Shown here in pieces: positions 1 to 64,000 of a DNA stretch of 64,000 bases. Each line of letters begins with the position of its first letter. The stretch's first letter is position 1. The stretch spans positions 2,887,501 through 2,951,500 of the forward strand of contig NZ_CP080269.1 of assembly GCF_019431355.1 (NCBI RefSeq), read 5' to 3'. The translations under genes were made by a program, and so were the position numbers. The notes below the pieces were generated by a model that saw only the letters and a program-made list of their open reading frames with translations, was not told the origin of the DNA and did no database searches. Origin of the DNA: Paenibacillus sp. R14(2021) (GTDB lineage Bacteria > Bacillota > Bacilli > Paenibacillales > Paenibacillaceae).

Positions 1-56
1 GGGACATATAGCAGTAATAGGACTATTCCAATTGCCATTAAGAGAGGGGTCATCCC

Positions 57-1148
57 TTGCATATCGTTCGTTTTATGCTGCGTCCAGCCGTCATACCGGC
101 CTGGTCGGCCGCTCTGCTCGTGCTGCTGCTGGCGATTTTCCCAGCCGACGCGCTGCGGGCTTCGCTCAGGGGACTTTCCATCTGGTGGGAGGTGCTTTTT
201 CCGGCACTCTTCCCCTTCTTCGTCATCTCCGAGCTGCTGCTCGGCTTCGGGATCGTCCATTTCTTCGGCAAAATTCTGGATCCGTTCATGCGTCCGCTCT
301 TCCGCATCCCGGGCATTGGCGGCTTCGTAGTCACAATGGGCTATGCCTCTGGTTATCCCGTAGGCGCACGGTTAACAGCCCAGTTGTGGGAACAGAAGCT
401 AATCAACCGCGCTGAAGGCGAGCGTCTCGTCGCCTTCACGACAACCTCAGACCCCATCTTCTTAATCGGTGCTGTATCGGTCGGCTTCTTCCACAGCGTC
501 GCGCTTGCTCCTGTGCTTGCCGCATCCCATTACGGCGGCGGGCTCATGATTGGACTTCTGATGCGGTTCCATGACCGGAAAGCACCGGCCAGCCTTCCAG
601 CGAATACAGGCAATTCCGGCTCAGGTCCATCCGGCAGGCGCAGAAGCAGGCTAGCCGAAGCCGTCCATGCCATGCACAACGCCCGCGTGATGGACGGACG
701 GACGCTCGGCACGCTGCTGCAGGATGCAATACAAGCTGCGCTCCGCCTCATGATTGTCGTTGGCGGGCTCGTCGTCGTCTTCTCCGTCATCATGGAGCTG
801 CTGCGGCAGACCGGCAGCATCGAGATGCTTGCCGGCATCGTGCGCCTCCTGCTCGGGTTCGCCGGCATGCCGCCGGCCCTGTCCGATGCCGTCGTGAGCG
901 GCATCTTTGAAGTTACACTCGGCGCCCGGGCTGCCGGAGAAGCCGGCGGCAGCGGACTCATGCATCAGGCCGCAATCGCAGCCTTTGTACTCTCCTGGAG
1001 CGGCCTGTCCGTTCATGCGCAAGTCGCCAGTCTGCTGAGCCGTACGGACCTTCGCTACAAGCCGTTTTTCCTTGCGCGCTTGCTGCATGGCATTATCGCC
1101 GCCGCGCTTGTATATCTCCTGTGGAGCTGGCTGGGGCCGGCTGCTTGA
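57..1148 (+). CDS. ylbJ: YlbJ/SpoVV-like sporulation membrane protein
   Basis: A 363-residue polytopic membrane protein with about eight hydrophobic segments and the family's Gly/Pro signature (SGYPVGA near residue 105). YlbJ (SpoVV) of B. subtilis sits in the outer forespore membrane and moves dipicolinic acid from the mother cell toward the spore; the same role is inferred here. The start is a TTG at 57 behind the strong site GAGAGGGG (42-49); an ATG six codons later lacks such a site. Loop residues around 175-200 are polar and Ser/Gly/Arg rich. It is followed at about 100 bp by nadK on the same strand. Family assignment is firm; the transport role rests on the homologue. Confidence 0.85.
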   Translation: MHIVRFMLRPAVIPAWSAALLVLLLAIFPADALRASLRGLSIWWEVLFPALFPFFVISELLLGFGIVHFFGKILDPFMRPLFRIPGIGGFVVTMGYASGYPVGARLTAQLWEQKLINRAEGERLVAFTTTSDPIFLIGAVSVGFFHSVALAPVLAASHYGGGLMIGLLMRFHDRKAPASLPANTGNSGSGPSGRRRSRLAEAVHAMHNARVMDGRTLGTLLQDAIQAALRLMIVVGGLVVVFSVIMELLRQTGSIEMLAGIVRLLLGFAGMPPALSDAVVSGIFEVTLGARAAGEAGGSGLMHQAAIAAFVLSWSGLSVHAQVASLLSRTDLRYKPFFLARLLHGIIAAALVYLLWSWLGPAA

Positions 1149-1150
1149 CA

Positions 1151-1179
1151 TTGTATTCAACATCATTTTCCGCTATGAT
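1151..1179 (+). promoter_or_regulatory. Putative sigma-A promoter of nadK
   Basis: A -35-like TTGTAT (1151-1156) and a -10-like TATGAT (1174-1179) are separated by 17 bases, about 65 bases upstream of the nadK start. The -35 is weak, so this is a plausible rather than certain promoter. Confidence 0.35.
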
Positions 1180-1244
1180 TCAAGGAGAAATGGCTGATAC
1201 GCTTTATGCATGCAAGTATCGGCTAGCGGAAGGAGCTAGTACGT

Positions 1245-2042
1245 TTGAACTATGTAATTGTTGACCGCGGCGACCGGCTGTCGAAAGAGCTTGCCGCCAA
1301 ATTCCATACCCTTGCCGAAGCCCGCGGGCTGAAGCGCAACGACGAAAAACCCGAAATGATCATCTCGATCGGCGGCGACGGCACGCTGCTGCAAGCCTTC
1401 CACACCTACGTAGACCGCGTGGAGGATGTTGCCTTTATCGGTGTACATACCGGCCATCTCGGCTTCTTCGCCGATTGGAAAGCGGAGGAGCTGGAGGAGC
1501 TTGTCTGCATGATGGCCGAAAGCGAGCCGAGCATTGTGCGCTACCCGCTTGCGGAAATCGTGCTTGATACGACCGAAGGGCTATCGACGTATACGGCACT
1601 CAATGAATTTACGCTCAAAGGCGTAGACAACACGATCGTCGCCCAAATCGATATCAACGACGAGCTGTTCGAGATGTTTCGGGGCGATGGCATTGTCGTG
1701 TCGACGCCTTCCGGCAGCACCGCGTACAACAAGAGCTTGGGAGGCGCTGTCATTCACCCTTCCATTGAATCGCTGCAAATCGCCGAGATCGCGTCCATCA
1801 ACAACCGGGTATACCGGACGCTTGGCTCATCGGTCGTTCTGCCGCAGCATCATCACTGCGACATCATATCGCGCAAAGACCAGCGGCTCCAGCTGACCTT
1901 CGACCACTTGAACATTACTAGGAACGATATCCGCTCCATCCGGTGCAGCGTATCCTCCCGCAAGGTCAGCTTTGCGCGCTACCGGCCATTTCCATTCTGG
2001 ACGCGCGTACGCGAAGCGTTCCTTGGCTATGAAGTAAAATAA
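1245..2042 (+). CDS. nadK: NAD kinase
   Basis: ATP- or polyphosphate-dependent phosphorylation of NAD to NADP in the cytoplasm. The 265-residue length is normal for the short Bacillus-type enzyme. GGDGT at residues 43-47 is the ATP/NAD-binding signature, and STPSGSTAYNKSLGG near 150 is the second conserved motif. The start is TTG at 1245 with GGAAGGAG upstream at good spacing. The stop is followed after one base by the ATG of the ABC transporter, so the two are probably co-transcribed and translationally linked, although no functional link is obvious. Confidence 0.93.
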   Translation: MNYVIVDRGDRLSKELAAKFHTLAEARGLKRNDEKPEMIISIGGDGTLLQAFHTYVDRVEDVAFIGVHTGHLGFFADWKAEELEELVCMMAESEPSIVRYPLAEIVLDTTEGLSTYTALNEFTLKGVDNTIVAQIDINDELFEMFRGDGIVVSTPSGSTAYNKSLGGAVIHPSIESLQIAEIASINNRVYRTLGSSVVLPQHHHCDIISRKDQRLQLTFDHLNITRNDIRSIRCSVSSRKVSFARYRPFPFWTRVREAFLGYEVK

Positions 2043-2043
2043 C

Positions 2044-3783
2044 ATGGACCCTTACCGCGCTTATTTTCGAATCGTGAAGCCCTACCGATGGCTGATCGTG
2101 ATGACGCTGATCATCGGTATCATTAAGTTTACGATTCCGCTCACGCTGCCTCTGTTTATCAAATATGTCGTGGATGACGTACTGCTCTCCAAGCTGTCCG
2201 CAGCCGATAAAACGACCAAGCTGTACAAGGCTGTAGGACTGGCGTTCCTGCTGTTTGTCGTCGTTCGCTATCCCGTCGAGTACTTCAGGCAGTACTTCGC
2301 GCAATTTATTACGAGCCGCGTCCTCTACGATCTGCGCAACAAGCTGTACGCCCATTTGCAGCAGCTGTCCCTGCGCTTCTATCAGAACCGCAAGTCCGGT
2401 GAGATCATCTCTCGCATGATGAACGATGCCGAGCAGACGAAAACGCTCGTCGAAACAGGCCTGATGAATGTTTGGCTGGATATGTTCACGCTTGTCATCG
2501 CACTCGTTATCATGTTCAACATGAATGTTACGCTGACGTTCGTTGCGATTGCGATTCTGCCCTTCTACGGCTACGCGGTTAAGAAGCTGTATAAGCGGCT
2601 GCGCGGCTATTCCCGTTCCCGATCGCAGGCTATCGCCGAAATGCAGGGCTACTTGAACGAGCATGTGAACGGCATTCCCGTCATCAAAAGCTTCACGCTC
2701 GAGTCTTACGAGGAGCGGCAGTTCGGCAGCAAGAACAATACCTTTCTGACCCGTGCCTTCGCCCTCACCCGGTGGAATGCGCTCACGCAGTCCATCATCA
2801 ATACGCTGACGGAAATCGCGCCGCTTCTTGTTCTCGCCTGCGGCGGTTATTTGGTTGTGCAGAAATCGCTCACGCTGGGTGAATTCGTCGCCTTCTACGG
2901 TTATCTGGACCGGCTTTACAGCCCGCTTCGCAGACTCGTGAATTCCTCGACGGAGCTGACCCAAGCCTCAGCCTCGCTGGAACGCGTCATGGAGCTGCTC
3001 GGCGAGCATCCCGAGATTCAAGATGCCCCGCGCGCAGTCGCGCTGAAATCCGTGGAGGGGGACATCGTGTTCGATGGCGTCTCGTTCCGTTATCAGAACG
3101 AAGCCGAATGGGTACTGCGAAATATCAGCCTTACGATCCGCCAAGGGCAGACTGTCGCGCTTGTCGGCATGAGCGGCGGCGGTAAATCTTCGCTGATCAG
3201 CCTGCTCGCTCGCTTCTATGACGTGCAGGAGGGCCGGATTACCATTAACGGACAATCCATCGACAGCGTCACGCAGCAGAGCCTGCGTTCGCATATCGGC
3301 ATGGTGCTTCAGGATAACATCCTCTTCAGCGGAACTGTCAGGGATAATATCATGCTTGGCAATACGGAAGCGGACGAGGACGCTATTGTCGCAGCCGCCA
3401 AACGAGCGAACGCGCATGCGTTCATCCTAACTTTACCGAACGGTTACGATACCGAAATCGGCGAGCGCGGCGTTAAATTGTCCGGCGGGCAGAAGCAGCG
3501 AATCGCCATCGCCCGCGTATTTCTGAAGGATCCAGCTATTCTTGTGCTGGACGAAGCGACCTCGGCGCTTGACCTAGAGTCAGAGCATGCCATTCAAGAA
3601 TCGCTCAGCGAGCTGGCCCAGAACCGAACAACGCTTGTAGTCGCCCACCGATTGTCAACCATTACGCATGCCGATCTGATCGTAGTCATCGAACACGGCG
3701 AAATCGTGGAGCAGGGCAAGCATGAGGAATTGATGCAGCTTGGCGGCTCCTATGCCCGGCTTTTTAACGTTCAATACCTATAA
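2044..3783 (+). CDS. ABC exporter, fused permease and ATPase
   Basis: A 579-residue half-transporter of the multidrug/lipid exporter class (MsbA/LmrA-like), expected to work as a dimer in the membrane. Residues 1-310 hold six transmembrane segments; the nucleotide-binding domain follows. Walker A GMSGGGKSS is near residue 374, the signature LSGGQKQR near 478, and Walker B ILVLDEATSALD near 500, followed by the H-loop VAHRLST. All ATPase motifs are intact. It begins one base after nadK. The substrate cannot be told from sequence. A bidirectional terminator hairpin follows. Confidence 0.9.
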   Translation: MDPYRAYFRIVKPYRWLIVMTLIIGIIKFTIPLTLPLFIKYVVDDVLLSKLSAADKTTKLYKAVGLAFLLFVVVRYPVEYFRQYFAQFITSRVLYDLRNKLYAHLQQLSLRFYQNRKSGEIISRMMNDAEQTKTLVETGLMNVWLDMFTLVIALVIMFNMNVTLTFVAIAILPFYGYAVKKLYKRLRGYSRSRSQAIAEMQGYLNEHVNGIPVIKSFTLESYEERQFGSKNNTFLTRAFALTRWNALTQSIINTLTEIAPLLVLACGGYLVVQKSLTLGEFVAFYGYLDRLYSPLRRLVNSSTELTQASASLERVMELLGEHPEIQDAPRAVALKSVEGDIVFDGVSFRYQNEAEWVLRNISLTIRQGQTVALVGMSGGGKSSLISLLARFYDVQEGRITINGQSIDSVTQQSLRSHIGMVLQDNILFSGTVRDNIMLGNTEADEDAIVAAAKRANAHAFILTLPNGYDTEIGERGVKLSGGQKQRIAIARVFLKDPAILVLDEATSALDLESEHAIQESLSELAQNRTTLVVAHRLSTITHADLIVVIEHGEIVEQGKHEELMQLGGSYARLFNVQYL

Positions 3784-3794
3784 ACCGCATACAA

Positions 3795-3841
3795 AAAGAG
3801 ACGCCGATTTCATCCCCTTGCGGGTGAACCGGCGTCTCTTT
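3795..3841. terminator. Bidirectional terminator between ABC exporter and yutD
   Basis: The 12-bp perfect stem AAAGAGACGCCG / CGGCGTCTCTTT carries A-tracts on the left and T-tracts on the right, so it can end transcription from both converging genes. The loop contains a smaller nested inverted repeat. Confidence 0.8.
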
Positions 3842-3844
3842 GCG

Positions 3845-4816
3845 TTAAGGCTGTTTGGGACCGGGCTCTTTGCCCCGGTTATGCTGCTGCTCCGATGCGG
3901 CCGCAACAGGCGCTTTGTTGTTGTTGAAGTGATTCCGTTTATTCCGGCTCCGCTCTGGCCGATCTGAACGCTCTTGGCGTTCGCCGCGATCGTTCCGCTC
4001 GCCGCCGCGGTCATTCCGCTCTCGGCGTTCGCCGCGCGGCTCATTGCGCTGCGGCTCTTGCCGGTGCTGATCGTTCCGTTCGCCGCGCTCCGGACGCTCA
4101 CTGCGCTCCGAACGATCGCTGCGATCAGGCCGCTCGCCGCGCTCTTGATTGCGGTCGCCCCGCTCTGGGCGTTCCTGACGCTCAGAGCGATCGCTGCGGT
4201 CATGCGCCTGCTGTTGATTCCGGCCTGACTGCTGGCCTTGGCGCGGACCGTGCTCACGCTCTTTATTAAACGGCTTGCGGCTCTCACGCGGGCCGTCTTT
4301 CTCCTTCTCGACATCCTTGGAGGTTTCCTTGCGGCTGTTGCGCTGCTGTTCCCTCCGCAAGTCACGCTCATGCCGCGGCATGAATTTCACATGCTGATTC
4401 TCGGAGGCCGGCGCATCGTGCGCCTTGGCAGCCGCTATCGCTTGGGAGGCCGTCATATAAGCCTCTTCGGCCCCGTCCGGAAGCTCGATGCCGTCTAGTT
4501 CGCCGTCCTCGGTAATCTCGCCGTCATCCCCCTGCTTGGATCCGCCCGGCTGCTTCTCTAATACGAAATAAGCGCAGCCGAAATTGCAGTATTCGTTAAT
4601 ATAATCCACCATAGAGGAAATCGCGCTTTCGCGTGTCGCCTTCGGATGGTTATCGCGGAAGAACCCTTTAAGCCGCAGTTGATTATAGCCCCAATCCCCG
4701 ATTACGTAATCGTACCGTTCCAGCACTTCACTGAATCGTTCGCGGAACGCTTCAAGATTCCAACCGTTTCTGTTCTCATGAATTAATGCGTAGGCTCTGC
4801 CGCTAATATGGATCAA
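3845..4816 (-). CDS. yutD: YutD family protein with a long charged low-complexity tail
   Basis: The first ~95 residues match the small YutD (DUF1027) family of Bacillota, with the segments DYVIGDWGYNQLRLKG and YINEYCNFGCAYFVLE; function unknown. From about residue 100 to 323 the protein becomes a hydrophilic tail rich in Arg, Glu, Asp, Gln, Ser and Asn. The tail has many imperfect repeats of the type RSDRSERPERGD, and ends in a short Ala/Gln and Pro/Lys segment. B. subtilis YutD has only the head domain. The tail looks intrinsically disordered and resembles RNA- or polyanion-binding tails, but that is inference. It lies just downstream of lipA on the same strand with a 19-bp gap, as in Bacillus. 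Confidence 0.85.
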   Translation of the reverse strand: MIHISGRAYALIHENRNGWNLEAFRERFSEVLERYDYVIGDWGYNQLRLKGFFRDNHPKATRESAISSMVDYINEYCNFGCAYFVLEKQPGGSKQGDDGEITEDGELDGIELPDGAEEAYMTASQAIAAAKAHDAPASENQHVKFMPRHERDLRREQQRNSRKETSKDVEKEKDGPRESRKPFNKEREHGPRQGQQSGRNQQQAHDRSDRSERQERPERGDRNQERGERPDRSDRSERSERPERGERNDQHRQEPQRNEPRGERRERNDRGGERNDRGERQERSDRPERSRNKRNHFNNNKAPVAAASEQQHNRGKEPGPKQP

Positions 4817-4835
4817 GACTGCATCTCACTCCTTC

Positions 4836-5726
4836 TCACAAGGCTGCGCTTTGGGCTTCCTCTGCAGATTTGACCTGCTCATGCGCATGGTACGAGCTGC
4901 GAACGAGCGGTGCGGATTCGACGTGGCTGAATCCGCGCTTCAATCCTTCTTCTTTCAGCTTCTTGAATTCGTCCGGATGTACGTAGCGCTCGATCCGCAG
5001 GTGATTCGCAGAAGGCTGCAAATATTGACCAAGCGTCAAAATATTGCAGTCTACTGCGCGCAAGTCGTCCATCGCTTGCAAAATCTCATCCCATTCCTCG
5101 CCAACGCCAAGCATGATGCTCGATTTGGTCGGAATATCAGGCTGCATTTCTTTCGCTCGCTTGAGCAGCTCCATGGAACGCGAGTATTTGGCTTTCGCCC
5201 TTACCCGGTCGGAGAGCCGTGCAACGGTCTCTATATTGTGGTTCAGAATATCCGGTTTGGCATCCATAACAGCCTGAAGCGCGTCCCAATTGCCAAGGAA
5301 ATCCGGGATCAGCACTTCCACGCTGCAAAGCGGGAGCTTGCGGCGAACGGCCTTAATCGTTTCCACGAAAATGCTCGCTCCGCCATCGGCCAAATCATCA
5401 CGGGCGACTGACGTAATTACGCAGTGCCGCAGTCCCATTTGCTCCGCGGCCTCCGCCACGCGCTCCGGCTCCTGCAAGTCCAGCTCCGTAGGCAGGCCTG
5501 TCTTAACGGCGCAGAATCGGCACGCCCGCGTGCAAATGTCGCCGAGGATCATGAACGTTGCCGTTCGGTTCGCCCAGCATTCGTAAATGTTCGGGCATTT
5601 TGCTTCTTCGCATACGGTATGCAGCGTTTTGGAACGCATCATGTCTTTAATTTCGGCGAAATTGCCGCCTGTTGTTAGTTTTATGCGAAGCCAATCCGGC
5701 TTAGGTTGTTTTTCTTTTGTCTTCAT
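4836..5726 (-). CDS. lipA: Lipoyl synthase
   Basis: A radical-SAM enzyme that inserts two sulfurs into protein-bound octanoyl groups to make lipoyl cofactors. All cluster ligands are visible. Cys39, Cys44 and Cys50 ([12 protein letters not shown]) bind the auxiliary cluster. Cys65, Cys69 and Cys72 (CTRACRFC) bind the radical-SAM cluster. The C-terminal RSSY serine motif is present near residue 276. The 296-residue length is normal. The first ATG is used. It is divergent from the M23 peptidase and followed by yutD, conserving the Bacillus yutB-yunA arrangement. Confidence 0.96.
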
Positions 5727-5977
5727 AGGGGCATACCTGCTTTCTGTTAGCTCTGCGTCTTATTATAGCATGTTTCGGATAAAAACCAATGATTTGCAGA
5801 CCATAACAGCAGGACAGCACCCTTCAAAAAAATTCAATTATCAAGAAATTAGAACAAGAGATGCCCCTTTCGCCAAGAGCAGATCGGGACAAATTACCAG
5901 GCCCGAGAAGGGCGAATCATGACTCCGATTGAAACGGCTGGCCGTTTCTCTCCGGTTCCTCTGGGAGGATGATGCTT

Positions 5978-7039
5978 GTGAGATCGATGTTGATCTGCCT
6001 GATTGCCATATGCGTTGCCGCCGTTACCGGCTTTCCACATCCTAACGCCATGGCTGCAGGTCAGGCAGGTACCGTAACTGTCAAAGCGAAATATGAGACC
6101 AAGAAAGCCCCTCTTCAAGAGCTCTCCTATGCGAAACGAAAGGTGCTCTACGACGAGATCAGCGTCGTTACCGGCATTCCCTGGTATCGCCTTGCCGCTG
6201 TTGACCAATACGAGCGGACGATTACGAGAGCAAGACCCAAGACGCGCGCCCAGCTGGGTCAATATATCAGCGTATTCGTAACAGAATCGGAATGGGCCGG
6301 CGAACTGAACCCCGATGCCAAGGACCAATTCCCCTTATCCATCCACTGGTTTAATGGACTTGGCGAAGACGGCGACGGCGATGGACTCGCGGTTCGCACG
6401 AACGATATCGATCTGCTCTATTCGTTCGCGAACCATCTGATGCAGTTCGGCACGAAGGACGATGATTTCTCCATCGCGCTGTGGCAATATTACCACAACA
6501 CCCGGGCGGTGCAGCGTATCCGCCAATTTGCTCGTCTGTATGAAACGTATGGCAAGCTCAATTTATTCGAGCATGCGTTCCCCGTGCCGATCGGCACGAA
6601 CTATTCCTACAAGGGAACCTGGGGAACGGGCCGAAGCTGGGGCGGCTACCGCATTCATGAAGGCACCGATATTTTCGCCAATCACGGTGTACCTGCAAGA
6701 AGCACCTGCTACGGCATTATTGAGGTGAAGGGCTGGAACCCCTACGGCGGCTGGCGCCTCGGGATTCGCGATCTCAATAATTATTATCATTATTATGCGC
6801 ATCTGTCCGGCTATGACAAGACAATAGACGTTGGTACCGTTGTGAAGCCGGGACAAGTAATCGGCTGGGTAGGCAGCTCGGGCTATGGCCGTCCCGGCAC
6901 GCAGGGTAAATTCCCGCCGCATCTGCATTACGGCATTTACCGCGACCGCGGCTTGGTGGAATGGTCCTTCGATCCCTATCCGAGCCTTCGGCAGTGGGAG
7001 ATCGACGAACGCCGCAGGCTGCGCGGACGCAAGAGCTAA
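5978..7039 (+). CDS. yunA: Secreted M23 family metallopeptidase, YunA-like
   Basis: A probable cell-wall endopeptidase of the lysostaphin/LytM type. An N-terminal signal peptide (MLICLIAICVAAVTGF, likely cut after AMA) directs export. The C-terminal M23 domain shows the zinc motif H-x3-D in HEGTDIF (near residue 220) and HLHYG (near 315). The middle region (45-190) is the poorly known N-terminal YunA-like part. The ribosome site GGGAGG (5963-5968) directly abuts ATGs at 5969 and 5972 but is well spaced from GTG 5978, which I prefer; the ATGs would add three residues. It is divergent from lipA and convergent with yunB. Confidence 0.85.
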   Translation: MRSMLICLIAICVAAVTGFPHPNAMAAGQAGTVTVKAKYETKKAPLQELSYAKRKVLYDEISVVTGIPWYRLAAVDQYERTITRARPKTRAQLGQYISVFVTESEWAGELNPDAKDQFPLSIHWFNGLGEDGDGDGLAVRTNDIDLLYSFANHLMQFGTKDDDFSIALWQYYHNTRAVQRIRQFARLYETYGKLNLFEHAFPVPIGTNYSYKGTWGTGRSWGGYRIHEGTDIFANHGVPARSTCYGIIEVKGWNPYGGWRLGIRDLNNYYHYYAHLSGYDKTIDVGTVVKPGQVIGWVGSSGYGRPGTQGKFPPHLHYGIYRDRGLVEWSFDPYPSLRQWEIDERRRLRGRKS

Positions 7040-7041
7040 AC

Positions 7042-7091
7042 AAGAAGAGCGCTTATCCAGGCAGGCCATGCCAGCGATAAGCGCTCTTCTT
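7042..7091. terminator. Bidirectional terminator between yunA-like gene and yunB
   Basis: A 16-bp perfect stem, AAGAAGAGCGCTTATC / GATAAGCGCTCTTCTT, with an 18-base loop lies between two converging genes. A- and T-runs on either side are part of the stem. Confidence 0.8.
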
Positions 7092-7099
7092 TGTACGGA

Positions 7100-7981
7100 T
7101 TACGGCTCGTCATCCGTTTTGTTCAAGCCAGCATCCCCAGACAGATCCGTACCGCCGCCCGATCCGCCGTTTGCATTGGAAGACGTATTCGGCGGGGATG
7201 TGGTCGATACGCCGCCGCTTCCTCCCGGCTGCGCCGGAAGCGCGATGCTTGGCGCATTTTGCGCGGATTCTCCGACAGGATTGCCCTTGTTATCGTAGTA
7301 GTACATCGGAACATCGCCGACGACAAGCAGGTAAGAAATCGGGATTTCCGTCTCGACAAGCTCCGGCTGGGTATCAAACGGAATGATGATCGACACTTCC
7401 GCGACGATATGCATGTACACTTCCACGAGAATCATATTGATGCCGGCGTCCTTCTGCCGGGTGTTTAAATCGACCTTGACGGCGCCGATCGGCTCGAACT
7501 TGACCGGTATCCTCGGCCCGAACGATGCGATGATCGCGCTGCCAAGCGCTTGACCGAGCGGAATCTTCTCCGGGATGTCGCCCATTTTGTCCAGCGTGGA
7601 CTGTACCGTATTAATCGTCTCCGACGTAATGCGCATATGCTCCGCGTAATTGAGCATAAAGCCGGATATTTTGCCGCTGGCATTCGTTTTCCAATCAATG
7701 AGCTTATCCGCGCCGGTTTCATCTGCAACTTGCTCCGTGATGGCTTTATTAATCGCTTGGGTCGCCACCTGCTTCACGCGGACCTGCGCAACGGTCATGA
7801 GCGGCTTCTGCAAATTGCGTTCAATGAAAATAAATGTCTGGAAGAAGAATAGCAGGAACAGTGCCATCAGAAACAGGATCAGCCTGCGGCGGCCCTTCTT
7901 CCTGTCGCCCTGGCCGCTCTTGCCGCCTGTCCGCCTGCGAACGCCGCTGCTTCGCCAGCCTCTTCTTCCCCACCTTCGCAT
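7100..7981 (-). CDS. yunB: Sporulation protein YunB
   Basis: A 293-residue member of the YunB family, which is under sporulation control in B. subtilis; biochemical function unknown. A very basic N-terminus (residues 1-33, about half Arg/Lys/Gly) precedes one membrane segment (LILFLMALFLLFFFQTFIFI). An extracytoplasmic domain with the family segments DKLIDWKTN and IPLGQALGS follows. The last ~50 residues are a Gly/Ser/Pro-rich tail. The start ATG 7981 has AAGGGGG eight bases upstream. It keeps its usual neighbour, the YunA-like peptidase. Confidence 0.88.
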   Translation of the reverse strand: MRRWGRRGWRSSGVRRRTGGKSGQGDRKKGRRRLILFLMALFLLFFFQTFIFIERNLQKPLMTVAQVRVKQVATQAINKAITEQVADETGADKLIDWKTNASGKISGFMLNYAEHMRITSETINTVQSTLDKMGDIPEKIPLGQALGSAIIASFGPRIPVKFEPIGAVKVDLNTRQKDAGINMILVEVYMHIVAEVSIIIPFDTQPELVETEIPISYLLVVGDVPMYYYDNKGNPVGESAQNAPSIALPAQPGGSGGVSTTSPPNTSSNANGGSGGGTDLSGDAGLNKTDDEP

Positions 7982-8060
7982 GCGACAGCCCCCTTCAATT
8001 GCCCTTTGTCCGCATTCTCATTCCAAGCTTATGCGGCAGGCAATCAAAAAAGAAGAAAGG

Positions 8061-10361
8061 CTATTCCCGCGTCAGCATCCCCGCTCCAAGACAGGCAGCA
8101 ACGGACAGCTTGCGCACGCCAAGCTCGAACCGGATTTCGACGGTTTCCTGATTGGCCGCGATATACACGCCGGTCCCCAAAGAGCGGTGAACGAGCCGAT
8201 CGCCTGCTTTCAGCCCCTCGAGCGTCTTCAGCGCGCGGGGATTCGCCAGTTCTGCTTCTTCGCCCGGCCTGCCCTCCGTCACTGTAACACCGCCGCTTGC
8301 CTGGCGGCGCCCCGCAAGCAGCACAGCCGGCTTAGCCCGTGGCTGCGGCTTACCGCCGCTCCGAGCGTTCCAGGCTGCCTCCGGCTTGCCTGCGCTGCCT
8401 GCTTCCTTCTGATGCGGCGACTGCAGGTGGCGAACCGCCGTGACGAATTGGGACTCCTTGACCTCTTCCCCGTTTCGCTTGCCGTAGCTGATCAGCGCAA
8501 GCTGCTTCTTCGCCCGCGTCATCCCGACATAGAACAGCCGTACGGCCTCCTCCATGAGCGGAGAAACTTCATCGTCTTCCTTCTTCACGTCTTCGGCGGA
8601 TGGAATAATGCCTTCAATAAGATCGAGCATATAGACACGTTCGAACTCGAGACCCTTAGCGCTGTGAAGCGTAGAGAAAGTGACCGCGTTTGCGTGTTTG
8701 TTCCGCTTGGACGCCTTCATTACCGCCTCCAGGTACTTCAAGCGGTTCGCGAAATCCTCCAGCGACGGCAGACCGTCCGCGATGTCTTCGAGCGTATTCA
8801 GCATGCCCGTCAGATTCTCCTTGCGGAAGCCGAGCCGCTTGCAGATGCGATCGAGCGCCCGCTCGTAGCCGAGATTGTACCGAATGAGACGAATAGCGGC
8901 ACGCGGCTCCATATCCCGCATCCGCTGGAACATCTCTTTGGCGTCCTGCAGCTGCTTCGTCTGGTAATCCTGCAGCGGCACGTGCGCGATCAGATTATCG
9001 AAGACGGATTCCCCGTTATCGATGGCAGCGAGCGCTGCCATCTGCACCTTTGTAATGTAGCCCAGCATTTTCGTGTGAATCTTCTCTAGCAGATCGGCGC
9101 GTTTGTCGGTATAGGCCATCCGCATGAAGCCGAGGACGTCTTCGAGCACCCAGTGCGTAAAGAAGCGATTGTCCCCGTCCTTCATGTAGAAGGGAATGCC
9201 CCGCCGGTCAAATTCGTTCATCAGCGTAATCGACGAAGCATTGTTGCGGTACAGCAGTGCTGTCTCGCTTAGAAGCTCCGTGCCTTCGATCTGATCCGCC
9301 AAATATTTGGCCTGCTGCTTGTAGTCGCCCAGCTGTTTAATGGCAATCGGACGATGTCCGGGATTCCGGGTAAACATATTCTTGTCATAACGATGCTCGT
9401 TGCGCTTAATGAATTCGTTCGCGATCTCCACAATATTGCGGGAAGAACGGTAATTCTGTTCCATTTTCAAGATGGCCGCTTCCGGGTAGACGCGCTTGAA
9501 GTCGAGCAAATACTGCGGCTCCGCGGCCCGCCACGTATAGATGCTCTGATCGTCGTCCGCTACGACGCAGAGGCAGCCGTGCCTGGCGGCCAGCTTCTCG
9601 ATGATGGCATGCTGCACGAGCGATGTATCCTGGCTTTCGTCGGTCAGCACGTAGTCGTAGCGGTTCTGATATCGCCACAGCAGCTCGCCGCCGCCAGACA
9701 GCGCGTCGTTCGCGATGACGAGCATATCGTCGTAGTCCACAAGCAGTTTGTCTCCGAAGGAGCGCTTGAACGCCTCGTATTCTTTCATAACGGCTGCCGC
9801 TTCGGGAACATCGCAGGGTGTCTCCTCCCATTTGTGCACGGGAACGAGCTTATTCTTGTTATAGCTGATGTAGGTCGTCAGTTCTTCCATCTGATCCTCG
9901 GTCAGGTTGTCGCCTCGCAGCTTCCGGTAGATGTCCCGCAGAATCAGCTTCTTGTGCAGCGGGAGCTCTTCCTCCTCCTGCTGCTCCACTTCGCCCTCGA
10001 TGATTTGAAACGCGATACGGGAACGCCGCAAATGATCGCGCATGACCTCGAACGCGAAGCTGTGTATGGTCGAGAAATTGACGCTGCCTTCGGGATGATC
10101 CGGGAAGAACCGGCTGAACCGATCCTTCATGTCCTGCGCCGATGCTCTGCTGAACGTGACGGCTTTAATCCGCGAGGGATGGACGCCCTTCACTTCCACG
10201 AGATAGCCGATCCGCATAATGATCGTCGTCGTCTTCCCCGAACCCGGCGATGCGAGCAGCAGAAGCGCGCCTTCCGTATGCTTCACCGCTTGCTTCTGTA
10301 TCGCATTGAGCGCCACGCCAAGCTCGGCCTGCTTTCGGGCGAAAAAATCCATTGTTGCCAT
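8061..10361 (-). CDS. UvrD/Rep-family superfamily 1 DNA helicase, YjcD-like
   Basis: An ATP-dependent 3'-5' DNA helicase of about 766 residues. Motif I is ASPGSGKTTT, II TDESQD, III VADDDQSIYTWRAA, IV NYRSS, V TLHSAKGLEF and VI VGMTRAKKQ; all are intact. The C-terminal ~120 residues replace the usual UvrD tail with a basic linker and a small domain starting RLVHRSLGTGVY, as in B. subtilis YjcD. The frame stays open to 10496, but a terminator hairpin lies inside that extension. ATG 10361 has GGAG five bases upstream, so it is taken as the start. The likely role is DNA repair; the specific pathway is unknown. Confidence 0.88.
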   Translation of the reverse strand: MATMDFFARKQAELGVALNAIQKQAVKHTEGALLLLASPGSGKTTTIIMRIGYLVEVKGVHPSRIKAVTFSRASAQDMKDRFSRFFPDHPEGSVNFSTIHSFAFEVMRDHLRRSRIAFQIIEGEVEQQEEEELPLHKKLILRDIYRKLRGDNLTEDQMEELTTYISYNKNKLVPVHKWEETPCDVPEAAAVMKEYEAFKRSFGDKLLVDYDDMLVIANDALSGGGELLWRYQNRYDYVLTDESQDTSLVQHAIIEKLAARHGCLCVVADDDQSIYTWRAAEPQYLLDFKRVYPEAAILKMEQNYRSSRNIVEIANEFIKRNEHRYDKNMFTRNPGHRPIAIKQLGDYKQQAKYLADQIEGTELLSETALLYRNNASSITLMNEFDRRGIPFYMKDGDNRFFTHWVLEDVLGFMRMAYTDKRADLLEKIHTKMLGYITKVQMAALAAIDNGESVFDNLIAHVPLQDYQTKQLQDAKEMFQRMRDMEPRAAIRLIRYNLGYERALDRICKRLGFRKENLTGMLNTLEDIADGLPSLEDFANRLKYLEAVMKASKRNKHANAVTFSTLHSAKGLEFERVYMLDLIEGIIPSAEDVKKEDDEVSPLMEEAVRLFYVGMTRAKKQLALISYGKRNGEEVKESQFVTAVRHLQSPHQKEAGSAGKPEAAWNARSGGKPQPRAKPAVLLAGRRQASGGVTVTEGRPGEEAELANPRALKTLEGLKAGDRLVHRSLGTGVYIAANQETVEIRFELGVRKLSVAACLGAGMLTRE

Positions 10362-10401
10362 TGTCGCTCCAGGCACCTTTCTATCCGTATACTCAAACTG
10401 C

Positions 10402-10440
10402 AAAAAACGAAAATCCTTCTCCGGCAAAGCGAGAAGGATT
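10402..10440 (-). terminator. Terminator of the A-B-C-D-B ger operon
   Basis: On the minus strand a perfect 10-bp stem (AATCCTTCTC / GAGAAGGATT) is followed by a T-rich run. It lies after the last ger gene and before the helicase start, and it is the main reason to place the helicase start at 10361. Confidence 0.82.
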
Positions 10441-10499
10441 CCGATCCGATAATAGGCTTCACTACCAGTATCGCAAGAATGAGCCGCCCGGCGCAACCG

Positions 10500-11609
10500 T
10501 TAATTTTTGCGCTGCACGCCCTGTCCCTTATTCCGCAGCTTGGCAATCCCGAGCAGCACCATCGGCATACCGAGCATGAAGAACGGCAATAGGAACGGCA
10601 TTCCGAGCTTCTGCGGAAACTCCACCGAGCTCTGAACGAAATTCCGCGGGAGCAAGGAGGTCAGCAGAGCAAGAGGAGCGATCATCCACGACATGCGGCG
10701 CCAGCGCTTGATCTTCAGCCACTGGGCCGTTCCGTACGTGCTGATGAAATAATAAAGTGACACCTTGAGAAACACGCTTACGATCCAGATTGCGATGACA
10801 AGCGAGTCGAGGTTCTGAATAAAGTCGAAATACGTCACGTAACGGACTAGATGAAAGAACGGATAGGTCAGGCATTCGCCTGTTCCGACGCCAAGCACGG
10901 TAATGATGAGGAACGTGGACATGCAGGTGAGAAACGCCGCCGCGCCTACGCCAAGCATCGCATACTTCGTTCCGCAGCCGGGTTTATTCACGAACGCATA
11001 CAGCATAACGAGCATGACGCAGTCGCCGAGGAAAGTCGTTGTCGGGAGCGCCCCCGTAAGCAGCTTTCCTATGCCGGAGTCCACGTACATAGGCAAGAGC
11101 TCTATTAATTTCATATCCTTCATCGCCATAATAAGCGGGATAAGAATACCGAGCAGAATAAATGGGCCGAAGAGCTCGCTGCATCTGGCGATTACCTCGA
11201 TGCCCGTATGCGTGACATACATCGCGACCAGCAGCATGGCTATAATGGGAATCAGCAATGGCGTATGCGGCAAAATGGTACCCAGCACAAAATCCGCATA
11301 CTGCCTTAGGATGATGGCTAAGAGGCTGTACCAGTATAGGAGGTACAGGCCGATCAGCGCATTGCCTGCCCATTTGCCCGCAATGGCCACCACATATTCC
11401 ACGAACGTCTCCTTCGGAAAACGTAGACTAAGCCGCGAGCAAACAAAGGCGATCCAAACTCCGATGATGCCGGCAATGAACGTCGAAATCCAGGCATCCT
11501 GCTTCACAACATGCAGCGTGGGGTTGATGGTGAGCAGAATCGTCATGCCGGCTTGCATGACGGACATGAGCCAGAACAGCTGTTTACCGCCGAAGCGCAT
11601 GTCCTTCAT
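10500..11609 (-). CDS. GerAB-family germinant receptor permease subunit (second B gene of operon)
   Basis: A 369-residue membrane protein with about ten segments, of the amino-acid-permease-like GerAB/GerKB family that binds germinants in the spore inner membrane. It begins FGGKQLFWLMSVMQAGMTI, typical of the family. The reading frame runs open to 11945. The start at 11609 is fixed by a 4-base ATGA overlap with the small upstream gene, by family alignment and by length. It is the last gene of the operon and a paralogue of the B subunit at 13043-14152. Two B genes with one A and one C suggest alternative receptors assembled on a shared core. Confidence 0.9.
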   Translation of the reverse strand: MKDMRFGGKQLFWLMSVMQAGMTILLTINPTLHVVKQDAWISTFIAGIIGVWIAFVCSRLSLRFPKETFVEYVVAIAGKWAGNALIGLYLLYWYSLLAIILRQYADFVLGTILPHTPLLIPIIAMLLVAMYVTHTGIEVIARCSELFGPFILLGILIPLIMAMKDMKLIELLPMYVDSGIGKLLTGALPTTTFLGDCVMLVMLYAFVNKPGCGTKYAMLGVGAAAFLTCMSTFLIITVLGVGTGECLTYPFFHLVRYVTYFDFIQNLDSLVIAIWIVSVFLKVSLYYFISTYGTAQWLKIKRWRRMSWMIAPLALLTSLLPRNFVQSSVEFPQKLGMPFLLPFFMLGMPMVLLGIAKLRNKGQGVQRKN

Positions 11610-11851
11610 GGATGGCTCGTCCCGCCGTGAATCAGGAAATCGCCAATCGGCGTCATCAGCGTGTCCACCAGCTCCGTAAGTCCCGGCAAGCGGGGGAAGA
11701 TCATCAACAGCGAGGCGAGCAGCCAGCACAGCGCCAGAAGGGACCAGAAGGCGCTCCGCTCCTTCGCGGGGGCGTGACGTATCCAGCGCAGCTGCACGAT
11801 CGTCACCAGCAAGCTTATCGTCATTAATGCAGGAATCGCTCTCCATGTCAT
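11606..11851 (-). CDS. Small two-helix membrane protein, candidate germinant receptor D subunit
   Basis: An 81-residue protein with two hydrophobic helices (ALMTISLLVTIVQL and FWSLLALCWLLASLLMI) joined by a charged loop. ATGA overlaps link it to the gerC gene before it (11848-11851) and the gerB gene after it (11606-11609), so it is surely translated as part of the operon. Small two-TM D-subunit proteins are known in or near some ger operons of Bacillus and clostridia, where they modulate germination. Assignment here rests on size, topology and position, not on a visible motif. Confidence 0.72.
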   Translation of the reverse strand: MTWRAIPALMTISLLVTIVQLRWIRHAPAKERSAFWSLLALCWLLASLLMIFPRLPGLTELVDTLMTPIGDFLIHGGTSHP

Positions 11852-13065
11852 GATTTCGGGCTCCTCTCTTTCTCCGGCCTGCTCGCCCTGACATTAGCCA
11901 GACCGGGACGAAGCAGCACGGCTTCCGGCTTGGTAATGACTTCAACCTTCGGAAACAGCTCGTCCCATTGCGACTGCATGCGATGCCATTCTTTGGGATA
12001 CGCTCTGTGGAAGACGCCGGCGAAATTGAAAATATCCGCCTTCAGCTTCCCCTGCGCTTGAGCGAGCGCCATATCGATCCGATCCTTGATGTCCTTCTCC
12101 AGTGCCTTCTCCACGATTGTGATCGATTTGGGTTCGATCGTCAGATTGGCTGCCGTCGAATTCTCAACCGCATCGTTCTCCGTATGGATCCGGGCGGTAA
12201 TTTGCCATTTCCCGTTCTGAATACGTGCCTTCAGCTTCGTGCGACTCTTGATCAGCCGTACGGATACGATGCCTTGTTCGTCCTTAGGCTCGACTGTAAT
12301 GACCGCATTCTTGATTTCATTCTGAAGCCAAAGCACGCCCCTTGTCGTCGTCTCATCAATGACGCCGACCATCTTATCTCCTTTAAAAACGGCCGTGCCA
12401 TTCTCGAAATGCACGCTCGTATCCGGGTTGCCCTTGGTATGGGGAGCCTGCCGGCTAATCCAGGGAAGAACCGCAGCGCCTGAACCACTTGTAATCATCT
12501 GGGATAGATCCGCCAGCGTCACGCTCACGGATACCTTGTTTTTGGCAATTTCCCGCAGTGCCTCAGATGTATCGCGCTCCAAGACCGACCGCAGCTCCAA
12601 CGCTTGTCTCGCTTTGCCGTGGCTGACGTATATGTAGGCGCGTTCCCTCGGCTGCGGCGCTCGCATCAAGTAATCCACTTCGTCTTGAATGCCATGCCTG
12701 GCCGCCGCTTCGCTGAAAATAAAGATTTCGGCATGCCCCCAGAACAATTTGCGGGACATCCGCTCCTGCAGATGCGAGAACGCATCGGCAAGGTTCTCTC
12801 CCTTCGCTGAATTCACAAACGTATTGGTGGAGCCCGTTCCGCCCTGGCTGCCCATGCTCATTCCGCCTCCGCCTCCGCCAGCGGCCCGAGGTACGAAGAT
12901 TTGCACTGATAATTCAACCGTCTTGGCATTCACCTGGTCAACGCTCGCGCCTGTAATCAGTGCCAAATCATTAATTTCGATACGATCCCAGCAGCCAGTC
13001 AGAGGAAGAACGAGCATACAGCAGGTGACGGCAGTGCCAAGCTTACGCATTCGGCTTGTGTTCAT
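11848..13065 (-). CDS. GerAC-family germinant receptor lipoprotein subunit
   Basis: A 405-residue lipoprotein. Signal sequence and lipobox LPLTGCWDR place the lipidated Cys at about residue 26, and CWDRIEINDLA is the family hallmark. The protein anchors to the outer face of the spore inner membrane and works with the A and B subunits. A glycine-rich stretch (GGGGGGMSMG, residues 62-71) is an insertion in the N-terminal domain. It overlaps the upstream B gene by 23 bases and the downstream D-like gene by 4. Confidence 0.92.
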   Translation of the reverse strand: MNTSRMRKLGTAVTCCMLVLPLTGCWDRIEINDLALITGASVDQVNAKTVELSVQIFVPRAAGGGGGGMSMGSQGGTGSTNTFVNSAKGENLADAFSHLQERMSRKLFWGHAEIFIFSEAAARHGIQDEVDYLMRAPQPRERAYIYVSHGKARQALELRSVLERDTSEALREIAKNKVSVSVTLADLSQMITSGSGAAVLPWISRQAPHTKGNPDTSVHFENGTAVFKGDKMVGVIDETTTRGVLWLQNEIKNAVITVEPKDEQGIVSVRLIKSRTKLKARIQNGKWQITARIHTENDAVENSTAANLTIEPKSITIVEKALEKDIKDRIDMALAQAQGKLKADIFNFAGVFHRAYPKEWHRMQSQWDELFPKVEVITKPEAVLLRPGLANVRASRPEKERSPKS

Positions 13066-14152
13066 GCTTCCCTCCTCCTTTCAGCACGGCAATCCACAAG
13101 AGCAGCATCGGAATCAGGACTTGAAAGAATAGCGAGAATAGCGGCAGGCTTGTGCCGAGCAAATGCTTGAGCACTTCAAAATTCGGCGCTGCCCAAATGG
13201 AAAACAACACCATAAGCAGGCCGACCGGAAAGACGAGCACGCGGTAATCAGGCACCTTCAGCCACTGGGCTGTGCCGAGAACCGCCAGGTAATAAACGAC
13301 GGTTACTTTAATGAAGATCGCAACGAGCCAAATCGCCATGAGAATCGATTCGATGTGCTCGATGAATTCGGACAGCGAGATGTAACGAACCGCCGTCAAG
13401 AAAGCATAACTAAGTCCTTTGTTCATCTCTCCGAACAGAAATAGGATCGAGAGGTTAATGGAAAGCATGGTAAGCACAACCGAAGCGACGCTGATCATGC
13501 ACCATTTAAGCACCTTCGCAGGCTCTGCTTTGACATAGGGGAGAAACAGCGCAATGACGAAGAACTGCGAATACCAGGACGACGGCACGATCGAGCCTCT
13601 AAGCGCGGGCAAAGGCCCGTACTCCAGAATCGGCAGCATTTCCTTCACATGCATATCAGGCGCCATGATGACCAGCATGAGGAAGATAAGGAAGATCGCC
13701 ATCGGAATAAGCAATTGTGCGACGCGCACCCATACCTCGAGCCCTTGGAAAGTCGCGTAGGCACAGACGGCGATTAAGCATACGATGATGAAAATCATCG
13801 GCGTCTCCAGCAGAAACGTGCCCACGATAAACTCGCCGTACTCCCGGACGATGATGCCATTGGAATACAGGAAGTTGATTAAATACATGAGCGTGACCGT
13901 TTTGCCAAGATACGTGCCTAGAATAGCATCCGTATATTGGATGAAGGTCTGCTTCGGAAACCGCACATGCAGGCGGTAGCAGACATACACGATCCAGAAG
14001 CCGGTGACCGACGACAAAATCGGCGTCATCCACATGTCACGTCCCGCGGTGATCATTGTAATTGTCGGGACGCTTAGCGAGACGGTTGCCAATATGAACG
14101 GTTGCAGGAATATCGCTAGCTGAATGGGGGAAATTCGGCCTTTTTCAATCAT
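13043..14152 (-). CDS. GerAB-family germinant receptor permease subunit (first B gene)
   Basis: A 369-residue ten-segment membrane protein of the GerAB/GerKB family; the start ATG 14152 overlaps the A-subunit stop as ATGA. It has the typical N-terminal segment ISPIQLAIFLQPFILAT. It shares architecture and many positions with the second B gene of the same operon (for example AQWLK near the C-terminal third), which points to an old duplication followed by divergence. It probably determines germinant specificity. Confidence 0.92.
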   Translation of the reverse strand: MIEKGRISPIQLAIFLQPFILATVSLSVPTITMITAGRDMWMTPILSSVTGFWIVYVCYRLHVRFPKQTFIQYTDAILGTYLGKTVTLMYLINFLYSNGIIVREYGEFIVGTFLLETPMIFIIVCLIAVCAYATFQGLEVWVRVAQLLIPMAIFLIFLMLVIMAPDMHVKEMLPILEYGPLPALRGSIVPSSWYSQFFVIALFLPYVKAEPAKVLKWCMISVASVVLTMLSINLSILFLFGEMNKGLSYAFLTAVRYISLSEFIEHIESILMAIWLVAIFIKVTVVYYLAVLGTAQWLKVPDYRVLVFPVGLLMVLFSIWAAPNFEVLKHLLGTSLPLFSLFFQVLIPMLLLWIAVLKGGGKHEHKPNA

Positions 14153-15666
14153 GCGGAATCATTCCCTTGGGGGGGCTCTGGTTTCTGATTCGGCCCCTGC
14201 CGATTCGGATTGCTCACGCTTCCCGTCAGATGCGGGCGCTTGTTCAGCAGCCAGAGTGGCGAACGGAGAAGCACGTCCCGCATCTCGCTGCCTCTCATCG
14301 GTGCAAGCGGCTGCATGTACGGCACGCCTAGCGAACGGAGGGAGCACAGATGAATGACGATCACGATGACCCCGAGCATTAAGCCAAGCAGCCCCAGCAT
14401 GCCCGAGAGAAACATAATTGGAAACCGAAGCATACGGATCGCGATGCCGCTGCTGTATTGCGGCATCATGAAAGAGGCGATCCCCGTAATCGCCACGACC
14501 ATGACCATCGGCGCGGATACGAGACCAGCCGATGTCGCCGCTTGTCCGATCACAAGCGCGCCGACGATGCTGACGGCAGCACCGACCTGCTTCGGCAGGC
14601 GCACGCCCGCTTCGCGGAGCGCTTCGAAGGAAATCTCCATCAGGAGCGCCTCGACGAGGGCCGGGAACGGGATGTCTTCCCGAGACCTCGCTATGCTGAG
14701 GAGCAGCGAGGTCGGCACCATCTCCTGATGGTACGTAAGAATCGCCACATAAAGTGAAGGCAGCACGAGCGTCATGATGAAAAAGAAATAGCGAAGCCAA
14801 CGGATCAGCGTACTGATGAAGAAGCGCTGATAGTAGTCTTCGGGCGACTGCAGCATCGCGAACAGCGTCGTTGGCGCTATGAGGGCAAACGGTGTACCGT
14901 CTATCAGCACTGATACCCTGCCCTCAAGCAGCGCGGCGCTGACGACATCAGGCCGTTCCGTCACTTGTAATTGAGGAAAGGGCGAGAATGGATTGTCCTC
15001 AATCAAGCCCTCTATATAACCGCTCTCCAGGATGCCGTCGATATTTATGCCTTTGATGCGCAATTGCGTCTCGGCGACCAGCGATTCCGCCGCGACGCCT
15101 TCAATATATACGATGAGCACTTCCGTACGGGTAAGCGTACCCACGAAGTAGGATTGGATTTTGAGCGAAGGCGTCTTGATCTTGCGGCGCAGCATCGACG
15201 TATTGACGCTGACCGATTCGGTGAAGCCCTCCCGTGGGCCGCGTACCACTGATTCCGCCGCGGGCTCCTCGATAGCTCTTTTCTCCCATTTGGCGATTCC
15301 CATCGCAAAGCAGCGGGTCAATCCGTCTATGAAGAGGAGAATACAGCCGCCGCCGATACGAAACAGCGTCTCGTCGATCGTATCGACGACCTCCAAATTG
15401 GAAATCGTCAGCACCGATGCCAGCACGTCCTCCGCATTGCCGTCGTTCATTTGAAACGGCTGCTTGACCAGCGCGCTGATGACGTGCAAATCCAGCACTT
15501 CCACGTTGACCAAGCCGTCAATGAACAGGACGAATGCTTTGGTCGATTGGCCGATGAAAATTTTCCGAAATTTAACGTCCCTGGCATTGGCATAAATGCC
15601 TGTCAGGCGTTCGTAATTGTCATCCAGTACGGCGGAAATGGATTGCGGGTTCGACGTGACGTCCAT
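14149..15666 (-). CDS. GerAA-family germinant receptor subunit
   Basis: A 505-residue protein of the GerA/GerKA family: a soluble N-terminal domain (1-270) followed by four to five membrane segments. Family signatures include SVLIDGTPFALIAPTTLF and PFPALVEALLMEISFEALREAG (split here by description only). The frame opens at 15705, but ATG 15666 has a perfect AAGGAG six bases upstream and is chosen. First gene of a five-gene operon in the order A-B-C-D-B, in which nearly every junction overlaps. Expression late in the forespore is expected; no sigma-G site was assigned. Confidence 0.92.
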   Translation of the reverse strand: MDVTSNPQSISAVLDDNYERLTGIYANARDVKFRKIFIGQSTKAFVLFIDGLVNVEVLDLHVISALVKQPFQMNDGNAEDVLASVLTISNLEVVDTIDETLFRIGGGCILLFIDGLTRCFAMGIAKWEKRAIEEPAAESVVRGPREGFTESVSVNTSMLRRKIKTPSLKIQSYFVGTLTRTEVLIVYIEGVAAESLVAETQLRIKGINIDGILESGYIEGLIEDNPFSPFPQLQVTERPDVVSAALLEGRVSVLIDGTPFALIAPTTLFAMLQSPEDYYQRFFISTLIRWLRYFFFIMTLVLPSLYVAILTYHQEMVPTSLLLSIARSREDIPFPALVEALLMEISFEALREAGVRLPKQVGAAVSIVGALVIGQAATSAGLVSAPMVMVVAITGIASFMMPQYSSGIAIRMLRFPIMFLSGMLGLLGLMLGVIVIVIHLCSLRSLGVPYMQPLAPMRGSEMRDVLLRSPLWLLNKRPHLTGSVSNPNRQGPNQKPEPPQGNDSA

Positions 15667-15830
15667 AGGCAGACTCCTTGTATGTACTAGTCCTAATTTT
15701 TCCATAATCGAGGCAAGGTAAACACCCTCCGAAAATTGGAGAGCATTCCGCCTCGTGCCGTCACAAAATGTTGTGGGAATTGCGCGTGATTTTTGTTACA
15801 ATTATTGAAAATTTGTTGAAGGGGATCGTT

Positions 15831-17219
15831 ATGGACTACATCAGCACACGAGGTAAGATCGAACCTGTCGGCTTTGTCGACGCCGTCCTTATGGGACTGG
15901 CTGATGACGGAGGCTTGCTCGTTCCGAAGCAAATTCCGCAGTTGTCTCCTGATACGCTTCATGCCTGGCAGCAGCTCTCCTATCCGGAGCTCGCGCTTGA
16001 GCTGTTCTCGCTCTACATCGACGGTGAAATCCCGCGCGATGACCTGAAGAAGCTCGTCGATGACAGCTACGGCACGTTCCGCGACGACGAAGTCACGCCG
16101 GTGCGCCGTGTAAGCAACAGCCTGCACATCCTGGAGCTATTCCACGGCCCGACGTTCGCGTTCAAGGATATCGCCCTTCAATTTCTCGGCAACCTCTACT
16201 CTTATATCTCGCAGAAGCACAATTCGACGATTCATATTCTCGGCGCAACCTCCGGCGATACAGGCGCATCCGCCATCGAAGGCGTGCGCGGTAAAGAAGG
16301 CATCCGCATCTGCATTCTTCATCCGCACGGCAAGGTAAGCAAGGTGCAGGAGCTGCAGATGACCACGGTCGACGACGCAAACGTGCTTAATCTAGCCGTT
16401 GACGGCAATTTCGACGATTGCCAACGGATCATCAAGGAATTGTTCGCGGACGTTGCGTTCAAGCAGCGCTACCATCTGCGCGCGATCAACTCCATCAACA
16501 TCGCCCGAATTCTGGCGCAGACGGTTTATTACTTCTATGCCTACTTCCAGCTTGCCAAGCAGGGCCAAGGCGAGAAGGTTAACTTCAGCGTGCCGACCGG
16601 CAACTTCGGCGATATCTTCGCAGGCTATATGGCCAAGCGGATGGGACTGCCGATTCACAAGCTGATTCTGGCGACGAACGAGAACAACATCCTGGAGCGC
16701 TTCGTGACAGAAGGCGTGTATCAGCCCGGCGAATTCCGCGGCACGCACAGCCCGTCGATGGACATCCAGGTCGCGAGCAATTTCGAGCGCTACCTGTATT
16801 ATTTGAACGGCGAAGATGCCGGCACCGTATCTGCGCTGATGAGCGACTTCAAGCGTGATGGACGGATCGTCATTGCCGGTGAGGCGCTCAAGCAAGTTCA
16901 AACCGATTTTGAAGCCTACGGCGTTCAGAACGACGAGTGTCTGAGCACGATCAGCAGCTATTATTCGGATTACAGCTATTTGCTGGATCCGCACACGGCT
17001 TGCGGCGTCGCCGCGGCACAAAGATATACGGCGGACGACGAAGTGACGGTCGCATTATCGACCGCGCACCCGGCCAAGTTCGATGAGGCGATCCAACTCA
17101 TTAACATTAAGCAGACGGCACCTTCGCAGATTCAGGCGCTGTCAGGCAAGCCTCAGTTCCAAACGCGCGTAGCGGGAACGAACGAAGCTGTGGCTGAGCA
17201 GCTGCTCGCGTTTTTCTAA
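15831..17219 (+). CDS. thrC: Threonine synthase
   Basis: A PLP enzyme that converts O-phosphohomoserine to threonine. It is the larger class found in E. coli rather than the short Bacillus ThrC (462 residues). The N-terminal MDYISTRGK and the PLP lysine Lys112 in HGPTFAFKDIALQF are visible, as is the phosphate loop GATSGDTGASA. ATG 15831 has AAGGGG upstream; the open frame before it (from 15768) has no ribosome site. It stands alone between a minus-strand ger operon and its own terminator. Confidence 0.94.
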   Translation: MDYISTRGKIEPVGFVDAVLMGLADDGGLLVPKQIPQLSPDTLHAWQQLSYPELALELFSLYIDGEIPRDDLKKLVDDSYGTFRDDEVTPVRRVSNSLHILELFHGPTFAFKDIALQFLGNLYSYISQKHNSTIHILGATSGDTGASAIEGVRGKEGIRICILHPHGKVSKVQELQMTTVDDANVLNLAVDGNFDDCQRIIKELFADVAFKQRYHLRAINSINIARILAQTVYYFYAYFQLAKQGQGEKVNFSVPTGNFGDIFAGYMAKRMGLPIHKLILATNENNILERFVTEGVYQPGEFRGTHSPSMDIQVASNFERYLYYLNGEDAGTVSALMSDFKRDGRIVIAGEALKQVQTDFEAYGVQNDECLSTISSYYSDYSYLLDPHTACGVAAAQRYTADDEVTVALSTAHPAKFDEAIQLINIKQTAPSQIQALSGKPQFQTRVAGTNEAVAEQLLAFF

Positions 17220-17241
17220 ATCGTGATACATCGAACATACA

Positions 17242-17286
17242 AACAGCTCCCGGCGGGATATCCGCTTGGGAGCTGTTCTTATTTTA
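17242..17286 (+). terminator. thrC terminator
   Basis: A perfect 10-bp stem AACAGCTCCC / GGGAGCTGTT is followed by CTTATTTTAAT, 20 bases after the thrC stop. Confidence 0.8.
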
Positions 17287-17299
17287 ATGCGCTTATGGG

Positions 17300-17346
17300 C
17301 AAAAAGAGACAGGCCGTGCAGCTTGGCTGCTCGGCCTGTTGTCTCT
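17300..17346 (-). terminator. Terminator of the enolase-superfamily gene
   Basis: On the minus strand a long stem (AGAGACAACAGGCCG pairing with CGGCCTGTCTCT, with a small bulge) is followed by TTTTTGCCC. It lies 25 bases past the stop of the minus-strand gene. Confidence 0.78.
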
Positions 17347-17371
17347 CTGATGATCCGCTATGAATAGCTGC

Positions 17372-18469
17372 CTACTTTACCCGATACTCGTCGAAATACC
17401 GCGGGATGATCGTTGTCGAAGCGCCGGGCTGCTGCGGCAGCACGTAGAAGCCGTCCTTCACCGTAGCCGGTTCTTCGAAAATATGGCGAATCCACGGGAT
17501 GTACTCCAGCATGACCGCGCCTTGCGTAGCAGCTACGAGATGCTGATGGATTTGGCCCATATCGCCGACATGCGGGCACACCGGAAGGTCATGCGCCGCG
17601 GCAAGTCCCGCTACCTGCAGCCATTCCGTGATGCCGCCAACGCGGGTCACGTCGACCTGTACGTACTCGATGGCACCCTGCGCGATATAGTCGCGGAACG
17701 CGTATTTGTTGTACACATGCTCGCCGAGCGCGATCGGCACGTTCAACTCGTCCGCCAGCTTGCGGTGTCCCGCGATATCGTCCGGATTCAGCGGCTCTTC
17801 CAGCCAGATCAGATCGAATTGCTCCAGCTTCTTGCCCCATGTCATCGCGGTCGTAATGTTCCACTGCTGGTTGACGTCGATCATGAGGCCGATATCGTCG
17901 CCGATCGCGCGGCGCACGGCCTGCACGCGGTCGAAGTCTTCGCGCGGGTCGGGCTTGCCGACCTTCATCTTCACGGCCGTGAAGCCGGAGTCCAGGATGG
18001 CGCCCATGTCCGAGATCAAGCGCTCCTTGCTCCAGTTCAGCCAGCCGCCGTTCGTGTTGTACGCTTTAATGCCGTTCGGCTTATGTCCGCCCAGGTACTG
18101 CCAGAGCGGCTTGTTTGCCGCCTTGGACATGATGTCCCACAGCGCGATATCGACGGCTGCGAGCGCCATATGCGTGACGCCCGCGCGGCCGATCCAGTGC
18201 ATCGGACCGAAGCGCAGCTCGTCCCAGATTTGTTTGACCATGAACGGATCCTTGCCGATGAGAGCCGGCGCATAATAGCGGTCGATCGTATCGGCGATCA
18301 TCTCGTCGCCTTTGGCGCATGTTCCGGTATAGCCGTAGCCCGTGAAGCCCTCGTCCGTCTCAATCCGGACGCCCGTCACTCCCCAATGGGTCGCGGCGTT
18401 AATAGCATCGGTGATGGGCGGCGTGATTGGTACATGCAGGATGAAGCTTTTTGCGCTCGTGATTTTCAT
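17372..18469 (-). CDS. Mandelate racemase/muconate lactonizing enzyme family protein (sugar-acid dehydratase-like)
   Basis: A 365-residue enolase-superfamily enzyme with a complete mandelate-racemase-subgroup active site. It has Lys167-x-Lys169 (VKMKVG), metal ligands Asp198, Glu224/225 (LEEP) and Glu250 (ALGEH), and the general-base dyad His300 (CPHVGD) with Asp273 (QVDVTRVGG). Such enzymes usually dehydrate or epimerise sugar acids such as fuconate, rhamnonate or galactonate; the exact substrate cannot be read. It follows a broken SDR gene that would have supplied the matching sugar dehydrogenase, and is likely controlled by the adjacent GntR regulator. Confidence 0.87.
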   Translation of the reverse strand: MKITSAKSFILHVPITPPITDAINAATHWGVTGVRIETDEGFTGYGYTGTCAKGDEMIADTIDRYYAPALIGKDPFMVKQIWDELRFGPMHWIGRAGVTHMALAAVDIALWDIMSKAANKPLWQYLGGHKPNGIKAYNTNGGWLNWSKERLISDMGAILDSGFTAVKMKVGKPDPREDFDRVQAVRRAIGDDIGLMIDVNQQWNITTAMTWGKKLEQFDLIWLEEPLNPDDIAGHRKLADELNVPIALGEHVYNKYAFRDYIAQGAIEYVQVDVTRVGGITEWLQVAGLAAAHDLPVCPHVGDMGQIHQHLVAATQGAVMLEYIPWIRHIFEEPATVKDGFYVLPQQPGASTTIIPRYFDEYRVK

Positions 18470-18506
18470 GGTCGTTCCTCCAAGTCGATGAATGAGATGA
18501 ATAGAA

Positions 18507-19075
18507 TTAATAGCCGAGCGAGGCGCCTCCGTCTACCGGCAATGCAACGCCTGTTACAAAATGGGACAAGCTGCTGCCGAGGAACAACGCGGCATCCGCG
18601 ATTTCTTCCGGCTTAGCCGACCTGCCGAGCGGGTACATGTCGTTCAAGCTTTGGCGAGTTGCCTGCGGATCGTGCTGCTCGCCGATCCATTTCTCCAGCA
18701 GCGGCGTTGATACGCCGGCCGGACAGATGCAATTGACTCCAACGCCGTCAGCCGCATAGTCTAGCGCAAGTGACTTCGTCATGGCGACGATCGCGCCTTT
18801 CGTCGATGCGTAAGCCGCGTTCTGCTTCTGGCCGATCAAGCCGTTTAAGGACGCCAGGAGCGAACCTCGCTCTCGTTCGAGACGTCCACGCGGTATGCGG
18901 TTGCTGACCCCGCGCCGTATGCAGCGTTGATGTCTTCCGCTGTTCGCAGCGAGTTCCGCTCGTCGATATCCGCCAGCATGACGATTCCGCCTTCTTCCGC
19001 GAAACGTTTCGCGGTCACCTCTCCGATGCCGGAACCGCCGCCGGTAATGACACAAATTTTCCCATGCAGAAGCAT
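18507..19075 (-). pseudogene. Broken short-chain dehydrogenase/reductase
   Basis: The N-terminal part (19075 down to about 18860) encodes a normal SDR start with the cofactor loop TGGGSGIGE and ends RVDVSNESEVRSW. The C-terminal part lies in a different frame (about 18870 to 18507) with the catalytic YASTKGA motif and the usual end LPVDGGASLGY. About 60 codons of a normal ~250-residue SDR are missing between them, including the NNAG motif and the strand before the catalytic Ser. An out-of-frame deletion near 18850-18875 explains both the gap and the frame change. No active enzyme is expected. The promoter and operator upstream look intact, and the dehydratase gene downstream is whole. Confidence 0.85.
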
Positions 19076-19119
19076 GCTACCTGCACCTGTCCTTACGAAA
19101 TTTAGCTGTTCTGAAAAAG

Positions 19120-19160
19120 ATAAATCGTGTATGATTCAAATAATATCATACACGATTTAT
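19120..19160. promoter_or_regulatory. Palindromic operator, probably for the adjacent GntR/FadR-type regulator
   Basis: Perfect 16-bp inverted arms (ATAAATCGTGTATGAT and ATCATACACGATTTAT) are separated by 9 bases. The inner GTATGAT/ATCATAC cores resemble sites bound by FadR-subfamily GntR proteins. One arm fills the -35/-10 spacer of the promoter reading leftward into the SDR/dehydratase unit; the other lies just past the -10, a classic repressor position. Confidence 0.7.
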
Positions 19161-19167
19161 AAGTCAA
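19140..19167 (-). promoter_or_regulatory. Sigma-A promoter of the SDR-dehydratase unit
   Basis: Minus-strand TTGACT (19167-19162) and TATTAT (19145-19140) are separated by 16 bases and overlap the operator palindrome. It lies about 65 bases upstream of the SDR start codon. Confidence 0.62.
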
Positions 19168-19184
19168 TAGAACCGCGCAAATGA

Positions 19185-19838
19185 TTATGCAAACGATTCG
19201 CGCAGTCTTTTATGAGCATTTTGCAAGTGAACCCGCATCGCTTCGACAGCTCTTTCCGTATCCTCGTCAAGCAGTGCCTGCACGATTGCCTCATGCTCGG
19301 TTCGTTCGGCTGGAAGCTCGATTTTGTAGTGATGCACGTTTAAATACCGATAGATTCGTTCAATTAACGAGGTCACGAGGCGCAGCAAGTTCATGTTGTC
19401 CGCATAAGCTAGCAATGTGCCATGCAGCCCTTCATTCATGCGCAGCATTCTGCCTTCCTCCTCGTTCGCCGCGGATACTTCAGGCGGCTGGGCCAGCTCT
19501 TCCAAGATCTTGTGCAGGACCGGCTTCGGCAGACGCGGCGCCGCATTCCGGATCGACAGCTCCTCAAGCGACTTGCGAATCTCGAAGATTTCGTCAATGT
19601 CCTTCAAGTTCATCTCCGCAACGAACATGCCTTTGAACGGAACGACGGTTACGAACCCTTCCGAGGAGAGACGAAACAGCGCTTCCCGGATCGGAATATT
19701 GCTGACGCCGAGATCGCGTGCCAGTTTATCGATGTTGATGCGATCGCCGGCAGCCATATCGTGCGTGATGATTTTTTGCTTTAACAAGACATGCAGCTCG
19801 TCGGTCAGCACGTAACGGCTTAATTGATTTTTAGGCAT
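19185..19838 (-). CDS. GntR family transcriptional regulator, FadR subfamily
   Basis: A 217-residue regulator. The N-terminal winged helix (residues 8-72, with DLGVSNIPIREALFRLSSEGFV as two adjoining helices) is followed by an all-helical FCD ligand-binding domain. That domain carries the conserved Asp/His metal positions (region around GLHGTLLAYAD and TEHEAIVQAL). A GTG three codons upstream lies inside the ribosome site AAGGTGG, so ATG 19838 is used. It likely represses the SDR-dehydratase unit through the palindrome at 19120-19160 and responds to a sugar acid; both points are inferred from position. Confidence 0.88.
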   Translation of the reverse strand: MPKNQLSRYVLTDELHVLLKQKIITHDMAAGDRINIDKLARDLGVSNIPIREALFRLSSEGFVTVVPFKGMFVAEMNLKDIDEIFEIRKSLEELSIRNAAPRLPKPVLHKILEELAQPPEVSAANEEEGRMLRMNEGLHGTLLAYADNMNLLRLVTSLIERIYRYLNVHHYKIELPAERTEHEAIVQALLDEDTERAVEAMRVHLQNAHKRLRESFA

Positions 19839-19894
19839 AAGGTCCACCTTGTCGTTTGACTTTAGCGTTAATTATAGCATCTATCGGGCTTGAT

Positions 19895-19941
19895 AAAAAC
19901 TAAACGAGGAGAATGACTCCGCTGCTTGTCATTCATCCTCG
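19895..19941 (-). terminator. Terminator of the sugar isomerase gene
   Basis: On the minus strand CGAGGATGAATGAC pairs with GTCATTCTCCTCG around a 10-base loop, followed by TTTAGTTTTT, about 60 bases past the stop at 20002. Confidence 0.75.
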
Positions 19942-20001
19942 CCGCAGGTAATGCCATACCGAACAGTATGCAGAGCTCTATTGTTCTATTCAGCTTGCCG
20001 A

Positions 20002-20874
20002 CTACGCTTCATGCCACAGCCGCTCTAAGTTACGCAGCCCAATCGCCGTCGCCGAGGCGCTTTCTTCCAAGCCTTCGAATTCCAGCGTCAAGTACCCGTC
20101 ATAACCGGACTGCTTCACAAGCTTCAGCAGGCTGCGCACAGGCAGATCGCCTTGGCCGAATATGGCGCCGCGCAGATAGTTTCCATTCACGGTGCGAAAC
20201 CATTGGCCTTCGCCGGGGTCCTGATCGAACGGACGGTAATAGAAATCCTTGACGTGAATGATCGACGCGTAAGGGAGATTTTTGGCCGTGCCGACCATAG
20301 GCGACTCGTCCACGCATAGAAAATTGCCGATATCGAGTACCGTCTTGAAATTGCGGCGGCCGACCTCCTCCAATACATGCTGAACCCGGTCGCTGTGCTG
20401 TACGCCCCAGCCATGGTTTTCGATGTTCGTCGTGATGCCGAATTGATCGGCATAGTCCGCGATCCGCTTGCTGCCTTCCGCGATTTGCGCAAGATTCCTG
20501 TGGAAATGGGCAATGCTCGCTTGCTCGTGCGGGATCGTGAACAGCACGACATCATGCCGCATGGACCGAATACCCATGCGCTGGAGCAGGTCGACATGCT
20601 GCTTCAACCGATCAATCTCGGCTTCAAAATCCGCTGCCGTTTCATGAACAAAATTTGCCGGGAGCGCATAATTCGAAAGCGCGAGCCCTAACTCGTGGGC
20701 CTTGCGGCGGACTTGTTCCGCCAGCTCCGCATCATCAACCAACGAATAACCGTAAGGAACAAGCTCAACATGCGCGCAGCCCTGCGCTTTCGCCCATTCC
20801 AGAACGTCGATTACGCTCATGTCTTTGCTGCGCAGCTTGTCCACCAAACAATACGTGCTTATGCCGATTTTCAT
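20002..20874 (-). CDS. Sugar phosphate isomerase/epimerase (xylose-isomerase-like TIM barrel)
   Basis: A 290-residue protein of the AP-endonuclease/xylose-isomerase-like TIM-barrel family. Metal-site segments are recognisable: HVELVPYG at strand 2, NIENHGWGVQ near residue 160, LDIGNFL near 190, and HVKDFYYRP near 215. These enzymes epimerise or isomerise keto-sugars and inositol derivatives; the substrate here is unknown. An ATG five codons upstream (20889) overlaps the ribosome site GGAG..AAGG, so 20874 is preferred. It lies upstream of the GntR gene on the same strand but is separated from it by its own terminator. Confidence 0.8.
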   Translation of the reverse strand: MKIGISTYCLVDKLRSKDMSVIDVLEWAKAQGCAHVELVPYGYSLVDDAELAEQVRRKAHELGLALSNYALPANFVHETAADFEAEIDRLKQHVDLLQRMGIRSMRHDVVLFTIPHEQASIAHFHRNLAQIAEGSKRIADYADQFGITTNIENHGWGVQHSDRVQHVLEEVGRRNFKTVLDIGNFLCVDESPMVGTAKNLPYASIIHVKDFYYRPFDQDPGEGQWFRTVNGNYLRGAIFGQGDLPVRSLLKLVKQSGYDGYLTLEFEGLEESASATAIGLRNLERLWHEA

Positions 20875-20921
20875 GTACCTTCGCTCCATTCAGGTTGATC
20901 GACTGCGTGACTTTCAGCAGG

Positions 20922-22694
20922 CTACTCCTTCAACTTCGCCTTTCGCTGCCCCAGTTCCTCCCGCCAGCGCGCAATAAAGCGGTTCTGTTCGACCAACTCA
21001 CTCAAAACAGTGATCGATGCCTCTCGAGAACCTTGCATCCATAACAAATCGCTCTTCAGCTTCCGATACCAAATCTGCTCCGGATATAGGGAAAGCGCCT
21101 TCTCGTTCTCGCTGACCGCAACCTCCAAATAACGCCGATCGCGGCTGCTTTCATATTCGCGCAGATACAATCTGGCGATGCGGTCATGAATGCGATCGGA
21201 GAAAATCGCTGCAGACGCGCTCCGGTTCAACAGATGAATGGCATCCGCTTTGCGATTCTCCGCAATCGCCCGCTCGGCGGACAGCTGGAGCTGTTCGGAT
21301 GTCAGCAGGAAGGCCGCGATGATCAGCATTCCCGCTGCAATCAGGCTAACGATGCCCTTTACGGTAAATGAAGCGCCTGATTTGACTACAGTCGCTGCGG
21401 CTGAAGAAGGAGACGCTCCCAGAATGAACAATAGACCAAGTAGATAAGGAAACGATAACGAGAAGTCGACCAGGCTGTGCAAGAGCAGCGCGCAGCACGC
21501 CAGCAGGCGAAGCTGATCGTACTTCGCTTCAATGCCTACCTTATGCTTGGCAGCGGCGAAACCTCGTATGACTAGCCAGACACAAGCCGCTGCGAAGATT
21601 AGGAAACCACTAATCCCAACTTCAACCATGAGCTGCAAAGGCTGACTATGAATATACGCTGTGAAATACGAGGCCGATTGATATTGGTATTGCAAATAAT
21701 TCCACGCACCGGCTCCAAAGCCCCAAACCGGCGAGTCTGCAACCATTGACCAAGCATCCCGGTAGTAGTCGAGCCGTGTGAAGCCCTCGCCCGTACGGGA
21801 CCCGATCGTGCTCCAGCGCTCGATAATGCCGGGGCCAAAGTACAGGGCAAGGAACACGACTACGAGCCCCGCCGCGAGGAGCGTCAACCTGGCATAACGC
21901 GATGATAGCGTCAAGTCCGATAGTCGGAAACCGAGAACGAAAACAGCCAGAACAGGCAGCATCAGGAGCGCGGAACCATCGAATGCCCCTGCCACGGCTA
22001 AGCCCATTGCGGCATTGGCGAAGGAACGAAGCCACAGCAAGCGGATGCTGCCCCTGCTCCAGAAGAACATCATCGCGAACGCGGCAAAGCTCAGCGCGAG
22101 CACTGTCCGAGATTCGGTCAAATAGATACCGGCGGTGCACAGGAAAATCGGGATCTGGAGCCATTTGGAGCCGGATACGCCTCTTACGGATAAAGCAACA
22201 GACATGATGATGCCGATCAGCAGCAGAATGGCATAGCCGTTGGCATAATCAATAAAACCCGCCAGACGGCCGTCGACGTATCGATTAGCTGCCGCTCCAA
22301 TCGGTACGGACAAGCCCGTGAGCCACACCCAAGCTGTCCAAATCCGTTGCATCGGCTGCGAGGCCGCTGAGCGTGCGATTACATAGAGGGGGATGAGCAT
22401 AGCCGTTCTGAGCAAGCCGTTTAACGCTTCGTAACGATCATTACCGTAGGCGATACTCGCCGCGTACATCGCCGTTAGCGCCAGCAGGAGGTACACGATC
22501 ATATCCTGCTGCAGCCCTCTGCGGAGCAAGTGCAATATAAAGCCTAGTGAGACCACAATAGTAGCTATAGTAAATTCGGTCTCAAAGATGAATCCCCGGA
22601 AAAAAGGACCGCAAAGCATAAAAAGCATGAGTGTGATTGTTCCGACATGAAGCGTACGGACGGTGGAGTCCTTTACCATGGCTGTATCATCCAT
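20922..22694 (-). CDS. O-antigen ligase/Wzy_C family membrane protein with C-terminal TPR-like region
   Basis: A 590-residue polytopic protein. Residues 15-430 hold about twelve membrane segments with a large extracytoplasmic loop that includes the family signature GFGAGAWNY near residue 325. The last ~140 residues are soluble helical repeats (ENEKALSLYPEQIWYRKLK), TPR-like. Members ligate or polymerise lipid-linked glycans; in Gram-positives some act as protein O-oligosaccharyltransferases (WsfB of Paenibacillus alvei modifies its S-layer protein). It lies 52 bp after the SLH-protein gene on the same strand, which favours the latter role, though this is inference. Confidence 0.82.
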   Translation of the reverse strand: MDDTAMVKDSTVRTLHVGTITLMLFMLCGPFFRGFIFETEFTIATIVVSLGFILHLLRRGLQQDMIVYLLLALTAMYAASIAYGNDRYEALNGLLRTAMLIPLYVIARSAASQPMQRIWTAWVWLTGLSVPIGAAANRYVDGRLAGFIDYANGYAILLLIGIIMSVALSVRGVSGSKWLQIPIFLCTAGIYLTESRTVLALSFAAFAMMFFWSRGSIRLLWLRSFANAAMGLAVAGAFDGSALLMLPVLAVFVLGFRLSDLTLSSRYARLTLLAAGLVVVFLALYFGPGIIERWSTIGSRTGEGFTRLDYYRDAWSMVADSPVWGFGAGAWNYLQYQYQSASYFTAYIHSQPLQLMVEVGISGFLIFAAACVWLVIRGFAAAKHKVGIEAKYDQLRLLACCALLLHSLVDFSLSFPYLLGLLFILGASPSSAAATVVKSGASFTVKGIVSLIAAGMLIIAAFLLTSEQLQLSAERAIAENRKADAIHLLNRSASAAIFSDRIHDRIARLYLREYESSRDRRYLEVAVSENEKALSLYPEQIWYRKLKSDLLWMQGSREASITVLSELVEQNRFIARWREELGQRKAKLKE

Positions 22695-22712
22695 TTCTAG
22701 TTCGAGAATACG

Positions 22713-22740
22713 GGAAGAGACCCGATTGCTCGGGTCCCTG
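22713..22740 (-). terminator. Possible terminator after the SLH gene
   Basis: Minus-strand AGGGACCCGA / TCGGGTCTCT forms a 10-bp stem (one G-U) with a GCAA tetraloop. The downstream run (TCTTCCCG) is only weakly T-rich, so read-through into the Wzy_C gene is plausible. Confidence 0.5.
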
Positions 22741-22746
22741 TCTTCT

Positions 22747-25700
22747 TTATCGGTCTGTCTGTTTGAGTAAATTAGCGAGCATCTTCGCAGCTTCCGCGCG
22801 TGTTGCCATATCTTTGGGATTAAACATGCCTTTGCTGTCGCCCTGAATTAATTCATTCGACAAGGCAATTCCAACGGCATCTACCGCCCAAGAGCTAATT
22901 TGGGCCGCGTCTTTGAACGTTACACCCTGGGATGCCGATGAATCGGTATGCTGGAGCTTCAGTGCGTTCGCGAGAATCACTGCCATTTCTTCTCTCGTGA
23001 TGGACTTATTCGGCGCGAACGTATCGGCGCTTACGCCTTTGATGAGGTGATGCTCGTAAGCAGCAGCCACAGCCGAAGCATACCAAGCGTTGACCGGCAC
23101 ATCCTTGAAGCTTGCTGACTGATCCGACGTCAAGCCAAGCGCATGCACGAGCATCGATGTGAACTCGGCGCGGGTTACCGTTTTGTTCGGTGCGAACGTA
23201 TCTGGCGTGATACCCTTAACGATTTGTTTAGCTGCGAGCGATTCGATAGCATCATGCGCCCAGAACGTCGCGCTGACGTCCTTGAAGGACTTATGCAGTT
23301 CCAGTACGCCGTATGTACTGAAATGGCTGACCTCCGCGATTAGCTTGCCATTCTCCAGACGAGCAGGTACATAGGTAAGGCTGCCGTCTTCCGCGATGTA
23401 ATAGACGTTAGTCAAATGTTTATCCGCATCAGCATCCAATTCAAACGTGAGCGTAATCGGCTCATTGAACGTGGAAAGCACGATCGGTGAACCGTCTTTG
23501 GCCGTGATCGACAGCTTGAACGCGTATACGGTGCCGGCGGGTTGAACATCCGTTTCGTCCGTCGACTTCACGGCGCCAGCCAACTCGGCATCACTAACGG
23601 GCTTCATGGACAACGTAATCTGCGCATCGGCCAGCTTATCCTTACCAACCAAATTAGCAAGCTGCTCCAGTACGGCTGGCGGGAGCGAGGCTTTGCCGTG
23701 AGATCCTTCAAGCTCAATTGTGTCTTTCGCGCCGTCGCCGCTTAGGATGCTTGCAGGTATGATCGCGATTTCTTTGTCTTTCATCTGCAGCGTGACAGTA
23801 CCGTTCACTGGAGCCGGGACATCCTCGGCCTTGAAGGTAATGGAATTCGGCGCTTCTGCATTCGTATCTTCGCCGCCTGGAAGCATGACGCCGCCTCCGC
23901 CTCCACCGCCAGGGGATCCTCCCCCAGGATTGCTGCCTACCGTGAATGAATTCGTCAATACGGCTTCTTCATTCGGGCCAACAGGTTGACTGAAAGTGAT
24001 GGAATACGTGCCGTCGGCCAGTGTTTTAGAGATTTCAAAACCGTCCATCCAGTAGTAGGTCAGCGCTTCATAGACTTTCTTTTGGCTGCTGTCCCTTAAG
24101 GTAACGATGCCTGGTACGCTGCTATAATATCCGCTTCTCTTTACATCAATTTCCTCCAACTTCAAATCGCCGCTTACGAATTCTGGCTGGGCCTTTATTA
24201 CGACTCGCCCGTTCTCCATCCGTTGAGCAATCTTTAACGAGGACTTGGATGAATCCACATGACCCGTGAACGGAATGACCGTATCTTGTTGTAAATTATA
24301 GGAGCTGCGTGTCGTCCAGAATAGCTGCCACGGTTCTTCTTCAATGCTGCTCGTTTCCGTACCAATACGAAACTGTTGCCTGCCCGTACTTACATACGCT
24401 TTGTCCAGCAAGGTTCCCCAGGAATAATAGCCATAGGAATACCATGGCGACGAGGAAATTGAATCAATCGATTGAAAGAGTCGACTATCCTGCAGCTTCA
24501 GAAGATGCGTGCCTGGATCTGTGATTGTCGGTTTCCCAGTAGAGCGGTCAACATGAACCTGACGGATTAAGTTGTACGCCGTCGATGCACCGTCCGAGCC
24601 GGAGAGCAAAATCCTGAAATCTTGTGGATTCATAACAATTTTAGGCATCGTAAAACTGTCATAGTACCCATAATTATTAATACTCGCAGTGAAGCGTTTA
24701 TCCTCGAATCCAATCACCGGAAACTCCAATTGAATCGTACGAACTTGAAAATCGCTAGGAAGATCTCTCAACTTCGGAGCAACTGTGACAACTGACGAAG
24801 GAGCATCGATCTTCTGAAGATTTGAAATCTGATCTCCCGTCAACACCAATTGATTGTAATACATCACTTGTTCCCCATCTGATGACTTCAGAAAAAGTTG
24901 TACATGCAGGGCATACTTCTTATCGGGAATCAAATTACCCACCCCGGAAATACTTAATTCACCATTACTTACCCACATGTTAACATCTACCATGTCTCCA
25001 TCAAGCTGCTGTAGTTGCGCGCTGCCGTATAAGCTGTATAACTCATAGCCAGCTGGCAAAGTGATTGGAATTTGCCTGTCAGTGCCCCCGTAAGAGGCAA
25101 CTTGCGCTTGCCCCGTCAATGCAATAACGTCCGATGGAAAGTTTTGGTTTTCCAGCTTTAGGGCATAGCTGCCTGGCTGATTCGGCATGTCAAAATGAAC
25201 GTCTAGTGGAGAAGAGGTATGAGCCCCATCGCCCACTGTTTGATCGGATTGATCATAGAGTTGATAATCCAGAACGGAGCTGCCTGCTGCTCGATTTCCT
25301 GCATTCGGCTGATCATCGGATTCATAGATAAGCGTGCCCTGGTCATCACTTATAGTCATGACTTTCTTCTGCCCGCCAATTCCAGCCGTGAAAGGAATCC
25401 CCGTCGACTCGATTCGATCTGCAATCTTCGCTACCGTTACTGGAGAAACATCTTGCAGCTGATTATCAAGTTTATCCCTATAATCAGTATAGACACGGCT
25501 GTTCAATTGACCTGCACTGAAAAACTGTGTATCAGTCCTGCGATTAATGAAATCGTGACCGATTCCAAGAGTCGTACTTCCATTAACCACACCTAAATGC
25601 TTACTGAACGAATATCTGTAGCCATCGGATTCTACGTAATAAGAGGCCGTAATATCCGTTCCTTTCGTTACCATATACCGGTCCGCAAACTGTTTTTGCC

Positions 25701-27600
25701 CCCAGCCCTCGTTAACATCCAGCTTCGTATTCTCATAACCTGCCGGCAGCTGAATTTCAGCCGTATCGCCTGTTAAATCAACAATTTGTTCGCCTGGTGC
25801 CACTGTGCGGGTAAGTAGGTATCCTGTTTCTGTATCTGCATCGAACAGCTTGGCGATCAACGAAATCTTATGATCTGTTTGAATATAAAGCTCGGTCTGA
25901 TGATTCGCGCCAAATCTGGCTATTCCTGGCCAGCTGGCGAGCTGCTCTTGATCATCCATGACCGAGAAGAGAAGCGAGTCACCAGCATGCGCCAAGTCGG
26001 ACTTAACGGTAACCTGTTTCAACCCTGCGCTATCCAACTGAATGTCTTGGTCATCGCGAGATACCGTACGATGATACACGACCTCATTTTGACCGTCCGA
26101 TGCAGTCCCGTTTACTTCGAGTTCATACTCGCGTCCCTTAAGCAAATTAGCGTAGGGAATGATGAAAGTCCCATCGTTTGATGCCTTCGCTTGGTAAATT
26201 AGCTTCGTATTGTAAATATTGCTGCCTTCGTTCGCGTCCCACACTCCTGCCGGCTGCTTCTCGAACAGGAAGACTTGGCCTTCTTGCAGAGGTTGTCCCG
26301 CTTCGTTCTCTGCATGAACAACCAAACCTTTGCCTTCGTAACTAGACGTGTCTTTGATGATGACTGATTTATGCACACTGAGCTGGTGATCGAATCCTTT
26401 AGCGGAGAACTCAACATCGTAAGTGCCAGCTGCAAGCGGAGGAATAAAGGTATGATTCAAGCTCCCGTTCTGTGTATCTTCTTCAAAAATCGTCTTTCCT
26501 TGACTGTCTGTCATTTTAGTATGAAAACCGTTTAAGTTCACGATCTCATTGCCAATTTGTTCGTACGAATAACTTAAATAAAAATCTCCATTCGCAACTG
26601 TAACATCCGAATAAAATTGTTTTGTTGAAATATCCGAATATCGAACGGAGATTTGAGGTACTCCCAATTGAAGCTCTTGCTCGCCATTTGCTTCAAAATA
26701 GCTCGCCCAGGATTTGACCCGCTCTCCCCCCTCAATCTCCTCTTGCTGATAGAAAGAAAGATTGTATCTCCCCTTGGTTAGAATTAAATTATTGATATCG
26801 GTATAGGCAGCCAATGAATTAGCGGAGTATATCGAAACATTCGGCAGTTCCGGCAGATGAGTCCTAGAAGCAGCTGCTACATCCGCGGTATTAAAGGACA
26901 GACTGGCACCTTCTGCAACCTGAATCGTTTTTCGAAGCAAATACCCATCTCGATTCTTCACACCCGAATAACCTAATTCTAGTTTTCCAGGTTTGGCAAA
27001 AATGGAAATAGCACTGCTTGGGAGGACTGTCTGGCCAAAAAATTGATTGCTGTAGCTAACAGACAATTGCCGATTCGTCCAGTCCGATAATGACGAAAGA
27101 TCGAGCGGTACTTCCACGGCATCCTCATCAATCATCCACGTATTCAATGCAGTAAGCTCCTCTGTTGTCATCGTATCATTATCGATGTAAAGGAGATGTT
27201 TTCCAGTAGAATCATTCTTGTAGAGCACGGACAAAGATATATTTACCGCGGCTCCAGCAGGAATCGTAACTCGACCCAAATCGAGCTTGCCATTAACAAT
27301 ATCGGCTCTATAACTCATATAATTGCTTACATTTACGTAGGCATAACCGAGCGGCTCAATTGTATACCCCTCTATCGTCCCCATCGGGATCATGCCGACC
27401 ATAATGCCGTCTCCAGCTGCGGAAGCATCTTTCTCCGCACCTTCGCTGCCCGGAAGCGGCAACTCCTGATTAACCGGCAGCGGTAAGGTCTGATCCTGCT
27501 GTTCGGGATTGTCCCCTGCTGCCGCTTTCGATTGCATTGGCATCGCAAGCGTAAATAGAAGTACGAAGCTGATGATGCCTGTTGTCCAACGTTTGAACAT
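22747..27600 (-). CDS. Very large exported S-layer-homology (SLH) domain protein
   Basis: A 1617-residue secreted protein. A signal peptide (residues 1-27, ending SKAAAG) leads into about 1,200 residues of beta-rich, Tyr/Ser/Thr/Asp-rich sequence with no recognised domain but recurring Ig-like or carboxypeptidase-regulatory-like patterns. A glycine linker follows (SPGGGGGGG, near residue 1228), then a ~190-residue domain, then three SLH repeats (about 1440-1617; the first begins FKDVSATFWAHDAI). SLH repeats bind pyruvylated secondary wall polymer, so the protein should coat the cell surface. Its middle part is AT-richer than the neighbours. The Wzy_C protein just downstream may glycosylate it. 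Confidence 0.9.
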   Translation of the reverse strand: MFKRWTTGIISFVLLFTLAMPMQSKAAAGDNPEQQDQTLPLPVNQELPLPGSEGAEKDASAAGDGIMVGMIPMGTIEGYTIEPLGYAYVNVSNYMSYRADIVNGKLDLGRVTIPAGAAVNISLSVLYKNDSTGKHLLYIDNDTMTTEELTALNTWMIDEDAVEVPLDLSSLSDWTNRQLSVSYSNQFFGQTVLPSSAISIFAKPGKLELGYSGVKNRDGYLLRKTIQVAEGASLSFNTADVAAASRTHLPELPNVSIYSANSLAAYTDINNLILTKGRYNLSFYQQEEIEGGERVKSWASYFEANGEQELQLGVPQISVRYSDISTKQFYSDVTVANGDFYLSYSYEQIGNEIVNLNGFHTKMTDSQGKTIFEEDTQNGSLNHTFIPPLAAGTYDVEFSAKGFDHQLSVHKSVIIKDTSSYEGKGLVVHAENEAGQPLQEGQVFLFEKQPAGVWDANEGSNIYNTKLIYQAKASNDGTFIIPYANLLKGREYELEVNGTASDGQNEVVYHRTVSRDDQDIQLDSAGLKQVTVKSDLAHAGDSLLFSVMDDQEQLASWPGIARFGANHQTELYIQTDHKISLIAKLFDADTETGYLLTRTVAPGEQIVDLTGDTAEIQLPAGYENTKLDVNEGWGQKQFADRYMVTKGTDITASYYVESDGYRYSFSKHLGVVNGSTTLGIGHDFINRRTDTQFFSAGQLNSRVYTDYRDKLDNQLQDVSPVTVAKIADRIESTGIPFTAGIGGQKKVMTISDDQGTLIYESDDQPNAGNRAAGSSVLDYQLYDQSDQTVGDGAHTSSPLDVHFDMPNQPGSYALKLENQNFPSDVIALTGQAQVASYGGTDRQIPITLPAGYELYSLYGSAQLQQLDGDMVDVNMWVSNGELSISGVGNLIPDKKYALHVQLFLKSSDGEQVMYYNQLVLTGDQISNLQKIDAPSSVVTVAPKLRDLPSDFQVRTIQLEFPVIGFEDKRFTASINNYGYYDSFTMPKIVMNPQDFRILLSGSDGASTAYNLIRQVHVDRSTGKPTITDPGTHLLKLQDSRLFQSIDSISSSPWYSYGYYSWGTLLDKAYVSTGRQQFRIGTETSSIEEEPWQLFWTTRSSYNLQQDTVIPFTGHVDSSKSSLKIAQRMENGRVVIKAQPEFVSGDLKLEEIDVKRSGYYSSVPGIVTLRDSSQKKVYEALTYYWMDGFEISKTLADGTYSITFSQPVGPNEEAVLTNSFTVGSNPGGGSPGGGGGGGVMLPGGEDTNAEAPNSITFKAEDVPAPVNGTVTLQMKDKEIAIIPASILSGDGAKDTIELEGSHGKASLPPAVLEQLANLVGKDKLADAQITLSMKPVSDAELAGAVKSTDETDVQPAGTVYAFKLSITAKDGSPIVLSTFNEPITLTFELDADADKHLTNVYYIAEDGSLTYVPARLENGKLIAEVSHFSTYGVLELHKSFKDVSATFWAHDAIESLAAKQIVKGITPDTFAPNKTVTRAEFTSMLVHALGLTSDQSASFKDVPVNAWYASAVAAAYEHHLIKGVSADTFAPNKSITREEMAVILANALKLQHTDSSASQGVTFKDAAQISSWAVDAVGIALSNELIQGDSKGMFNPKDMATRAEAAKMLANLLKQTDR

Positions 27601-27899
27601 TCGTCTTTTCCCCCAATGTAACTACCAATAATAGAATAGATTAAATAACTATGGAGAATTATAGCATCAAATACGACTCGCAATTCGTCGAAATATGTCG
27701 GTAGGCTTATTTTTTTCTAGCCAAATCGTATTATCCCAATACTCAAGCTCTACTCCAGTACGGATTTGCGGTACTTTTGATCCGTTTATACAGGCATGAT
27801 GCCCCCCTTTTCTCGCCCCGGCGTCGAATAACGACAATGAATATGGAAATAATTTGTTATTACGTTGCTATTTTGCAGAATGGAGGTTGATGGTGTCCA

Positions 27900-29213
27900 A
27901 TGATTGAACAAGTGAAGCATCGCTTCTCGCGAACCGGCGATCTGTTCGGCCAGCGGGTCGTGATTCGTGACGCCTCGCTCTTCGTATGCGGGCTTCGGTC
28001 ACTGATCGACTTCCCGCAGAGCGTCGACTTGCTGCGTATGCAGTCGCTCGGCACCGCGGAATCGGGACCAAGCGTAATGGACGCGCTGCTTGGGCTTGGA
28101 TACGAGCTGAAGCCGGATGACGAAGATAAAGCCTGCGCGGAAATCCTGAACGGCATGCTTGTCGTCATCGACGAAGGCTCTAATCGATGTCTGTGCCTTT
28201 ATCCCATTCGAAATCAGCTCAGCCGTTCCTTATCCACGCCGCTCATGGAAAATAACATCCGGGGCTCGGGCACGTCTTTCAATGAGGATATCGACACCAA
28301 CATCGGCCTTCTCCGCAAGCAGTTCAACACGCATGATCTTGGACTCACCACCTATACGTTCGGAAGTACGGTCAAGAGCCGGGTCATTGTGTCCTATATG
28401 AAGGGCAGCGTGGAACCTAAAATGCTGCAAGCCTTGACCGAGAAGCTGGAATCGCAATTAAACCAGGGCGTCGCCAATTTACAGGATCTATCGAATATTT
28501 TGAAGTTTCCGAAATTATCACTCGTTTCCAGGTATAACGCGACCGAATTGCCCCAAAATGCATCGCGTGCCTTGCGTTCCGGAAAGATTGTACTGTTTGT
28601 AGAACGGTTTCCGTTTGCCTTGGTCGTACCGAGCCTCATAACGGACATGCTCGTGACGGAAGACGATATGAATCACCCGGCCGTCTATATGTTCTTGTTC
28701 CGCGCGATCCGTCTGATCGGCTTGATCACCACGCTGATTTTCCCGGGTCTCTACGTTGCGCTGGTCTCCGTCAATCCGGACGTGCTTCAGTTCGAGCTGG
28801 CCCATTCGATCGCGATGAGCCGCCTGGACGTACCTTACCCCGCCATCGTCGAAACGTTGATTTTGCTCTTCGTCTTGGAATTAATCATGGAGGCGATTAT
28901 TCGGCTCCCCTCCAGCATCGGACCTACGGTCACGATGGTCGGCGGTATCGTACTTGGACAAGCGGTCGTGACGGCCAAGCTGGTGAGCAATTTGCTCATT
29001 ATCGTCCTTGCTGCCGTCACGATCGCCAATGCAACCGTCGTTGGCTATCAGAACTCCCTCACCATCCGCCTGTTTAAATATTTGCTCTTGTTTCTATCGA
29101 CGATCTTCGGCGTTCTCGGCCTTTTATCGGGCCTCGTGATCATCGTTGCCTATTTAAGCAGTGTTCGGACACTAGACGTTCCTTATTTGCAATTAAAACC
29201 CAAAGGTGATTAG
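27900..29213 (+). CDS. GerAA-family germinant receptor subunit (second ger operon)
   Basis: A 437-residue GerA/GerKA-family protein, shorter than the 505-residue paralogue at 14149-15666 mainly in the N-terminal soluble domain. The family core is present: GKIVLFVERFPFALVVPSLI, then YPAIVETLILLFVLELIMEA, then the final DVPYLQLKPK. ATG 27900 is the first start after an in-frame stop; GGAGG lies about 14 bases upstream, which is long. First gene of an A-B-C receptor operon on the plus strand. Confidence 0.9.
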   Translation: MIEQVKHRFSRTGDLFGQRVVIRDASLFVCGLRSLIDFPQSVDLLRMQSLGTAESGPSVMDALLGLGYELKPDDEDKACAEILNGMLVVIDEGSNRCLCLYPIRNQLSRSLSTPLMENNIRGSGTSFNEDIDTNIGLLRKQFNTHDLGLTTYTFGSTVKSRVIVSYMKGSVEPKMLQALTEKLESQLNQGVANLQDLSNILKFPKLSLVSRYNATELPQNASRALRSGKIVLFVERFPFALVVPSLITDMLVTEDDMNHPAVYMFLFRAIRLIGLITTLIFPGLYVALVSVNPDVLQFELAHSIAMSRLDVPYPAIVETLILLFVLELIMEAIIRLPSSIGPTVTMVGGIVLGQAVVTAKLVSNLLIIVLAAVTIANATVVGYQNSLTIRLFKYLLLFLSTIFGVLGLLSGLVIIVAYLSSVRTLDVPYLQLKPKGD

Positions 29214-30305
29214 ATGACTAAAAATATGCATGTCGCCGTAGCCTACGTGATTACGCATATGGGATTGATGTTTTACTCCTACCCTGCCGATGTCATTGAG
29301 AGCACCAAGGAAGCGCACTGGCTGCCGATCATGGTTGGTTTCCTGTTCCATCTGACGATCATTTCCGTTTACATGAAGGGAATCAGCCTCATGAAGGGAC
29401 AGAATCTCATTACCGTCCTTATGAACAAGAACAAAGGGCTTGCTTGGGCTGCCCTCTTTCCCGTATCTGTTTACCTGTTCGTCAACATTATCCTGACCGT
29501 TCGATCTTATGCCGAAATTATCTCGATCATCTTCCTGTCCAATACGCCGCTCTGGGTGCTGATGCTGCTGCTGCTCATCATTCCCGCGTATATGGCGCTT
29601 CATGGAGGTGCCAAGGGACTGATGCGAACGTCTTTATTGCTCGCCATCCTGTTTATCCTCCCGATTCTGTTTGTGCTGATCAATTCGTTTCAACATGTGG
29701 ACTTTCGTTACGCGCTGCCGCTTCTCCCTACCAGTTCGCATATGTTCTCGTTCCTGCTTCACCCTGCCTACTACAAAAGCATATTTGTATTTACGGCCGG
29801 CTTCCTCTTTCTTGGTTTCATTCCTTCCAGCGTGCCTTATAAGCCCAAAACGATAATTAAAAGCAGCTTTATGCTATTGCCGCTATATCTGTTCTCCGTC
29901 TATATTCCGATCTTGACCCTAGGACAAGAAACGGCACGGCAGCTCGAATTCCCCTATACGTTCACGGTAGATACCATTGAAATCGACTGGCTGATGTTTG
30001 ATCGGATAACCGTCTTCATGCTGCTCAGCTTGATGGCGTTCTCCATGATGTTTATCGCTGTAACGTTCTGGTGCCTTCAAACGGTCATTCGTCAAAGCAT
30101 CAAAGACATACGGCCATTGTATCTCATGCCTGTGATCGTCGTCGTTTCTTTCAGCGTTTGCTTAAGTATTCCGGACTGGAAAATAGTCGATCATGCTTAT
30201 CAGCTGAATTCTTATCTAAGAGGGTATGTGGCGCTTACGATTCCGCCCATTGCGCTCATTGCCGGCCGCTCCTACATACGTCAGATGAATCGAGAGTTGA
30301 AGTGA
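29214..30305 (+). CDS. GerAB-family germinant receptor permease subunit (second operon)
   Basis: A 363-residue ten-segment membrane protein of the GerAB family. Its ATG directly follows the TAG of the A gene (no spacer), with AAAGGTGAT as ribosome site inside the A gene. The family N-terminal block (HVAVAYVITHMGLMFYSYP) is present. It pairs with the A and C genes on either side as a nutrient sensor in the spore inner membrane. Confidence 0.91.
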   Translation: MTKNMHVAVAYVITHMGLMFYSYPADVIESTKEAHWLPIMVGFLFHLTIISVYMKGISLMKGQNLITVLMNKNKGLAWAALFPVSVYLFVNIILTVRSYAEIISIIFLSNTPLWVLMLLLLIIPAYMALHGGAKGLMRTSLLLAILFILPILFVLINSFQHVDFRYALPLLPTSSHMFSFLLHPAYYKSIFVFTAGFLFLGFIPSSVPYKPKTIIKSSFMLLPLYLFSVYIPILTLGQETARQLEFPYTFTVDTIEIDWLMFDRITVFMLLSLMAFSMMFIAVTFWCLQTVIRQSIKDIRPLYLMPVIVVVSFSVCLSIPDWKIVDHAYQLNSYLRGYVALTIPPIALIAGRSYIRQMNRELK

Positions 30306-30307
30306 CC

Positions 30308-31363
30308 ATGCTGAAATGCATCGCCGCCCTTACCGCTCTGGTCCTGCTCAGCGGCTGCTGGGACAATAAAGATATCAATCACCGGGCGCTGCCGGTGGCG
30401 ATGGGGATCTCGTACAAGCACGGGAATTATACCGTGTACCTGGATATCCCCCGTGTAAGCGAACACGACAATGGCATTCAAATCATCGCAGCCACCGGGG
30501 AGTCCATCAGCGAAGTCATCGACCATATTAGTATGAATATGGAAAGCCAAGTGGATCTCCTGCATTTGAAAGTCATCGTCGTCGATAGAACGTTCGCTTC
30601 GTTCGGACTAAACGAAGCCGTCGAGAGCCTGATCCGCTCAGGGCATATCGCTCCCAAAACGACCTTCGTCATCAGCGACGAGCCGCTCGATCGATTTTTT
30701 GAACGCCTCGATGCGACTTCCAAAAACGACGGAACGGCGCTCTATGACTATTTTCAAAAAGACGCGGGGTGGAGTCCTGAGATTGCGTATACGCAGCTGT
30801 GGAAAATTTTCCGAAGCATCCATTCGTACACCAATGATGTCGCTATTCCGCTTATCAAATCCGGAGATACGACAATTCTTCAGAGCACGGGCTCTGCGAT
30901 CATGAAGAACGGCAAAATGGTCAGTAAATTGAACAATGAGCAAACGCTGCTGTATAACGTGTTTAACGGATTGAGCACGCAAGGCAAAATCGAAGTGACG
31001 GGGCACGGAACGATTCAGATCGTTAGCAGCCGCATCCGAAACCGGGGCTACTTCATAGGCGAACAGCCGCATTTGAAGAGCACCATTTATTTGAAGGTTA
31101 TTCTCCTCGACACCCGCGGAAACCCGTCCACGGATGTGATCAAATCGGAGCTGAAAACCATTGTTTTGCAGCGCTTCAAACAGATGTTCACGACCATACA
31201 GCGGTCCAAGGCCGATGTTTTCGGACTTGGACAATACTTCAGAAACGATCTGACCCGGGCAGAACTGGCGAACTGGCGGTCGGATTATTTGCCCCGAATC
31301 CAAATCGATCTGGAGGTGAAGACTGTCGTCCGGAATACCGGGAACTTGAAAACTCGGACTTGA
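30308..31363 (+). CDS. GerAC-family germinant receptor lipoprotein subunit (second operon)
   Basis: A 351-residue lipoprotein. ATG 30308 gives a short signal sequence and lipobox LLSGCWDN (Cys at about residue 17), the family hallmark being CWDNKDINHRALP. The open frame extends back to 30071 inside the B gene, but that part is not GerAC-like. It starts two bases after the B stop. A strong terminator follows at 31411-31442. Confidence 0.91.
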   Translation: MLKCIAALTALVLLSGCWDNKDINHRALPVAMGISYKHGNYTVYLDIPRVSEHDNGIQIIAATGESISEVIDHISMNMESQVDLLHLKVIVVDRTFASFGLNEAVESLIRSGHIAPKTTFVISDEPLDRFFERLDATSKNDGTALYDYFQKDAGWSPEIAYTQLWKIFRSIHSYTNDVAIPLIKSGDTTILQSTGSAIMKNGKMVSKLNNEQTLLYNVFNGLSTQGKIEVTGHGTIQIVSSRIRNRGYFIGEQPHLKSTIYLKVILLDTRGNPSTDVIKSELKTIVLQRFKQMFTTIQRSKADVFGLGQYFRNDLTRAELANWRSDYLPRIQIDLEVKTVVRNTGNLKTRT

Positions 31364-31410
31364 TAAGGATCGCACATCCGGAGAGACACTATCAAAAGGG
31401 AACGACAAAT

Positions 31411-31442
31411 CAAAAACCCGCGAGCAAGCTCGCGGGTTTTTG
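31411..31442. terminator. Terminator of the second ger operon
   Basis: A 14-bp perfect stem (CAAAAACCCGCGAG / CTCGCGGGTTTTTG) with a 4-base loop; A- and T-tracts are built into the arms, so it can act in either direction. Confidence 0.88.
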
Positions 31443-31665
31443 ACTGCTCCGGCTTGGTACAGCCGGAAAAGAACGAGGTTCCCTCCGGGTATTTTATCAT
31501 TAGATTCGCGGCCCCAATATAAGGAAGGACCTGTTTAATACGGCTATACCGTTTAGTTGCGCAGAAGATACAAGGCCACAAAAATGTGCCCACTTCTCAA
31601 ATAGACGTACCGAGACTAATAATAATAAGTACAGAACAACATCTCAAATAAGGAGTGAGGTATTC
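31443..31665. other. Intergenic stretch before doxX
   Basis: Together with 31364-31410 this makes a 302-base gap without a gene. Apart from the terminator I see only the DoxX ribosome site AAGGAG (31650-31655). No promoter, repeat or RNA gene could be supported. Confidence 0.5.
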
Positions 31666-32034
31666 ATGTCCATATTAAATCTGATCTTGCAAGTCCTGTT
31701 GATTCTCGTTTTCCTCATGGGCGGCATCATGAACACGGCCGGCGTCAAGGCGCAAGTCGAAGCCTTCAGGAATCTGGAACTGCCTCAATGGTTCCGCGCC
31801 GTGACCGGTATCCTTCAATTGGTCGGCGCTGCCGGTCTTGCCGTTGGCTTCTGGTACCCGGGCATCCTGGCATGGGCCGGACTCTGGTTTGCCATCATGA
31901 TGCTGATCGCTGTCCTGTCGCACGTGCGGGTTAAGGATTCTTTCGGCAAAACGCTTCCCGCGCTTATCATTTGCATCATCGCAATCGTTCTGCTTATCAA
32001 CAACACGGACGGCTTCCAGCATCCGTTCTCGTAA
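31666..32034 (+). CDS. DoxX family membrane protein
   Basis: A 122-residue protein with four membrane helices. The DoxX signature is a conserved start (LILQVLLILVFLMGGIMNTAG) and a GILQLVGAAGLAVGFW segment. DoxX-like proteins are linked to thiol-oxidative stress and respiratory chains in other bacteria, but no activity is established for this subgroup. The ribosome site AAGGAGTGAGG is strong. It lies 49 bp before a flavin monooxygenase-like gene, and the two probably form one unit. Confidence 0.82.
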   Translation: MSILNLILQVLLILVFLMGGIMNTAGVKAQVEAFRNLELPQWFRAVTGILQLVGAAGLAVGFWYPGILAWAGLWFAIMMLIAVLSHVRVKDSFGKTLPALIICIIAIVLLINNTDGFQHPFS

Positions 32035-32083
32035 TCGGTCCGTACCCACGCGCAACTTAGACTAGACAGAAGAAGGTGCTATC

Positions 32084-33175
32084 ATGAATCATCATTTCTT
32101 ATCCGCAGCAAATTCGCCCTCGCCCCTATTTGAATTTGGATTATATACGTTCGGAGACCTGTTTTCAGGACCTGATGGCGCTCCGGTCTCTCCGCGGCAG
32201 CGGCTCCTGGAAATCTTTGAAGCAGCGCAATTAGCCGACGATGCCGGGCTCGATGTCTTCGGCGCGGGAGAGCATCATACCTTGGAATTCGCCGTCTCCT
32301 CCACGCCGGTCGTGCTTGCCGCGATCGCGCAAGCGACCCGGAAGATCAAGCTCACAAGCGCGACCACGGTGCTCAGCACCGTCGATCCCGTGAGACTGTT
32401 CGAAGATTTCGCCACCTTGGACCTGATCTCGGGCGGACGGGCCGAAATCATAGCGGGCCGAGGGGCGTTCGTGGATTCTTTCCCGCTGTTCGGCTACGAC
32501 CTCAATGATTATCAGCGGCTGTTTGCCGAGAAAATCGATCTGCTGCTGCAGCTGGGCAAACAAGAGCGGATCACATGGAGCGGCAGCTTCCGGAGCTCGC
32601 TGGACCGATCGGAAATCGCTCCCCGTCCCCTGCAGCAGGTACTGCCACTCTGGATTGGCGTCGGCGGTACGCCGGGGAGCGCCGTCAATGCAGGCAAGCT
32701 AGGCCTCGGCATGGCACTCGCGCTGCTAGGCGGCACGCCGGAGCAAGCGAAATCGCTAGTGGATCTGTACCGGCAGGCAGGCGTACAGGCCGGACATGAC
32801 AGGAACAAACTGAAGGTTGCAGTGACGAGTCACGGCTATGTCGGCGACACCTCGCAGCAGGCGATGAATGAATTCTATCCTTATTACAGCCGTTACATGG
32901 GCCACTTCTTAAGCCGAAGAACCGGCGCCGCTCACATCGCGCGGAATACATTCGATCAGATGGCCGGTCCGGGCACGGTCATGGCCGTGGGAAGTCCGCA
33001 GCAGGTCATCGAGAAGATTTTGCATCAGCACGAGCTGTTCGGCCACAGCCGGTTTATCATGCAGCTAGATATCGGCGGGATGCCCTTCGCGCAGGTTGCC
33101 AAAGCCATTGAGCTTCTGGCGGTGAAGGTAGCGCCCGTCGTCAGGCAAGAAATTGCCCGCCGAGAAGCGCGGTAA
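32084..33175 (+). CDS. LLM-class (luciferase-like) flavin-dependent oxidoreductase
   Basis: A 363-residue TIM-barrel monooxygenase of the bacterial luciferase-like superfamily. It shows the typical N-terminal FELGLYTFGDL, GEHHTLEFAVSSTPVVLAA and the FMN-region segment SGGRAEIIAGRGAF near residue 120. The substrate is unknown; such enzymes oxidise long-chain or aromatic compounds using reduced FMN. It is preceded by DoxX and followed by an imperfect hairpin. Confidence 0.86.
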   Translation: MNHHFLSAANSPSPLFEFGLYTFGDLFSGPDGAPVSPRQRLLEIFEAAQLADDAGLDVFGAGEHHTLEFAVSSTPVVLAAIAQATRKIKLTSATTVLSTVDPVRLFEDFATLDLISGGRAEIIAGRGAFVDSFPLFGYDLNDYQRLFAEKIDLLLQLGKQERITWSGSFRSSLDRSEIAPRPLQQVLPLWIGVGGTPGSAVNAGKLGLGMALALLGGTPEQAKSLVDLYRQAGVQAGHDRNKLKVAVTSHGYVGDTSQQAMNEFYPYYSRYMGHFLSRRTGAAHIARNTFDQMAGPGTVMAVGSPQQVIEKILHQHELFGHSRFIMQLDIGGMPFAQVAKAIELLAVKVAPVVRQEIARREAR

Positions 33176-33207
33176 TCTCCTCGTGCGCGCGCTCCGCTCG
33201 AGAGACA

Positions 33208-33250
33208 GCTAGCACTTTTGCTTCCAGGCAAGCGAAGCAAGCGGGCTAGC
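33208..33250 (+). terminator. Possible terminator after the LLM gene
   Basis: An imperfect stem begins and ends with GCTAGC (inner TTGCTTC / GAAGCAA) and is followed by CGCTTTCTTACC. Mismatches and a weak T-run make it uncertain. Confidence 0.4.
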
Positions 33251-33318
33251 CGCTTTCTTACCTCTGCTTTTAATAGGCATCCCGATATTGTCGAAAATCA
33301 TCAAATCTTGCTCACTAC

Positions 33319-33345
33319 AAAAAGACCGCTCTATAAGAAGCGGCC
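33319..33345 (-). terminator. Terminator of the DUF4309 gene
   Basis: Minus-strand GGCCGCT pairs with AGCGGTC around a short loop, followed by TTTTTG, 30 bases past the stop at 33375. Confidence 0.6.
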
Positions 33346-33374
33346 CGAGCATTTGCATTGGATTCATGAGGAGT

Positions 33375-33938
33375 TTAACGCTTCAGCAGATTAATATGGT
33401 CGAGATTTGTACTGCTGTTGAAGATAAACGCGAGTTTGTATTTGCCGCGATTATAAGTAATCTTCTGCTGCACCAAGGATCCGTTCCGGATCGTGACCGT
33501 GCCGGAAGGAGTGCCCCATTGCCGGAAAAGCATCCGCTTCGTTATTCCGCCGATATTCGTCTGCCGTTCGACATTGGTCCCGAAGTAACGCATTTCCCGA
33601 ATCTTGTTCCTCTTGTAGGCAATGGCGTAACCGGGATGCCCCATCTCCGCATGGTATACATCGAACCCGCCTCGCTTGTCCGGTTTGCCGATCTTGGCGA
33701 TGACGTCCTTACGGGTGCTTACTCCTATTTTCAATCCCTTCACCGAGCCTGGAAACTGGCCAAGGAGCGCGGGCTTGTAGAAGCTGTTCAGCGTCTTCAG
33801 CGCCATCGCCGTATCGCTATTGGTCGCTTGCCGCATCAGCTTTGCTGCTTGTAGGGCATCGGCTTGAGCGGTTAATCCGGACGCAAAAACAAGGCTGAAA
33901 AGCGTCACGGAAAGCGCGGCTTTACGAAGTTGGTTCAT
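33375..33938 (-). CDS. Secreted YjgB/DUF4309 family protein
   Basis: A 187-residue exported protein. The signal peptide (MNQLRKAALSVTLFSLVFASG, cut near AQA|DA) precedes a DUF4309-type domain with the family pattern of a GKPDKRGGFDVY block and a repeated GTPSGTVTIRNG block. Function unknown; Bacillus relatives are small extracytoplasmic proteins. It stands as a single gene with its own terminator. Confidence 0.75.
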   Translation of the reverse strand: MNQLRKAALSVTLFSLVFASGLTAQADALQAAKLMRQATNSDTAMALKTLNSFYKPALLGQFPGSVKGLKIGVSTRKDVIAKIGKPDKRGGFDVYHAEMGHPGYAIAYKRNKIREMRYFGTNVERQTNIGGITKRMLFRQWGTPSGTVTIRNGSLVQQKITYNRGKYKLAFIFNSSTNLDHINLLKR

Positions 33939-33998
33939 AGCAAAAATCCTCCTGTATTCGAATTTGTGAGCCAGGATTTGCTCAACTACGTTATTATT

Positions 33999-34127
33999 TC
34001 ATTTTATTGGAGTCAGATATGCGTGAACTTGGAAAATTTCTGTTTGTACATCTTCCCCGACCCCCATCGAGATCATATGGTGACCAACAATGTAGACGAT
34101 ATAGGCTAGCAGCGGGCTGAACAGCAC
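33999..34127 (-). CDS. Possible 42-residue small membrane protein, or end of a decayed gene
   Basis: A GTG at 34127 has GAGGAG eight bases upstream and opens 42 codons. They begin with a hydrophobic helix (LFSPLLAYIVYIVGHHMI) and end with a polar tail (EDVQTEIFQVHAYLTPIK). The frame also stays open upstream into the IclR gene end, so it could instead be the last piece of a lost membrane-protein gene. Composition looks coding, but I recognise no family. Confidence 0.3.
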   Translation of the reverse strand: MLFSPLLAYIVYIVGHHMISMGVGEDVQTEIFQVHAYLTPIK

Positions 34128-34167
34128 CGAGGCAGCTCCTCTTGTTTGTTTATCTAAAATCCACTTC

Positions 34168-34929
34168 TCAGTATCCTTTAAACCGCAGCAGCATAGACAA
34201 TTTTAAACAATTCTCTTTTAGTAAACGGATCGCTTCGGAGTTTTCGGAAATGTCCAGCGTTCCACTCAAAGCAAGGATTGAAACGGTAGCCATAATTTGA
34301 TTGTTTCGATTGAAAATAGGACATGAAATTCCAGCTACTCCTGGGGCCAGCGTTGAATCACTTTGGGCATATCCTTTTTCTCTTATTTCTTGAAGTTCTT
34401 GATAGAATAACTCCGAATCCATCTTATCTTCTTCGAGTTCCTTTTTGATTAAGGCCTCTGTTTCCTCATTTCGCAAAAAGGCCGCGAAAACTTTCCCCGA
34501 CGAAGACTTCGTTACGCTTACTTGTGACCCCACTCTAATGCCTATCTTTATCGCACGCTTACTTTCTATGTAACGGATGAAAAACGGACCATTCATTCCC
34601 CATAGCGACAAATACACCGTTTCATTTAAAGCATCACTGATTTCTTGAAGATAGGGCAGCGCCAACTCGTTGATATCCATAGCATCAACTGCTTCTAAGC
34701 CTAATAAAACCAGTTCTGATCCGAGTGTATACTTTAAATCCTCACCTTTTTGTAAAAAACCGGATCTGCAAAAGCTGGTTAAATAATGGTGTACTTTACT
34801 TTTCGGCATTTCACAAATTTGAGCAATATGCGTTATCGTAAGTGGTCTTTTTTCCACAGCTATCTTTTTTAAAATCGCTAGCCCAACCTCCAATGATTGG
34901 ATCCCTTGCCCTTTTATTTCTTGTGACAT
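34168..34929 (-). CDS. IclR family transcriptional regulator
   Basis: A 253-residue regulator. The N-terminal winged helix (residues 8-70, THIAQICEMPKSKVHHYLT) is followed by the IclR effector-binding domain (75-250) with the family features VYLSLWG, GSQVSVTKSSSGKVFAAF and GVAGISCPIF. These proteins usually sense aromatic or small carboxylic acids and control nearby catabolic genes. No clear target is adjacent, and it is AT-richer than the core genes. Single gene, start ATG 34929. Confidence 0.9.
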   Translation of the reverse strand: MSQEIKGQGIQSLEVGLAILKKIAVEKRPLTITHIAQICEMPKSKVHHYLTSFCRSGFLQKGEDLKYTLGSELVLLGLEAVDAMDINELALPYLQEISDALNETVYLSLWGMNGPFFIRYIESKRAIKIGIRVGSQVSVTKSSSGKVFAAFLRNEETEALIKKELEEDKMDSELFYQELQEIREKGYAQSDSTLAPGVAGISCPIFNRNNQIMATVSILALSGTLDISENSEAIRLLKENCLKLSMLLRFKGY

Positions 34930-35261
34930 TGGGTTGTTTCTCCTCCATGCATAGTTAAATACGTTACGCCCGATTCTGGTTCTCCTATTTCATTTCTTGA
35001 AATATAGTAACAGACTCTTGTAGACTATTCACGGATTTATTTCCTTCTTACACTTTATTGCCCTCGTAAAGATCAAATAAACAACGTTTTTCCAAACCAA
35101 GCCAAAATGCATTGCCGGCAAAAGCAAGTTCGCTCACCATGCAGGCAGCTCGCCTTAATCAAATAACAAATGGCGGCGTTAGGGAGTATCCCTGCGCCGC
35201 CATTTCTCGTTTTAATCCACGTTTGATTCTTTCAGCCGGCAGAGCGCAATAGCGAAGCGGC
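34930..35261. other. Intergenic stretch between IclR and NDH-2-like genes
   Basis: The 332 bases contain the upstream region of the IclR gene (AT-rich, ~34960-35110) and, at 35168-35205, the terminator of the oxidoreductase gene. I see no further gene. Confidence 0.5.
35168..35205 (-). terminator. Terminator of the NDH-2-like gene
   Basis: A perfect 11-bp stem AAATGGCGGCG / CGCCGCCATTT with a 16-base loop; on the minus strand it runs into GTTATTTG. Confidence 0.75.
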
Positions 35262-36440
35262 TTAGTAAGCAAGCGAGAATAAGCCGTCGATATGCGCCAA
35301 GTAGCGCACGTCGCTCGCTTTTTTCATTAGAGACGCCGGCATGCCTTTCAGTTCGATGCCGCTTTCGCCGATCCAACCGATGCCGTCCTTGCGGCCCAAG
35401 CTGGCGAGTGAACCGGAGTTAACCGGCTCGAACGCCGCCATTTTCGCAGCTTTGAACTGAGCGAACAGGTTGCCTCCAACGAGCTCGCCCATTTGCCAAG
35501 ACAGCTGAGCGGTCGGCGGGTACGGATGCCCATCCGGTCCGATGACGACGGCACAGTCGCCGGCGAGGAATACGTCCGGGTGCGATACGGATTGCAGGAA
35601 CTCGTTGACCGTCGCCCAGCCGCGGTCGACTGCGATGCCGCAGTTCGCCACGAGCCCATTGCCTTGTACGCCGCCTGTCCATAGGAGGGTACCCGCTTCG
35701 ATCTTCCGGCCGTCACTCATACTGACCATTGAACCGTTCACTTTCGTGATCCTAAGCCCCGTCAGGAACTGAACGCCGCGCGCTTCAAGACTCGTTACCG
35801 CGCGTCCAATCAGCTCCGAGGAGTACGTCGAGAGTATAGATGCTTTCGATTCGACGAGGTACAAGGACACATCCGCGAAGTCGACGCCATGCGCATGACA
35901 GATACCTGGAAGCTCGTCCGCCAGCTCGCCAATGAGTTCGACGCCCGTCAAGCCACCACCGCCAATGACGAAAGTCGCGTCGGCTTTGCTTTTCGATTTC
36001 GCGTATGCGGCGATTTTTTCTTTGACGTGGGCGAAAATTCGTTTCGCGTCCGCGGCGGATTTCAGCGTGAAGCTGTTTTCCTCCAGTCCTGGAATGCCGT
36101 GGAAGTTTGTTTCGCTGCCCAGCGCGAGCACGAGCGCATCGTAAACATATGACGTTCCATTGTCCAGAACGACTTTGCGGCCTTCTGGATCGATCGTGGA
36201 CACCGTGCCGATCCGCACGTTGATGTCCTTGCCTTTAAACAACTGTGCGAGCGGCAAAGAAACGGCTTTCTCGGCGACGTTGCCTACCGCCAGACGATGA
36301 AGCTCGGTAATGATTTCGTGCGATTCGTACCGGTTAATGACCGTAATCGTCGCTTCCTCCGCCGTAAAGTGCTCGCGAGCGGAAAGCGCGCTAAGAAGGC
36401 CGCCATAACCCGCACCCAAAATTAAAATTTGCTTGCTCAT
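35262..36440 (-). CDS. FAD-dependent NAD(P)H oxidoreductase, NDH-2-like
   Basis: A 392-residue flavoprotein of the type-II NADH dehydrogenase/pyridine-nucleotide-disulfide family. The FAD loop ILGAGYGGLLSA is at residues 6-17, the NADH loop VIGGGGLTGVELIGELAD near 160, and the second FAD motif VFLAGDCA near 290. It would move electrons from NADH to quinone at the membrane face. A DUF1641 gene lies immediately upstream (18 bp) on the same strand, a pairing common in Bacillales; the partner's role is unknown. Confidence 0.86.
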   Translation of the reverse strand: MSKQILILGAGYGGLLSALSAREHFTAEEATITVINRYESHEIITELHRLAVGNVAEKAVSLPLAQLFKGKDINVRIGTVSTIDPEGRKVVLDNGTSYVYDALVLALGSETNFHGIPGLEENSFTLKSAADAKRIFAHVKEKIAAYAKSKSKADATFVIGGGGLTGVELIGELADELPGICHAHGVDFADVSLYLVESKASILSTYSSELIGRAVTSLEARGVQFLTGLRITKVNGSMVSMSDGRKIEAGTLLWTGGVQGNGLVANCGIAVDRGWATVNEFLQSVSHPDVFLAGDCAVVIGPDGHPYPPTAQLSWQMGELVGGNLFAQFKAAKMAAFEPVNSGSLASLGRKDGIGWIGESGIELKGMPASLMKKASDVRYLAHIDGLFSLAY

Positions 36441-36458
36441 GTTCCCATCCCCTATTTC

Positions 36459-36881
36459 TTATTTTCTTCTCTCGCTCAGAATATCCAAATACGCTTGACC
36501 GAAGCGAAGCATCCGCTGCAGTTCTGGATCTTTGAGCAGTCTCAGCATGCCGAATAAGCCAATCGTGGACTCGTCTTGTTCCGCGCGTTCGCGGGCCTCG
36601 ATAGCAGACGACGCGAAATGCTTCACTTTCTTCTCGATAGGCTTCACGACTTCCTTGATGCCGCCCAGCGTGTCCTGAATCAACACGCGATCGCCTGCTA
36701 TTCGGGCCGCCAAGTCGTACGTCTTCGTCAGCAGCACCGTCAGCTCGGCGGTCTTCGGCAAGTTAGTGATCAGCGCCGTCAAAGCCTCTTGGAATTCCGG
36801 CTTCAACAATTGATCCAGAAAGTCCGCCCTTTTTGCCTGCAATTCGTAATCGTCTTGCTTTTGAATGGTAGTCTCCAACAT
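36459..36881 (-). CDS. DUF1641 family protein
   Basis: A 140-residue mostly helical protein with the DUF1641 core (FGMLRLLKDPELQRMLRFG near residue 115). No enzyme motif is visible. Family members sit beside formate dehydrogenase-like or FAD-dependent oxidoreductase genes, here 18 bp before the NDH-2-like gene, so it is probably an accessory factor of that enzyme. The start ATG 36881 has GGAGGAG upstream. Confidence 0.8.
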   Translation of the reverse strand: MLETTIQKQDDYELQAKRADFLDQLLKPEFQEALTALITNLPKTAELTVLLTKTYDLAARIAGDRVLIQDTLGGIKEVVKPIEKKVKHFASSAIEARERAEQDESTIGLFGMLRLLKDPELQRMLRFGQAYLDILSERRK

Positions 36882-37190
36882 ATTATTGCTCCTCCTTGTT
36901 TATTCTCCTGAACCCGGCGACTCTCAATACCGTAATTGATCTAACAATAAATAATATTTACTAAAAATAATATAAATGGTTATAAATGGTGGATTGTCAC
37001 GTGTATTTCACTCCCTTTCGTATAATTGTTCATATATATTATACTATACAAACAAATTATTAAACTATAAAATTATAGGAATGATAGGTTCGGTCGAATA
37101 TATTGACCTCGGGACGGCAACCAAATGAAGGCAGCGGATTGGTCGCGGCGTTGCCATTCCGATCAACATGGCGGAAGGAGGATTCGCGAT
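36882..37190. other. AT-rich divergent intergenic region
   Basis: The 309 bases separate the DUF1641 gene (minus) and the response regulator (plus). The stretch 36940-37080 is very AT-rich with several TATAAT-like hexamers, so promoters for both directions are likely here but cannot be picked out. No sensor kinase gene is present beside the regulator. Confidence 0.45.
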
Positions 37191-38444
37191 TTGAAGGTGC
37201 TTATCGTAGATGACGAACGGCACGTCCGGGAAGCCGTTCGACTGCTGGTGGAATGGGAGAGGCACGGCATTCGGGAGGTATTTGAGGCAACGGACGGTGA
37301 ATCGGCCATTCAAGTGATTCGGAAGCATAAGCCGGAAATCATTATTACGGATATGACGATGCCCGGAATGGACGGTACTGAGCTGCTGAGTTGGATCCAG
37401 AAACATGCGCCTTGCAGCAAATCAATCGTGATCAGCGGATATTATGATTACCGGCTCATACGTCATTCGATGATGGCCGGAGGATTGGATTATCTGCTCA
37501 AACCGATTAACGAGAGAGAGCTTCAGAAAGCGGTCAAGCAAGCCGTTCTGCTTTGGAAACAAGAAGCCGATTCGCGCAAGTATCAGTGCAGCGTTAACAT
37601 CGAGGTAAACCTGCTCAGGCCGATTTATTGGGAGAAGCTGTTCACCGAATTGATTCAGCACCCGGACGATAACCCCAAACGATTATCCGAGATTCAACGG
37701 GAATTCTCGGCATTCGGCGCTATGGACACGTGCAGATGCTCGGTACTCAGCCTTGCGAAGATGGACGAGGGGATCCGGCAAGAGTTTGTGAAGCACCAGG
37801 ACCTGCTGTTCTTTGCACTCACCAACGTGTGCAACGAGATTCTGCGAAGAACACTGTCCGGGTTTGCCTTCCGGTACTGGTCAAGCGAGGATGAGATCGT
37901 GCTTCTTCATTGGAACCATTTGGAATGCGTGGAGGAAGTCATCAGAAAAATCAATAAAGGCTTGTTCGATACCCTCGGCGCCAGGTTCGACTTCGGGATC
38001 AGCTCTGACAAACGGTTCCACTCTGAAGTTCAGCAAGCTTATCTTGAGGCTAAAGCCGCGCTCCATCAACGCAATGTCGAACCGGCACGCGACCAAATTT
38101 ATATCCTTGAACATGCTCAGGACCGGAATGTGATGGCAGAGATTCAGCAATACATAGAGACGCACTATTTTACCGATTTATCGCTGACGCATCTTTCGAA
38201 TCAATTTCATTATAGCCGAGAGTACATCTCAAGGCGCTTTAAACAAGATTTCGGCGTAAACGCTTGAGATTATTTGCAGCAAGTCCGGATAGACAACGCC
38301 AAGCAGTATTTGGCGAATCCATGCTTGAAAATCTCACATATCGCCGAAATGGTAGGATATGCGGATATGAAATATTTTAGCAAGGTGTTCAAGAAAACGA
38401 CCGGCTGCACGCCCCAAAATTACCGGAAAGACCTGAAGCAGTAA
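37191..38444 (+). pseudogene. AraC-type two-component response regulator with in-frame TGA in its DNA-binding domain
   Basis: A TTG start at 37191 (ribosome site GGAAGGAGG) opens a CheY-like receiver: acidic pocket DDE at residues 7-9, phospho-Asp in IITDMTMPG near 54, and Lys in YLLKPIN near 105. A linker and an AraC helix-turn-helix domain follow. At 38265-38267 codon 359 is TGA, between helix one (ISRRFKQDFGVNA) and DYLQQVRIDNAKQYL. The same frame then continues for 58 codons with a perfect second AraC half (IAEMVGYADMKYFSKVFKK) to TAA 38442-38444. One base change explains the stop. The truncated product keeps the receiver but only half the DNA-binding domain. Confidence 0.85.
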
Positions 38445-38762
38445 TCCTGAACTCGCGAGGCGCAAATTCCCAGCCAGCTCCTCCACTCTCCCGCCATTTC
38501 CTGAATAGGTATGCATTAACGCACAGCTGCTCCCTCTTGCAAAAGGGAAGCAGCTGTGCGCATTTTTATGCCTTCCGATTTCATAAATGGCAGCATGTCT
38601 CTCGCCGCGAGCGGCCCTTTCCTGCTGATTTACAAGTATTAACTTGTCAATATCTCACTATAAGAGGTTAATATATTGTACCGAAAACCGTAAGATCATC
38701 TACTATACTGGGGATGCTAGCAGAAGCAGCACAACTTACACCATGAAGGGAAGCGAATTCGT
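38445..38762. other. Intergenic region before the isochorismatase-fold operon
   Basis: The 318 bases contain the terminator at 38521-38567 and an AT-rich stretch (38640-38710) that probably carries the promoter of the next operon. TTGTCA at 38644 and TAATAT at 38669 are candidates with a long 19-base spacer. Nothing else is recognisable. Confidence 0.45.
38521..38567 (+). terminator. Terminator after the response regulator
   Basis: A long near-perfect stem (GCACAGCTGCTCCCT pairing with AGGGAAGCAGCTGTGC) is followed by GCATTTTTATG. Confidence 0.82.
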
Positions 38763-39548
38763 ATGAAAACATCCTTAAGAAAAAAATTAACCGCAGGTGC
38801 AATGGCATTTACTTTGGTAACGGGCGGTGCCGGTTTTGCAATCCTGAGCACAACGTCGCACGCCGCTAACGCAGCGGCGGCTGAAGTACAAGCAGGCCCG
38901 GTCGCGAAACCGGCAGCGGCCAAACAATTGCTGACGCCTACCGATCATACGCTGATGTTCATCGACCACCAGCCTCAAATGGCTTTCGCACTCAAATCCC
39001 ACGACGTTGATTCGGTTCGCAACAATACGGAAGGCCTTGCAAAAGCGGCAAAAGCGTTCAAAGTGCCTACGATTCTGACGACCGTTTCCGCCAAAACGTT
39101 CAGCGGCCCGATTTTCCCGGAACTGCAAGCCGTGTTCCCTGACCTAAAACCGATCGATCGCACGACGATGAACCCTTGGGAAGACAAAAACGTAACCGAC
39201 AAAATCAACAGCTACGGCAAAAAGAAAATCGTCATGGCGGGTCTTTGGACAGAAGTTTGCTTGGTTGACCCGGTTCTGTCCGCTCTCGATCAAGGCTTTG
39301 AAGTTTACTTCATCTCCGATGCATCCGGCGGCGTAAGCGACGAAGCGCACGACATGGCTGTCGAGCGTATGATCCAAGCCGGCGCTAAACCGATGACTTG
39401 GCTGCAATACATGCTCGAGCTTCAACGCGACTGGAAGGATCAAACCCACTACAAAGAAGTGATCGACATCGCTAAAGAACATGCCGGCGGATACGGCTTG
39501 GGCTTAGTCTACGCAGGCTCGATGTTCGGCGGCGGAGAAGGCAAATAA
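38763..39548 (+). CDS. Exported isochorismatase-fold (YcaC-like) hydrolase
   Basis: A 261-residue protein. Residues 1-36 are a signal peptide (KKLTAGAMAFTLVTGGAGFA) with cleavage near SHA|AN, followed by a short Ala/Pro linker. The rest is a cysteine-hydrolase domain of the isochorismatase family, closest in pattern to YcaC. The catalytic Asp68 (FIDHQ) and the nucleophile Cys166 (WTEVCLVDP) are present. Most relatives are cytosolic, so the export signal is unusual. It starts an operon with two alpha/beta hydrolase genes (4-bp gap to the next). Substrate unknown. Confidence 0.86.
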   Translation: MKTSLRKKLTAGAMAFTLVTGGAGFAILSTTSHAANAAAAEVQAGPVAKPAAAKQLLTPTDHTLMFIDHQPQMAFALKSHDVDSVRNNTEGLAKAAKAFKVPTILTTVSAKTFSGPIFPELQAVFPDLKPIDRTTMNPWEDKNVTDKINSYGKKKIVMAGLWTEVCLVDPVLSALDQGFEVYFISDASGGVSDEAHDMAVERMIQAGAKPMTWLQYMLELQRDWKDQTHYKEVIDIAKEHAGGYGLGLVYAGSMFGGGEGK

Positions 39549-39552
39549 TAAA

Positions 39553-40287
39553 ATGGATAAACTGAACTTCGTTCTCATTCACGGCGCTTGGGGTGACGTC
39601 AGCCAATTCGAAAAAGTAGCTGACGAGCTTCGCAAACTAGGCCATACCGTTCACGTACCGGAATATCCAGGTCATGGAGAGTTGAAAGACAAAAACGTCA
39701 CCCACGAGCAAATCACGATTGCCGTCGTCGATTATATCAGGGAAAAAGATTTGAAAAATATCGTACTGCTCGGGCATAGCTTCGGCGGTACGGTTGTCGC
39801 AACAGTAGCCCAGCAAATCCCGAACCGGATCGACCGTCTCGTCTTTACGAACGCCTTTGTTCCTCTGGACGGACAAAGCGTATCCGATCAACTTCCGCCG
39901 CCTGCCCAAGAAGCATTCAAACAACTGGCCGATGCTTCAGGAAACAACACGATCATGCTTCCGTTCCCGCTGTTCCGCGATGCCTTCGTAAACACGGCCA
40001 GCCTAGAAGAAGCGAAAGCGATGTACCGCCGGATTACGCCGGAACCTGCGGGCCCTTTATATCAAAAACTCGATCTGAAAAAGTTCTACAGTCTGCAAAT
40101 TCCGAAAAGCTATCTTAACCTGACGGAAGATATCGTACTTCCGCACGGCGATTATGCTTGGCATACAAACCAATCCAGCCATCTCGGTTTCTTCCGTTAC
40201 ATTGAAGGCCACGGAGACCACTTTACGACCTTCCAAACAGAACCGAAAATGATTGCCGAGAAATTCGTGCAAGCCGGAAGACCTTAA
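39553..40287 (+). CDS. Alpha/beta hydrolase
   Basis: A 244-residue hydrolase of the esterase/salicylate-esterase-like class. It has an N-terminal oxyanion segment (FVLIHGAWG), nucleophile Ser76 in LLGHSFGGT, and a catalytic His in EGHGDHF near residue 222. No signal peptide. It starts four bases after the isochorismatase-like gene. Its stop overlaps by one base the ATG of a short remnant that resembles the end of the next hydrolase. Confidence 0.87.
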   Translation: MDKLNFVLIHGAWGDVSQFEKVADELRKLGHTVHVPEYPGHGELKDKNVTHEQITIAVVDYIREKDLKNIVLLGHSFGGTVVATVAQQIPNRIDRLVFTNAFVPLDGQSVSDQLPPPAQEAFKQLADASGNNTIMLPFPLFRDAFVNTASLEEAKAMYRRITPEPAGPLYQKLDLKKFYSLQIPKSYLNLTEDIVLPHGDYAWHTNQSSHLGFFRYIEGHGDHFTTFQTEPKMIAEKFVQAGRP

Positions 40288-40364
40288 TGACGTCAAACGC
40301 TTTGGCGGATACGGAATCCGCTAATGGCGCCATGCTGCTCGCCAACGCTTGGTTAAAACATTAA
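40287..40364 (+). pseudogene. Remnant C-terminus of an alpha/beta hydrolase paralogue
   Basis: A 25-codon frame ends NGAMLLANAWLKH. It lines up with the last 25 codons of the following esterase gene (VMLNALKDT...GALLLANAWLKQ). Only this tail survives, sitting between the two hydrolase genes. It looks like the scar of a tandem duplicate that was deleted or recombined away. The ATG overlaps the upstream stop (TAATG), so it may still be translated as a short peptide. Confidence 0.7.
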
Positions 40365-40380
40365 GAGGAGGAATTTAATC

Positions 40381-41337
40381 ATGACAACCCCAAATAACGA
40401 TTCCAAAGTCGTTCTAGAGCCTGCCGCGCGACAATTCGTCGCCGACACTGCCAACCCGCCCTACCTGTTCGATCTCGGTCCCGTCAAAGGACGCGAAGTC
40501 GTCGACCAAGTACAATCGGGCGATATCGTGAAGCCGGACGTCGACTTGGAACGCTTGACGATCAACGGCGGACCTAAAGGTACCGTGTCGCTTACGATCG
40601 TTCGCCCGAAAGGCGCGAAGGAGACGCTGCCCGTCATTCTGTACACGCATGGCGCAGGATGGGTGTTCGGTAACGATTTGACGCACGATCGCCTTATTCG
40701 CGAGCTGGCCGTCGGTTCCCATTCCGCCATCGTCTTCACGAACTACTCTCTGTCGCCGGAATCGAAATATCCGGTGGCCATCGAAGAGGTCTATACCGCG
40801 CTGCAATGGGTTGCGGCCGAAGGCGGCAACAAAGGGCTAGACACGGATCGCATTACGGTAGCGGGCGATAGCGTAGGCGGCAATATGACCGCGGTTATTA
40901 CGCTCATGGCCAAAGATCGCAACGGACCTAAGATCAGCAGGCAGCTCCTGTTCTACCCGGTAACCGACTCCGGCCTCGACACGCCATCTTACTCGCAATT
41001 CGCGACGGGCTACTTCCTCCGCCGGGACGGGATGTCTTGGTTCTGGGAGCAATACACGTCCGATCCGAAGCAAAGAGAAGAAATTTACGCCTCCCCTCTT
41101 CGCGCATCGATCGATCAGTTGAAGGGACTACCCGAAGCACTCATTATCACGGGGGAAGCCGACGTTCTGCGGGATGAAGGCGAAGCCTATGCGAACAAGC
41201 TGCGGGAAGCCGGCGTGCCGGTAACGGCTGTACGCTTCCAGGGCACCATTCACGACTTCGTCATGCTGAACGCGCTGAAGGATACGAACGCCACACGCGG
41301 CGCGCTCCTTCTGGCCAACGCTTGGCTGAAACAATAG
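40381..41337 (+). CDS. HSL-family esterase/acetyl hydrolase
   Basis: A 318-residue alpha/beta hydrolase of the hormone-sensitive-lipase group. It has oxyanion motif HGAGW (residues 90-94; usually HGGG), nucleophile Ser164 in AGDSVGGN, catalytic Asp in ADVLRDEGEAYA near 265 and His in IHDFVM near 290. The ribosome site AGAGGAGG is strong. Third intact gene of the operon. Likely substrates are short-chain esters, but none can be named. Confidence 0.87.
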   Translation: MTTPNNDSKVVLEPAARQFVADTANPPYLFDLGPVKGREVVDQVQSGDIVKPDVDLERLTINGGPKGTVSLTIVRPKGAKETLPVILYTHGAGWVFGNDLTHDRLIRELAVGSHSAIVFTNYSLSPESKYPVAIEEVYTALQWVAAEGGNKGLDTDRITVAGDSVGGNMTAVITLMAKDRNGPKISRQLLFYPVTDSGLDTPSYSQFATGYFLRRDGMSWFWEQYTSDPKQREEIYASPLRASIDQLKGLPEALIITGEADVLRDEGEAYANKLREAGVPVTAVRFQGTIHDFVMLNALKDTNATRGALLLANAWLKQ

Positions 41338-41410
41338 CCGTGGGCAAATCGTCTTAGTTAGGGTATGGCTCGTAATCTTCCCACTTGGCATTTGTGAAAA
41401 TAAATACGAT

Positions 41411-41437
41411 AGCCGCTAAATCATGGATTTAGCGGCT
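41411..41437. terminator. Convergent terminator
   Basis: A 12-bp perfect stem AGCCGCTAAATC / GATTTAGCGGCT with a 3-base loop lies between the plus-strand esterase operon and the minus-strand alcohol dehydrogenase. AT-rich runs flank both sides. Confidence 0.78.
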
Positions 41438-41501
41438 TTATCATCTTATTCAATTCATATGCATTTCGCACACATGCACAAATTCCGGATTTAACCACGT
41501 A

Positions 41502-42521
41502 TTATAGTTCTAAGATCGCTTTTATAACCTTGGCCTCCGGCTTTAACCAACCATCAAACGCTTCAATCATCTCGTCAAAGGATGAACGATGCGTAATATA
41601 TCGGTTTATATCCAGCTCACGGCTGCGCAATACGTGCAAAACGTGATTGAAATCAGAGATTGCTGCGTTCCGGCTGCCCATGAGCGTCAATTCACGCTTA
41701 TGGAATTCAGGATCCGAAAAAGAAATATCGCCCTTAACAAGCCCGACGAAAACCAGTTTCCCGCCGTGAGAGACCAGTTCAAACGCTCTGGTCATTGAGG
41801 CCGCATTCCCCGTTGCATCGAATACGGCAGCTGGAAACTGGCCGTTCGTGATAGCCGACAGACGCTGCTTTACATCGGACTCCAGAGCATTAACCGTATG
41901 GTCCACTTTAGCCCAGGATTTGCAGAAAGCAAGTCGTTCCTCGTTGATATCCATGGCAATGACCCGGGCTCCCGTATGTTTGGCAAATGCCATAACGCCT
42001 AGACCGATCGGCCCGGACCCGATGACAAGAACCGTATCCGAAGCTGAAACATCAGCTCTACGAACGGCATGCGCACCAATGGCCAGCGGCTCCACGATCG
42101 CCGCCTCGTCCAACGTCAGATCATTGGCTTCGATTAAATGCGTGACAGGAACCGCAATGCGCTCCCGCATCCCCCCGTCGATATGCACGCCAAGTACCTT
42201 CATGTCCATACAGCAATTGGTCTTTCCTTGGGAACATGCAAGACATTTCCCGCAATGCATGTAGGGAATAATGGAAACCTGATCACCGACTTCAAATCCA
42301 GCATTATTCGTGCCAATCCTTTCAATGACGCCGGAAAGCTCGTGACCCAATACGCGCGGATATTGAAAGAAGGGCTGGTTACCTTTAAAAGCGTGATAAT
42401 CCGTTCCGCAAATACCAATTCGTCGTATGCTCACGATTGCGTGTCCATCGGTAAGTTCGGGTTCTTGCAATTCACTAGTCATACGGAACGCTTCAATTTT
42501 CTCGCATATAATCCCTTTCAT
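41502..42521 (-). CDS. Zinc-binding alcohol dehydrogenase, YjmD/RspB-like
   Basis: A 339-residue medium-chain dehydrogenase. Catalytic-zinc ligands are in GICGTDYHAF and GHELSGVIE. The structural-zinc cysteines are in CGKCLACSQGKTNCC (near residue 90-104). The NAD loop is VIGSGPIGLGV near 165. It resembles sugar-acid dehydrogenases found in hexuronate loci (B. subtilis yjmD, E. coli rspB/lgoD). ATG 42521 has AGAGGT seven bases upstream; an ATG at 42560 would overlap the preceding gene and has no site. Last gene of the uxa operon. Confidence 0.87.
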   Translation of the reverse strand: MKGIICEKIEAFRMTSELQEPELTDGHAIVSIRRIGICGTDYHAFKGNQPFFQYPRVLGHELSGVIERIGTNNAGFEVGDQVSIIPYMHCGKCLACSQGKTNCCMDMKVLGVHIDGGMRERIAVPVTHLIEANDLTLDEAAIVEPLAIGAHAVRRADVSASDTVLVIGSGPIGLGVMAFAKHTGARVIAMDINEERLAFCKSWAKVDHTVNALESDVKQRLSAITNGQFPAAVFDATGNAASMTRAFELVSHGGKLVFVGLVKGDISFSDPEFHKRELTLMGSRNAAISDFNHVLHVLRSRELDINRYITHRSSFDEMIEAFDGWLKPEAKVIKAILEL

Positions 42522-42540
42522 TTCGCAGACCTCTTTTCGT

Positions 42541-43485
42541 TTAGACCCTAATATTCTCATTGTACCGCGGCAATCCGCTTATCCACGTTTGGTTCTGTAC
42601 GGCAGCAAGTCGGCCGAGCACCTCGTTCAATAACGCCATGTCCAAGTGCTCTTCCGACCACTCAATATTCCTTATTATATTTTCGGGATTCGCCGTACTG
42701 ACCAACGTTGTCGGAATCCGTTCATCTCGGGTCGAGAATTGAATCGCAAGCTTTGCCATGTCTTGGCCTTGGCTTTCAACGAATCGAGCTGCCTCAAGAC
42801 ATGCCTTTTTCAACGCTTCGCTTGCAGGATGCCAATCAGGCGTGCCGCGCGTGCTCAGAAGTCCCATAGATAAAGGGGAAGCATTGACGAGTCCAATCCC
42901 CCTTGCTTCTAGCAGCGGGAGAAGACTTAGCAAGGAGGTATCGTTTAAAGCATAATGGCAATAGGAGATGATTGCATCGACTTCAATGACCGGCAGCAGT
43001 TGTTCGAATAAGGCCAATGGCAAGCCGCAAATGCCTGAATATCGTATTTTGCCTTGCTGCTTTAATCTCTCTAATGCAGGAAGAGCTTCCTCTACAATGA
43101 TTTCCGGTTGAATGAATTCGATATCGTGAAGGAACAAAATATCGACATACTCCGTTTGAAGCCTGCGCAGGCTCTCTTCCAAACTGGCTGCGATTCGAGC
43201 ACCGGAAAAATCGAACGTATCGGCGCCGTAACGCCCGGCCTTGGTAGACAAATAAAATCGATCCCGCGAGGTTTGACCAATAGCTCTGCCCAACACGGTT
43301 TCGGCTTTGGCAGCCCCGTAATACGGAGAAACGTCAATAAAATTGATGCCGAGGTCCAATGCAGCGTGCACCGTGCGGATCCCTTCCGCATCATCCGTCT
43401 CGCGGAAAACGGAACCTAGCGAAGATGCACCGAAACTAAGATTGGAAACTTCCATATCGGTCTTTCCCAACTTGCGATACTTCAT
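42541..43485 (-). CDS. Aldo/keto reductase, L-galactose/L-fucose dehydrogenase-like
   Basis: A 314-residue NAD(P)-dependent TIM-barrel reductase with the full catalytic tetrad Asp51, Tyr56 (DVSPYYG), Lys82 (STKAG) and His120 (FLHD). The N-terminus KLGKTDMEVSNLSFGASSLG is typical of the L-galactose dehydrogenase-like group. Placed between uxaA and the alcohol dehydrogenase with short gaps, so it belongs to the sugar-acid operon and may oxidise an aldose to feed it. The precise substrate is unknown. Confidence 0.85.
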   Translation of the reverse strand: MKYRKLGKTDMEVSNLSFGASSLGSVFRETDDAEGIRTVHAALDLGINFIDVSPYYGAAKAETVLGRAIGQTSRDRFYLSTKAGRYGADTFDFSGARIAASLEESLRRLQTEYVDILFLHDIEFIQPEIIVEEALPALERLKQQGKIRYSGICGLPLALFEQLLPVIEVDAIISYCHYALNDTSLLSLLPLLEARGIGLVNASPLSMGLLSTRGTPDWHPASEALKKACLEAARFVESQGQDMAKLAIQFSTRDERIPTTLVSTANPENIIRNIEWSEEHLDMALLNEVLGRLAAVQNQTWISGLPRYNENIRV

Positions 43486-43528
43486 GCAATCACTCCGTTC
43501 TTTACCGGCAAATGGATTCCGCTAGCGG

Positions 43529-45043
43529 TCATAAGGTTACCCCATCCTTGAAAATCGCGATTTCTTTATATCCGTTATTCTCATTATGTGTCCGCGCCTC
43601 ACCCGAAGCGATCGCGATCATGGACTCCCACAAGCCATTCGTCATTTCGTCCATGGACGTTCCTTCGAGGAGTACCCCGGCATTATAGTCAATCCAGTTC
43701 TTTTTACGCTTAGCCAGCTCGGTGTTCGTCGAAATTTTCACGGTTGGGACCGGCCCTCCGAATGGTGTTCCTCTACCCGTGGTGAAGAAGACGATATGTG
43801 CGCCCGCCGCGGTAAGCGCCGTCACTGAAATCAAATCATTTCCCGGCGAATTCAACAAATTCAGCCCGGTCTTCGCGGCTCTTTCGCCATATGGCAGCAC
43901 GTCAGCAATGCGTGCGCGCCCTCCCTTTTGGGTGCAGCCGAGCGACTTCTCCTCCAGCGTGCTTATCCCCCCTGCCTTGTTGCCTGGGGAAGGGTTTTCG
44001 TATACGGGTTGATTATGCCTTATAAAATAGTGCTTAAAATCGTTAATGAGCAAGACGATTCGATTGAATACTTCTTCATCGCATGCACGATTCATGAGAA
44101 TCGTTTCCGCTCCGAACATCTCGGGAACTTCCGTCAGGAGTGCCGTGCCTCCTGCCGCTATAAGCCGATCTGATACAGCGCCGACGAGCGGGTTCGCCGT
44201 AATGCCGGACAAGCCGTCCGATCCGCCGCATTTTAGCCCAATCTTTAATTTGGATACCGGAAGCGGCTTTCTCGAGAAGGTTTCCGCATAGTCGACCAAT
44301 TCGCCGATTAGCTTTATTCCTTCCGCCAACTCATCTTCCGATTCCTGGGATTTCAAGAATTTGACTCTCTGCGGGTCGTAGTCTCCAATCACGGTCTTGA
44401 ACGATTCGATCTGATTGTTCTCGCATCCGAGGCCAACGACCAGCACGCCCGCGGCATTCGGGTGATGAACTAGAGAAGCCAGCAGCTTTTGGGTATGCTG
44501 AAGATCATCCCCCAGCTGGGAGCATCCAAACGGATGTGCAAAGTGAAATACGCCGTCTACTTTGTCGCCAAATAAGGTCTGCCCGCTTTTGGCCAGTAAC
44601 TCGCATGTTTTATTGATACATCCCACCGTGTTAATGATCCAAATTTCGTTGCGAATGCCGACTTCCCCATTGGGCCTCTCGTAGCCGCTAAATGTACGGA
44701 TAGAATCACCGGATGCTGCGAATGCGGCTTCTTTTGAATGCAGGGTTTGATCCACCGGATCATATCGATAGTCTAATATCCCGTCTAATCCGGTTTTCAG
44801 ATTATGCGTATGGACCCAAGTGCCTGGCGTTATCTCGACAATGGCTTTCCCGATGGAATACCCGAATTTACGCACGTCATCTCCGGAGAGGATCGCTGCG
44901 GCAGCGATTTTGTGACCTCGCCCAACTTCTTCCGTCACGGTAATAGAAGTCCCGTCCTCCAGCATCAGCTTCTCGCCTGCTGCTATTGGTTCGAGGGCAA
45001 CGATAACTTGATCGTCAGGCGACAAACGAACCCAAGGCTTCAT
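43529..45043 (-). CDS. uxaA: Altronate dehydratase
   Basis: A 504-residue enzyme that dehydrates D-altronate to 2-keto-3-deoxygluconate. The N-terminal SAF-like domain (residues 10-80) is followed by the UxaA catalytic domain with GYERPNGEVGIRN, HPFGCSQLG and the cysteine-containing KCGGSDGLSGITANP. ATG 45043 overlaps the uxaB stop as ATGA and has GGAGGAGG upstream; the longer open frame inside uxaB is not part of the gene. Confidence 0.93.
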   Translation of the reverse strand: MKPWVRLSPDDQVIVALEPIAAGEKLMLEDGTSITVTEEVGRGHKIAAAAILSGDDVRKFGYSIGKAIVEITPGTWVHTHNLKTGLDGILDYRYDPVDQTLHSKEAAFAASGDSIRTFSGYERPNGEVGIRNEIWIINTVGCINKTCELLAKSGQTLFGDKVDGVFHFAHPFGCSQLGDDLQHTQKLLASLVHHPNAAGVLVVGLGCENNQIESFKTVIGDYDPQRVKFLKSQESEDELAEGIKLIGELVDYAETFSRKPLPVSKLKIGLKCGGSDGLSGITANPLVGAVSDRLIAAGGTALLTEVPEMFGAETILMNRACDEEVFNRIVLLINDFKHYFIRHNQPVYENPSPGNKAGGISTLEEKSLGCTQKGGRARIADVLPYGERAAKTGLNLLNSPGNDLISVTALTAAGAHIVFFTTGRGTPFGGPVPTVKISTNTELAKRKKNWIDYNAGVLLEGTSMDEMTNGLWESMIAIASGEARTHNENNGYKEIAIFKDGVTL

Positions 45044-46524
45044 CGCTCGCCTCCTCCTTCCCACTTCGTCCATGCCATGCAAACGGCTTCTTCCAGTCCC
45101 CGCCATTCGGTTAAATCTTCGCCCCAAAGCTCCGTTTGTTTCAGCAGCAGCACTGCAATGTTCTGCAATGTTCCGCCTCGCTCCCAAATGTCCGCCATTC
45201 GGTTCAAAGAATCAACATCGTCTCGTACGAGATACGTTCGGCCGTGGAGATTGCTGCCTTCGAATCCAGCCGCCGTACGACGAACAGCGTAATATCTGAG
45301 AAGCGCTGCCAAACCTGACGCGAGAATCTCAGGCGGCTCTTGCCCGAGCAGCGCATAGTGCTTCAACGAAGGGAGCAGGCGTACTTTAAACTTGGCCAAG
45401 CTATTCATCGCAATGTCTGCCAGTCGATGCCGGATGAACGGATTGTTGAATCGATCGAACACCGTATCCGCGTACCTATTCATCTCCTCTGTCGGGTAAG
45501 GAAGAGAAGGCAGGATTTCAGCTCTCACCAACGTCTGAATCTCTTGCCCATAAACGCGGTGTTCCATGATTTCCCGAACGTGTTCAATGCCATTCAGAAT
45601 ACCGATCGGCGCCATCCAAGTATGAGCGGCATTCAGAATCCGAACCTTCCGCTGCTGATAGGGACGAAGATTATCCGTCCAATGTACATTAAGCCCTGCC
45701 TGTTGAAGAGGCAATTGCTCATCCAATTCCACTTCGCCTTCGATTGCCCACAAGTGGTACGGCTCCGCGACCGTCAACATGCCGTCCGTATAGCCCCACT
45801 CATCGAACCATGCCTGCGCTTGATCTTCACTTGGATAACCCGTGACAATGCGATCGACAAGCGAGTTTAAGAAACGATTACTCGAACGCAGCCATTGGAT
45901 AAATGCATCCGGGAAGCCCCAATCCTCGCTATATTGAATGACGATGTCACGTAGAGCATCACCGTTTCTTTCCAGAAGCTCGCACGGCAGAAAGATTAAA
46001 CCTTTATCCGGCGCTCCGCCTAACGCTAAGTAGCGGCGATGCAGCAAAAATGCGATTTTCCCAGGAAACGAGGCGATCGGACCGTCTGTCAGCGGCTCGG
46101 GTTTGTAGACGATGCCTGCTTCCGTCGTATTCGAGATGACGAATTGCAGCGAATCGCTAGTCGCCAGTGCGATTAAACGGTTCCATTGCTCATAAGGATT
46201 AAAAACGTCGGTAAACACGGAAACAAGGGATGCTTGATCAACAATTTGGCCGCCCTCCAATCCGCGGACGACAAGCGTATAAAGTCCATCCTGTGCAGCC
46301 AATGTTTCGATGTTGTGTTTTCCGGATGGTCTTGGCTGGATAACGGCAACGCCTCCGGCGAACTTGCCCTGCTCCCTGCTGACTTGGAGCATCCAATCGA
46401 CGAAGCCCCTCAAAAAATTACCTTCGCCAATTTGTAGTACAGTAACCGGACTTTCCTTAGCGCCCTCCAAACAAAGCTTCTGTTCCCTTGTCAATACATG
46501 CCGGTTCAACGGTGACCTATTCAT
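45040..46524 (-). CDS. uxaB: Tagaturonate reductase (altronate oxidoreductase)
   Basis: A 494-residue long-chain polyol dehydrogenase of the mannitol-dehydrogenase family that reduces D-tagaturonate to D-altronate with NADH. It has the N-terminal nucleotide-binding segment VLQIGEGNFLRGFVDWM. The catalytic-domain segment KVRILNAAHTWMAPIG near residue 300 contains the family's Lys and Asn-x-x-His pattern. ATG 46524 lies 11 bases after AAGGAG; a TTG three codons earlier is too close to it. First gene of a four-gene operon (uxaB-uxaA-AKR-ADH), divergent from an AraC regulator. Confidence 0.92.
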   Translation of the reverse strand: MNRSPLNRHVLTREQKLCLEGAKESPVTVLQIGEGNFLRGFVDWMLQVSREQGKFAGGVAVIQPRPSGKHNIETLAAQDGLYTLVVRGLEGGQIVDQASLVSVFTDVFNPYEQWNRLIALATSDSLQFVISNTTEAGIVYKPEPLTDGPIASFPGKIAFLLHRRYLALGGAPDKGLIFLPCELLERNGDALRDIVIQYSEDWGFPDAFIQWLRSSNRFLNSLVDRIVTGYPSEDQAQAWFDEWGYTDGMLTVAEPYHLWAIEGEVELDEQLPLQQAGLNVHWTDNLRPYQQRKVRILNAAHTWMAPIGILNGIEHVREIMEHRVYGQEIQTLVRAEILPSLPYPTEEMNRYADTVFDRFNNPFIRHRLADIAMNSLAKFKVRLLPSLKHYALLGQEPPEILASGLAALLRYYAVRRTAAGFEGSNLHGRTYLVRDDVDSLNRMADIWERGGTLQNIAVLLLKQTELWGEDLTEWRGLEEAVCMAWTKWEGGGER

Positions 46525-46689
46525 AATCGACAAAACTCCTTTGGCTTGTCTCTGAATATCCGTGCTCTTTGCAGCGTCATATGCTTCTCATTTTACATCT
46601 ATAAATGGATAATAAAATAACGTATTGTTGCAATTTTATTCCGAAATTTGATATTGTAGCATCAAAAGCATTCGATAGGAGCCATGTAC

Positions 46690-47556
46690 ATGCATCCGAT
46701 TCGTAAGCCCTTTCAATTGGATCCCGTTTTCCCATTCGAACTCGTCTATAAAGGCATTCGATATTCAGAAACCGAACTGCCCGATCATTTGCATGACATG
46801 TACGAGGTGGTCTATGTTCACGCCGGGAGAGGCACCTTTTTTATTGACGATGCGCTTTACGAGAAAGAAGCCGGAGACTTATTCATCATACCGGGCAATA
46901 CCGTTCATCGCGCCTTTCCTTCTACTAACGATCCTATTATTTCCACCGCTATATTCTTTGCTCCATCCTTCGCACAAGCAGAATCGTTAGACGACGGGCA
47001 CGATCCGCTGAGCTGCTTTGATATCGCGCATAAATTCAAGCGCTATAAAATCGAGCTGCCTAGTGAATCTAGCAGGCAAATCGAAACATGGATCGAAGCG
47101 ATGGCTGATGAATGGGCCGGGAAGGAAATCGGCCATCGGCATGCAGTAAAGCTCCATTTACAGACGCTGCTGCTTGGCATTAGCCGCCTTCCTTTTACGA
47201 AAGACGCTGCTTCCTCACTAGCAGGGATGGGTCCGCAGTGGATCCATGAAGCACTGCAGCGTATCGTTCGTGATCCCGTTCAATGCGGTGGACTCCGCGA
47301 ACTGTCGGCCAAGGCATGCGTAAGCTCCGCACATTTCTCCCGCGTATTTAAGCAGCTCACAGGCATGAACCTGACCGACTACGTGAATGCGAAGCGAATC
47401 ATTCGCGCTAAGGAATTACTTCGCACAACGGATGACAATATCGAAACGATCGCGTTAATCTGCGGATTCCAGGGCCTGCCGCATTTCTATGAAGCGTTCA
47501 AGAAGTTAGCAGGCATGACGCCGCGGTCCTACCGCCTTAAGGAGAAATTACATTAA
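46690..47556 (+). CDS. AraC family regulator with N-terminal cupin
   Basis: A 288-residue regulator. Residues 15-110 are a cupin-like sugar-sensing domain (LPDHLHDMYEVVYVHAGRGTFFID). Residues 185-288 are two helix-turn-helix units (LSAKACVSSAHFSRVFKQL; ALICGFQGLPHFYEAFKKL) ending MTPRSYR. ATG 46684 is only two bases from GGAG, so ATG 46690 is preferred. It is divergent from uxaB with about 165 bases between, so it probably activates the uxa operon in response to a uronate-derived sugar (inference). Galacturonate genes in B. subtilis use a LacI-type ExuR instead. Confidence 0.88.
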   Translation: MHPIRKPFQLDPVFPFELVYKGIRYSETELPDHLHDMYEVVYVHAGRGTFFIDDALYEKEAGDLFIIPGNTVHRAFPSTNDPIISTAIFFAPSFAQAESLDDGHDPLSCFDIAHKFKRYKIELPSESSRQIETWIEAMADEWAGKEIGHRHAVKLHLQTLLLGISRLPFTKDAASSLAGMGPQWIHEALQRIVRDPVQCGGLRELSAKACVSSAHFSRVFKQLTGMNLTDYVNAKRIIRAKELLRTTDDNIETIALICGFQGLPHFYEAFKKLAGMTPRSYRLKEKLH

Positions 47557-47625
47557 AAAAGAAGCAATGGCTCAAATTCATTTTTCGACTCGCTCCTCAT
47601 CTCTTCCCTTGATTAAAACACAAAT

Positions 47626-47674
47626 GACCCACAAGAGGGGTCACTTTTTTCAAAGTGTCCTTCTTGTGGGTCAC
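47626..47674 (+). terminator. Terminator after the AraC gene
   Basis: TGACCC / GGGTCA followed directly by CTTTTTTC forms a first hairpin. A larger inverted repeat (GACCCACAAGA... / ...TCTTGTGGGTC) embraces it and can form an alternative long stem. Confidence 0.7.
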
Positions 47675-47696
47675 AGTTCAACCTTCTTCGTTGGGT

Positions 47697-47822
47697 TACA
47701 CACTGCAAGCGACGCATAGCCTAACGGCAGCCATTGTAGGCATGGAACCAACCGGTTATTACTGGCTTAATCTCTCAAACTGGCTTTCCGAGCATTAATT
47801 TGAAGTGGTTCTAGTTTTGGGT
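47697..47822 (+). mobile_element. Remnant of an IS110-family transposase
   Basis: A plus-strand frame reads LTAAIVGMEPTGYYWLN and NLSNWLSEH, then TAA (47796-47798), then in the same frame FEVVLV. This is the RuvC-like N-terminal core of IS110-family transposases (usual text VGMEPTGHYW ... GIEVVLVNP), with a stop where a residue should be. Only about 40 codons are left and no ends are recognisable, so the element is dead. It lies at the left edge of the glycan cluster. Confidence 0.75.
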
Positions 47823-47940
47823 AACCGCAACAGTCTATAACATTAAAATATTGTCTCCACTGCTTTTCTTCGGCAGGTGTAAAGTCCTCATTCGTCCATC
47901 CGTCAATCCTTTTAAATTGCTTTAAAAGAAGCCTAAATTT
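47767..47940 (-). pseudogene. Possible 3' fragment of an unidentified gene
   Basis: A 57-codon minus-strand frame without any start codon follows the end of the HAD gene in another frame. The part 47940-47823 has protein-like composition (RIDGWTNEDFTPAEEKQW, then RQYFNVIDCCGYP). The rest overlaps the IS110 remnant on the opposite strand. It looks like the tail of a gene whose upstream part was lost. I do not recognise the family, and chance is possible. Confidence 0.3.
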
Positions 47941-48593
47941 CTAATTTCATATAAACTTGAAACCTCATAATCTGCCAAGTAATGGGGATCGACTACAGCA
48001 TTTTTGTAAATGCCGTTCGTTCGCTTAACGCAAACCGTTGTCCATCCTAAGCGTTTGGCCGTAATAAAGTCTTTATGTGAATTATCACCGATATACACAC
48101 ATGCGGCAGGAGAAATACCTAGCCCATTTGTCATAAGCATATATGGAATTGGACTAGGCTTCCAATACTGCCAACCTAGCTCATCCGAGTATACGATATA
48201 GTTTAAATAGAAGTGTATCCCTAAAGATTTTACTTTTTGCTTCTGCGCGACTAAAAACCCATCGGTGATTAATCCTGTCTTCGCTTTGGTTGAGGCATAC
48301 TGCAAGCACCATAGGGCATCCGGGTAAAGTTGAATCTGCGGAAGATGTTCACGATAGACCTTAAGCATCTGCAGGATCAATTCATAATCATATTGTACGT
48401 TCAATAAGTTCAAAGCTTCATTGAATATATTCCCTTTATGTCCTTTAGAGTAAAGCAGCATCGCTTCTTCGAAAAAACCTTGACGATTGAAACGTCTTCG
48501 AACCCAGCGGTCTAATTCCTGAAAACCGCTAATCACATACTCATTCTCGCTGTAAAGTGTATCGTCCAAATCAAACACAATGGCTTGTTTCAT
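47922..48593 (-). CDS. HAD-superfamily phosphatase
   Basis: A 223-residue hydrolase. Motif I FDLDDTLY carries nucleophile Asp8 and Asp10, motif II is LITDGF, motif III a Lys in WKPSPIPY and motif IV GDNSHKDF. It is of the subfamily I type with a helical cap (residues 18-90). It overlaps the ATP-grasp gene by ATGA (48590-48593), so the two are coupled and probably act on the same pathway. ATP-grasp/HAD pairs occur in capsule loci, where their substrates are mostly unknown. Last intact gene of the glycan operon. Confidence 0.86.
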   Translation of the reverse strand: MKQAIVFDLDDTLYSENEYVISGFQELDRWVRRRFNRQGFFEEAMLLYSKGHKGNIFNEALNLLNVQYDYELILQMLKVYREHLPQIQLYPDALWCLQYASTKAKTGLITDGFLVAQKQKVKSLGIHFYLNYIVYSDELGWQYWKPSPIPYMLMTNGLGISPAACVYIGDNSHKDFITAKRLGWTTVCVKRTNGIYKNAVVDPHYLADYEVSSLYEIRNLGFF

Positions 48594-49576
48594 AGAAATT
48601 CGTCCTTATGAGCATAAAAGGCTTCATCATAGCGAAGCATGACTAACCCGTCCTGCCAATCATCCATATCCGTCCAATCCTCGGTCTGGTTTAAAAGCCA
48701 TTTAATTATGGTCTTACTATACTTAGCCCCAGCAGCTAAGGAAAGCGGGATCCCTCCGCCAAAGCGTGGATTGATTTCTATAAAAACGATTCTCTCTTCT
48801 CTAGTCACAAAGCACTGCAAAGTGATGCAGCCTATAGCACCAGGAAGCGCTTCAACCGCTTTCTTGGCTGCAGCCATAATGGCGAAGTTTTTCACCGTCA
48901 TCCCTTTGCTGACTTCACCCGCTCTTGTTTCCATTCGTAAACGCGGAACGGCTGCACGTGCTCTTCCTTGAAAATCCATCAAAACATCAATCGTATATTC
49001 TAGGCCTGTCACATATTCCTGAAGCAAGGGGTTAGGTGTATATTTCAGAAAAAATCGTAACTCCTCAGAGTTATTAATCTTTGTTACCCCTTTACTGCTG
49101 CTCCCGTTGGCGGGCTTTAACATCAGAGGATAATAGGCATCCGGATCAGATAGAATCTGTGCGGGATCTAACGTTTTAGGAGTGTTAAATTGAATACTCT
49201 CAAAAAAAGAAGCCGTATTTCTTTTGTCAAAACAAATACGGTTGACCTCCGAAGAACTAATGAGCACAAAAACTCCTATTTTCTCGAATTCATTGCGATG
49301 ATCCGCAAGCACTTGCAATTCAGGGTCGATTAGAGGGATCAATAGCTGAATTTCATGCTTTTTGCAAACTTCCAACAGGCTTGAAATGTAGTTAAATTCT
49401 GTTACGCAAGGAAGCAATTCATGGACATCTCCAACCTTGGCTGCAGGGGCAAATTTTTGCATATCCGCAGTGACGATGGTTCCCTCTATAACCAACTCAT
49501 TCAATGCTTCTTTAAAAGATCGGATTAAGGATACTCTCCTACCCGCACTGGTAAACAGAATATTGAATGCAGTCAT
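48590..49576 (-). CDS. ATP-grasp ligase, carbamoyl-phosphate-synthase-like
   Basis: A ~328-residue ATP-grasp enzyme. The N-terminal pre-ATP-grasp domain begins FNILFTSAGRRVSL, the ATP-binding loop is KPANGSSSKGV near residue 153, and the metal site IEINPRFGGGIPLS near 270 has the Glu-x-Asn pattern. Such enzymes join a carboxylate to an amine through an acyl phosphate, for example adding an amino acid to an amino sugar. ATG 49576 or the in-frame GTG 49585 may be the start; both follow AGGAGG. The frame upstream of these runs into the neighbouring gene and is not used. Confidence 0.84.
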   Translation of the reverse strand: MTAFNILFTSAGRRVSLIRSFKEALNELVIEGTIVTADMQKFAPAAKVGDVHELLPCVTEFNYISSLLEVCKKHEIQLLIPLIDPELQVLADHRNEFEKIGVFVLISSSEVNRICFDKRNTASFFESIQFNTPKTLDPAQILSDPDAYYPLMLKPANGSSSKGVTKINNSEELRFFLKYTPNPLLQEYVTGLEYTIDVLMDFQGRARAAVPRLRMETRAGEVSKGMTVKNFAIMAAAKKAVEALPGAIGCITLQCFVTREERIVFIEINPRFGGGIPLSLAAGAKYSKTIIKWLLNQTEDWTDMDDWQDGLVMLRYDEAFYAHKDEFL

Positions 49577-49604
49577 GTTGTGCACTTCACCTCCTGCCGT
49601 AGAT

Positions 49605-50579
49605 TCACCTAGTCTTTCCGGTAAACCTCCATAGCTCATCTACAAATTCTCTGACTCTTATATCGGTTGTATGGCGGGAATGAACCAACTCATAGCCCTT
49701 CTCCGCTATTGCATTTCTTGCATCTTCATGTCTCAGATAATACTGGGCCATATCCATAAAATTGCTTTTATTGATTTCAATAAACGTCTTCTTATGGATG
49801 AACCCCAAATCTTCTAATTCATGAAAACCGGAGGCTAATAGCAAGGTCCCGCAAGCCGGGATTTCAAAGTATTTTCCTACCGCGAAATCATACTTGGACC
49901 CGCACGTCAGGAACATTTTCGCTCGGTTGATTTCCTTCGCGTATTTTTCATCAATAAACAACCTCTTTTTCTCTTTTTCCGAAACCCATTTATACCCCGG
50001 ATGCCCATGTGAAACAAATCCTTTAACATTTTGCATTTCACGGTAAATCTTTTTACGAAGAGGGTACAATTGATTGATTTTGCCCATCATTAAATAATCA
50101 ATGGTTTTCTCTACTTTATATCTGCGAAATACCGGCTTATAAACATGATTCGGCAACCATCTAAATCGATTACGGTATTGCGGAAAATAGTTCAAAAAGG
50201 CGTCACGATAGTGGGCGAAGACCAACTCGATTTTATGCTCTTTCACGTAACTAGAGAAATCATTATTGATTCTGTTGACATCGTGAAATAAAATTCCCTT
50301 TGGAATGTTTACTGTATTCATTCCGGTCGGGAGCCCATAGACACCTCGAATAGATTCAAAATCATCGAAAAAAATAAAATCTGGAACGAATTCCAATTTA
50401 TTTAAAATATCAGGCAGGTGTCCTCCGTTTTTTTTCTTACCGTCTCGCACCCCTAGCTTAAAATGAACCCTAACATCCGGCAGCTTAGCTAGTTCCAATT
50501 TAAAATAATGATCGGGTTTGTAGGTGAAAGTAGACCAATTAATTGTAAAATATAAGATATTTAATTTATTCAAGATCAA
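49605..50579 (-). CDS. CgeB-like glycosyltransferase, copy 1
   Basis: A 324-residue GT-B-fold transferase with the C-terminal glycosyltransferase-1 domain (KYFEIPACGTLLLASGF near residue 235, the donor-binding E-x-P/CG motif). The N-terminus (LNILYFTINWSTFTYKPDHY) is an acceptor domain of the CgeB type, related to spore-crust and maturation glycosyltransferases. It is a tandem paralogue of the next upstream gene. The last ~110 codons are almost identical, the first ~200 much less so. No signal or membrane segment. Confidence 0.83.
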   Translation of the reverse strand: MILNKLNILYFTINWSTFTYKPDHYFKLELAKLPDVRVHFKLGVRDGKKKNGGHLPDILNKLEFVPDFIFFDDFESIRGVYGLPTGMNTVNIPKGILFHDVNRINNDFSSYVKEHKIELVFAHYRDAFLNYFPQYRNRFRWLPNHVYKPVFRRYKVEKTIDYLMMGKINQLYPLRKKIYREMQNVKGFVSHGHPGYKWVSEKEKKRLFIDEKYAKEINRAKMFLTCGSKYDFAVGKYFEIPACGTLLLASGFHELEDLGFIHKKTFIEINKSNFMDMAQYYLRHEDARNAIAEKGYELVHSRHTTDIRVREFVDELWRFTGKTR

Positions 50580-50610
50580 CTTCTCCTTAAGGTCTTAGTT
50601 CGTTATGAAT

Positions 50611-51561
50611 CTATTCCTGCCTAGTCTTTCCGGTAAACTTCCATAGCTCATCTACAAATTCTCTGACTCTTATATCGGTTGTATGGCGGGAACGAACCAA
50701 CTCATAGCCCTTCTCCGTTATTGCATTTCTTACATCTTCATGTCTCAGATAATACTGGGCCTTATCCATAAAATTGCTTTTATTGATTTCAATAAACGTC
50801 TTCTTATGGATGAACCCCAAATCTTCTAATTCATTAAAACCGGAGGCTAACAGCAAGGTCCCGCAAGCCGGGATTTCAAAGTATTTTCCTACCGCGAAAT
50901 CATACTTGGACCCGCATGTCAGGAACATTTTCGCTCGGTTGATTTCCTTCGCATAATTTTGGTCTAGATACAGTGTTTCTTTTTCATTATTTGTAAACCA
51001 TCTATATCCCGGATGCTCGTGTGAAACAAAACCTTCTAACTTATGCATTTTACGGATTATTTCTTTACGAAGAGGGTAATAGTCTTTGACTCTGCCCATC
51101 ATTAAATAATCAATAGTCTTCTGAACATTGTATCTGTGGAAAACCGGTTTATAAGCATGATTTGGCAGCCATCTCAACCGGTCATGATATTTCGGGAAAT
51201 ATTTGAGAAATGCATCACGGTAGTGGACGAAGATCAAATCAATCTTGTTCTCTTTGACGTAACTTCTGAAAGTATCATTGGATCTGTTGACATCGTGAAA
51301 TAAAATACCTTTTGGGATGCTTACTTTATTCATACCGGTGGGGAGTGCGGACAAATTACGACTATGTTTAAAATTATCCATATAAATAAAATCAGGAATA
51401 AAGTCCAACGTACTAAGAATATCCGGTAAATACCCACCTTGTTCCCTGAAATGAACATGAACATCCGGCAGAGTAGCCAATTCCAGTTTGAAATAATGAT
51501 CAGGTTTATAAGTGTATGTCGACCAATCGATTGTAAAATATAAAATATTTAGTTTATTCAA
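50611..51561 (-). CDS. CgeB-like glycosyltransferase, copy 2
   Basis: A 316-residue paralogue of the adjacent transferase, with the same layout and donor motif KYFEIPACGTLLLASGF near residue 229. It lacks about eight residues near position 45. It overlaps the dehydratase gene by ATGA (51558-51561). Both copies are intact, so they probably add different sugars or use different acceptors, while a shared donor domain is kept similar by recombination. Confidence 0.83.
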   Translation of the reverse strand: MNKLNILYFTIDWSTYTYKPDHYFKLELATLPDVHVHFREQGGYLPDILSTLDFIPDFIYMDNFKHSRNLSALPTGMNKVSIPKGILFHDVNRSNDTFRSYVKENKIDLIFVHYRDAFLKYFPKYHDRLRWLPNHAYKPVFHRYNVQKTIDYLMMGRVKDYYPLRKEIIRKMHKLEGFVSHEHPGYRWFTNNEKETLYLDQNYAKEINRAKMFLTCGSKYDFAVGKYFEIPACGTLLLASGFNELEDLGFIHKKTFIEINKSNFMDKAQYYLRHEDVRNAITEKGYELVRSRHTTDIRVREFVDELWKFTGKTRQE

Positions 51562-52817
51562 CTTTTGTCCACCGACCTTAGATTCTGTCCGGTATTCTTG
51601 AAACCTGGAATAAATTGTCTGATGACAGAATAGATTTCTTCCGAAATGGCAAACATTTCTTCGTGAGATACTATCTCTTCCAATGTCCTCAAAGTTTCAA
51701 ATACATCTTCCTCTAAGAATACATGGGGTTCACAAACATAGATGGAACCATGCTTCGTAGCTTTTAATTTTTCTTCGGCATTAAAGAGCTCTTCAACCAG
51801 TTTCTCGCCCGGACCTATGCCAGTAAAAACGATCTTGATGTCTTCATTTGGTTCTAAACCGGACATTCGTATGACATGGTAGGCCAAATCGATGATTTTG
51901 ACTGGCTTCCCCATATCAAGAATGAAAGTTTCTCCGCCTGTGGCCATCCCAGCAGCTTTAAAGACGAGCTGCACAGCTTCCTGAATCGTCATGAAATAGC
52001 GAACCATATCCGGATGGGATACCTTAATGGGACCCCCGTTCTTTATTTGCTGTTTAAACAGAGGCACCACGCTTCCCCGGCTGCCTAAAACATTCCCAAA
52101 TCTAACAATCACAAATTTTGTATCCTTGGATTTCCCCATCGCTAGTATCATAATTTCAGCCAATCGTTTAGAAGCCCCCATCACGCTGGATGCGTCAACC
52201 CCCTTATCCGAAGAAATAAAAACTAGCCTTTCAGCTTTAAATTTTAGCGCACATTCGGCAACGTTCCGGGTCCCAAACACATTGTTTTTTATCGCTTCGG
52301 ATGGATTTAATTCCATTAATCGCACGTGTTTATGGGCTGCTGCATGAAAGATAATGTGGGGCTGAAAATAGGAGAATACGTCTTCCAGCCTTTTCTTGTC
52401 TTGAATATCGGCAATAACCGATTCGGTAGCGATATTGGGGAAATTCAATTTTAATTCATTCTCGATCGTAAAAATACTGTACTCACCATGACCAAGCAAT
52501 ATTAGTTTTCGAGGAAGAAAACCGCAAATATGCCTGCAAATCTCTGAGCCTATTGAACCTCCGGCCCCCGTAACTAGTATCACTTTATCTCTCACTAATT
52601 CAGATGCTGCTTCCAAATCAATGCGAACCGGTTCCCTTCCTAATATTTCTTCAATCCTTATATCTGGAATATGGTTGTTGCTCTGTTGAGCTCTATTCTT
52701 TCGGGCTTCAGAACGTCTTGAATGAAACCGGAAGTAAAAAAAGATTCCAATCGTTAAAATTAATAGCAGCAAGACATAAAAGACATTGATCGAGTAATGA
52801 TATAGAAAATTGTTCAA
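51558..52817 (-). CDS. CapD/PglF-like UDP-sugar 4,6-dehydratase, short membrane-anchored form
   Basis: A 419-residue protein: one N-terminal membrane helix (FYVLLLLILTIGIFFYF), a ~45-residue linker and an extended SDR domain. The NAD loop is GAGGSIG (84-90). The active site SSDKGVDASSVMGASKR has Met where classic SDRs have Tyr, as in the PglF/FlaA1 family that converts UDP-GlcNAc to a 4-keto-6-deoxy sugar. Full-length PglF has four to five membrane helices and ~590 residues, so this one is shortened. The DegT aminotransferase next door would convert its product. Confidence 0.86.
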   Translation of the reverse strand: MNNFLYHYSINVFYVLLLLILTIGIFFYFRFHSRRSEARKNRAQQSNNHIPDIRIEEILGREPVRIDLEAASELVRDKVILVTGAGGSIGSEICRHICGFLPRKLILLGHGEYSIFTIENELKLNFPNIATESVIADIQDKKRLEDVFSYFQPHIIFHAAAHKHVRLMELNPSEAIKNNVFGTRNVAECALKFKAERLVFISSDKGVDASSVMGASKRLAEIMILAMGKSKDTKFVIVRFGNVLGSRGSVVPLFKQQIKNGGPIKVSHPDMVRYFMTIQEAVQLVFKAAGMATGGETFILDMGKPVKIIDLAYHVIRMSGLEPNEDIKIVFTGIGPGEKLVEELFNAEEKLKATKHGSIYVCEPHVFLEEDVFETLRTLEEIVSHEEMFAISEEIYSVIRQFIPGFKNTGQNLRSVDKS

Positions 52818-52845
52818 GAACTCACCCCTGTCACATTCTTTACTG

Positions 52846-54006
52846 TCAATACGTTCGTTTTCCGTTCATGATTGTTATTACGCATTCAATCACCCGATCC
52901 TGATCTTCTTCCGAAAGATTGGAACCCGAAGGCAGACATAGACCTTGATGAAACAATTGATTAGAGATGCTCTCATCCGGAAAATGCGGGAAGTACATGC
53001 ATGATTTGAAAAGAGGCTGGAGATGCATTGGCTTCCAGACGGGGCGCGATTCTATGTTGTTCTCGGCCAAAGCCTCTATAATTTGAATCGGGGATACACC
53101 GGTTATTAGCGGGTTGACTGTCAATGCCGTAAGCCAGCGGGTAGAATAACTATTGGCAGGTTCAGGCATAAACTCTATACCCTCACAAGGTGAAAGTGCT
53201 GAATAATAGCGTTGAAAAATGTTCCTCCGGTCAGCTATCCTTTCATTCAGTACTTGTAATTGTCCTCTTCCGATGGCTGCTAGGACGTTACTCAGCCTGT
53301 AATTAAATCCAATTTCACTGTGCTGATAATGCAAGGCTGGATCTCTGGATTGGGTAGCCCAAAAACGCATTTTCTTCATGGCGTCGAGATCATCGGAAAC
53401 CACCATTCCTCCACCTGAAGCAGTTATGATCTTATTACCGTTAAAAGAAAAGACTCCAAACTTTCCAAACGTTCCACTCGCCTTTTTATGGAAGGTAGCG
53501 CCTAGAGATTCTGCCGCATCCTCTATAACCGGAACACGGTATTGCTCACAAATCTTCAAAATGGATAACATATTTGCACTCTGCCCAAACAGATTAACGA
53601 CGATCACCGCTTTGGGCAGCTTTCCGAGATTATCGAAATGAATAAATGCTCGTTCTAATGCCGATGGCGACATATTCCATGTTTCTATTTCAGAGTCAAT
53701 AAAGACGGGTATTGCACCTTGATACAAGATAGGATTGGCACTTGCAACAAACGTAAAAGTGGAACAGAATACGATATCCCCGTGACCTACCTCTAAAACC
53801 TTTAATGCTAAATGAAGTGCACTTGTGCCGGAATTTACTGCCAAAGCCCCATTCGTTCCTACATATTCTGCCATCTCTTTTTCGAAAGCATCTACATGCG
53901 GACCAAGTGGAGCAATCCAATTTGATTTGAAAGCCTCTTGGATCAGATTCAGTTCCTCGCAGCCCATATGTGGAGGAGATAGAAAAATCCGCTTGTTTTG
54001 ATTCAT
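52846..54006 (-). CDS. DegT/DnrJ/EryC1/StrS sugar aminotransferase
   Basis: A 386-residue PLP enzyme that aminates keto-sugar nucleotides. PLP lysine Lys192 is in FSFNGNKIITASGGG, and IEDAAESLGA near 161 carries the cofactor Asp. It resembles PglE/LegC-type enzymes acting on UDP-4-keto sugars. First gene of the operon; a start ATG at 54006 follows GAGGGGG. With the dehydratase it should yield a 4-amino-4,6-dideoxy-HexNAc such as a bacillosamine precursor (inference from the family pair). Confidence 0.9.
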   Translation of the reverse strand: MNQNKRIFLSPPHMGCEELNLIQEAFKSNWIAPLGPHVDAFEKEMAEYVGTNGALAVNSGTSALHLALKVLEVGHGDIVFCSTFTFVASANPILYQGAIPVFIDSEIETWNMSPSALERAFIHFDNLGKLPKAVIVVNLFGQSANMLSILKICEQYRVPVIEDAAESLGATFHKKASGTFGKFGVFSFNGNKIITASGGGMVVSDDLDAMKKMRFWATQSRDPALHYQHSEIGFNYRLSNVLAAIGRGQLQVLNERIADRRNIFQRYYSALSPCEGIEFMPEPANSYSTRWLTALTVNPLITGVSPIQIIEALAENNIESRPVWKPMHLQPLFKSCMYFPHFPDESISNQLFHQGLCLPSGSNLSEEDQDRVIECVITIMNGKRTY

Positions 54007-54049
54007 CCCGTTCCCCCTCGATTACTCAAAGTAGTATGCCGGAATTTTT

Positions 54050-54078
54050 GGTATACGATATAAAATATTCATTCCCAA
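54050..54078 (-). promoter_or_regulatory. Weak candidate promoter of the glycan operon
   Basis: Minus-strand TTGGGA (54078-54073) and TATACC (54055-54050) with 17 bases between lie about 45 bases before the aminotransferase start. Both hexamers are imperfect. Confidence 0.3.
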
Positions 54079-54275
54079 GGCATACTGCTTGGACTAGCAC
54101 AATAATCAAGCTGATATCAAAAAAATCTATGGATTTTTCCATAGATTTGAATAGCGTTATTCTCTTGCTTGATGCGCTTATCGCGACTCACGTTTCATAA
54201 CAATTTGGTACATTAGACAATACGTTCACTTCCTTGGTTTCCGTATTAATTACTTTCGTTTCTCTAGTATTATCA

Positions 54276-54596
54276 TTTTTCACGATTAAAGGGTTGGCTC
54301 GCTTCAGAGATTACGTGAAAGAGCTCGAGGATGAGGCAGGTAATCCCCCAACTATTGTTTTGGAGGCGGCCCGTCATTACCAGGCAACCGCTGCTTCCTT
54401 TATTCGAGACCGATACCGATGCGGCAGACGCGTATCTGCTCGGCTAGTTGTTCTACAAAGAGGAACTCGAGAAACCCTTTTAAAGAAGCCATAATGAGCA
54501 GCAATTTTGTGAGTCAATCCTGGTGCAATCCCTTCTTCAATACCAGGAGCATCTATCTCACCTCGAAACTCTTAACACCTATTGGCTGGTATAGTT
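54276..54596 (+). mobile_element. Decayed IS110-family transposase
   Basis: Three collinear pieces in shifting plus-strand frames match an IS110-family transposase: RDYVKELEDEAGNPPTIVLEA (two parts, about 54304-54411), then TDAADAYLLG, a stop, and LFYKEELEKPF (54409-54486), then ILVQSLLQYQEHLSHLETL (about 54510-54580). The motifs PPTIVLEA..HY and TDAADAY are hallmarks of the DEDD catalytic domain. Frameshifts, a deletion and stops make it inactive. It sits just upstream of the glycan operon. Confidence 0.75.
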
Positions 54597-54599
54597 CAA

Positions 54600-54734
54600 T
54601 CAAATAATGTTATATTTCTCTTTAAAGTCCACCGAGAGCTCGCTCCAAACATCGTATTTATTTCCATCCGGCTGAAGTAGTTTGTGCCAGTTATCATTCC
54701 AATATATTGGATCCCTAAAAAACGTGGAATTTTT
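54600..54734 (-). pseudogene. Possible 3' fragment of an unidentified gene
   Basis: A 44-codon minus-strand frame without a good start encodes FFRDPIYWNDNWHKLLQPDG and ends SELSVDFKEKYNII, a composition that looks like a real soluble protein end. It lies between the transposase remnant and the IS-end-like repeats. I do not recognise the family; it may belong to a lost glycan gene. Confidence 0.35.
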
Positions 54735-54777
54735 TCAACCAATTAATGATAATCAAATTCATTCAGCTGATAAGAGA

Positions 54778-54822
54778 ACAAAAAAGTCCTGATAAATCAA
54801 GGGATTCTTGATTATCAGGACA
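54778..54822 (-). terminator. Terminator reading leftward from the methylase side
   Basis: On the minus strand TCCTGATAATCAAG pairs with CTTGATTTATCAGGA (one bulge) and is followed by CTTTTTTG. It would end transcription of the methyltransferase gene or of a lost IS gene. Confidence 0.75.
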
Positions 54823-54832
54823 GACGAAGCTG

Positions 54833-54900
54833 TGCCAAAATTACGTTACAAATCTATGCCAGAACAAGTTACAATCGGTGCCAAACTGAATTACAACTCA
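54833..54900. repeat. Three short direct repeats resembling an insertion-sequence end
   Basis: Three imperfect ~22-bp units start TGCCAAAATTACGTTACAAA (54833), TGCCAGAACAAGTTACAAT (54857) and TGCCAAACTGAATTACAACT (54879). The shared pattern is TGCCA...TTACAA at 22-24-base spacing, about two helical turns. Arrays like this mark the ends of IS21-type elements, where they bind transposase. No istA/istB gene is present, so this would be an orphan end; the assignment is tentative. Confidence 0.45.
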
Positions 54901-54920
54901 CACACAACAGTCTCTGGATC

Positions 54921-55709
54921 TTAAGCATACCGCCGTTGCCTTAATGCCTCATACAGCAGCACTGTGGAGGCCATCGCCACATTCAGCGATTCCGACTTTC
55001 CGTGCATCGGGATAATCATCCGCGTGTCCACCATCTCGAGCGCCTGCTCCGACAAGCCGTTGGATTCGCTGCCAAGCAGCAGCCAAGTCGGCCCGCTCCA
55101 GTCGTAGCTGTAGCAGGTCGCCGTCGCCTGTAGGCTCGTCCCGACCAGCTGAATGCCGCGTTTCTTCGCTTCGGGAAGCAGCACACTCAAGTCTCCTTCC
55201 ACAACGGGCAAATGGAACAACGACCCCATCGTCGAACGTACCGTCTTCGGGTTGTACAGGTCCACGCAGCCGCGGCCGAGAACGACCGCATCGGCGCCAA
55301 CGGCATCGGCGCTGCGGATAATGGTGCCGACGTTGCCGGGATCGCGGACGCCGTCTAGTACGACGACAAGCGAGTCAGACTTATATAGTGCTGAAGAGTC
55401 CACGAGCGGCTTAGCCACGACGCCGAAGACCGGGGGCGGCGAGTCGGTGCCCGTACACTTCGCCATGATCGCAGGCGTCGCTTCGATCAGCTCGCAGTCT
55501 ATCTGGCTCAGCATTGTCCGAAGCTCGCCGGGTACGCCGCGCTCCGCGTCGATGACGATCGTCTCGACCTCTGCGCCTGCAAGCAGTGCCTCCAGCACGA
55601 GATGCACACCCTCGATCAAGAAGCGGCCGGTTCTGTCCCGATGCTTCTTCTCTAATAGCGCCGCCATCGCTTTTACTTTTTCGTTTTGCAATGAAGTAAT
55701 GCTCATCAT
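54921..55709 (-). CDS. TrmH/SpoU-family RNA methyltransferase, YsgA-like
   Basis: A ~262-residue SPOUT methyltransferase. The N-terminal substrate domain (SLQNEKVKAMAALLEKKHRD) is followed by the knotted SAM domain with VVVLDGVRDPGNVGTIIRSADA, LGSESNGLS and the C-terminal SLNVAMASTVLLYEALRQR. It probably 2'-O-methylates rRNA. The start is uncertain: a GTG at 55730 opens the frame, but two ATGs at 55709/55706 fit the family better; no strong ribosome site marks either. Next to sspI and ktrA, similar to the B. subtilis ysgA-sspI pairing. Confidence 0.87.
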   Translation of the reverse strand: MMSITSLQNEKVKAMAALLEKKHRDRTGRFLIEGVHLVLEALLAGAEVETIVIDAERGVPGELRTMLSQIDCELIEATPAIMAKCTGTDSPPPVFGVVAKPLVDSSALYKSDSLVVVLDGVRDPGNVGTIIRSADAVGADAVVLGRGCVDLYNPKTVRSTMGSLFHLPVVEGDLSVLLPEAKKRGIQLVGTSLQATATCYSYDWSGPTWLLLGSESNGLSEQALEMVDTRMIIPMHGKSESLNVAMASTVLLYEALRQRRYA

Positions 55710-55738
55710 TCGCTGTTCAGCATTCCGCACGTTCGTTA

Positions 55739-56404
55739 TCAGCCTTCCGCAAAGGCGAGCTCGACATCCGCAAGATCTTCATTCTTGCCGACGATGACGA
55801 GGACATCGCTTGCCTTAATGGTTTCCTCTGGGTAAGGGGAGATATTCATCTCCGTACCCGATTTTATGGCGAGGACATTACATTTATATCGAGCCCGAAT
55901 ATCGAGTTGCTTTAAATTTCGGCCGACGGTAAAAGCCGGTGCCTTAACTTCGACGATGCTGTAATCCTTAGACAGTTCTATGTATTCCATAATGTTGGGG
56001 GAAATCAAGTGATGCGCAACGCGCATTCCCATATCGCGTTCGGGAAACACCACTTTGTCCGCGCCGATCTTGCTTAGCACTTTACCGTGCAGCTCGCTTT
56101 GGGCTTTCACGATAATTTCAGCCACGCCAAGCTCTTTGAGAATCAGCGTCGTCAAAATGCTGGCCTGGATATCTTCGCCGATGGCCACGACCACCACATC
56201 GAAATTACGCAGTCCGAGTGACTTCAGTGCTTCTTCATCCGTTGAATCCGTGGCAACCGCATGCGTCACCCAATCGGATACCTCTTGGATTCGCTCCTCG
56301 TCAGCGTCGATCGCAAGCACATCAAACCCTAGGTTGGACAGCGTATGCGCAACGCTTGTACCAAATCTCCCCATGCCGATAACGGCATATTGCTTCTTCG
56401 CCAA
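55739..56404 (-). CDS. ktrA: Potassium uptake regulatory subunit KtrA/TrkA
   Basis: A 221-residue RCK protein that gates a KtrB-type potassium channel from the cytosolic side. The N-terminal Rossmann domain has AVIGMGRFGTSVA and the acidic ribose-binding AIDADEE; the RCK_C ligand domain follows (~140-221). The TTG start 56404 is eight bases after GGAGGA and gives the family's normal length. The open frame back to 56506 has no ribosome site. A membrane partner is not encoded nearby. Confidence 0.91.
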   Translation of the reverse strand: MAKKQYAVIGMGRFGTSVAHTLSNLGFDVLAIDADEERIQEVSDWVTHAVATDSTDEEALKSLGLRNFDVVVVAIGEDIQASILTTLILKELGVAEIIVKAQSELHGKVLSKIGADKVVFPERDMGMRVAHHLISPNIMEYIELSKDYSIVEVKAPAFTVGRNLKQLDIRARYKCNVLAIKSGTEMNISPYPEETIKASDVLVIVGKNEDLADVELAFAEG

Positions 56405-56548
56405 ACCAGTTCTCCTCCCATGACTCAGAGTTAGCTTATTATAGCATAACTGCCGATGATATCCGAATATCCAGGCCGCGAATACGGCATGAAAACAGCG
56501 CAGCATGGAGATATTAATCGGGAATCATCAGGTGATGGAGGGATAGAT

Positions 56549-56785
56549 TTGAACAATCTAGATTTGCGTCAAGCGATCGTGCGTCGGGTGCAAAATAAAT
56601 CCGGTGAGGAACTAACCGACGTCATCGAAAGCTCCATCGGCAGCGACGAGCGGGCGCTCCCCGGACTAGGTGTCCTATTTGAAATGATTTGGCGCAGCAG
56701 CGAGGTTCCGGAACAAAATCGCATGGTGGAGCTGCTGTACAATCACCTGCACACAGCAGAAAGCGCAGCGCCGAGTCCAAGCTGA
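56549..56785 (+). CDS. sspI: Small acid-soluble spore protein SspI
   Basis: A 78-residue SspI-family spore protein, recognisable by NLDLRQAIVRRV near the start and LPGLGVLFEMIW near residue 44. It is packed in the forespore core during sporulation. TTG 56549 follows GGAGGG at five bases and matches the family N-terminus; the frame extends 31 codons upstream without similarity. Divergent from ktrA. Expression under the forespore factor sigma-G is expected from homologues. Confidence 0.86.
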   Translation: MNNLDLRQAIVRRVQNKSGEELTDVIESSIGSDERALPGLGVLFEMIWRSSEVPEQNRMVELLYNHLHTAESAAPSPS

Positions 56786-56901
56786 CCCTCGCCGCGCAAG
56801 CAGTGAAGATAAACGGGGTCACTAACTAACCGAATAAAGCATCATCTCTGCGCGGACACGCAGTCATTCCGAGCGGGAAGACATCGATACGAAGGCCAGT
56901 A

Positions 56902-56942
56902 CACGAAAACAGCTTGCCCGGGAAGGGCAAGCTGTTTTCGTG
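56902..56942. terminator. Strong bidirectional terminator between sspI and the oxidoreductase gene
   Basis: A perfect 18-bp stem (CACGAAAACAGCTTGCCC / GGGCAAGCTGTTTTCGTG) with a 5-base loop. Confidence 0.85.
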
Positions 56943-56950
56943 CTGGACAA

Positions 56951-58048
56951 TTATACAGCGGGAGAATTCGTCAGCGCCGGCATCGGTTCAGGACGCGCGC
57001 ATGTGCTCTCCATCGTGTAATGCTTGCCCTCGCGGGAAGCATCGTGGAAGCCGTGCATCGCCTCAAGCACATGGTAGGCCATCGCGCCATTCGCGCGGTG
57101 CGGGCCGCCTTCCCGGATCGCCCGGGCCATGTCGGCAACGCCGATGCCCCGGTTATTATCCGTATTGTCGTGCGTAAGGGAGACCTCCTCCCACTCGCCG
57201 CCGAGACGGCGAAGCTTCACCGTGCCGCCGAACATGTTCGGATCCGGCACCAGCATGGAGCCTTCGCTGCCGTGGATCTCCATTTTCGGCAGCGTCGTGC
57301 CTCCGCGCGTATCAAAACTCGTAATCAGCGTGCCGACGGCGCCGCTTTCGAAATCGATAACCCCCGCAATGTACGTCGGCGTCTCGACCTTCATCACTTT
57401 ACCCTTCTTCTTCTCGCTTGTAATGGTACGCTCCGGATAGGAAATAACCGCGGATCCCGTTACTCTGCGGATCGGGCCCATGAGCGTAATGTAGGCCGTC
57501 AAATAATAAGGTCCCATATCGAACATCGGACCGCCGCCGACTTCGTAGAAAAATTCCGGATCCGGGTGCCAGCCCTCCGGCCCGCCGCCCATCATAAACC
57601 CGGAAATCGAAATCGGCTGGCCGATCACGCCGTCATCGATCAACTTGCGACACGTTTGAATGCCGCCGCCGAGGAATGTTTCCGGCGCGCTTGCTACGCG
57701 CAGCCCCTTCGCCGCCGCTAACTCCAGCACCTGCCTGCCTTCCTCTCTCGTTACGGCAAGCGGCTTCTCCACGTAAACATGCTTACCAGCTTCCAGCGCT
57801 TGCAGGCAAATATTCGCATGTGCCTTCGGAAACGTCAGGTTTACCACAAGCTCAATGTCAGGATCGGCCATCAGCTGTTCAACGGTATACGCTTTGGGTA
57901 AATCAAATTCCTCGGCGCGCTGCTTCGCTCGCTCCAAATCGATATCCGCCGCCGCGACAAGCTCGATCTCCGGATATTGCTTTAAATTTGTAAAATAAAT
58001 CTGGCTGATATTGCCGCAGCCCACAATTCCGACTTTAACAGGCTTCAT
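56951..58048 (-). CDS. Gfo/Idh/MocA family oxidoreductase, copy A
   Basis: A 365-residue NAD(P)-dependent sugar or inositol dehydrogenase. N-terminal Rossmann loop VGIVGCGNISQIYF (residues 4-17), catalytic-region EKP in HVYVEKPLAVTREEG near 95, and a C-terminal alpha/beta domain with DMGPYYLTAYITL. ATG 58048 follows GGGGAG; the eight-codon extension upstream is rejected. It is a close paralogue of the next gene. Last gene of a LacI-headed cluster; a hairpin separates it from copy B. Confidence 0.88.
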   Translation of the reverse strand: MKPVKVGIVGCGNISQIYFTNLKQYPEIELVAAADIDLERAKQRAEEFDLPKAYTVEQLMADPDIELVVNLTFPKAHANICLQALEAGKHVYVEKPLAVTREEGRQVLELAAAKGLRVASAPETFLGGGIQTCRKLIDDGVIGQPISISGFMMGGGPEGWHPDPEFFYEVGGGPMFDMGPYYLTAYITLMGPIRRVTGSAVISYPERTITSEKKKGKVMKVETPTYIAGVIDFESGAVGTLITSFDTRGGTTLPKMEIHGSEGSMLVPDPNMFGGTVKLRRLGGEWEEVSLTHDNTDNNRGIGVADMARAIREGGPHRANGAMAYHVLEAMHGFHDASREGKHYTMESTCARPEPMPALTNSPAV

Positions 58049-58083
58049 CGAAGCATCTCCCCGTCTCAACATAAATAAGAAAG

Positions 58084-58107
58084 CAGCCCGCCCCTTCGGG
58101 GCAGGCT
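58084..58107 (-). terminator. Hairpin between the two paralogous oxidoreductases
   Basis: Minus-strand CAGCCTGCCCC pairs with GGGGCGGGCTG (one mismatch) around a tetraloop, followed by CTTTCTTATTTATG. A partial terminator that could lower expression of copy A. Confidence 0.55.
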
Positions 58108-58156
58108 GGCATTTAATACGTACTTTTCCAACATGCAGTATACGCGACTTCAGTGG

Positions 58157-59251
58157 TTACTTCGACTGCGTCTCCAGCGCCGGCATCGGCTCAGGCCGCG
58201 AGCAGCTGCTCTCCATCACATAATGCTTGCCGTCACGGGAGGCATCATGAATGCCGTGCATTGCTTCCAGGACATGGTACGCCATTTCTCCGTTCGCGCG
58301 ATGCTGTCCGCCTTCGCGGATAGCGCGGGCCATATCGGCTACGCCGATGCCGCGGTTGTTATCCGTATAACCATGCGTTAGCTCGATCTCTTCCCACTCA
58401 CCGCCTGCGCGGCGCAGCTTGACCGTTCCGCCGAAGCCGTTCGGATCCGGAACGAGCAGCGTGCCAGCGCTGCCATGTACCTCAATGTTCGGCAGCGAAG
58501 TACCTGCCGCGGCATCAAAGCTTGTAATAAGCGTGCCGATCGTACCGTTCGCGAAATCCAGCACGCCCGTAATGTTCGTCGGCGTTTCCACCGTGATTTT
58601 CTTGCCGCGCTTCTTCTCGCTCGTAATCGTCCGCTCCGGGTATGAGATGCGCGCGGAGCCTGTCACACGGTCAATCGGACCAAACAGGGTGACGAACGCA
58701 GTCAAATAATAAGGCCCCATATCAAACATCGGCCCGCCGCCGATTTCATAGTAAAATTCCGGATCCGGATGCCAGCTCTCATGACCGCCGCAGATCATGA
58801 AGCCCGTCGCCGATACCGGCGTCCCGATCGCGCCTTCATCGATCAGCTTGCGGCACGTTTGGATGCCGCCGCCGAGGAACGTCTCCGGTGCGCTTGCTAC
58901 GCGGAGGCCTTTGGCCGCAGCAAGCTCAAGCACCTGCCTGCCTTCTTCGCGCGTCACGACGATCGGCTTCTCCACATACACATGCTTGCCCGCTTCCAGC
59001 GCCTGCAAACATACGGAGGCATGCGCCTTCGGAATCGTCAGGTTGACGACGATCTCAATCTCGGGATCAGCGAGCAGCTGTTCCACCGTGTAGGCTTTCT
59101 CCAGATTGAATTCCGCCGCGCGTGCCTGTGCCCGTTCAATATCAAGATCTGCCGCCGCAACAAGATCAATCTCCGGGTACTTCTGCAAGTTCGTAAAATA
59201 AATCCAGCTGATATTACCGCAGCCGATAATGCCGACTTTAACCTTCTTCAT
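58157..59251 (-). CDS. Gfo/Idh/MocA family oxidoreductase, copy B
   Basis: A 364-residue paralogue of the gene at 56951-58048, similar along its whole length: VGIIGCGNISWIYF loop, VYVEKPIVVTREEG, and the same FDPGPYY-like DMGPYYLTAFVTL block. The two likely arose by tandem duplication and may now act on related sugars. Placed 78 bp after the ThuA gene on the same strand. Confidence 0.88.
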   Translation of the reverse strand: MKKVKVGIIGCGNISWIYFTNLQKYPEIDLVAAADLDIERAQARAAEFNLEKAYTVEQLLADPEIEIVVNLTIPKAHASVCLQALEAGKHVYVEKPIVVTREEGRQVLELAAAKGLRVASAPETFLGGGIQTCRKLIDEGAIGTPVSATGFMICGGHESWHPDPEFYYEIGGGPMFDMGPYYLTAFVTLFGPIDRVTGSARISYPERTITSEKKRGKKITVETPTNITGVLDFANGTIGTLITSFDAAAGTSLPNIEVHGSAGTLLVPDPNGFGGTVKLRRAGGEWEEIELTHGYTDNNRGIGVADMARAIREGGQHRANGEMAYHVLEAMHGIHDASRDGKHYVMESSCSRPEPMPALETQSK

Positions 59252-59328
59252 CGATAATCCCCTCCCGAATGGTGATGCTTCGATTCTCCTCAGAACTGCA
59301 AGGCATTACGGTTCAGCATGACCTGGCG

Positions 59329-59952
59329 TCAGCGCGCTGCCCACAGGAAACCGCGGCGCATCAGTTCAAGCGTTTGCGGCATGGCCACAATGTTCGCTTG
59401 ATGGCCAAGCGTATTGTAATACACGCGGCCGGCCCCCCAACTCTTCGTCCATACGACAGGCATCTTCACGTCGCCGAAGTTTGTCGTCGCGTGAACCTTG
59501 ATCGCCGGATCGACATGCATGTAATACTGCTCGGATACGACCTCAAAATCGCCGATGCCCTTCGTCAGCGGATCGTTCTCATCCACCAGGTTGACGTCGT
59601 AGCGGACGCCGTCATTGCCCGGATGCGCAACCCATTGGCCGCCCACCATAAATTGAAACTCCGTCTCGTTGCGGAACGAATCGCCCATGCCGCCATGGCA
59701 GCCGGCGATCCCGCAGCCCGCGTTCACGGCGTCCAGAAGCGGACGAAGCTGCTCTTGCGTAATTTGGCCCATCGTCCAGACCGGAACGATCAAGTCAAGA
59801 CCTGCCATCAGTTCCGCGTTCGCGAACGTATCCAGCGTATCGGATACTGTCACCTCGAACCCTTCCTCGCGCAGCAAGCCTGCGAAGATCTCGCCCACTT
59901 CCTTTGGCTGATGGCCATCCCATCCGCCCCATACGATCAGTGCCTTTTTCAT
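59329..59952 (-). CDS. ThuA-like domain protein
   Basis: A 207-residue protein of the ThuA family (class-I glutamine amidotransferase-like fold). It has ALIVWGGWDGHQP at the start, GIAGCHGGMGDSF near 90 and a C-terminal GHQANIVAMPQTLELMRRG. ThuA proteins work with Gfo/Idh/MocA dehydrogenases in disaccharide use through 3-keto sugars; the neighbours here fit that. ATG 59952 is preferred; an ATG four codons upstream directly abuts the ribosome site AGAGG. Confidence 0.86.
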   Translation of the reverse strand: MKKALIVWGGWDGHQPKEVGEIFAGLLREEGFEVTVSDTLDTFANAELMAGLDLIVPVWTMGQITQEQLRPLLDAVNAGCGIAGCHGGMGDSFRNETEFQFMVGGQWVAHPGNDGVRYDVNLVDENDPLTKGIGDFEVVSEQYYMHVDPAIKVHATTNFGDVKMPVVWTKSWGAGRVYYNTLGHQANIVAMPQTLELMRRGFLWAAR

Positions 59953-59994
59953 ATTCCGTACCATCCTCTGCTCTGATTTGCCCGCTCAATTCGT

Positions 59995-61158
59995 CTATCG
60001 CAGCTCCGAAATGGAAACCCAGCGGCGTTCTTCGATCGATTTATCTACGGCTTCCAATACGGCTTGGCACTCCACGCCGTCCACGAAATTCGGAATCGGC
60101 TGGCGATCCTCGGCGATCGCGTTCATGAATTCCACCATCTCGTGCGTGAACGTATGCTCGTAACCGATTGTATGCCCTGCCGGCCACCAGTTCTCGCTGT
60201 ACGCATGCGCGGCATCTGTAGCCAGCACGCGGCGGAAGCCCTGCACGTCGGCGGCATCGTCCGAGAAGTATACTTCGAGCTCATTAACGCGCTCGAAATC
60301 GAACTTGATGCTGCCCTTGCTGCCGTTGATCTCGAACGAATTCGTGCAGCGGTGGCCAGGCGCGAAGCGAGTCGCTTCGATGCTGCCAAGCGCACCGTTA
60401 GCGAAACGCGCCAGAAACAGCGTTGCGTCATCGACAGTAACCGAACCCTTAGGCGCATCTTTGTCGCCCTTTGCGCTCAATCCTGTCATCGCCGTCGGCA
60501 GCGGACGTTCTTTCACGAACGTTTCGCTCATGCCGATCACCTCGTTGAACTCGCCGACCAGGAAACGAGCCATGTCGATGACATGCGCGCCCAAATCGCC
60601 ATGGGAGCCGGAGCCGGCGATCTCCTTCTGCAGTCGCCATACGAGCGGGAAGCTAGGATCCACAATCCAGTCCTGCAGAAAGAATCCGCGGAAATGATAA
60701 ATTTGGCCGATGCGGCCCTCCTCGATCAGCTTCTTCGCCAGCTGTACGGCCGGTGCAAATCGGTAGTTGAAACCAACCATATGCTTCACGCCGGCTTTCT
60801 CGGCTTCATTCAGCATCTCGACGGAATCTGCAAGATTCAGCGCCAGCGGCTTCTCGCAGAAAATGTGCTTGCCTGCTTTCGCCGCGGCAATGGCAATCTC
60901 CTTATGAGCGTCGCTAGGCGCATTGATATCGACGACATCGATATCCTCGCGCTCGACCAGCTTCCGCCAATCCGTCTCGGCGCTCTCCCAGCCGAACTGC
61001 GCGCGCGCCTGCTCCAAGCCGGCAGCGTCGCGGCCGCAGATGACCGACATTTGCGGCCGTTTGACGTTCGGGAAAAACATCGGCAGCGCGCGGTAGGCGT
61101 TGCTGTGCGCTTTCCCCATGAATTTATAACCGATCATGCCAATGCGAATATTGCTCAT
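59995..61158 (-). CDS. Gfo/Idh/MocA family oxidoreductase, third member
   Basis: A 387-residue dehydrogenase, more distant from the tandem pair: IRIGMIGYKFMGKAHSNAYR loop, catalytic-region FCEKPLALNLADS near 95, and the substrate segment GSHGDLGAHVIDMARF near 180 with the conserved Asp/His pattern. First enzyme gene of the cluster, 47 bp downstream of the LacI-type regulator gene and on the same strand. With ThuA it probably oxidises a sugar or its 3-keto derivative. Confidence 0.88.
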   Translation of the reverse strand: MSNIRIGMIGYKFMGKAHSNAYRALPMFFPNVKRPQMSVICGRDAAGLEQARAQFGWESAETDWRKLVEREDIDVVDINAPSDAHKEIAIAAAKAGKHIFCEKPLALNLADSVEMLNEAEKAGVKHMVGFNYRFAPAVQLAKKLIEEGRIGQIYHFRGFFLQDWIVDPSFPLVWRLQKEIAGSGSHGDLGAHVIDMARFLVGEFNEVIGMSETFVKERPLPTAMTGLSAKGDKDAPKGSVTVDDATLFLARFANGALGSIEATRFAPGHRCTNSFEINGSKGSIKFDFERVNELEVYFSDDAADVQGFRRVLATDAAHAYSENWWPAGHTIGYEHTFTHEMVEFMNAIAEDRQPIPNFVDGVECQAVLEAVDKSIEERRWVSISELR

Positions 61159-61205
61159 CGTTTTGTTCCACCTCTCATTGGAATAGGTTAAAAGTCAGGC
61201 AATCG

Positions 61206-62306
61206 TTAGGTTCTGTTCGTTCCTGCGGCTGCAGAGGAAGCGCGTTCGATCAGCTTGACCGGCAGCTTTGCGTCGAAGGACGCAGCGGACTCCGGATTCG
61301 GATCCTGCATCCTATCCAGCAATCTTGAAGCCGCCTCCGACCCGATTTCAAAGAACGGCACTCTGATTGAGGAAAGCGGCGGGTCCGTCATGCGTACGAC
61401 ATCGGAATCATCACAGCCGATGAGCGCCGCTTCCTCGCCGACTCGGATACCGAGCTCCTTCAACCCTTGCAGCAGACCGATCGCCATCCGGTCATTCGCC
61501 GCGATCACCGCATCGATTTGCCCGCTGCGAATCAGATCTGCAACCGCTTTCGCTTGTAAATAGCCGCTCTTGCGGCTGTAATTGCCGAGGAGCACCCGTT
61601 CGCTCAAGAACGGAAGGCCTGCCTCCTCAAGCGCATCCCGATATCCTTGAAGCCGATCTAAGCTGTTAGAGTAGACGGAAGGTCCATTCAAGAAACAAAT
61701 TTGCTTGCAGCCCTGATGAAGCAGATGCTTGACCGCATCATAGCTGCCCTTTCGCTGATCGGCGTCCACCGTGTTGTAGGCTTCACCGTCAAACCGCTGA
61801 TTGACCAGGCAGAAGGGGTGATGGCCGGCTTTCAGCTCAGCCAGCGCTGCGCGTTCGGGCGGCACGTCTTGCGCACCCAGAATGATACAGCCGTCCACCT
61901 TCTGCGTCCGAAACAGGTTGGCATAGTCTCGCGGCTCGTCGGGTTCGCGGAAGAGCAGCAACAGATCATAGCCGCGCTGTTTGGCCGTCATGCCAATCCC
62001 GCTGAGCACTTCTGAGAAATAGTACGTCGAGAACAGGTTGACCTTTGGCAGCATAGGCAGAATGACGCCAAGATTGCCGCTTTTACGCAGCGCAAACCGC
62101 TGTGCAAGCGAACTCGGCACATAATTCAGCTGCTCCGCCGCTTCAATGACGCGCCTCGCCGTTTCTTCCTTCACCGAGCCGACGCCGCTCAACACGCGCG
62201 ATACCGTCGCCTCGGACACGCCGGCAAGCTCAGCGACTTTTTTACGGATAAGTCCTTCCTCCCGTTCAGCATAACTCTCATAATGTACACGCGTACATTT
62301 TCGCAT
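61206..62306 (-). CDS. LacI family transcriptional regulator
   Basis: A 366-residue repressor: helix-turn-helix KKVAELAGVSEATVSRVLSG (residues ~22-41), hinge ending LNYVPSSLAQRFALRKSGN, then a periplasmic-binding-like sugar domain. The only in-frame ATG is 62306, giving 20 residues before the helix-turn-helix, longer than usual. A GGGAGGAAGG site sits near codon 18, where no standard start codon follows. A palindrome lies within codons 3-8. It presumably controls the downstream Gfo/Idh/MocA-ThuA cluster. Confidence 0.88.
   Translation of the reverse strand: MRKCTRVHYESYAEREEGLIRKKVAELAGVSEATVSRVLSGVGSVKEETARRVIEAAEQLNYVPSSLAQRFALRKSGNLGVILPMLPKVNLFSTYYFSEVLSGIGMTAKQRGYDLLLLFREPDEPRDYANLFRTQKVDGCIILGAQDVPPERAALAELKAGHHPFCLVNQRFDGEAYNTVDADQRKGSYDAVKHLLHQGCKQICFLNGPSVYSNSLDRLQGYRDALEEAGLPFLSERVLLGNYSRKSGYLQAKAVADLIRSGQIDAVIAANDRMAIGLLQGLKELGIRVGEEAALIGCDDSDVVRMTDPPLSSIRVPFFEIGSEAASRLLDRMQDPNPESAASFDAKLPVKLIERASSAAAGTNRT
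62282..62299. promoter_or_regulatory. Palindromic candidate operator at the 5' end of the LacI gene
   Basis: AATGTACACGCGTACATT has arms AATGTAC/GTACATT around a CG-containing centre, the layout of LacI/GalR operators. It overlaps codons 3-8 if ATG 62306 is the start, suggesting autoregulation. Confidence 0.5.
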
Positions 62307-62431
62307 GAAGCTCTCTGAATGTCAACGTGAATTGTGTGCAGCCGCATTCGACAAGGCAAGGCGCAGGATGCCGCTTTTACCGTCTCTGTCACACTTAGCA
62401 TGTTAGCTTTGCGCAGACTGACGCTTAGATG

Positions 62432-62475
62432 CAAAAAGACCCCGAATCCGCAATGGCTTGCAGACTCGAGGTCTT
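62432..62475 (-). terminator. prfC terminator
   Basis: Minus-strand AAGACCTCGAGTCTGCA pairs with TGCGGATTCGGGGTCTT (17 bp with three G-U pairs), followed by TTTTTGC, 25 bases past the prfC stop. Confidence 0.72.
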
Positions 62476-62499
62476 CCTATCCGTCATACTTCTACTCGA

Positions 62500-64000
62500 T
62501 TACGGCGCCATCTCCAAAAACTTGGAGGTTGGGTTCTTATCCATCGCCGTGCGCATCGCGTATTCGTTCTCGAACAGCGCAACGTAATTGTCTTTCTTGT
62601 CTTTCACGAGCGTGGAATTAATCCGATACTTGGAAGGATCGATTTTATCGTCGACGATCCAGCGGGCAAACTGGAACTGCATTCGGTGAAGCATAATGTC
62701 TACGCCATACTCAGAGCGCATCCGATGCTCGAACACCTCGAATTGCAATTGGCCGACGACGCCCAGAATGGTCTCGTCGAAGTTGCCTGTGGAATGGAAC
62801 ACTTGAATTGTCCCTTCCTCCGTCAACTGGTCAATACCCTTCTGATACTGCTTATGCTTGAGCGCATTCTTAACCGTCACCTTCGCGAACAGCTCCGGCG
62901 AGAATGTCGGCAGCTCATCGAACACGATCTCGCTTCCCTGCGATAGCGAATCTCCGATTCGGAATATGCCGGGATCGAATAAACCGATAATATCGCCTGG
63001 ATACGCATTCTCCACGATATCCCGGTCCTGCGCAAGAAACTGCTGCGGCTGCGACAGCTTGATGTCTTTGCCGTTGCGTACATGACGCACGCTCATGCCG
63101 CGCTCGAACCGGCCGGAGCAGATCCGCAGGAAGGCAATCCGGTCACGGTGAGCCGGATTCATATTCGCTTGAATTTTGAACACGTAGCCGGAGAACTTCT
63201 CGTTCAGCGGATCGACCGGACCGCTTGTGCTTTGGCGCGGCGTCGGCGCCGGAGCAAGCTGCAGGAAATTCTCGAGGAAGGTCTGCACGCCGAAGTTGTT
63301 CACGGCACTTCCGAAGAAGAGCGGCGTCAACTCGCCGGCACGTACCTTCTCATAGTCGAACGGATCGCCCGCGACATCGAGGAGCTCCAGATCCGCAATT
63401 AATTGATCGGTCAAATAATCGCCCGCCATCTCGCGAATATGCGGGTCGTTATAATCGGCGACCTTCTGTACTTCAATCGTAGAGTGATCGTTCCCTTGAA
63501 ACAGCTCCACTTGGTTCTTCATCCGATCGTATACGCCGCACAGCTCGCGGCCCATGCCGATCGGCCAGTTCATCGGAACGGCGCGGATGCCGAGCACCCG
63601 CTCCAGCTCCTCCATCAGCTCGAACGGGCTTTGCCCTTCGCGGTCGAGCTTATTAATGAACGTGAAGATGGGAATGCCGCGTTTGCTGCACACCTGGAAC
63701 AGCTTAATCGTCTGTGCCTCGACGCCCTTCGCGACGTCGATCAGCATAACAGCGCTGTCCGCTGCAGTCAGCGTCCGGTAAGTATCTTCACTGAAGTCCT
63801 GGTGACCCGGCGTATCCAGAATGTTGACGCGGTGGCCGCTGTAATCGAACTGCATGACCGAGGAAGTAACGGAGATCCCCCGCTGCTTCTCGATTTCCAT
63901 CCAGTCGCTTGTTGCGTGGCGGCTTGCTTTACGCGCCTTAACCGAGCCCGCTTCGCGGATCGCGCCCCCGAATAGAAGCAGCTTCTCGGTCAGTGTCGTT
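62500..64000 (-). CDS. prfC: Peptide chain release factor 3 (5' end cut by window)
   Basis: Translation GTPase that removes RF1/RF2 from the ribosome after termination. The visible 500 codons include the end of the P-loop (TTLTEKLLLFGGAIREAGSV), switch II DTPGHQDF, and the base-recognition motif INKLD. EF-Tu-like domain II and the RF3-specific C-terminal domain follow, ending FLEMAP. The first ~20 codons lie beyond position 64000. No lesion is visible. Confidence 0.94.
   Translation of the reverse strand, partial: TTLTEKLLLFGGAIREAGSVKARKASRHATSDWMEIEKQRGISVTSSVMQFDYSGHRVNILDTPGHQDFSEDTYRTLTAADSAVMLIDVAKGVEAQTIKLFQVCSKRGIPIFTFINKLDREGQSPFELMEELERVLGIRAVPMNWPIGMGRELCGVYDRMKNQVELFQGNDHSTIEVQKVADYNDPHIREMAGDYLTDQLIADLELLDVAGDPFDYEKVRAGELTPLFFGSAVNNFGVQTFLENFLQLAPAPTPRQSTSGPVDPLNEKFSGYVFKIQANMNPAHRDRIAFLRICSGRFERGMSVRHVRNGKDIKLSQPQQFLAQDRDIVENAYPGDIIGLFDPGIFRIGDSLSQGSEIVFDELPTFSPELFAKVTVKNALKHKQYQKGIDQLTEEGTIQVFHSTGNFDETILGVVGQLQFEVFEHRMRSEYGVDIMLHRMQFQFARWIVDDKIDPSKYRINSTLVKDKKDNYVALFENEYAMRTAMDKNPTSKFLEMAP

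Follow-up and report, generated by a model that had tools for sequence, protein, structure and literature searches.

In the accessible portions of the papers cited here and below, models of GerA assemble five or six A-B-C trimers into a pentamer or a hexamer (PMC11841064), and changes in the GerAB pocket shift germinant specificity in Bacillus subtilis (PMC8617281). A separate GerB subunit of Bacillus megaterium is stated to affect specificity and to interact with GerUA and GerUC (PMC5935672). Multi-B layouts such as (AB)ABCB and ACxBBB are described from clostridia, with pentacistronic operons in Clostridium botulinum Group I and tetracistronic ones in Clostridium sporogenes (PMC4161481, PMC5083711); in one such C. 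botulinum operon, disruption of the A gene gave no phenotype (PMC4161481). D subunits are defined as short proteins with two transmembrane (TM) helices, their gene lying in or beside a receptor operon (PMC4661057).

Here, we describe a locus in a 64,000-nucleotide stretch of the genome of the soil bacterium Paenibacillus sp. R14(2021) (the window), in which five genes on the minus strand, running from 15666 to 10500, encode GerA-type receptor subunits and a small D protein in the order A-B1-C-D-B2 (Table 1). Judged by sequence, these genes are a GerA-type nutrient germinant receptor operon, its response to nutrients being a prediction. We consider it likely that the operon, probably expressed in the forespore, provides one A, one C and one D subunit serving two B sensors from anciently separate lineages. 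A literature search of titles and abstract openings, in which subscription papers were thinly covered, showed, among the matches listed, none that deals with an operon of this kind in this group.

Table 1. Positions of the receptor genes and candidate regulatory elements in the window
Feature	Positions	Strand	Evidence
-35-like element GTTTA, sigma-F-type forespore promoter	15719..15723	-	consensus match
-10-like element GGAAAAATTA, 15 bases from GTTTA	15694..15703	-	consensus match
A subunit, gerA-type, 505 aa	14149..15666	-	PF03323 E 2.8e-185
B1 subunit, 369 aa, predicted APC-fold germinant sensor	13043..14152	-	PF03845 E 1.8e-48
C subunit, 405 aa, lipoprotein	11848..13065	-	PF25198 1.3e-38, PF05504 2.4e-42
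D subunit, 81 aa, two predicted TM helices, KER...LPG motif	11606..11851	-	
B2 subunit, 369 aa, predicted APC-fold germinant sensor, other lineage than B1	10500..11609	-	PF03845 E 1.5e-51
Intrinsic-terminator-like hairpin and T run, ~60 bases past B2	10402..10441	-	fold MFE -16.8 kcal/mol

The gene order, coordinates and junctions put forward in a sequence-only reading of the window all stand, with overlaps of 4 (A/B1), 23 (B1/C), 4 (C/D) and 4 bases (D/B2) on the minus strand. The long B/C overlap is not general, since the window alone has it among 10 same-family operons, in which this overlap measures 4 bases in seven and 11 in two. For A, the start at 15666 is preferred over that at 15705 because AAGGAG lies 7 bases ahead of it and the 15705 ATG coincides with the promoter-like block.

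The A subunit has the domain of GerA-type A proteins and matches the PDB sequences 6o59 (E 8.5e-59, over the N-terminal part) and GerIA 9prb (E 3.7e-22). Both B subunits combine the GerA-type B domain with a predicted APC fold, the B1 model (pLDDT 93.7) finding ApcT and AdiC as top Foldseek matches and the B2 model (pLDDT 92.4) AdiC. An LTGC lipobox is visible in the translation of C, which carries GerAC domains, as expected of the lipoprotein subunit, and matches PDB entry 3n54, spore germination protein B3 (E 2.9e-11). Homology did not place D, as neither Pfam nor NCBIfam matches the protein at 0.01 and a homology search gave a single plasmid match at E 0.2; its length, hydropathy and operon position fit the D-subunit architecture. 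The genome holds 33 GerA-family matches, and the resulting redundancy could hide any role of the operon.

Upstream of A, the GTTTA/-10 block was scored against what we take to be the sigma-F consensus and matches at 12/12 informative positions, a score reached by none of 500 letter shuffles; it is the only exact match in the window on either strand. Exact matches occur in seven of the 10 same-family operons and the other three score 10/12; in the 13 operons of a second family, the best sites score near chance level. Moreover, 15-base spacing is commoner among sigma-F promoters (PMC5942855). Searches for other promoters yielded four sigma-A sites where 4.0 were expected, and sigma-G-like sites whose top scores were no better than shuffles in 10/10. 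The hairpin downstream of B2 has z -2.1, with 5/200 shuffles folding equally well; having a loop of 9, beyond the limit of 8 in the terminator scan, it was spotted by eye and then folded. Given a single promoter-like block ahead of A, a single terminator-like hairpin after B2 and overlapping junctions between them, the sequence favours a single unit over separate transcripts, as had been proposed, and the five genes are predicted to be co-transcribed.

The arrangement lies beyond chance, as 23 genomes from two families have it. The sequence-only reading had pointed to other Paenibacillaceae as the place to look for it, and there it was found in 10 of 394 family genomes, the window counted, or half of the 20 that have a close A; in the second family it occurs in 13 of 14 genomes with a close A (392 genomes of the order searched). 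Across six pairs, all five genes have dN/dS values below 1 (A 0.10-0.18, B1 0.14-0.20, C 0.11-0.22, B2 0.11-0.24 and D 0.15-0.60, the 0.60 coming from one pair), the ratios being rough for several pairs because dS exceeds 1 there. Each of the 23 five-gene operons has both B genes, and in 22 of them both look full length, the exception being L168, in which B1 ends early. Together with the low dN/dS and the fixed pocket residues described below, neither B gene looks inactive by sequence.

The two B subunits share 28% identity, and a single clade of the 10 B1 and 10 B2 proteins from same-family operons is rejected (p-AU 4e-57, with five long rows dropped from the tree), which rules out a recent duplication of B1 into B2; on these alignments, B1 and B2 are two old lineages. 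The claim that one A, one C and two different, intact-looking B genes share one unit thus holds, given this divergence, the low dN/dS and the overlapping junctions. The 23 five-gene operons group together in the trees of A+C (95) and of B1 (100); in the B2 tree, their B2 rows are not joined to the exclusion of those from A-C-B operons. A sister position of B1 to the B genes of A-B-B-C-D operons varies between trees and is not rejected (p-AU 0.76), and we make no claim for it. The trees would fit both an ancestral two-B operon with later losses and one that arose by joining.

Comparison of the predicted germinant pockets, which had been suggested from the sequence, reveals residues that are fixed within each 23-member B set and different between sets. 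Around the GerAB G200 position, for example, every B1 has W-x-S/T-Q and every B2 has F-x-G-D; at the GerAB T287 position, B1 and B2 alike have Lys. These differences are not exceptional, because of the 77 alignment columns in which each set is fixed (9 of 10), 38 differ between the sets. Each pocket, between TM1, TM3, TM6 and TM8, would probably bind a different small germinant, giving B1 and B2 different ligands.

The small protein had been thought to tune both B subunits, a proposal that the distribution of D argues against. Among the operons sampled, D is present in 26/27 that have a B of the B1 lineage but none of the B2 lineage, and in 0/14 whose only B is of the B2 lineage; D thus goes with B1. 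It accompanies all five-gene operons, 10/10 in the same family and 13/13 in the second, and the window D aligns with that of A-B-B-C-D operons. Most likely, D would serve the B1-type receptor, in assembly or affinity, rather than both. The D-B1 association offers a handle on the role of D subunits.

In the working we propose, A would form the channel, C the lipoprotein and D the two-helix accessory, common to two B sensors that would each take the place of B beside a single A/C core, shared within the protein complex. Spores could then respond to either of two nutrient types, or to both combined, by way of a single type of channel. To two separate receptors of different specificity, A/C/D with B1 and A/C with B2, which apart from the place of D is the model of the sequence-only reading, we give somewhat less than an even chance. 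Related A/C lineages exist as A-B-B-C-D with only B1-type B and as A-C-B with only B2-type B and without D, and the further B acting with GerUA and GerUC in B. megaterium provides a precedent (PMC5935672); however, there is no sign of sorting, and the single A/C pool makes random mixing of B subunits likely. Since published models comprise five or six A-B-C units, mixed rings are equally in play, in which B1 and B2 enter the same A/C oligomer and one receptor integrates two nutrients by co-germinant or AND-like logic. With equal, unbiased B1 and B2, pure rings would make up 6% of pentamers and 3% of hexamers by simple arithmetic, and both B genes are kept in every five-gene operon, L168 included. 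Nevertheless, rings could stay pure if assembly were biased or co-translational, and either B type is presumably able to sustain a receptor, since there are related A/C lineages that have just one of the two; we regard mixed rings as possible but doubtful. More tentatively still, and rather improbably, the operon may be an old, jointly inherited hetero-sensor, with anciently diverged B1 and B2 in the same A/C ring and one channel computing a two-nutrient combination, the B1-only (with D) and B2-only (without D) relatives being reduced forms.

Another reading holds that one B no longer senses a ligand and is a regulator or decoy that holds the channel shut or aids assembly. B1 lacks glycine at the GerAB G200 position (Q in 23/23) and has A or S at G25 in 22/23, but B2 also lacks the G200 glycine (D in 23/23) and has S at G25 in 4/23, and the B1 lineage is the sole B type in 24 other sampled genome operons, leaving this reading unlikely. 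Recent chance joining of neighbouring receptor genes without joint function, for which the abundance of receptor genes in this genome might speak, is scarcely credible given an order common to two families, low dN/dS and overlapping junctions.

The reading of one A/C core serving two B sensors bears on how spores combine several nutrient signals and how B subunits set specificity. Moreover, related A/C lineages with B1-type, B2-type or both make subunit swapping and mixed-ring assembly directly testable.

To our knowledge, B. subtilis GerA comes without a D gene, and it has one B where the window has two. It shares the A, B and C families and the predicted APC fold of B (PMC8617281). Other two-B operons with one A, one C and one D have the orders A-B-B-C-D (L112, L131), A-C-D-B-B (L141, L144, L146), B-A-B-C-D (L176) and a second A-B-C-D-B (L133, L134), but unlike in the window both of their B subunits belong to the B1 lineage; among the operons mapped, the two lineages are paired in the window's type only. 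In gene content, the GerU/GerV locus on pBM700 of B. megaterium QM B1551 resembles the window, having a single A and a single C beside two B genes, but its order is A-C-B-B and its two B genes are 80% identical, against 28% for B1 and B2. We take these two to be GerUB and GerVB from their order, as the record names neither. A 76-aa ORF lies divergently upstream, outside the operon, and has the size of GerUD as given in the accessible part of PMC4661057. When the window D was aligned with this ORF, taken as GerUD by size, the KER...LPG motif was absent from the latter; because D proteins are named by architecture, no D homology is claimed. Clostridial operons also combine a single A and C with several gerXB genes, differing from the window in their order and, in the accessible portions of these papers, in naming no D (PMC4161481, PMC5083711). 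The five-gene operon is a conserved, predicted two-sensor form that extends the already known multi-B receptors of B. megaterium and clostridia.

The sequence-only reading had described a five-gene germinant receptor operon in the order A-B-C-D-B, and its order, limits and gene overlaps were borne out (see table). A, both B genes and C match GerA-type receptor families in Pfam, while the Pfam search returned no family for D, an 81-residue two-helix protein. A and C additionally match solved receptor parts in sequence (6o59, 9prb and 3n54), and the confident predicted models of the B proteins (pLDDT 93.7 for B1, 92.4 for B2) find their best structural matches in APC amino-acid transporters, namely ApcT and AdiC for B1 and AdiC for B2.

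Features of the window around the five-gene operon
Feature	Position	Strand	Remark
YunB-like sporulation protein	7100-7981	-	operon neighbour
UvrD-like helicase	8061-10361	-	directly downstream of operon
Five-gene operon A-B1-C-D-B2	15666 to 10500	-	successive overlaps of 4, 23, 4 and 4 bases; AAGGAG 7 bases 5' of the A start at 15666
Threonine synthase	15831-17216	+	divergent, upstream of operon
Second A-B-C receptor operon	27900-31363	+	very divergent; A of 437 aa, PF03323 match only from about position 68

The order recurs among relatives. At E 1e-100, B2 relatives occur in 17 of 394 family genomes, and at E 1e-200, A relatives occur in 20, of which 10 carry A-B-C-D-B (the window's own genome, G002, G004, G006, G007, G014, G015, G018, G039 and G050), two A-B-B-C-D (G003, G008) and eight A-C-B (in G137 with B in pieces). 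An order-wide sample yielded a close A in 20 of 392 genomes; 14 of these belong to one second family, where 13 have A-B-C-D-B and one B-A-B-C-D. Named carriers include Cohnella nanjingensis DSM 28246 and Cohnella sp. REN36. Judged from profile coverage, both B genes are full length in all but one of the 23 five-gene operons; at that one, locus L168, B1 ends early. Loci L133 and L134 are also A-B-C-D-B, yet each has two B1-lineage B genes; B genes of this lineage in varied two-B orders were further seen at L112, L131, L141, L144, L146 and L176. The 6 Mb genome of the window holds 33 GerA-family, 34 GerB-family and 30 GerC-family matches. Some of the genes are broken: the B gene of L078 is split between two frames, and the A gene of L099 lies in three pieces. 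Among 28 further receptor regions inspected in this genome, none has two full-length B genes next to one A and C. Outside these samples, NZ_CP061968.1, labelled a Klebsiella pneumoniae plasmid, gave a GerB-like match 31% identical to B1, perhaps through contamination or mislabelling.

B1 and B2 share 28% identity, and a single clade of the 10 B1 and 10 B2 same-family rows was rejected (p-AU 4e-57) in a tree that left out the long branches L084, L093, L096, L099 and the window row at 29214. The closest company of B1 is B genes from operons that mostly carry a D, and that of B2 is B genes from A-C-B operons. In the A+C tree the 23 five-gene operons fall together (support 95), with an A-C-B group as sister (99) and B1-type operons next; the 23 B1 rows likewise form one group (100), but the B2 rows do not, since seven A-C-B rows join them in a set of 30 (97) that shows no inner resolution. 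Subgroups common to all three trees (two Cohnella operons, eight of the window's genus, and four plus nine of the second family) fit joint inheritance; the trees come from quick searches, carry no support values other than SH-aLRT, and leave several inner forks open.

Pocket positions were numbered on B. subtilis GerAB, with six residues checked against PMC8617281. The G200 position (TM6) is Q in 23/23 B1 and D in 23/23 B2, three residues before it a fixed W in B1 is matched by a fixed F in B2, L199 corresponds to S/T versus G, M23 (TM1) to I/V versus Q, and Y291 (TM8) mostly to V/I in B1 (N/L in three) and Y in B2; the T287 position is K in both sets. The pocket comparison proposed earlier did find residues that differ between the sets, but it did not single out the pocket: in the 10 same-family operons 77 columns are fixed in B1 and in B2 alike, and 38 of these differ between the two. 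In B. subtilis, according to PMC8617281, germination is set off by bulkier side chains at V101 and T287, and altered pockets make spores answer L-leucine or L-serine. B1 and B2 are likely to bind different ligands.

Judging by gene content, D goes with B1. Where a sampled operon has a B1-lineage B but lacks a B2-lineage one, D is present in 26 of 27 cases (23 of 24 genome operons, with L135 lacking it and the D of L148 identified manually, and also L152, L153 and L176), and it is present in none of 14 with a B2-lineage B only, counts in which the operons are related and the events hence not independent. These counts exclude L078 and L132 (broken B), operons with other B lineages, and B1-like places at G002:C82, G005 (2451339), G293 and G010; some operons of other B lineages do have D (L074, L079, L083, L087, L088, L089 and the first of L109). 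For B. megaterium without GerUD, PMC4661057 gives a rise in apparent Km from 1.7 to 7.5 mM for glucose and from 1.7 to 5.4 mM for proline.

Across six operon pairs, A has a dN/dS of 0.10-0.18, B1 of 0.14-0.20, C of 0.11-0.22, B2 of 0.11-0.24 and D of 0.15-0.60, ratios that are rough for some pairs because several dS values exceed 1. Mean identity of nine relatives to the window is 73% for A, 60% for B1, 57% for C, 47% for D and 59% for B2.

Upstream of A lies GTTTA-N15-GGAAAAATTA, agreeing at 12/12 informative positions with the sigma-F consensus. No letter shuffle in 500 equalled it, and it is the sole exact site on either strand of the window, where 12 sites score 11/12. Among the 10 same-family operons, 7 carry an exact site; the remaining three match at 10/12, equalled by 19-47 of 500 shuffles, and the best sites of the 13 second-family operons score 9-10, near chance. 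Sigma-F is therefore a candidate regulator and only a lead. About 60 bases 3' of B2 stands a hairpin with a T run on its 3' side. Co-transcription of the five genes is putative.

Current GerA models (PMC11841064) describe a pentameric or hexameric assembly in which GerAB surrounds a GerAA channel ring and GerAC lies on the outside; for GerI, an AlphaFold 3 model includes GerID in the complex as well (PMC13170314). A single A/C pool serving two B proteins should give mixed rings, with both B proteins in one receptor, unless assembly is biased: at equal B1 and B2 amounts, simple arithmetic makes only 6% of the rings pure if they are pentamers and 3% if they are hexamers. The operon may form the two separate receptors on a shared A/C core proposed in the sequence-only reading, or it may form a mixed receptor.

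Extra B genes and A/C sharing are already known. Earlier papers describe receptor operons with extra B genes in C. botulinum and C. sporogenes, and the use of GerUA and GerUC by a further B in B. megaterium. The pBM700 record of B. megaterium has the order A-C-B-B, its two B genes sharing 80% identity, and this order recurs on another Priestia plasmid. Compared with these, the window's type pairs two old B lineages in a different order, with overlapping genes, and is kept across two families.

Follow-up and report, generated by a model that had tools for sequence, protein, structure and literature searches.

An ATP-grasp ligase and a HAD phosphatase in a Paenibacillus gene cassette that probably makes a 4-N-acylated bacillosamine-type sugar nucleotide

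We analyzed a 64,000-nucleotide stretch of DNA from Paenibacillus sp. R14(2021) (hereafter, the window), in which a six-gene cassette occupies positions 54006-47922. All genes of the cassette lie on the minus strand, with short gaps or overlaps between them, in the order aminotransferase, 4,6-dehydratase, two CgeB-like glycosyltransferases, ATP-grasp and HAD, with the ATP-grasp/HAD pair forming its end. The dehydratase, the aminotransferase and the two glycosyltransferases that the initial annotation had placed upstream of this pair were all found on the same strand and assigned by Pfam. The features are as follows.

52846..54006, minus strand: PLP aminotransferase of the PglE/LegC type (DegT/DnrJ/EryC1, PF01041, 320.6 bits)
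51558..52817, minus strand: membrane-anchored UDP-GlcNAc 4,6-dehydratase of the PglF type (Polysacc_synt_2, PF02719, 372.4 bits)
50611..51561, minus strand: glycosyltransferase 1 (GT1), CgeB-like, GT-B fold (PF13524, Glyco_trans_1_2; AlphaFold2 model, pLDDT 80.8)
49605..50579, minus strand: glycosyltransferase 2 (GT2), a paralogue of GT1 (Glyco_trans_1_2; approximately 75% protein identity to GT1)
48590..49576, minus strand: ATP-grasp carboxylate-amine ligase (PylC-like N domain plus ATP-grasp), predicted to N-acylate a sugar 4-amine (profiles, model and motifs)
47922..48593, minus strand: HAD-IA phosphatase (HAD_2, 69.6 bits, and catalytic motifs)
47625..47690, minus strand: inverted repeat GACCCACAAGAAGG...CCTCTTGTGGGTC downstream of the HAD gene (strong, read directly from the sequence)

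The start of the HAD gene lies within the end of the ATP-grasp gene, and the two share the four bases ATGA, at the positions and with the overlap that had been annotated. This layout is typical of translational coupling. The ATP-grasp gene starts at ATG 49576 and possesses its own ribosome-binding site (AGGAGGTG) just past the GT2 gene. The start that was assigned automatically to this open reading frame (49639) was rejected, as it falls within the final part of the glycosyltransferase gene before it and the relatives align from 49576. Further, the start of GT1 overlaps the stop of the dehydratase gene by four bases. The inverted repeat at 47625-47690 is a possible terminator.

The GC content of the cassette was 40.5%, compared with 51.7% for the window. 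The cassette is bordered by rlmB/trkA-like genes and, at the opposite end, by an AraC-type regulator together with sugar-acid genes. The cassette was probably acquired, because just 14 of the 295 family members that were sampled had a match to its ATP-grasp protein at E 1e-40 and the sequence after rlmB varies among congeners. The latter was indicated by a comparison of glycosyltransferases and a comparison of rlmB empty sites, both of which show solely that the downstream side of rlmB differs within the genus. The immediate flanks of the cassette (54007-54920 and 47560-47921) are non-coding and low in GC, and resemble decayed sequence.

Among solved structures, the dehydratase was closest to WlaL/PglF (5bjw, 283 bits), whereas inverting enzymes scored at most 135 bits (134.8 bits for the inverting UDP-GlcNAc dehydratase 2gn4). 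It carries the motifs SSDK at 202 and VMGASK at 212, with Met at the position where Tyr is usual in the SDR family, and its N terminus is hydrophobic. An active-site Met in place of Tyr is a mark of PglF-type retaining dehydratases. Thus the enzyme is of the PglF retaining type by its greater similarity to PglF than to PseB/FlaA1, its Met for Tyr and its N-terminal membrane segment. The aminotransferase scored 364.7 bits against the NCBIfam LegC profile, under the cut-off of 420, and was therefore assigned by its nearest homologues. The best solved structures were 1o61 (327 bits) and 4ztc (324 bits), both of which we take to be C. jejuni PglE, and the motif of the PLP lysine was found. Elsewhere in the genome there was just one weaker relative each of the dehydratase and the aminotransferase (39% and 37% identity). 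Given that the two proteins were closest to PglF and PglE, we predict from their sequences that the amine is UDP-2-acetamido-4-amino-2,4,6-trideoxyglucose. The Campylobacter pathway proceeds from PglF and PglE to UDP-diNAc-bacillosamine through the acetyltransferase PglD; the cassette instead has the ATP-grasp and HAD proteins at this place.

The ATP-grasp protein matched PylC-like_N (98.6 bits), ATP-grasp_3 (73.4) and ATPgrasp_Ter (64.6), and passed the Pfam cut-offs for PF02655 and PF21360. Its AlphaFold2 model (pLDDT 87.8) was most similar to 2pn1, an unassigned protein (Z 33.5), followed by a long tier of ATP-grasp enzymes at Z of approximately 25, including PylC (4ffr, Z 25.3). K118, K154, E267, N269 and R271 were invariant in the alignment, and a basic motif, PRxRxxTRxGExxK(G), was invariant in the HAD-linked set of Bacillota. 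The fold, the nucleotide-site Lys and the metal-binding Glu/Asn place the protein in the ATP-grasp carboxylate-amine ligase superfamily, and the fold and ATP-site residues are shared with PylC, other ATP-grasp ligases and the PRK12767 "carbamoyl phosphate synthase-like" family, to which 2pn1 belongs. The profile of that family (NF009405) gave the best NCBIfam score, 354.6 bits, which is below the curated cut-off of 390; the ATP-grasp protein of P. eucommiae (349.4) and that of a close relative, L077 (377.9), also fell short. The name of the family itself assigns no substrate, and carbamoyl phosphate synthesis was rejected, as there is a single ATP-grasp unit and no carbamoyl phosphate synthase context. 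The residues that separate the HAD-linked enzymes, such as T195 and G225, are not numerous enough to indicate a substrate.

The HAD protein retains all of its catalytic motifs (DLDDT at 8, TDG at 110, KPSP at 145 and GDN at 169), and the closest solved structure was 4ygq (60 bits). HAD phosphatases are promiscuous, and adjacency therefore does not fix the substrate.

GT1 and GT2 both belong to PF13524, the family that includes B. subtilis CgeB. This domain and the GT-B fold identify CgeB-like glycosyltransferases; the model of GT1 matched GT-B enzymes such as TreT, MshA and BshA in Foldseek searches (E of approximately 1e-10 to 1e-8). The last 300 bp or so of the two genes are 95-99% identical, compared with about 55-80% for the first 675 bp or so, a pattern suggestive of a recent gene conversion event within this tandem pair. 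Genes for a phosphoglycosyltransferase, a flippase or a polymerase are absent from the cassette, so that the acceptor is likely to be cytoplasmic, such as a protein.

A scan of genome contigs with a single protein reached P. eucommiae alone, in which the genes are arranged as aminotransferase, dehydratase, glycosyltransferase, ATP-grasp and HAD, in the same order with one glycosyltransferase and at 67-77% identity. Phage records yielded one weak match. We compared 27 Bacillota loci chosen by ATP-grasp similarity alone, with the window counted among the 12 in which HAD is adjacent. A PglE-type aminotransferase lay within a few kb in all 12 HAD-linked loci and in 4 of the 15 loci without HAD (Fisher p 1.8e-4, for loci that are related and not independent), and the aminotransferases of the 12 were 52-77% identical to that of the window. 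These neighborhood statistics support the pairing proposed in the initial annotation, which a lack of co-occurrence elsewhere would have refuted. A phosphoglycosyltransferase gene lies directly before the ATP-grasp gene, unfused, at 9 of the 12 HAD-linked loci; the order in most Bacillota relatives was aminotransferase, phosphoglycosyltransferase, ATP-grasp and HAD, or phosphoglycosyltransferase, ATP-grasp, HAD and aminotransferase.

The pair was also found on plasmids of Priestia, Palleronia, Roseibium and Sinorhizobium, and on a Rickettsiales plasmid together with a GDP-sugar dehydratase and an aminotransferase. In Segatella (Bacteroidota), the ATP-grasp and HAD genes are separated by two short genes. 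The arrangement is more than chance, as the gene order is the same in P. eucommiae and the ATP-grasp/HAD pair recurs in 10 further Bacillota loci and on several plasmids, within this phylum and others. When the presence of HAD was mapped onto the ATP-grasp tree, it required 4 changes, compared with a mean of 11.4 in shuffles. The adjacency kept across Bacillota, Bacteroidota and Alphaproteobacteria and this clustering suggest that the two proteins share a joint step. In one locus (L017:6095-7996, minus strand), HAD and the PglE-type aminotransferase form a single open frame of 633 aa, possibly a natural fusion or the result of a lost HAD stop codon.

Other relatives lack HAD. Near the next closest ATP-grasp gene (L077:7436-8419, 56.6% identity), no relatives of HAD, the aminotransferase or the dehydratase were found, and the same was true of L078. 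An aminotransferase without HAD was also seen at several loci whose ATP-grasp enzymes are more distantly related (L037 of E. coli, L076 and L080). In two of them (L076:6217-7488 and L080:5634-6905), a gene resembling PLP Orn/DAP decarboxylases, a call based on a profile run on the L076 protein only, lies between the PglE-type aminotransferase and the ATP-grasp gene. That the same type of aminotransferase is accompanied here by a different gene suggests that each helper gene may go with its own acyl group. In Alphaproteobacteria, a formyltransferase gene directly precedes the pair in L033 (5063-6984), and a gene in L038 (5080-6963) looks similar; the N. oralis pgl locus is likewise described as having a formyl transferase (PMC6959607).

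ATP-grasp enzymes that acylate UDP-4-amino sugars have been described before. In Neisseria, PglB2, an ATP-grasp/phosphoglycosyltransferase, is responsible for the 4-glyceramido sugar GATDH, a 4-glyceramido-2-acetamido trideoxyhexose (PMC11130364). GATDH was detected by mass spectrometry in the type strain of N. oralis, and a HAD hydrolase is present at the N. oralis pgl locus (PMC6959607). In B. cereus, the title of a study cited in PMC8987622 describes acylation by the ATP-grasp enzyme Pyl with 2-oxoglutarate as the acid. Compared by description, the Neisseria system and the cassette agree in the UDP-4-amino precursor that their dehydratase and aminotransferase are predicted to make, in an ATP-grasp unit that stands in for the acetyltransferase, and in a HAD protein, which in Neisseria is that of the N. 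oralis locus. The Bacillota clusters of aminotransferase, phosphoglycosyltransferase, ATP-grasp and HAD amount to the PglB2 parts list in unfused form. The window differs in that its ATP-grasp enzyme is a free protein, encoded by a gene overlapping that of HAD, rather than a PglB2-type fusion, and in that two CgeB-like glycosyltransferases replace the phosphoglycosyltransferase. Likewise by description, the B. cereus Pat/Pyl pathway (UDP-yelosamine) resembles the cassette in combining an aminotransferase with an ATP-grasp ligase whose substrate is a UDP-4-amino sugar, whereas Pyl uses 2-oxoglutarate and FucNAc-4N, a galacto sugar. To our knowledge, no HAD protein is part of the Pat/Pyl pathway. 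With these two precedents the acyl-amino sugar is less unusual than had been suggested. If our reading is right, the novelty would lie in the HAD step and in the association with CgeB-like glycosyltransferases in place of a phosphoglycosyltransferase. Our literature search turned up no biochemical work on members of this ATP-grasp clade, and nothing relevant on an ATP-grasp/HAD or 3-phosphoglycerate route.

We propose, with somewhat better than even confidence, that the ATP-grasp and HAD proteins enable the cassette to produce, and then to use, a 4-N-acylated bacillosamine-type sugar nucleotide. By homology, the PglF-like dehydratase would convert UDP-GlcNAc into the 4-keto-6-deoxy sugar, from which the PglE-like aminotransferase would form UDP-2-acetamido-4-amino-2,4,6-trideoxyglucose. 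Homology and co-occurrence further suggest that the ATP-grasp protein, replacing PglD, would activate a carboxylic acid with ATP and join it to the 4-amine. The acid would most likely be a phosphorylated hydroxy acid, with 3-phosphoglycerate as the best guess, since the presence of a phosphatase is most simply accounted for if the ligase takes this plentiful acid and HAD then unmasks the glyceramide. Removal of the phosphate by HAD would give a glyceramido or other hydroxyacyl sugar; alternatively, HAD may act first and make the free hydroxy acid. Because a phosphoglycosyltransferase is missing from the cassette, transfer of the acylated or companion sugars to the acceptor may then fall to the two soluble GT-B enzymes. 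The initial annotation had likewise envisaged amidation of a UDP-4-amino sugar by the ATP-grasp protein and dephosphorylation by HAD; this fits the co-occurrence and the Pyl and PglB2 precedents, and is not new in kind.

In the literature examined, we found no explanation of how PglB2-type enzymes get their glyceryl group. Ligation of a phospho-acid followed by dephosphorylation, as the ATP-grasp/HAD pairing suggests, is a simple and testable answer. A broader and distinctly tentative view is that the pair is a general two-step module of several phyla, which takes an abundant phospho-acid, such as 3-phosphoglycerate, directly from central metabolism, ligates it to a sugar amine and strips off the phosphate. 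In this cassette, the module would no longer be tied to the assembly of lipid-linked glycans and would instead supply soluble protein glycosyltransferases. If true, the ligate-then-dephosphorylate route would hold for many bacteria, and gene content could help to predict the acyl groups of surface sugars that have not been seen.

The precedent of Pyl, as given by the title cited in PMC8987622, and the HAD-less loci L076 and L080, with a decarboxylase-like gene in between and an acyl group that may vary accordingly, would also be consistent with a ligase whose substrate is a free acid (an amino, 2-oxo or hydroxy acid) while HAD acts elsewhere, for instance on a sugar phosphate or in a housekeeping role for the cluster. 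We consider this rather unlikely, given that HAD stays next to the ATP-grasp gene in Bacillota and Alphaproteobacteria and one gene pair away in Bacteroidota, and that HAD-linked enzymes cluster on the tree. It is still less probable, and in our judgment improbable, that the ATP-grasp protein acylates another amine or amidates a sugar carboxylate, its link with the aminotransferase reflecting shared residence in polysaccharide clusters. Aminotransferases and dehydratases are indeed common in such clusters, and the orphan relatives in L077 and L078 would fit. However, the cassette has neither a uronic-acid enzyme nor an acetyltransferase to use the 4-amine, the sole NeuD-type acetyltransferase above the cut-off is far away (G000:3769891), and HAD-linked ATP-grasp genes accompany the PglE subtype specifically. 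Acylation of the sugar 4-amine with a HAD step is the reading that we prefer.

To this preferred reading, decoration of the spore surface could be added, with the CgeB-like glycosyltransferases acting in the mother cell and attaching the acylated sugar to a protein of the coat or crust. The membership of both enzymes in the family of CgeB is suggestive only, and the likely cytoplasmic acceptor is compatible with this addition. The spore surface named in the initial annotation gained no support: a scan for sigma-E/sigma-K motifs upstream of the operon, in the window and in P. eucommiae, detected no sporulation promoter, and alignment of the two upstream regions revealed just a short common GTCCAAGCA block. 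Further, related glycosyltransferases elsewhere occur in mixed surface-glycan clusters, and the nearby SspI-like gene lies on the other strand, past two housekeeping genes. We therefore regard the role in spores as doubtful.

In congeners, two mutually similar proteins of 136-138 aa without a Pfam match (L090:7957-8373 and L091:3670-4080) are encoded near CgeB-like and GT-D-like glycosyltransferases, and are possible glycosylation targets.
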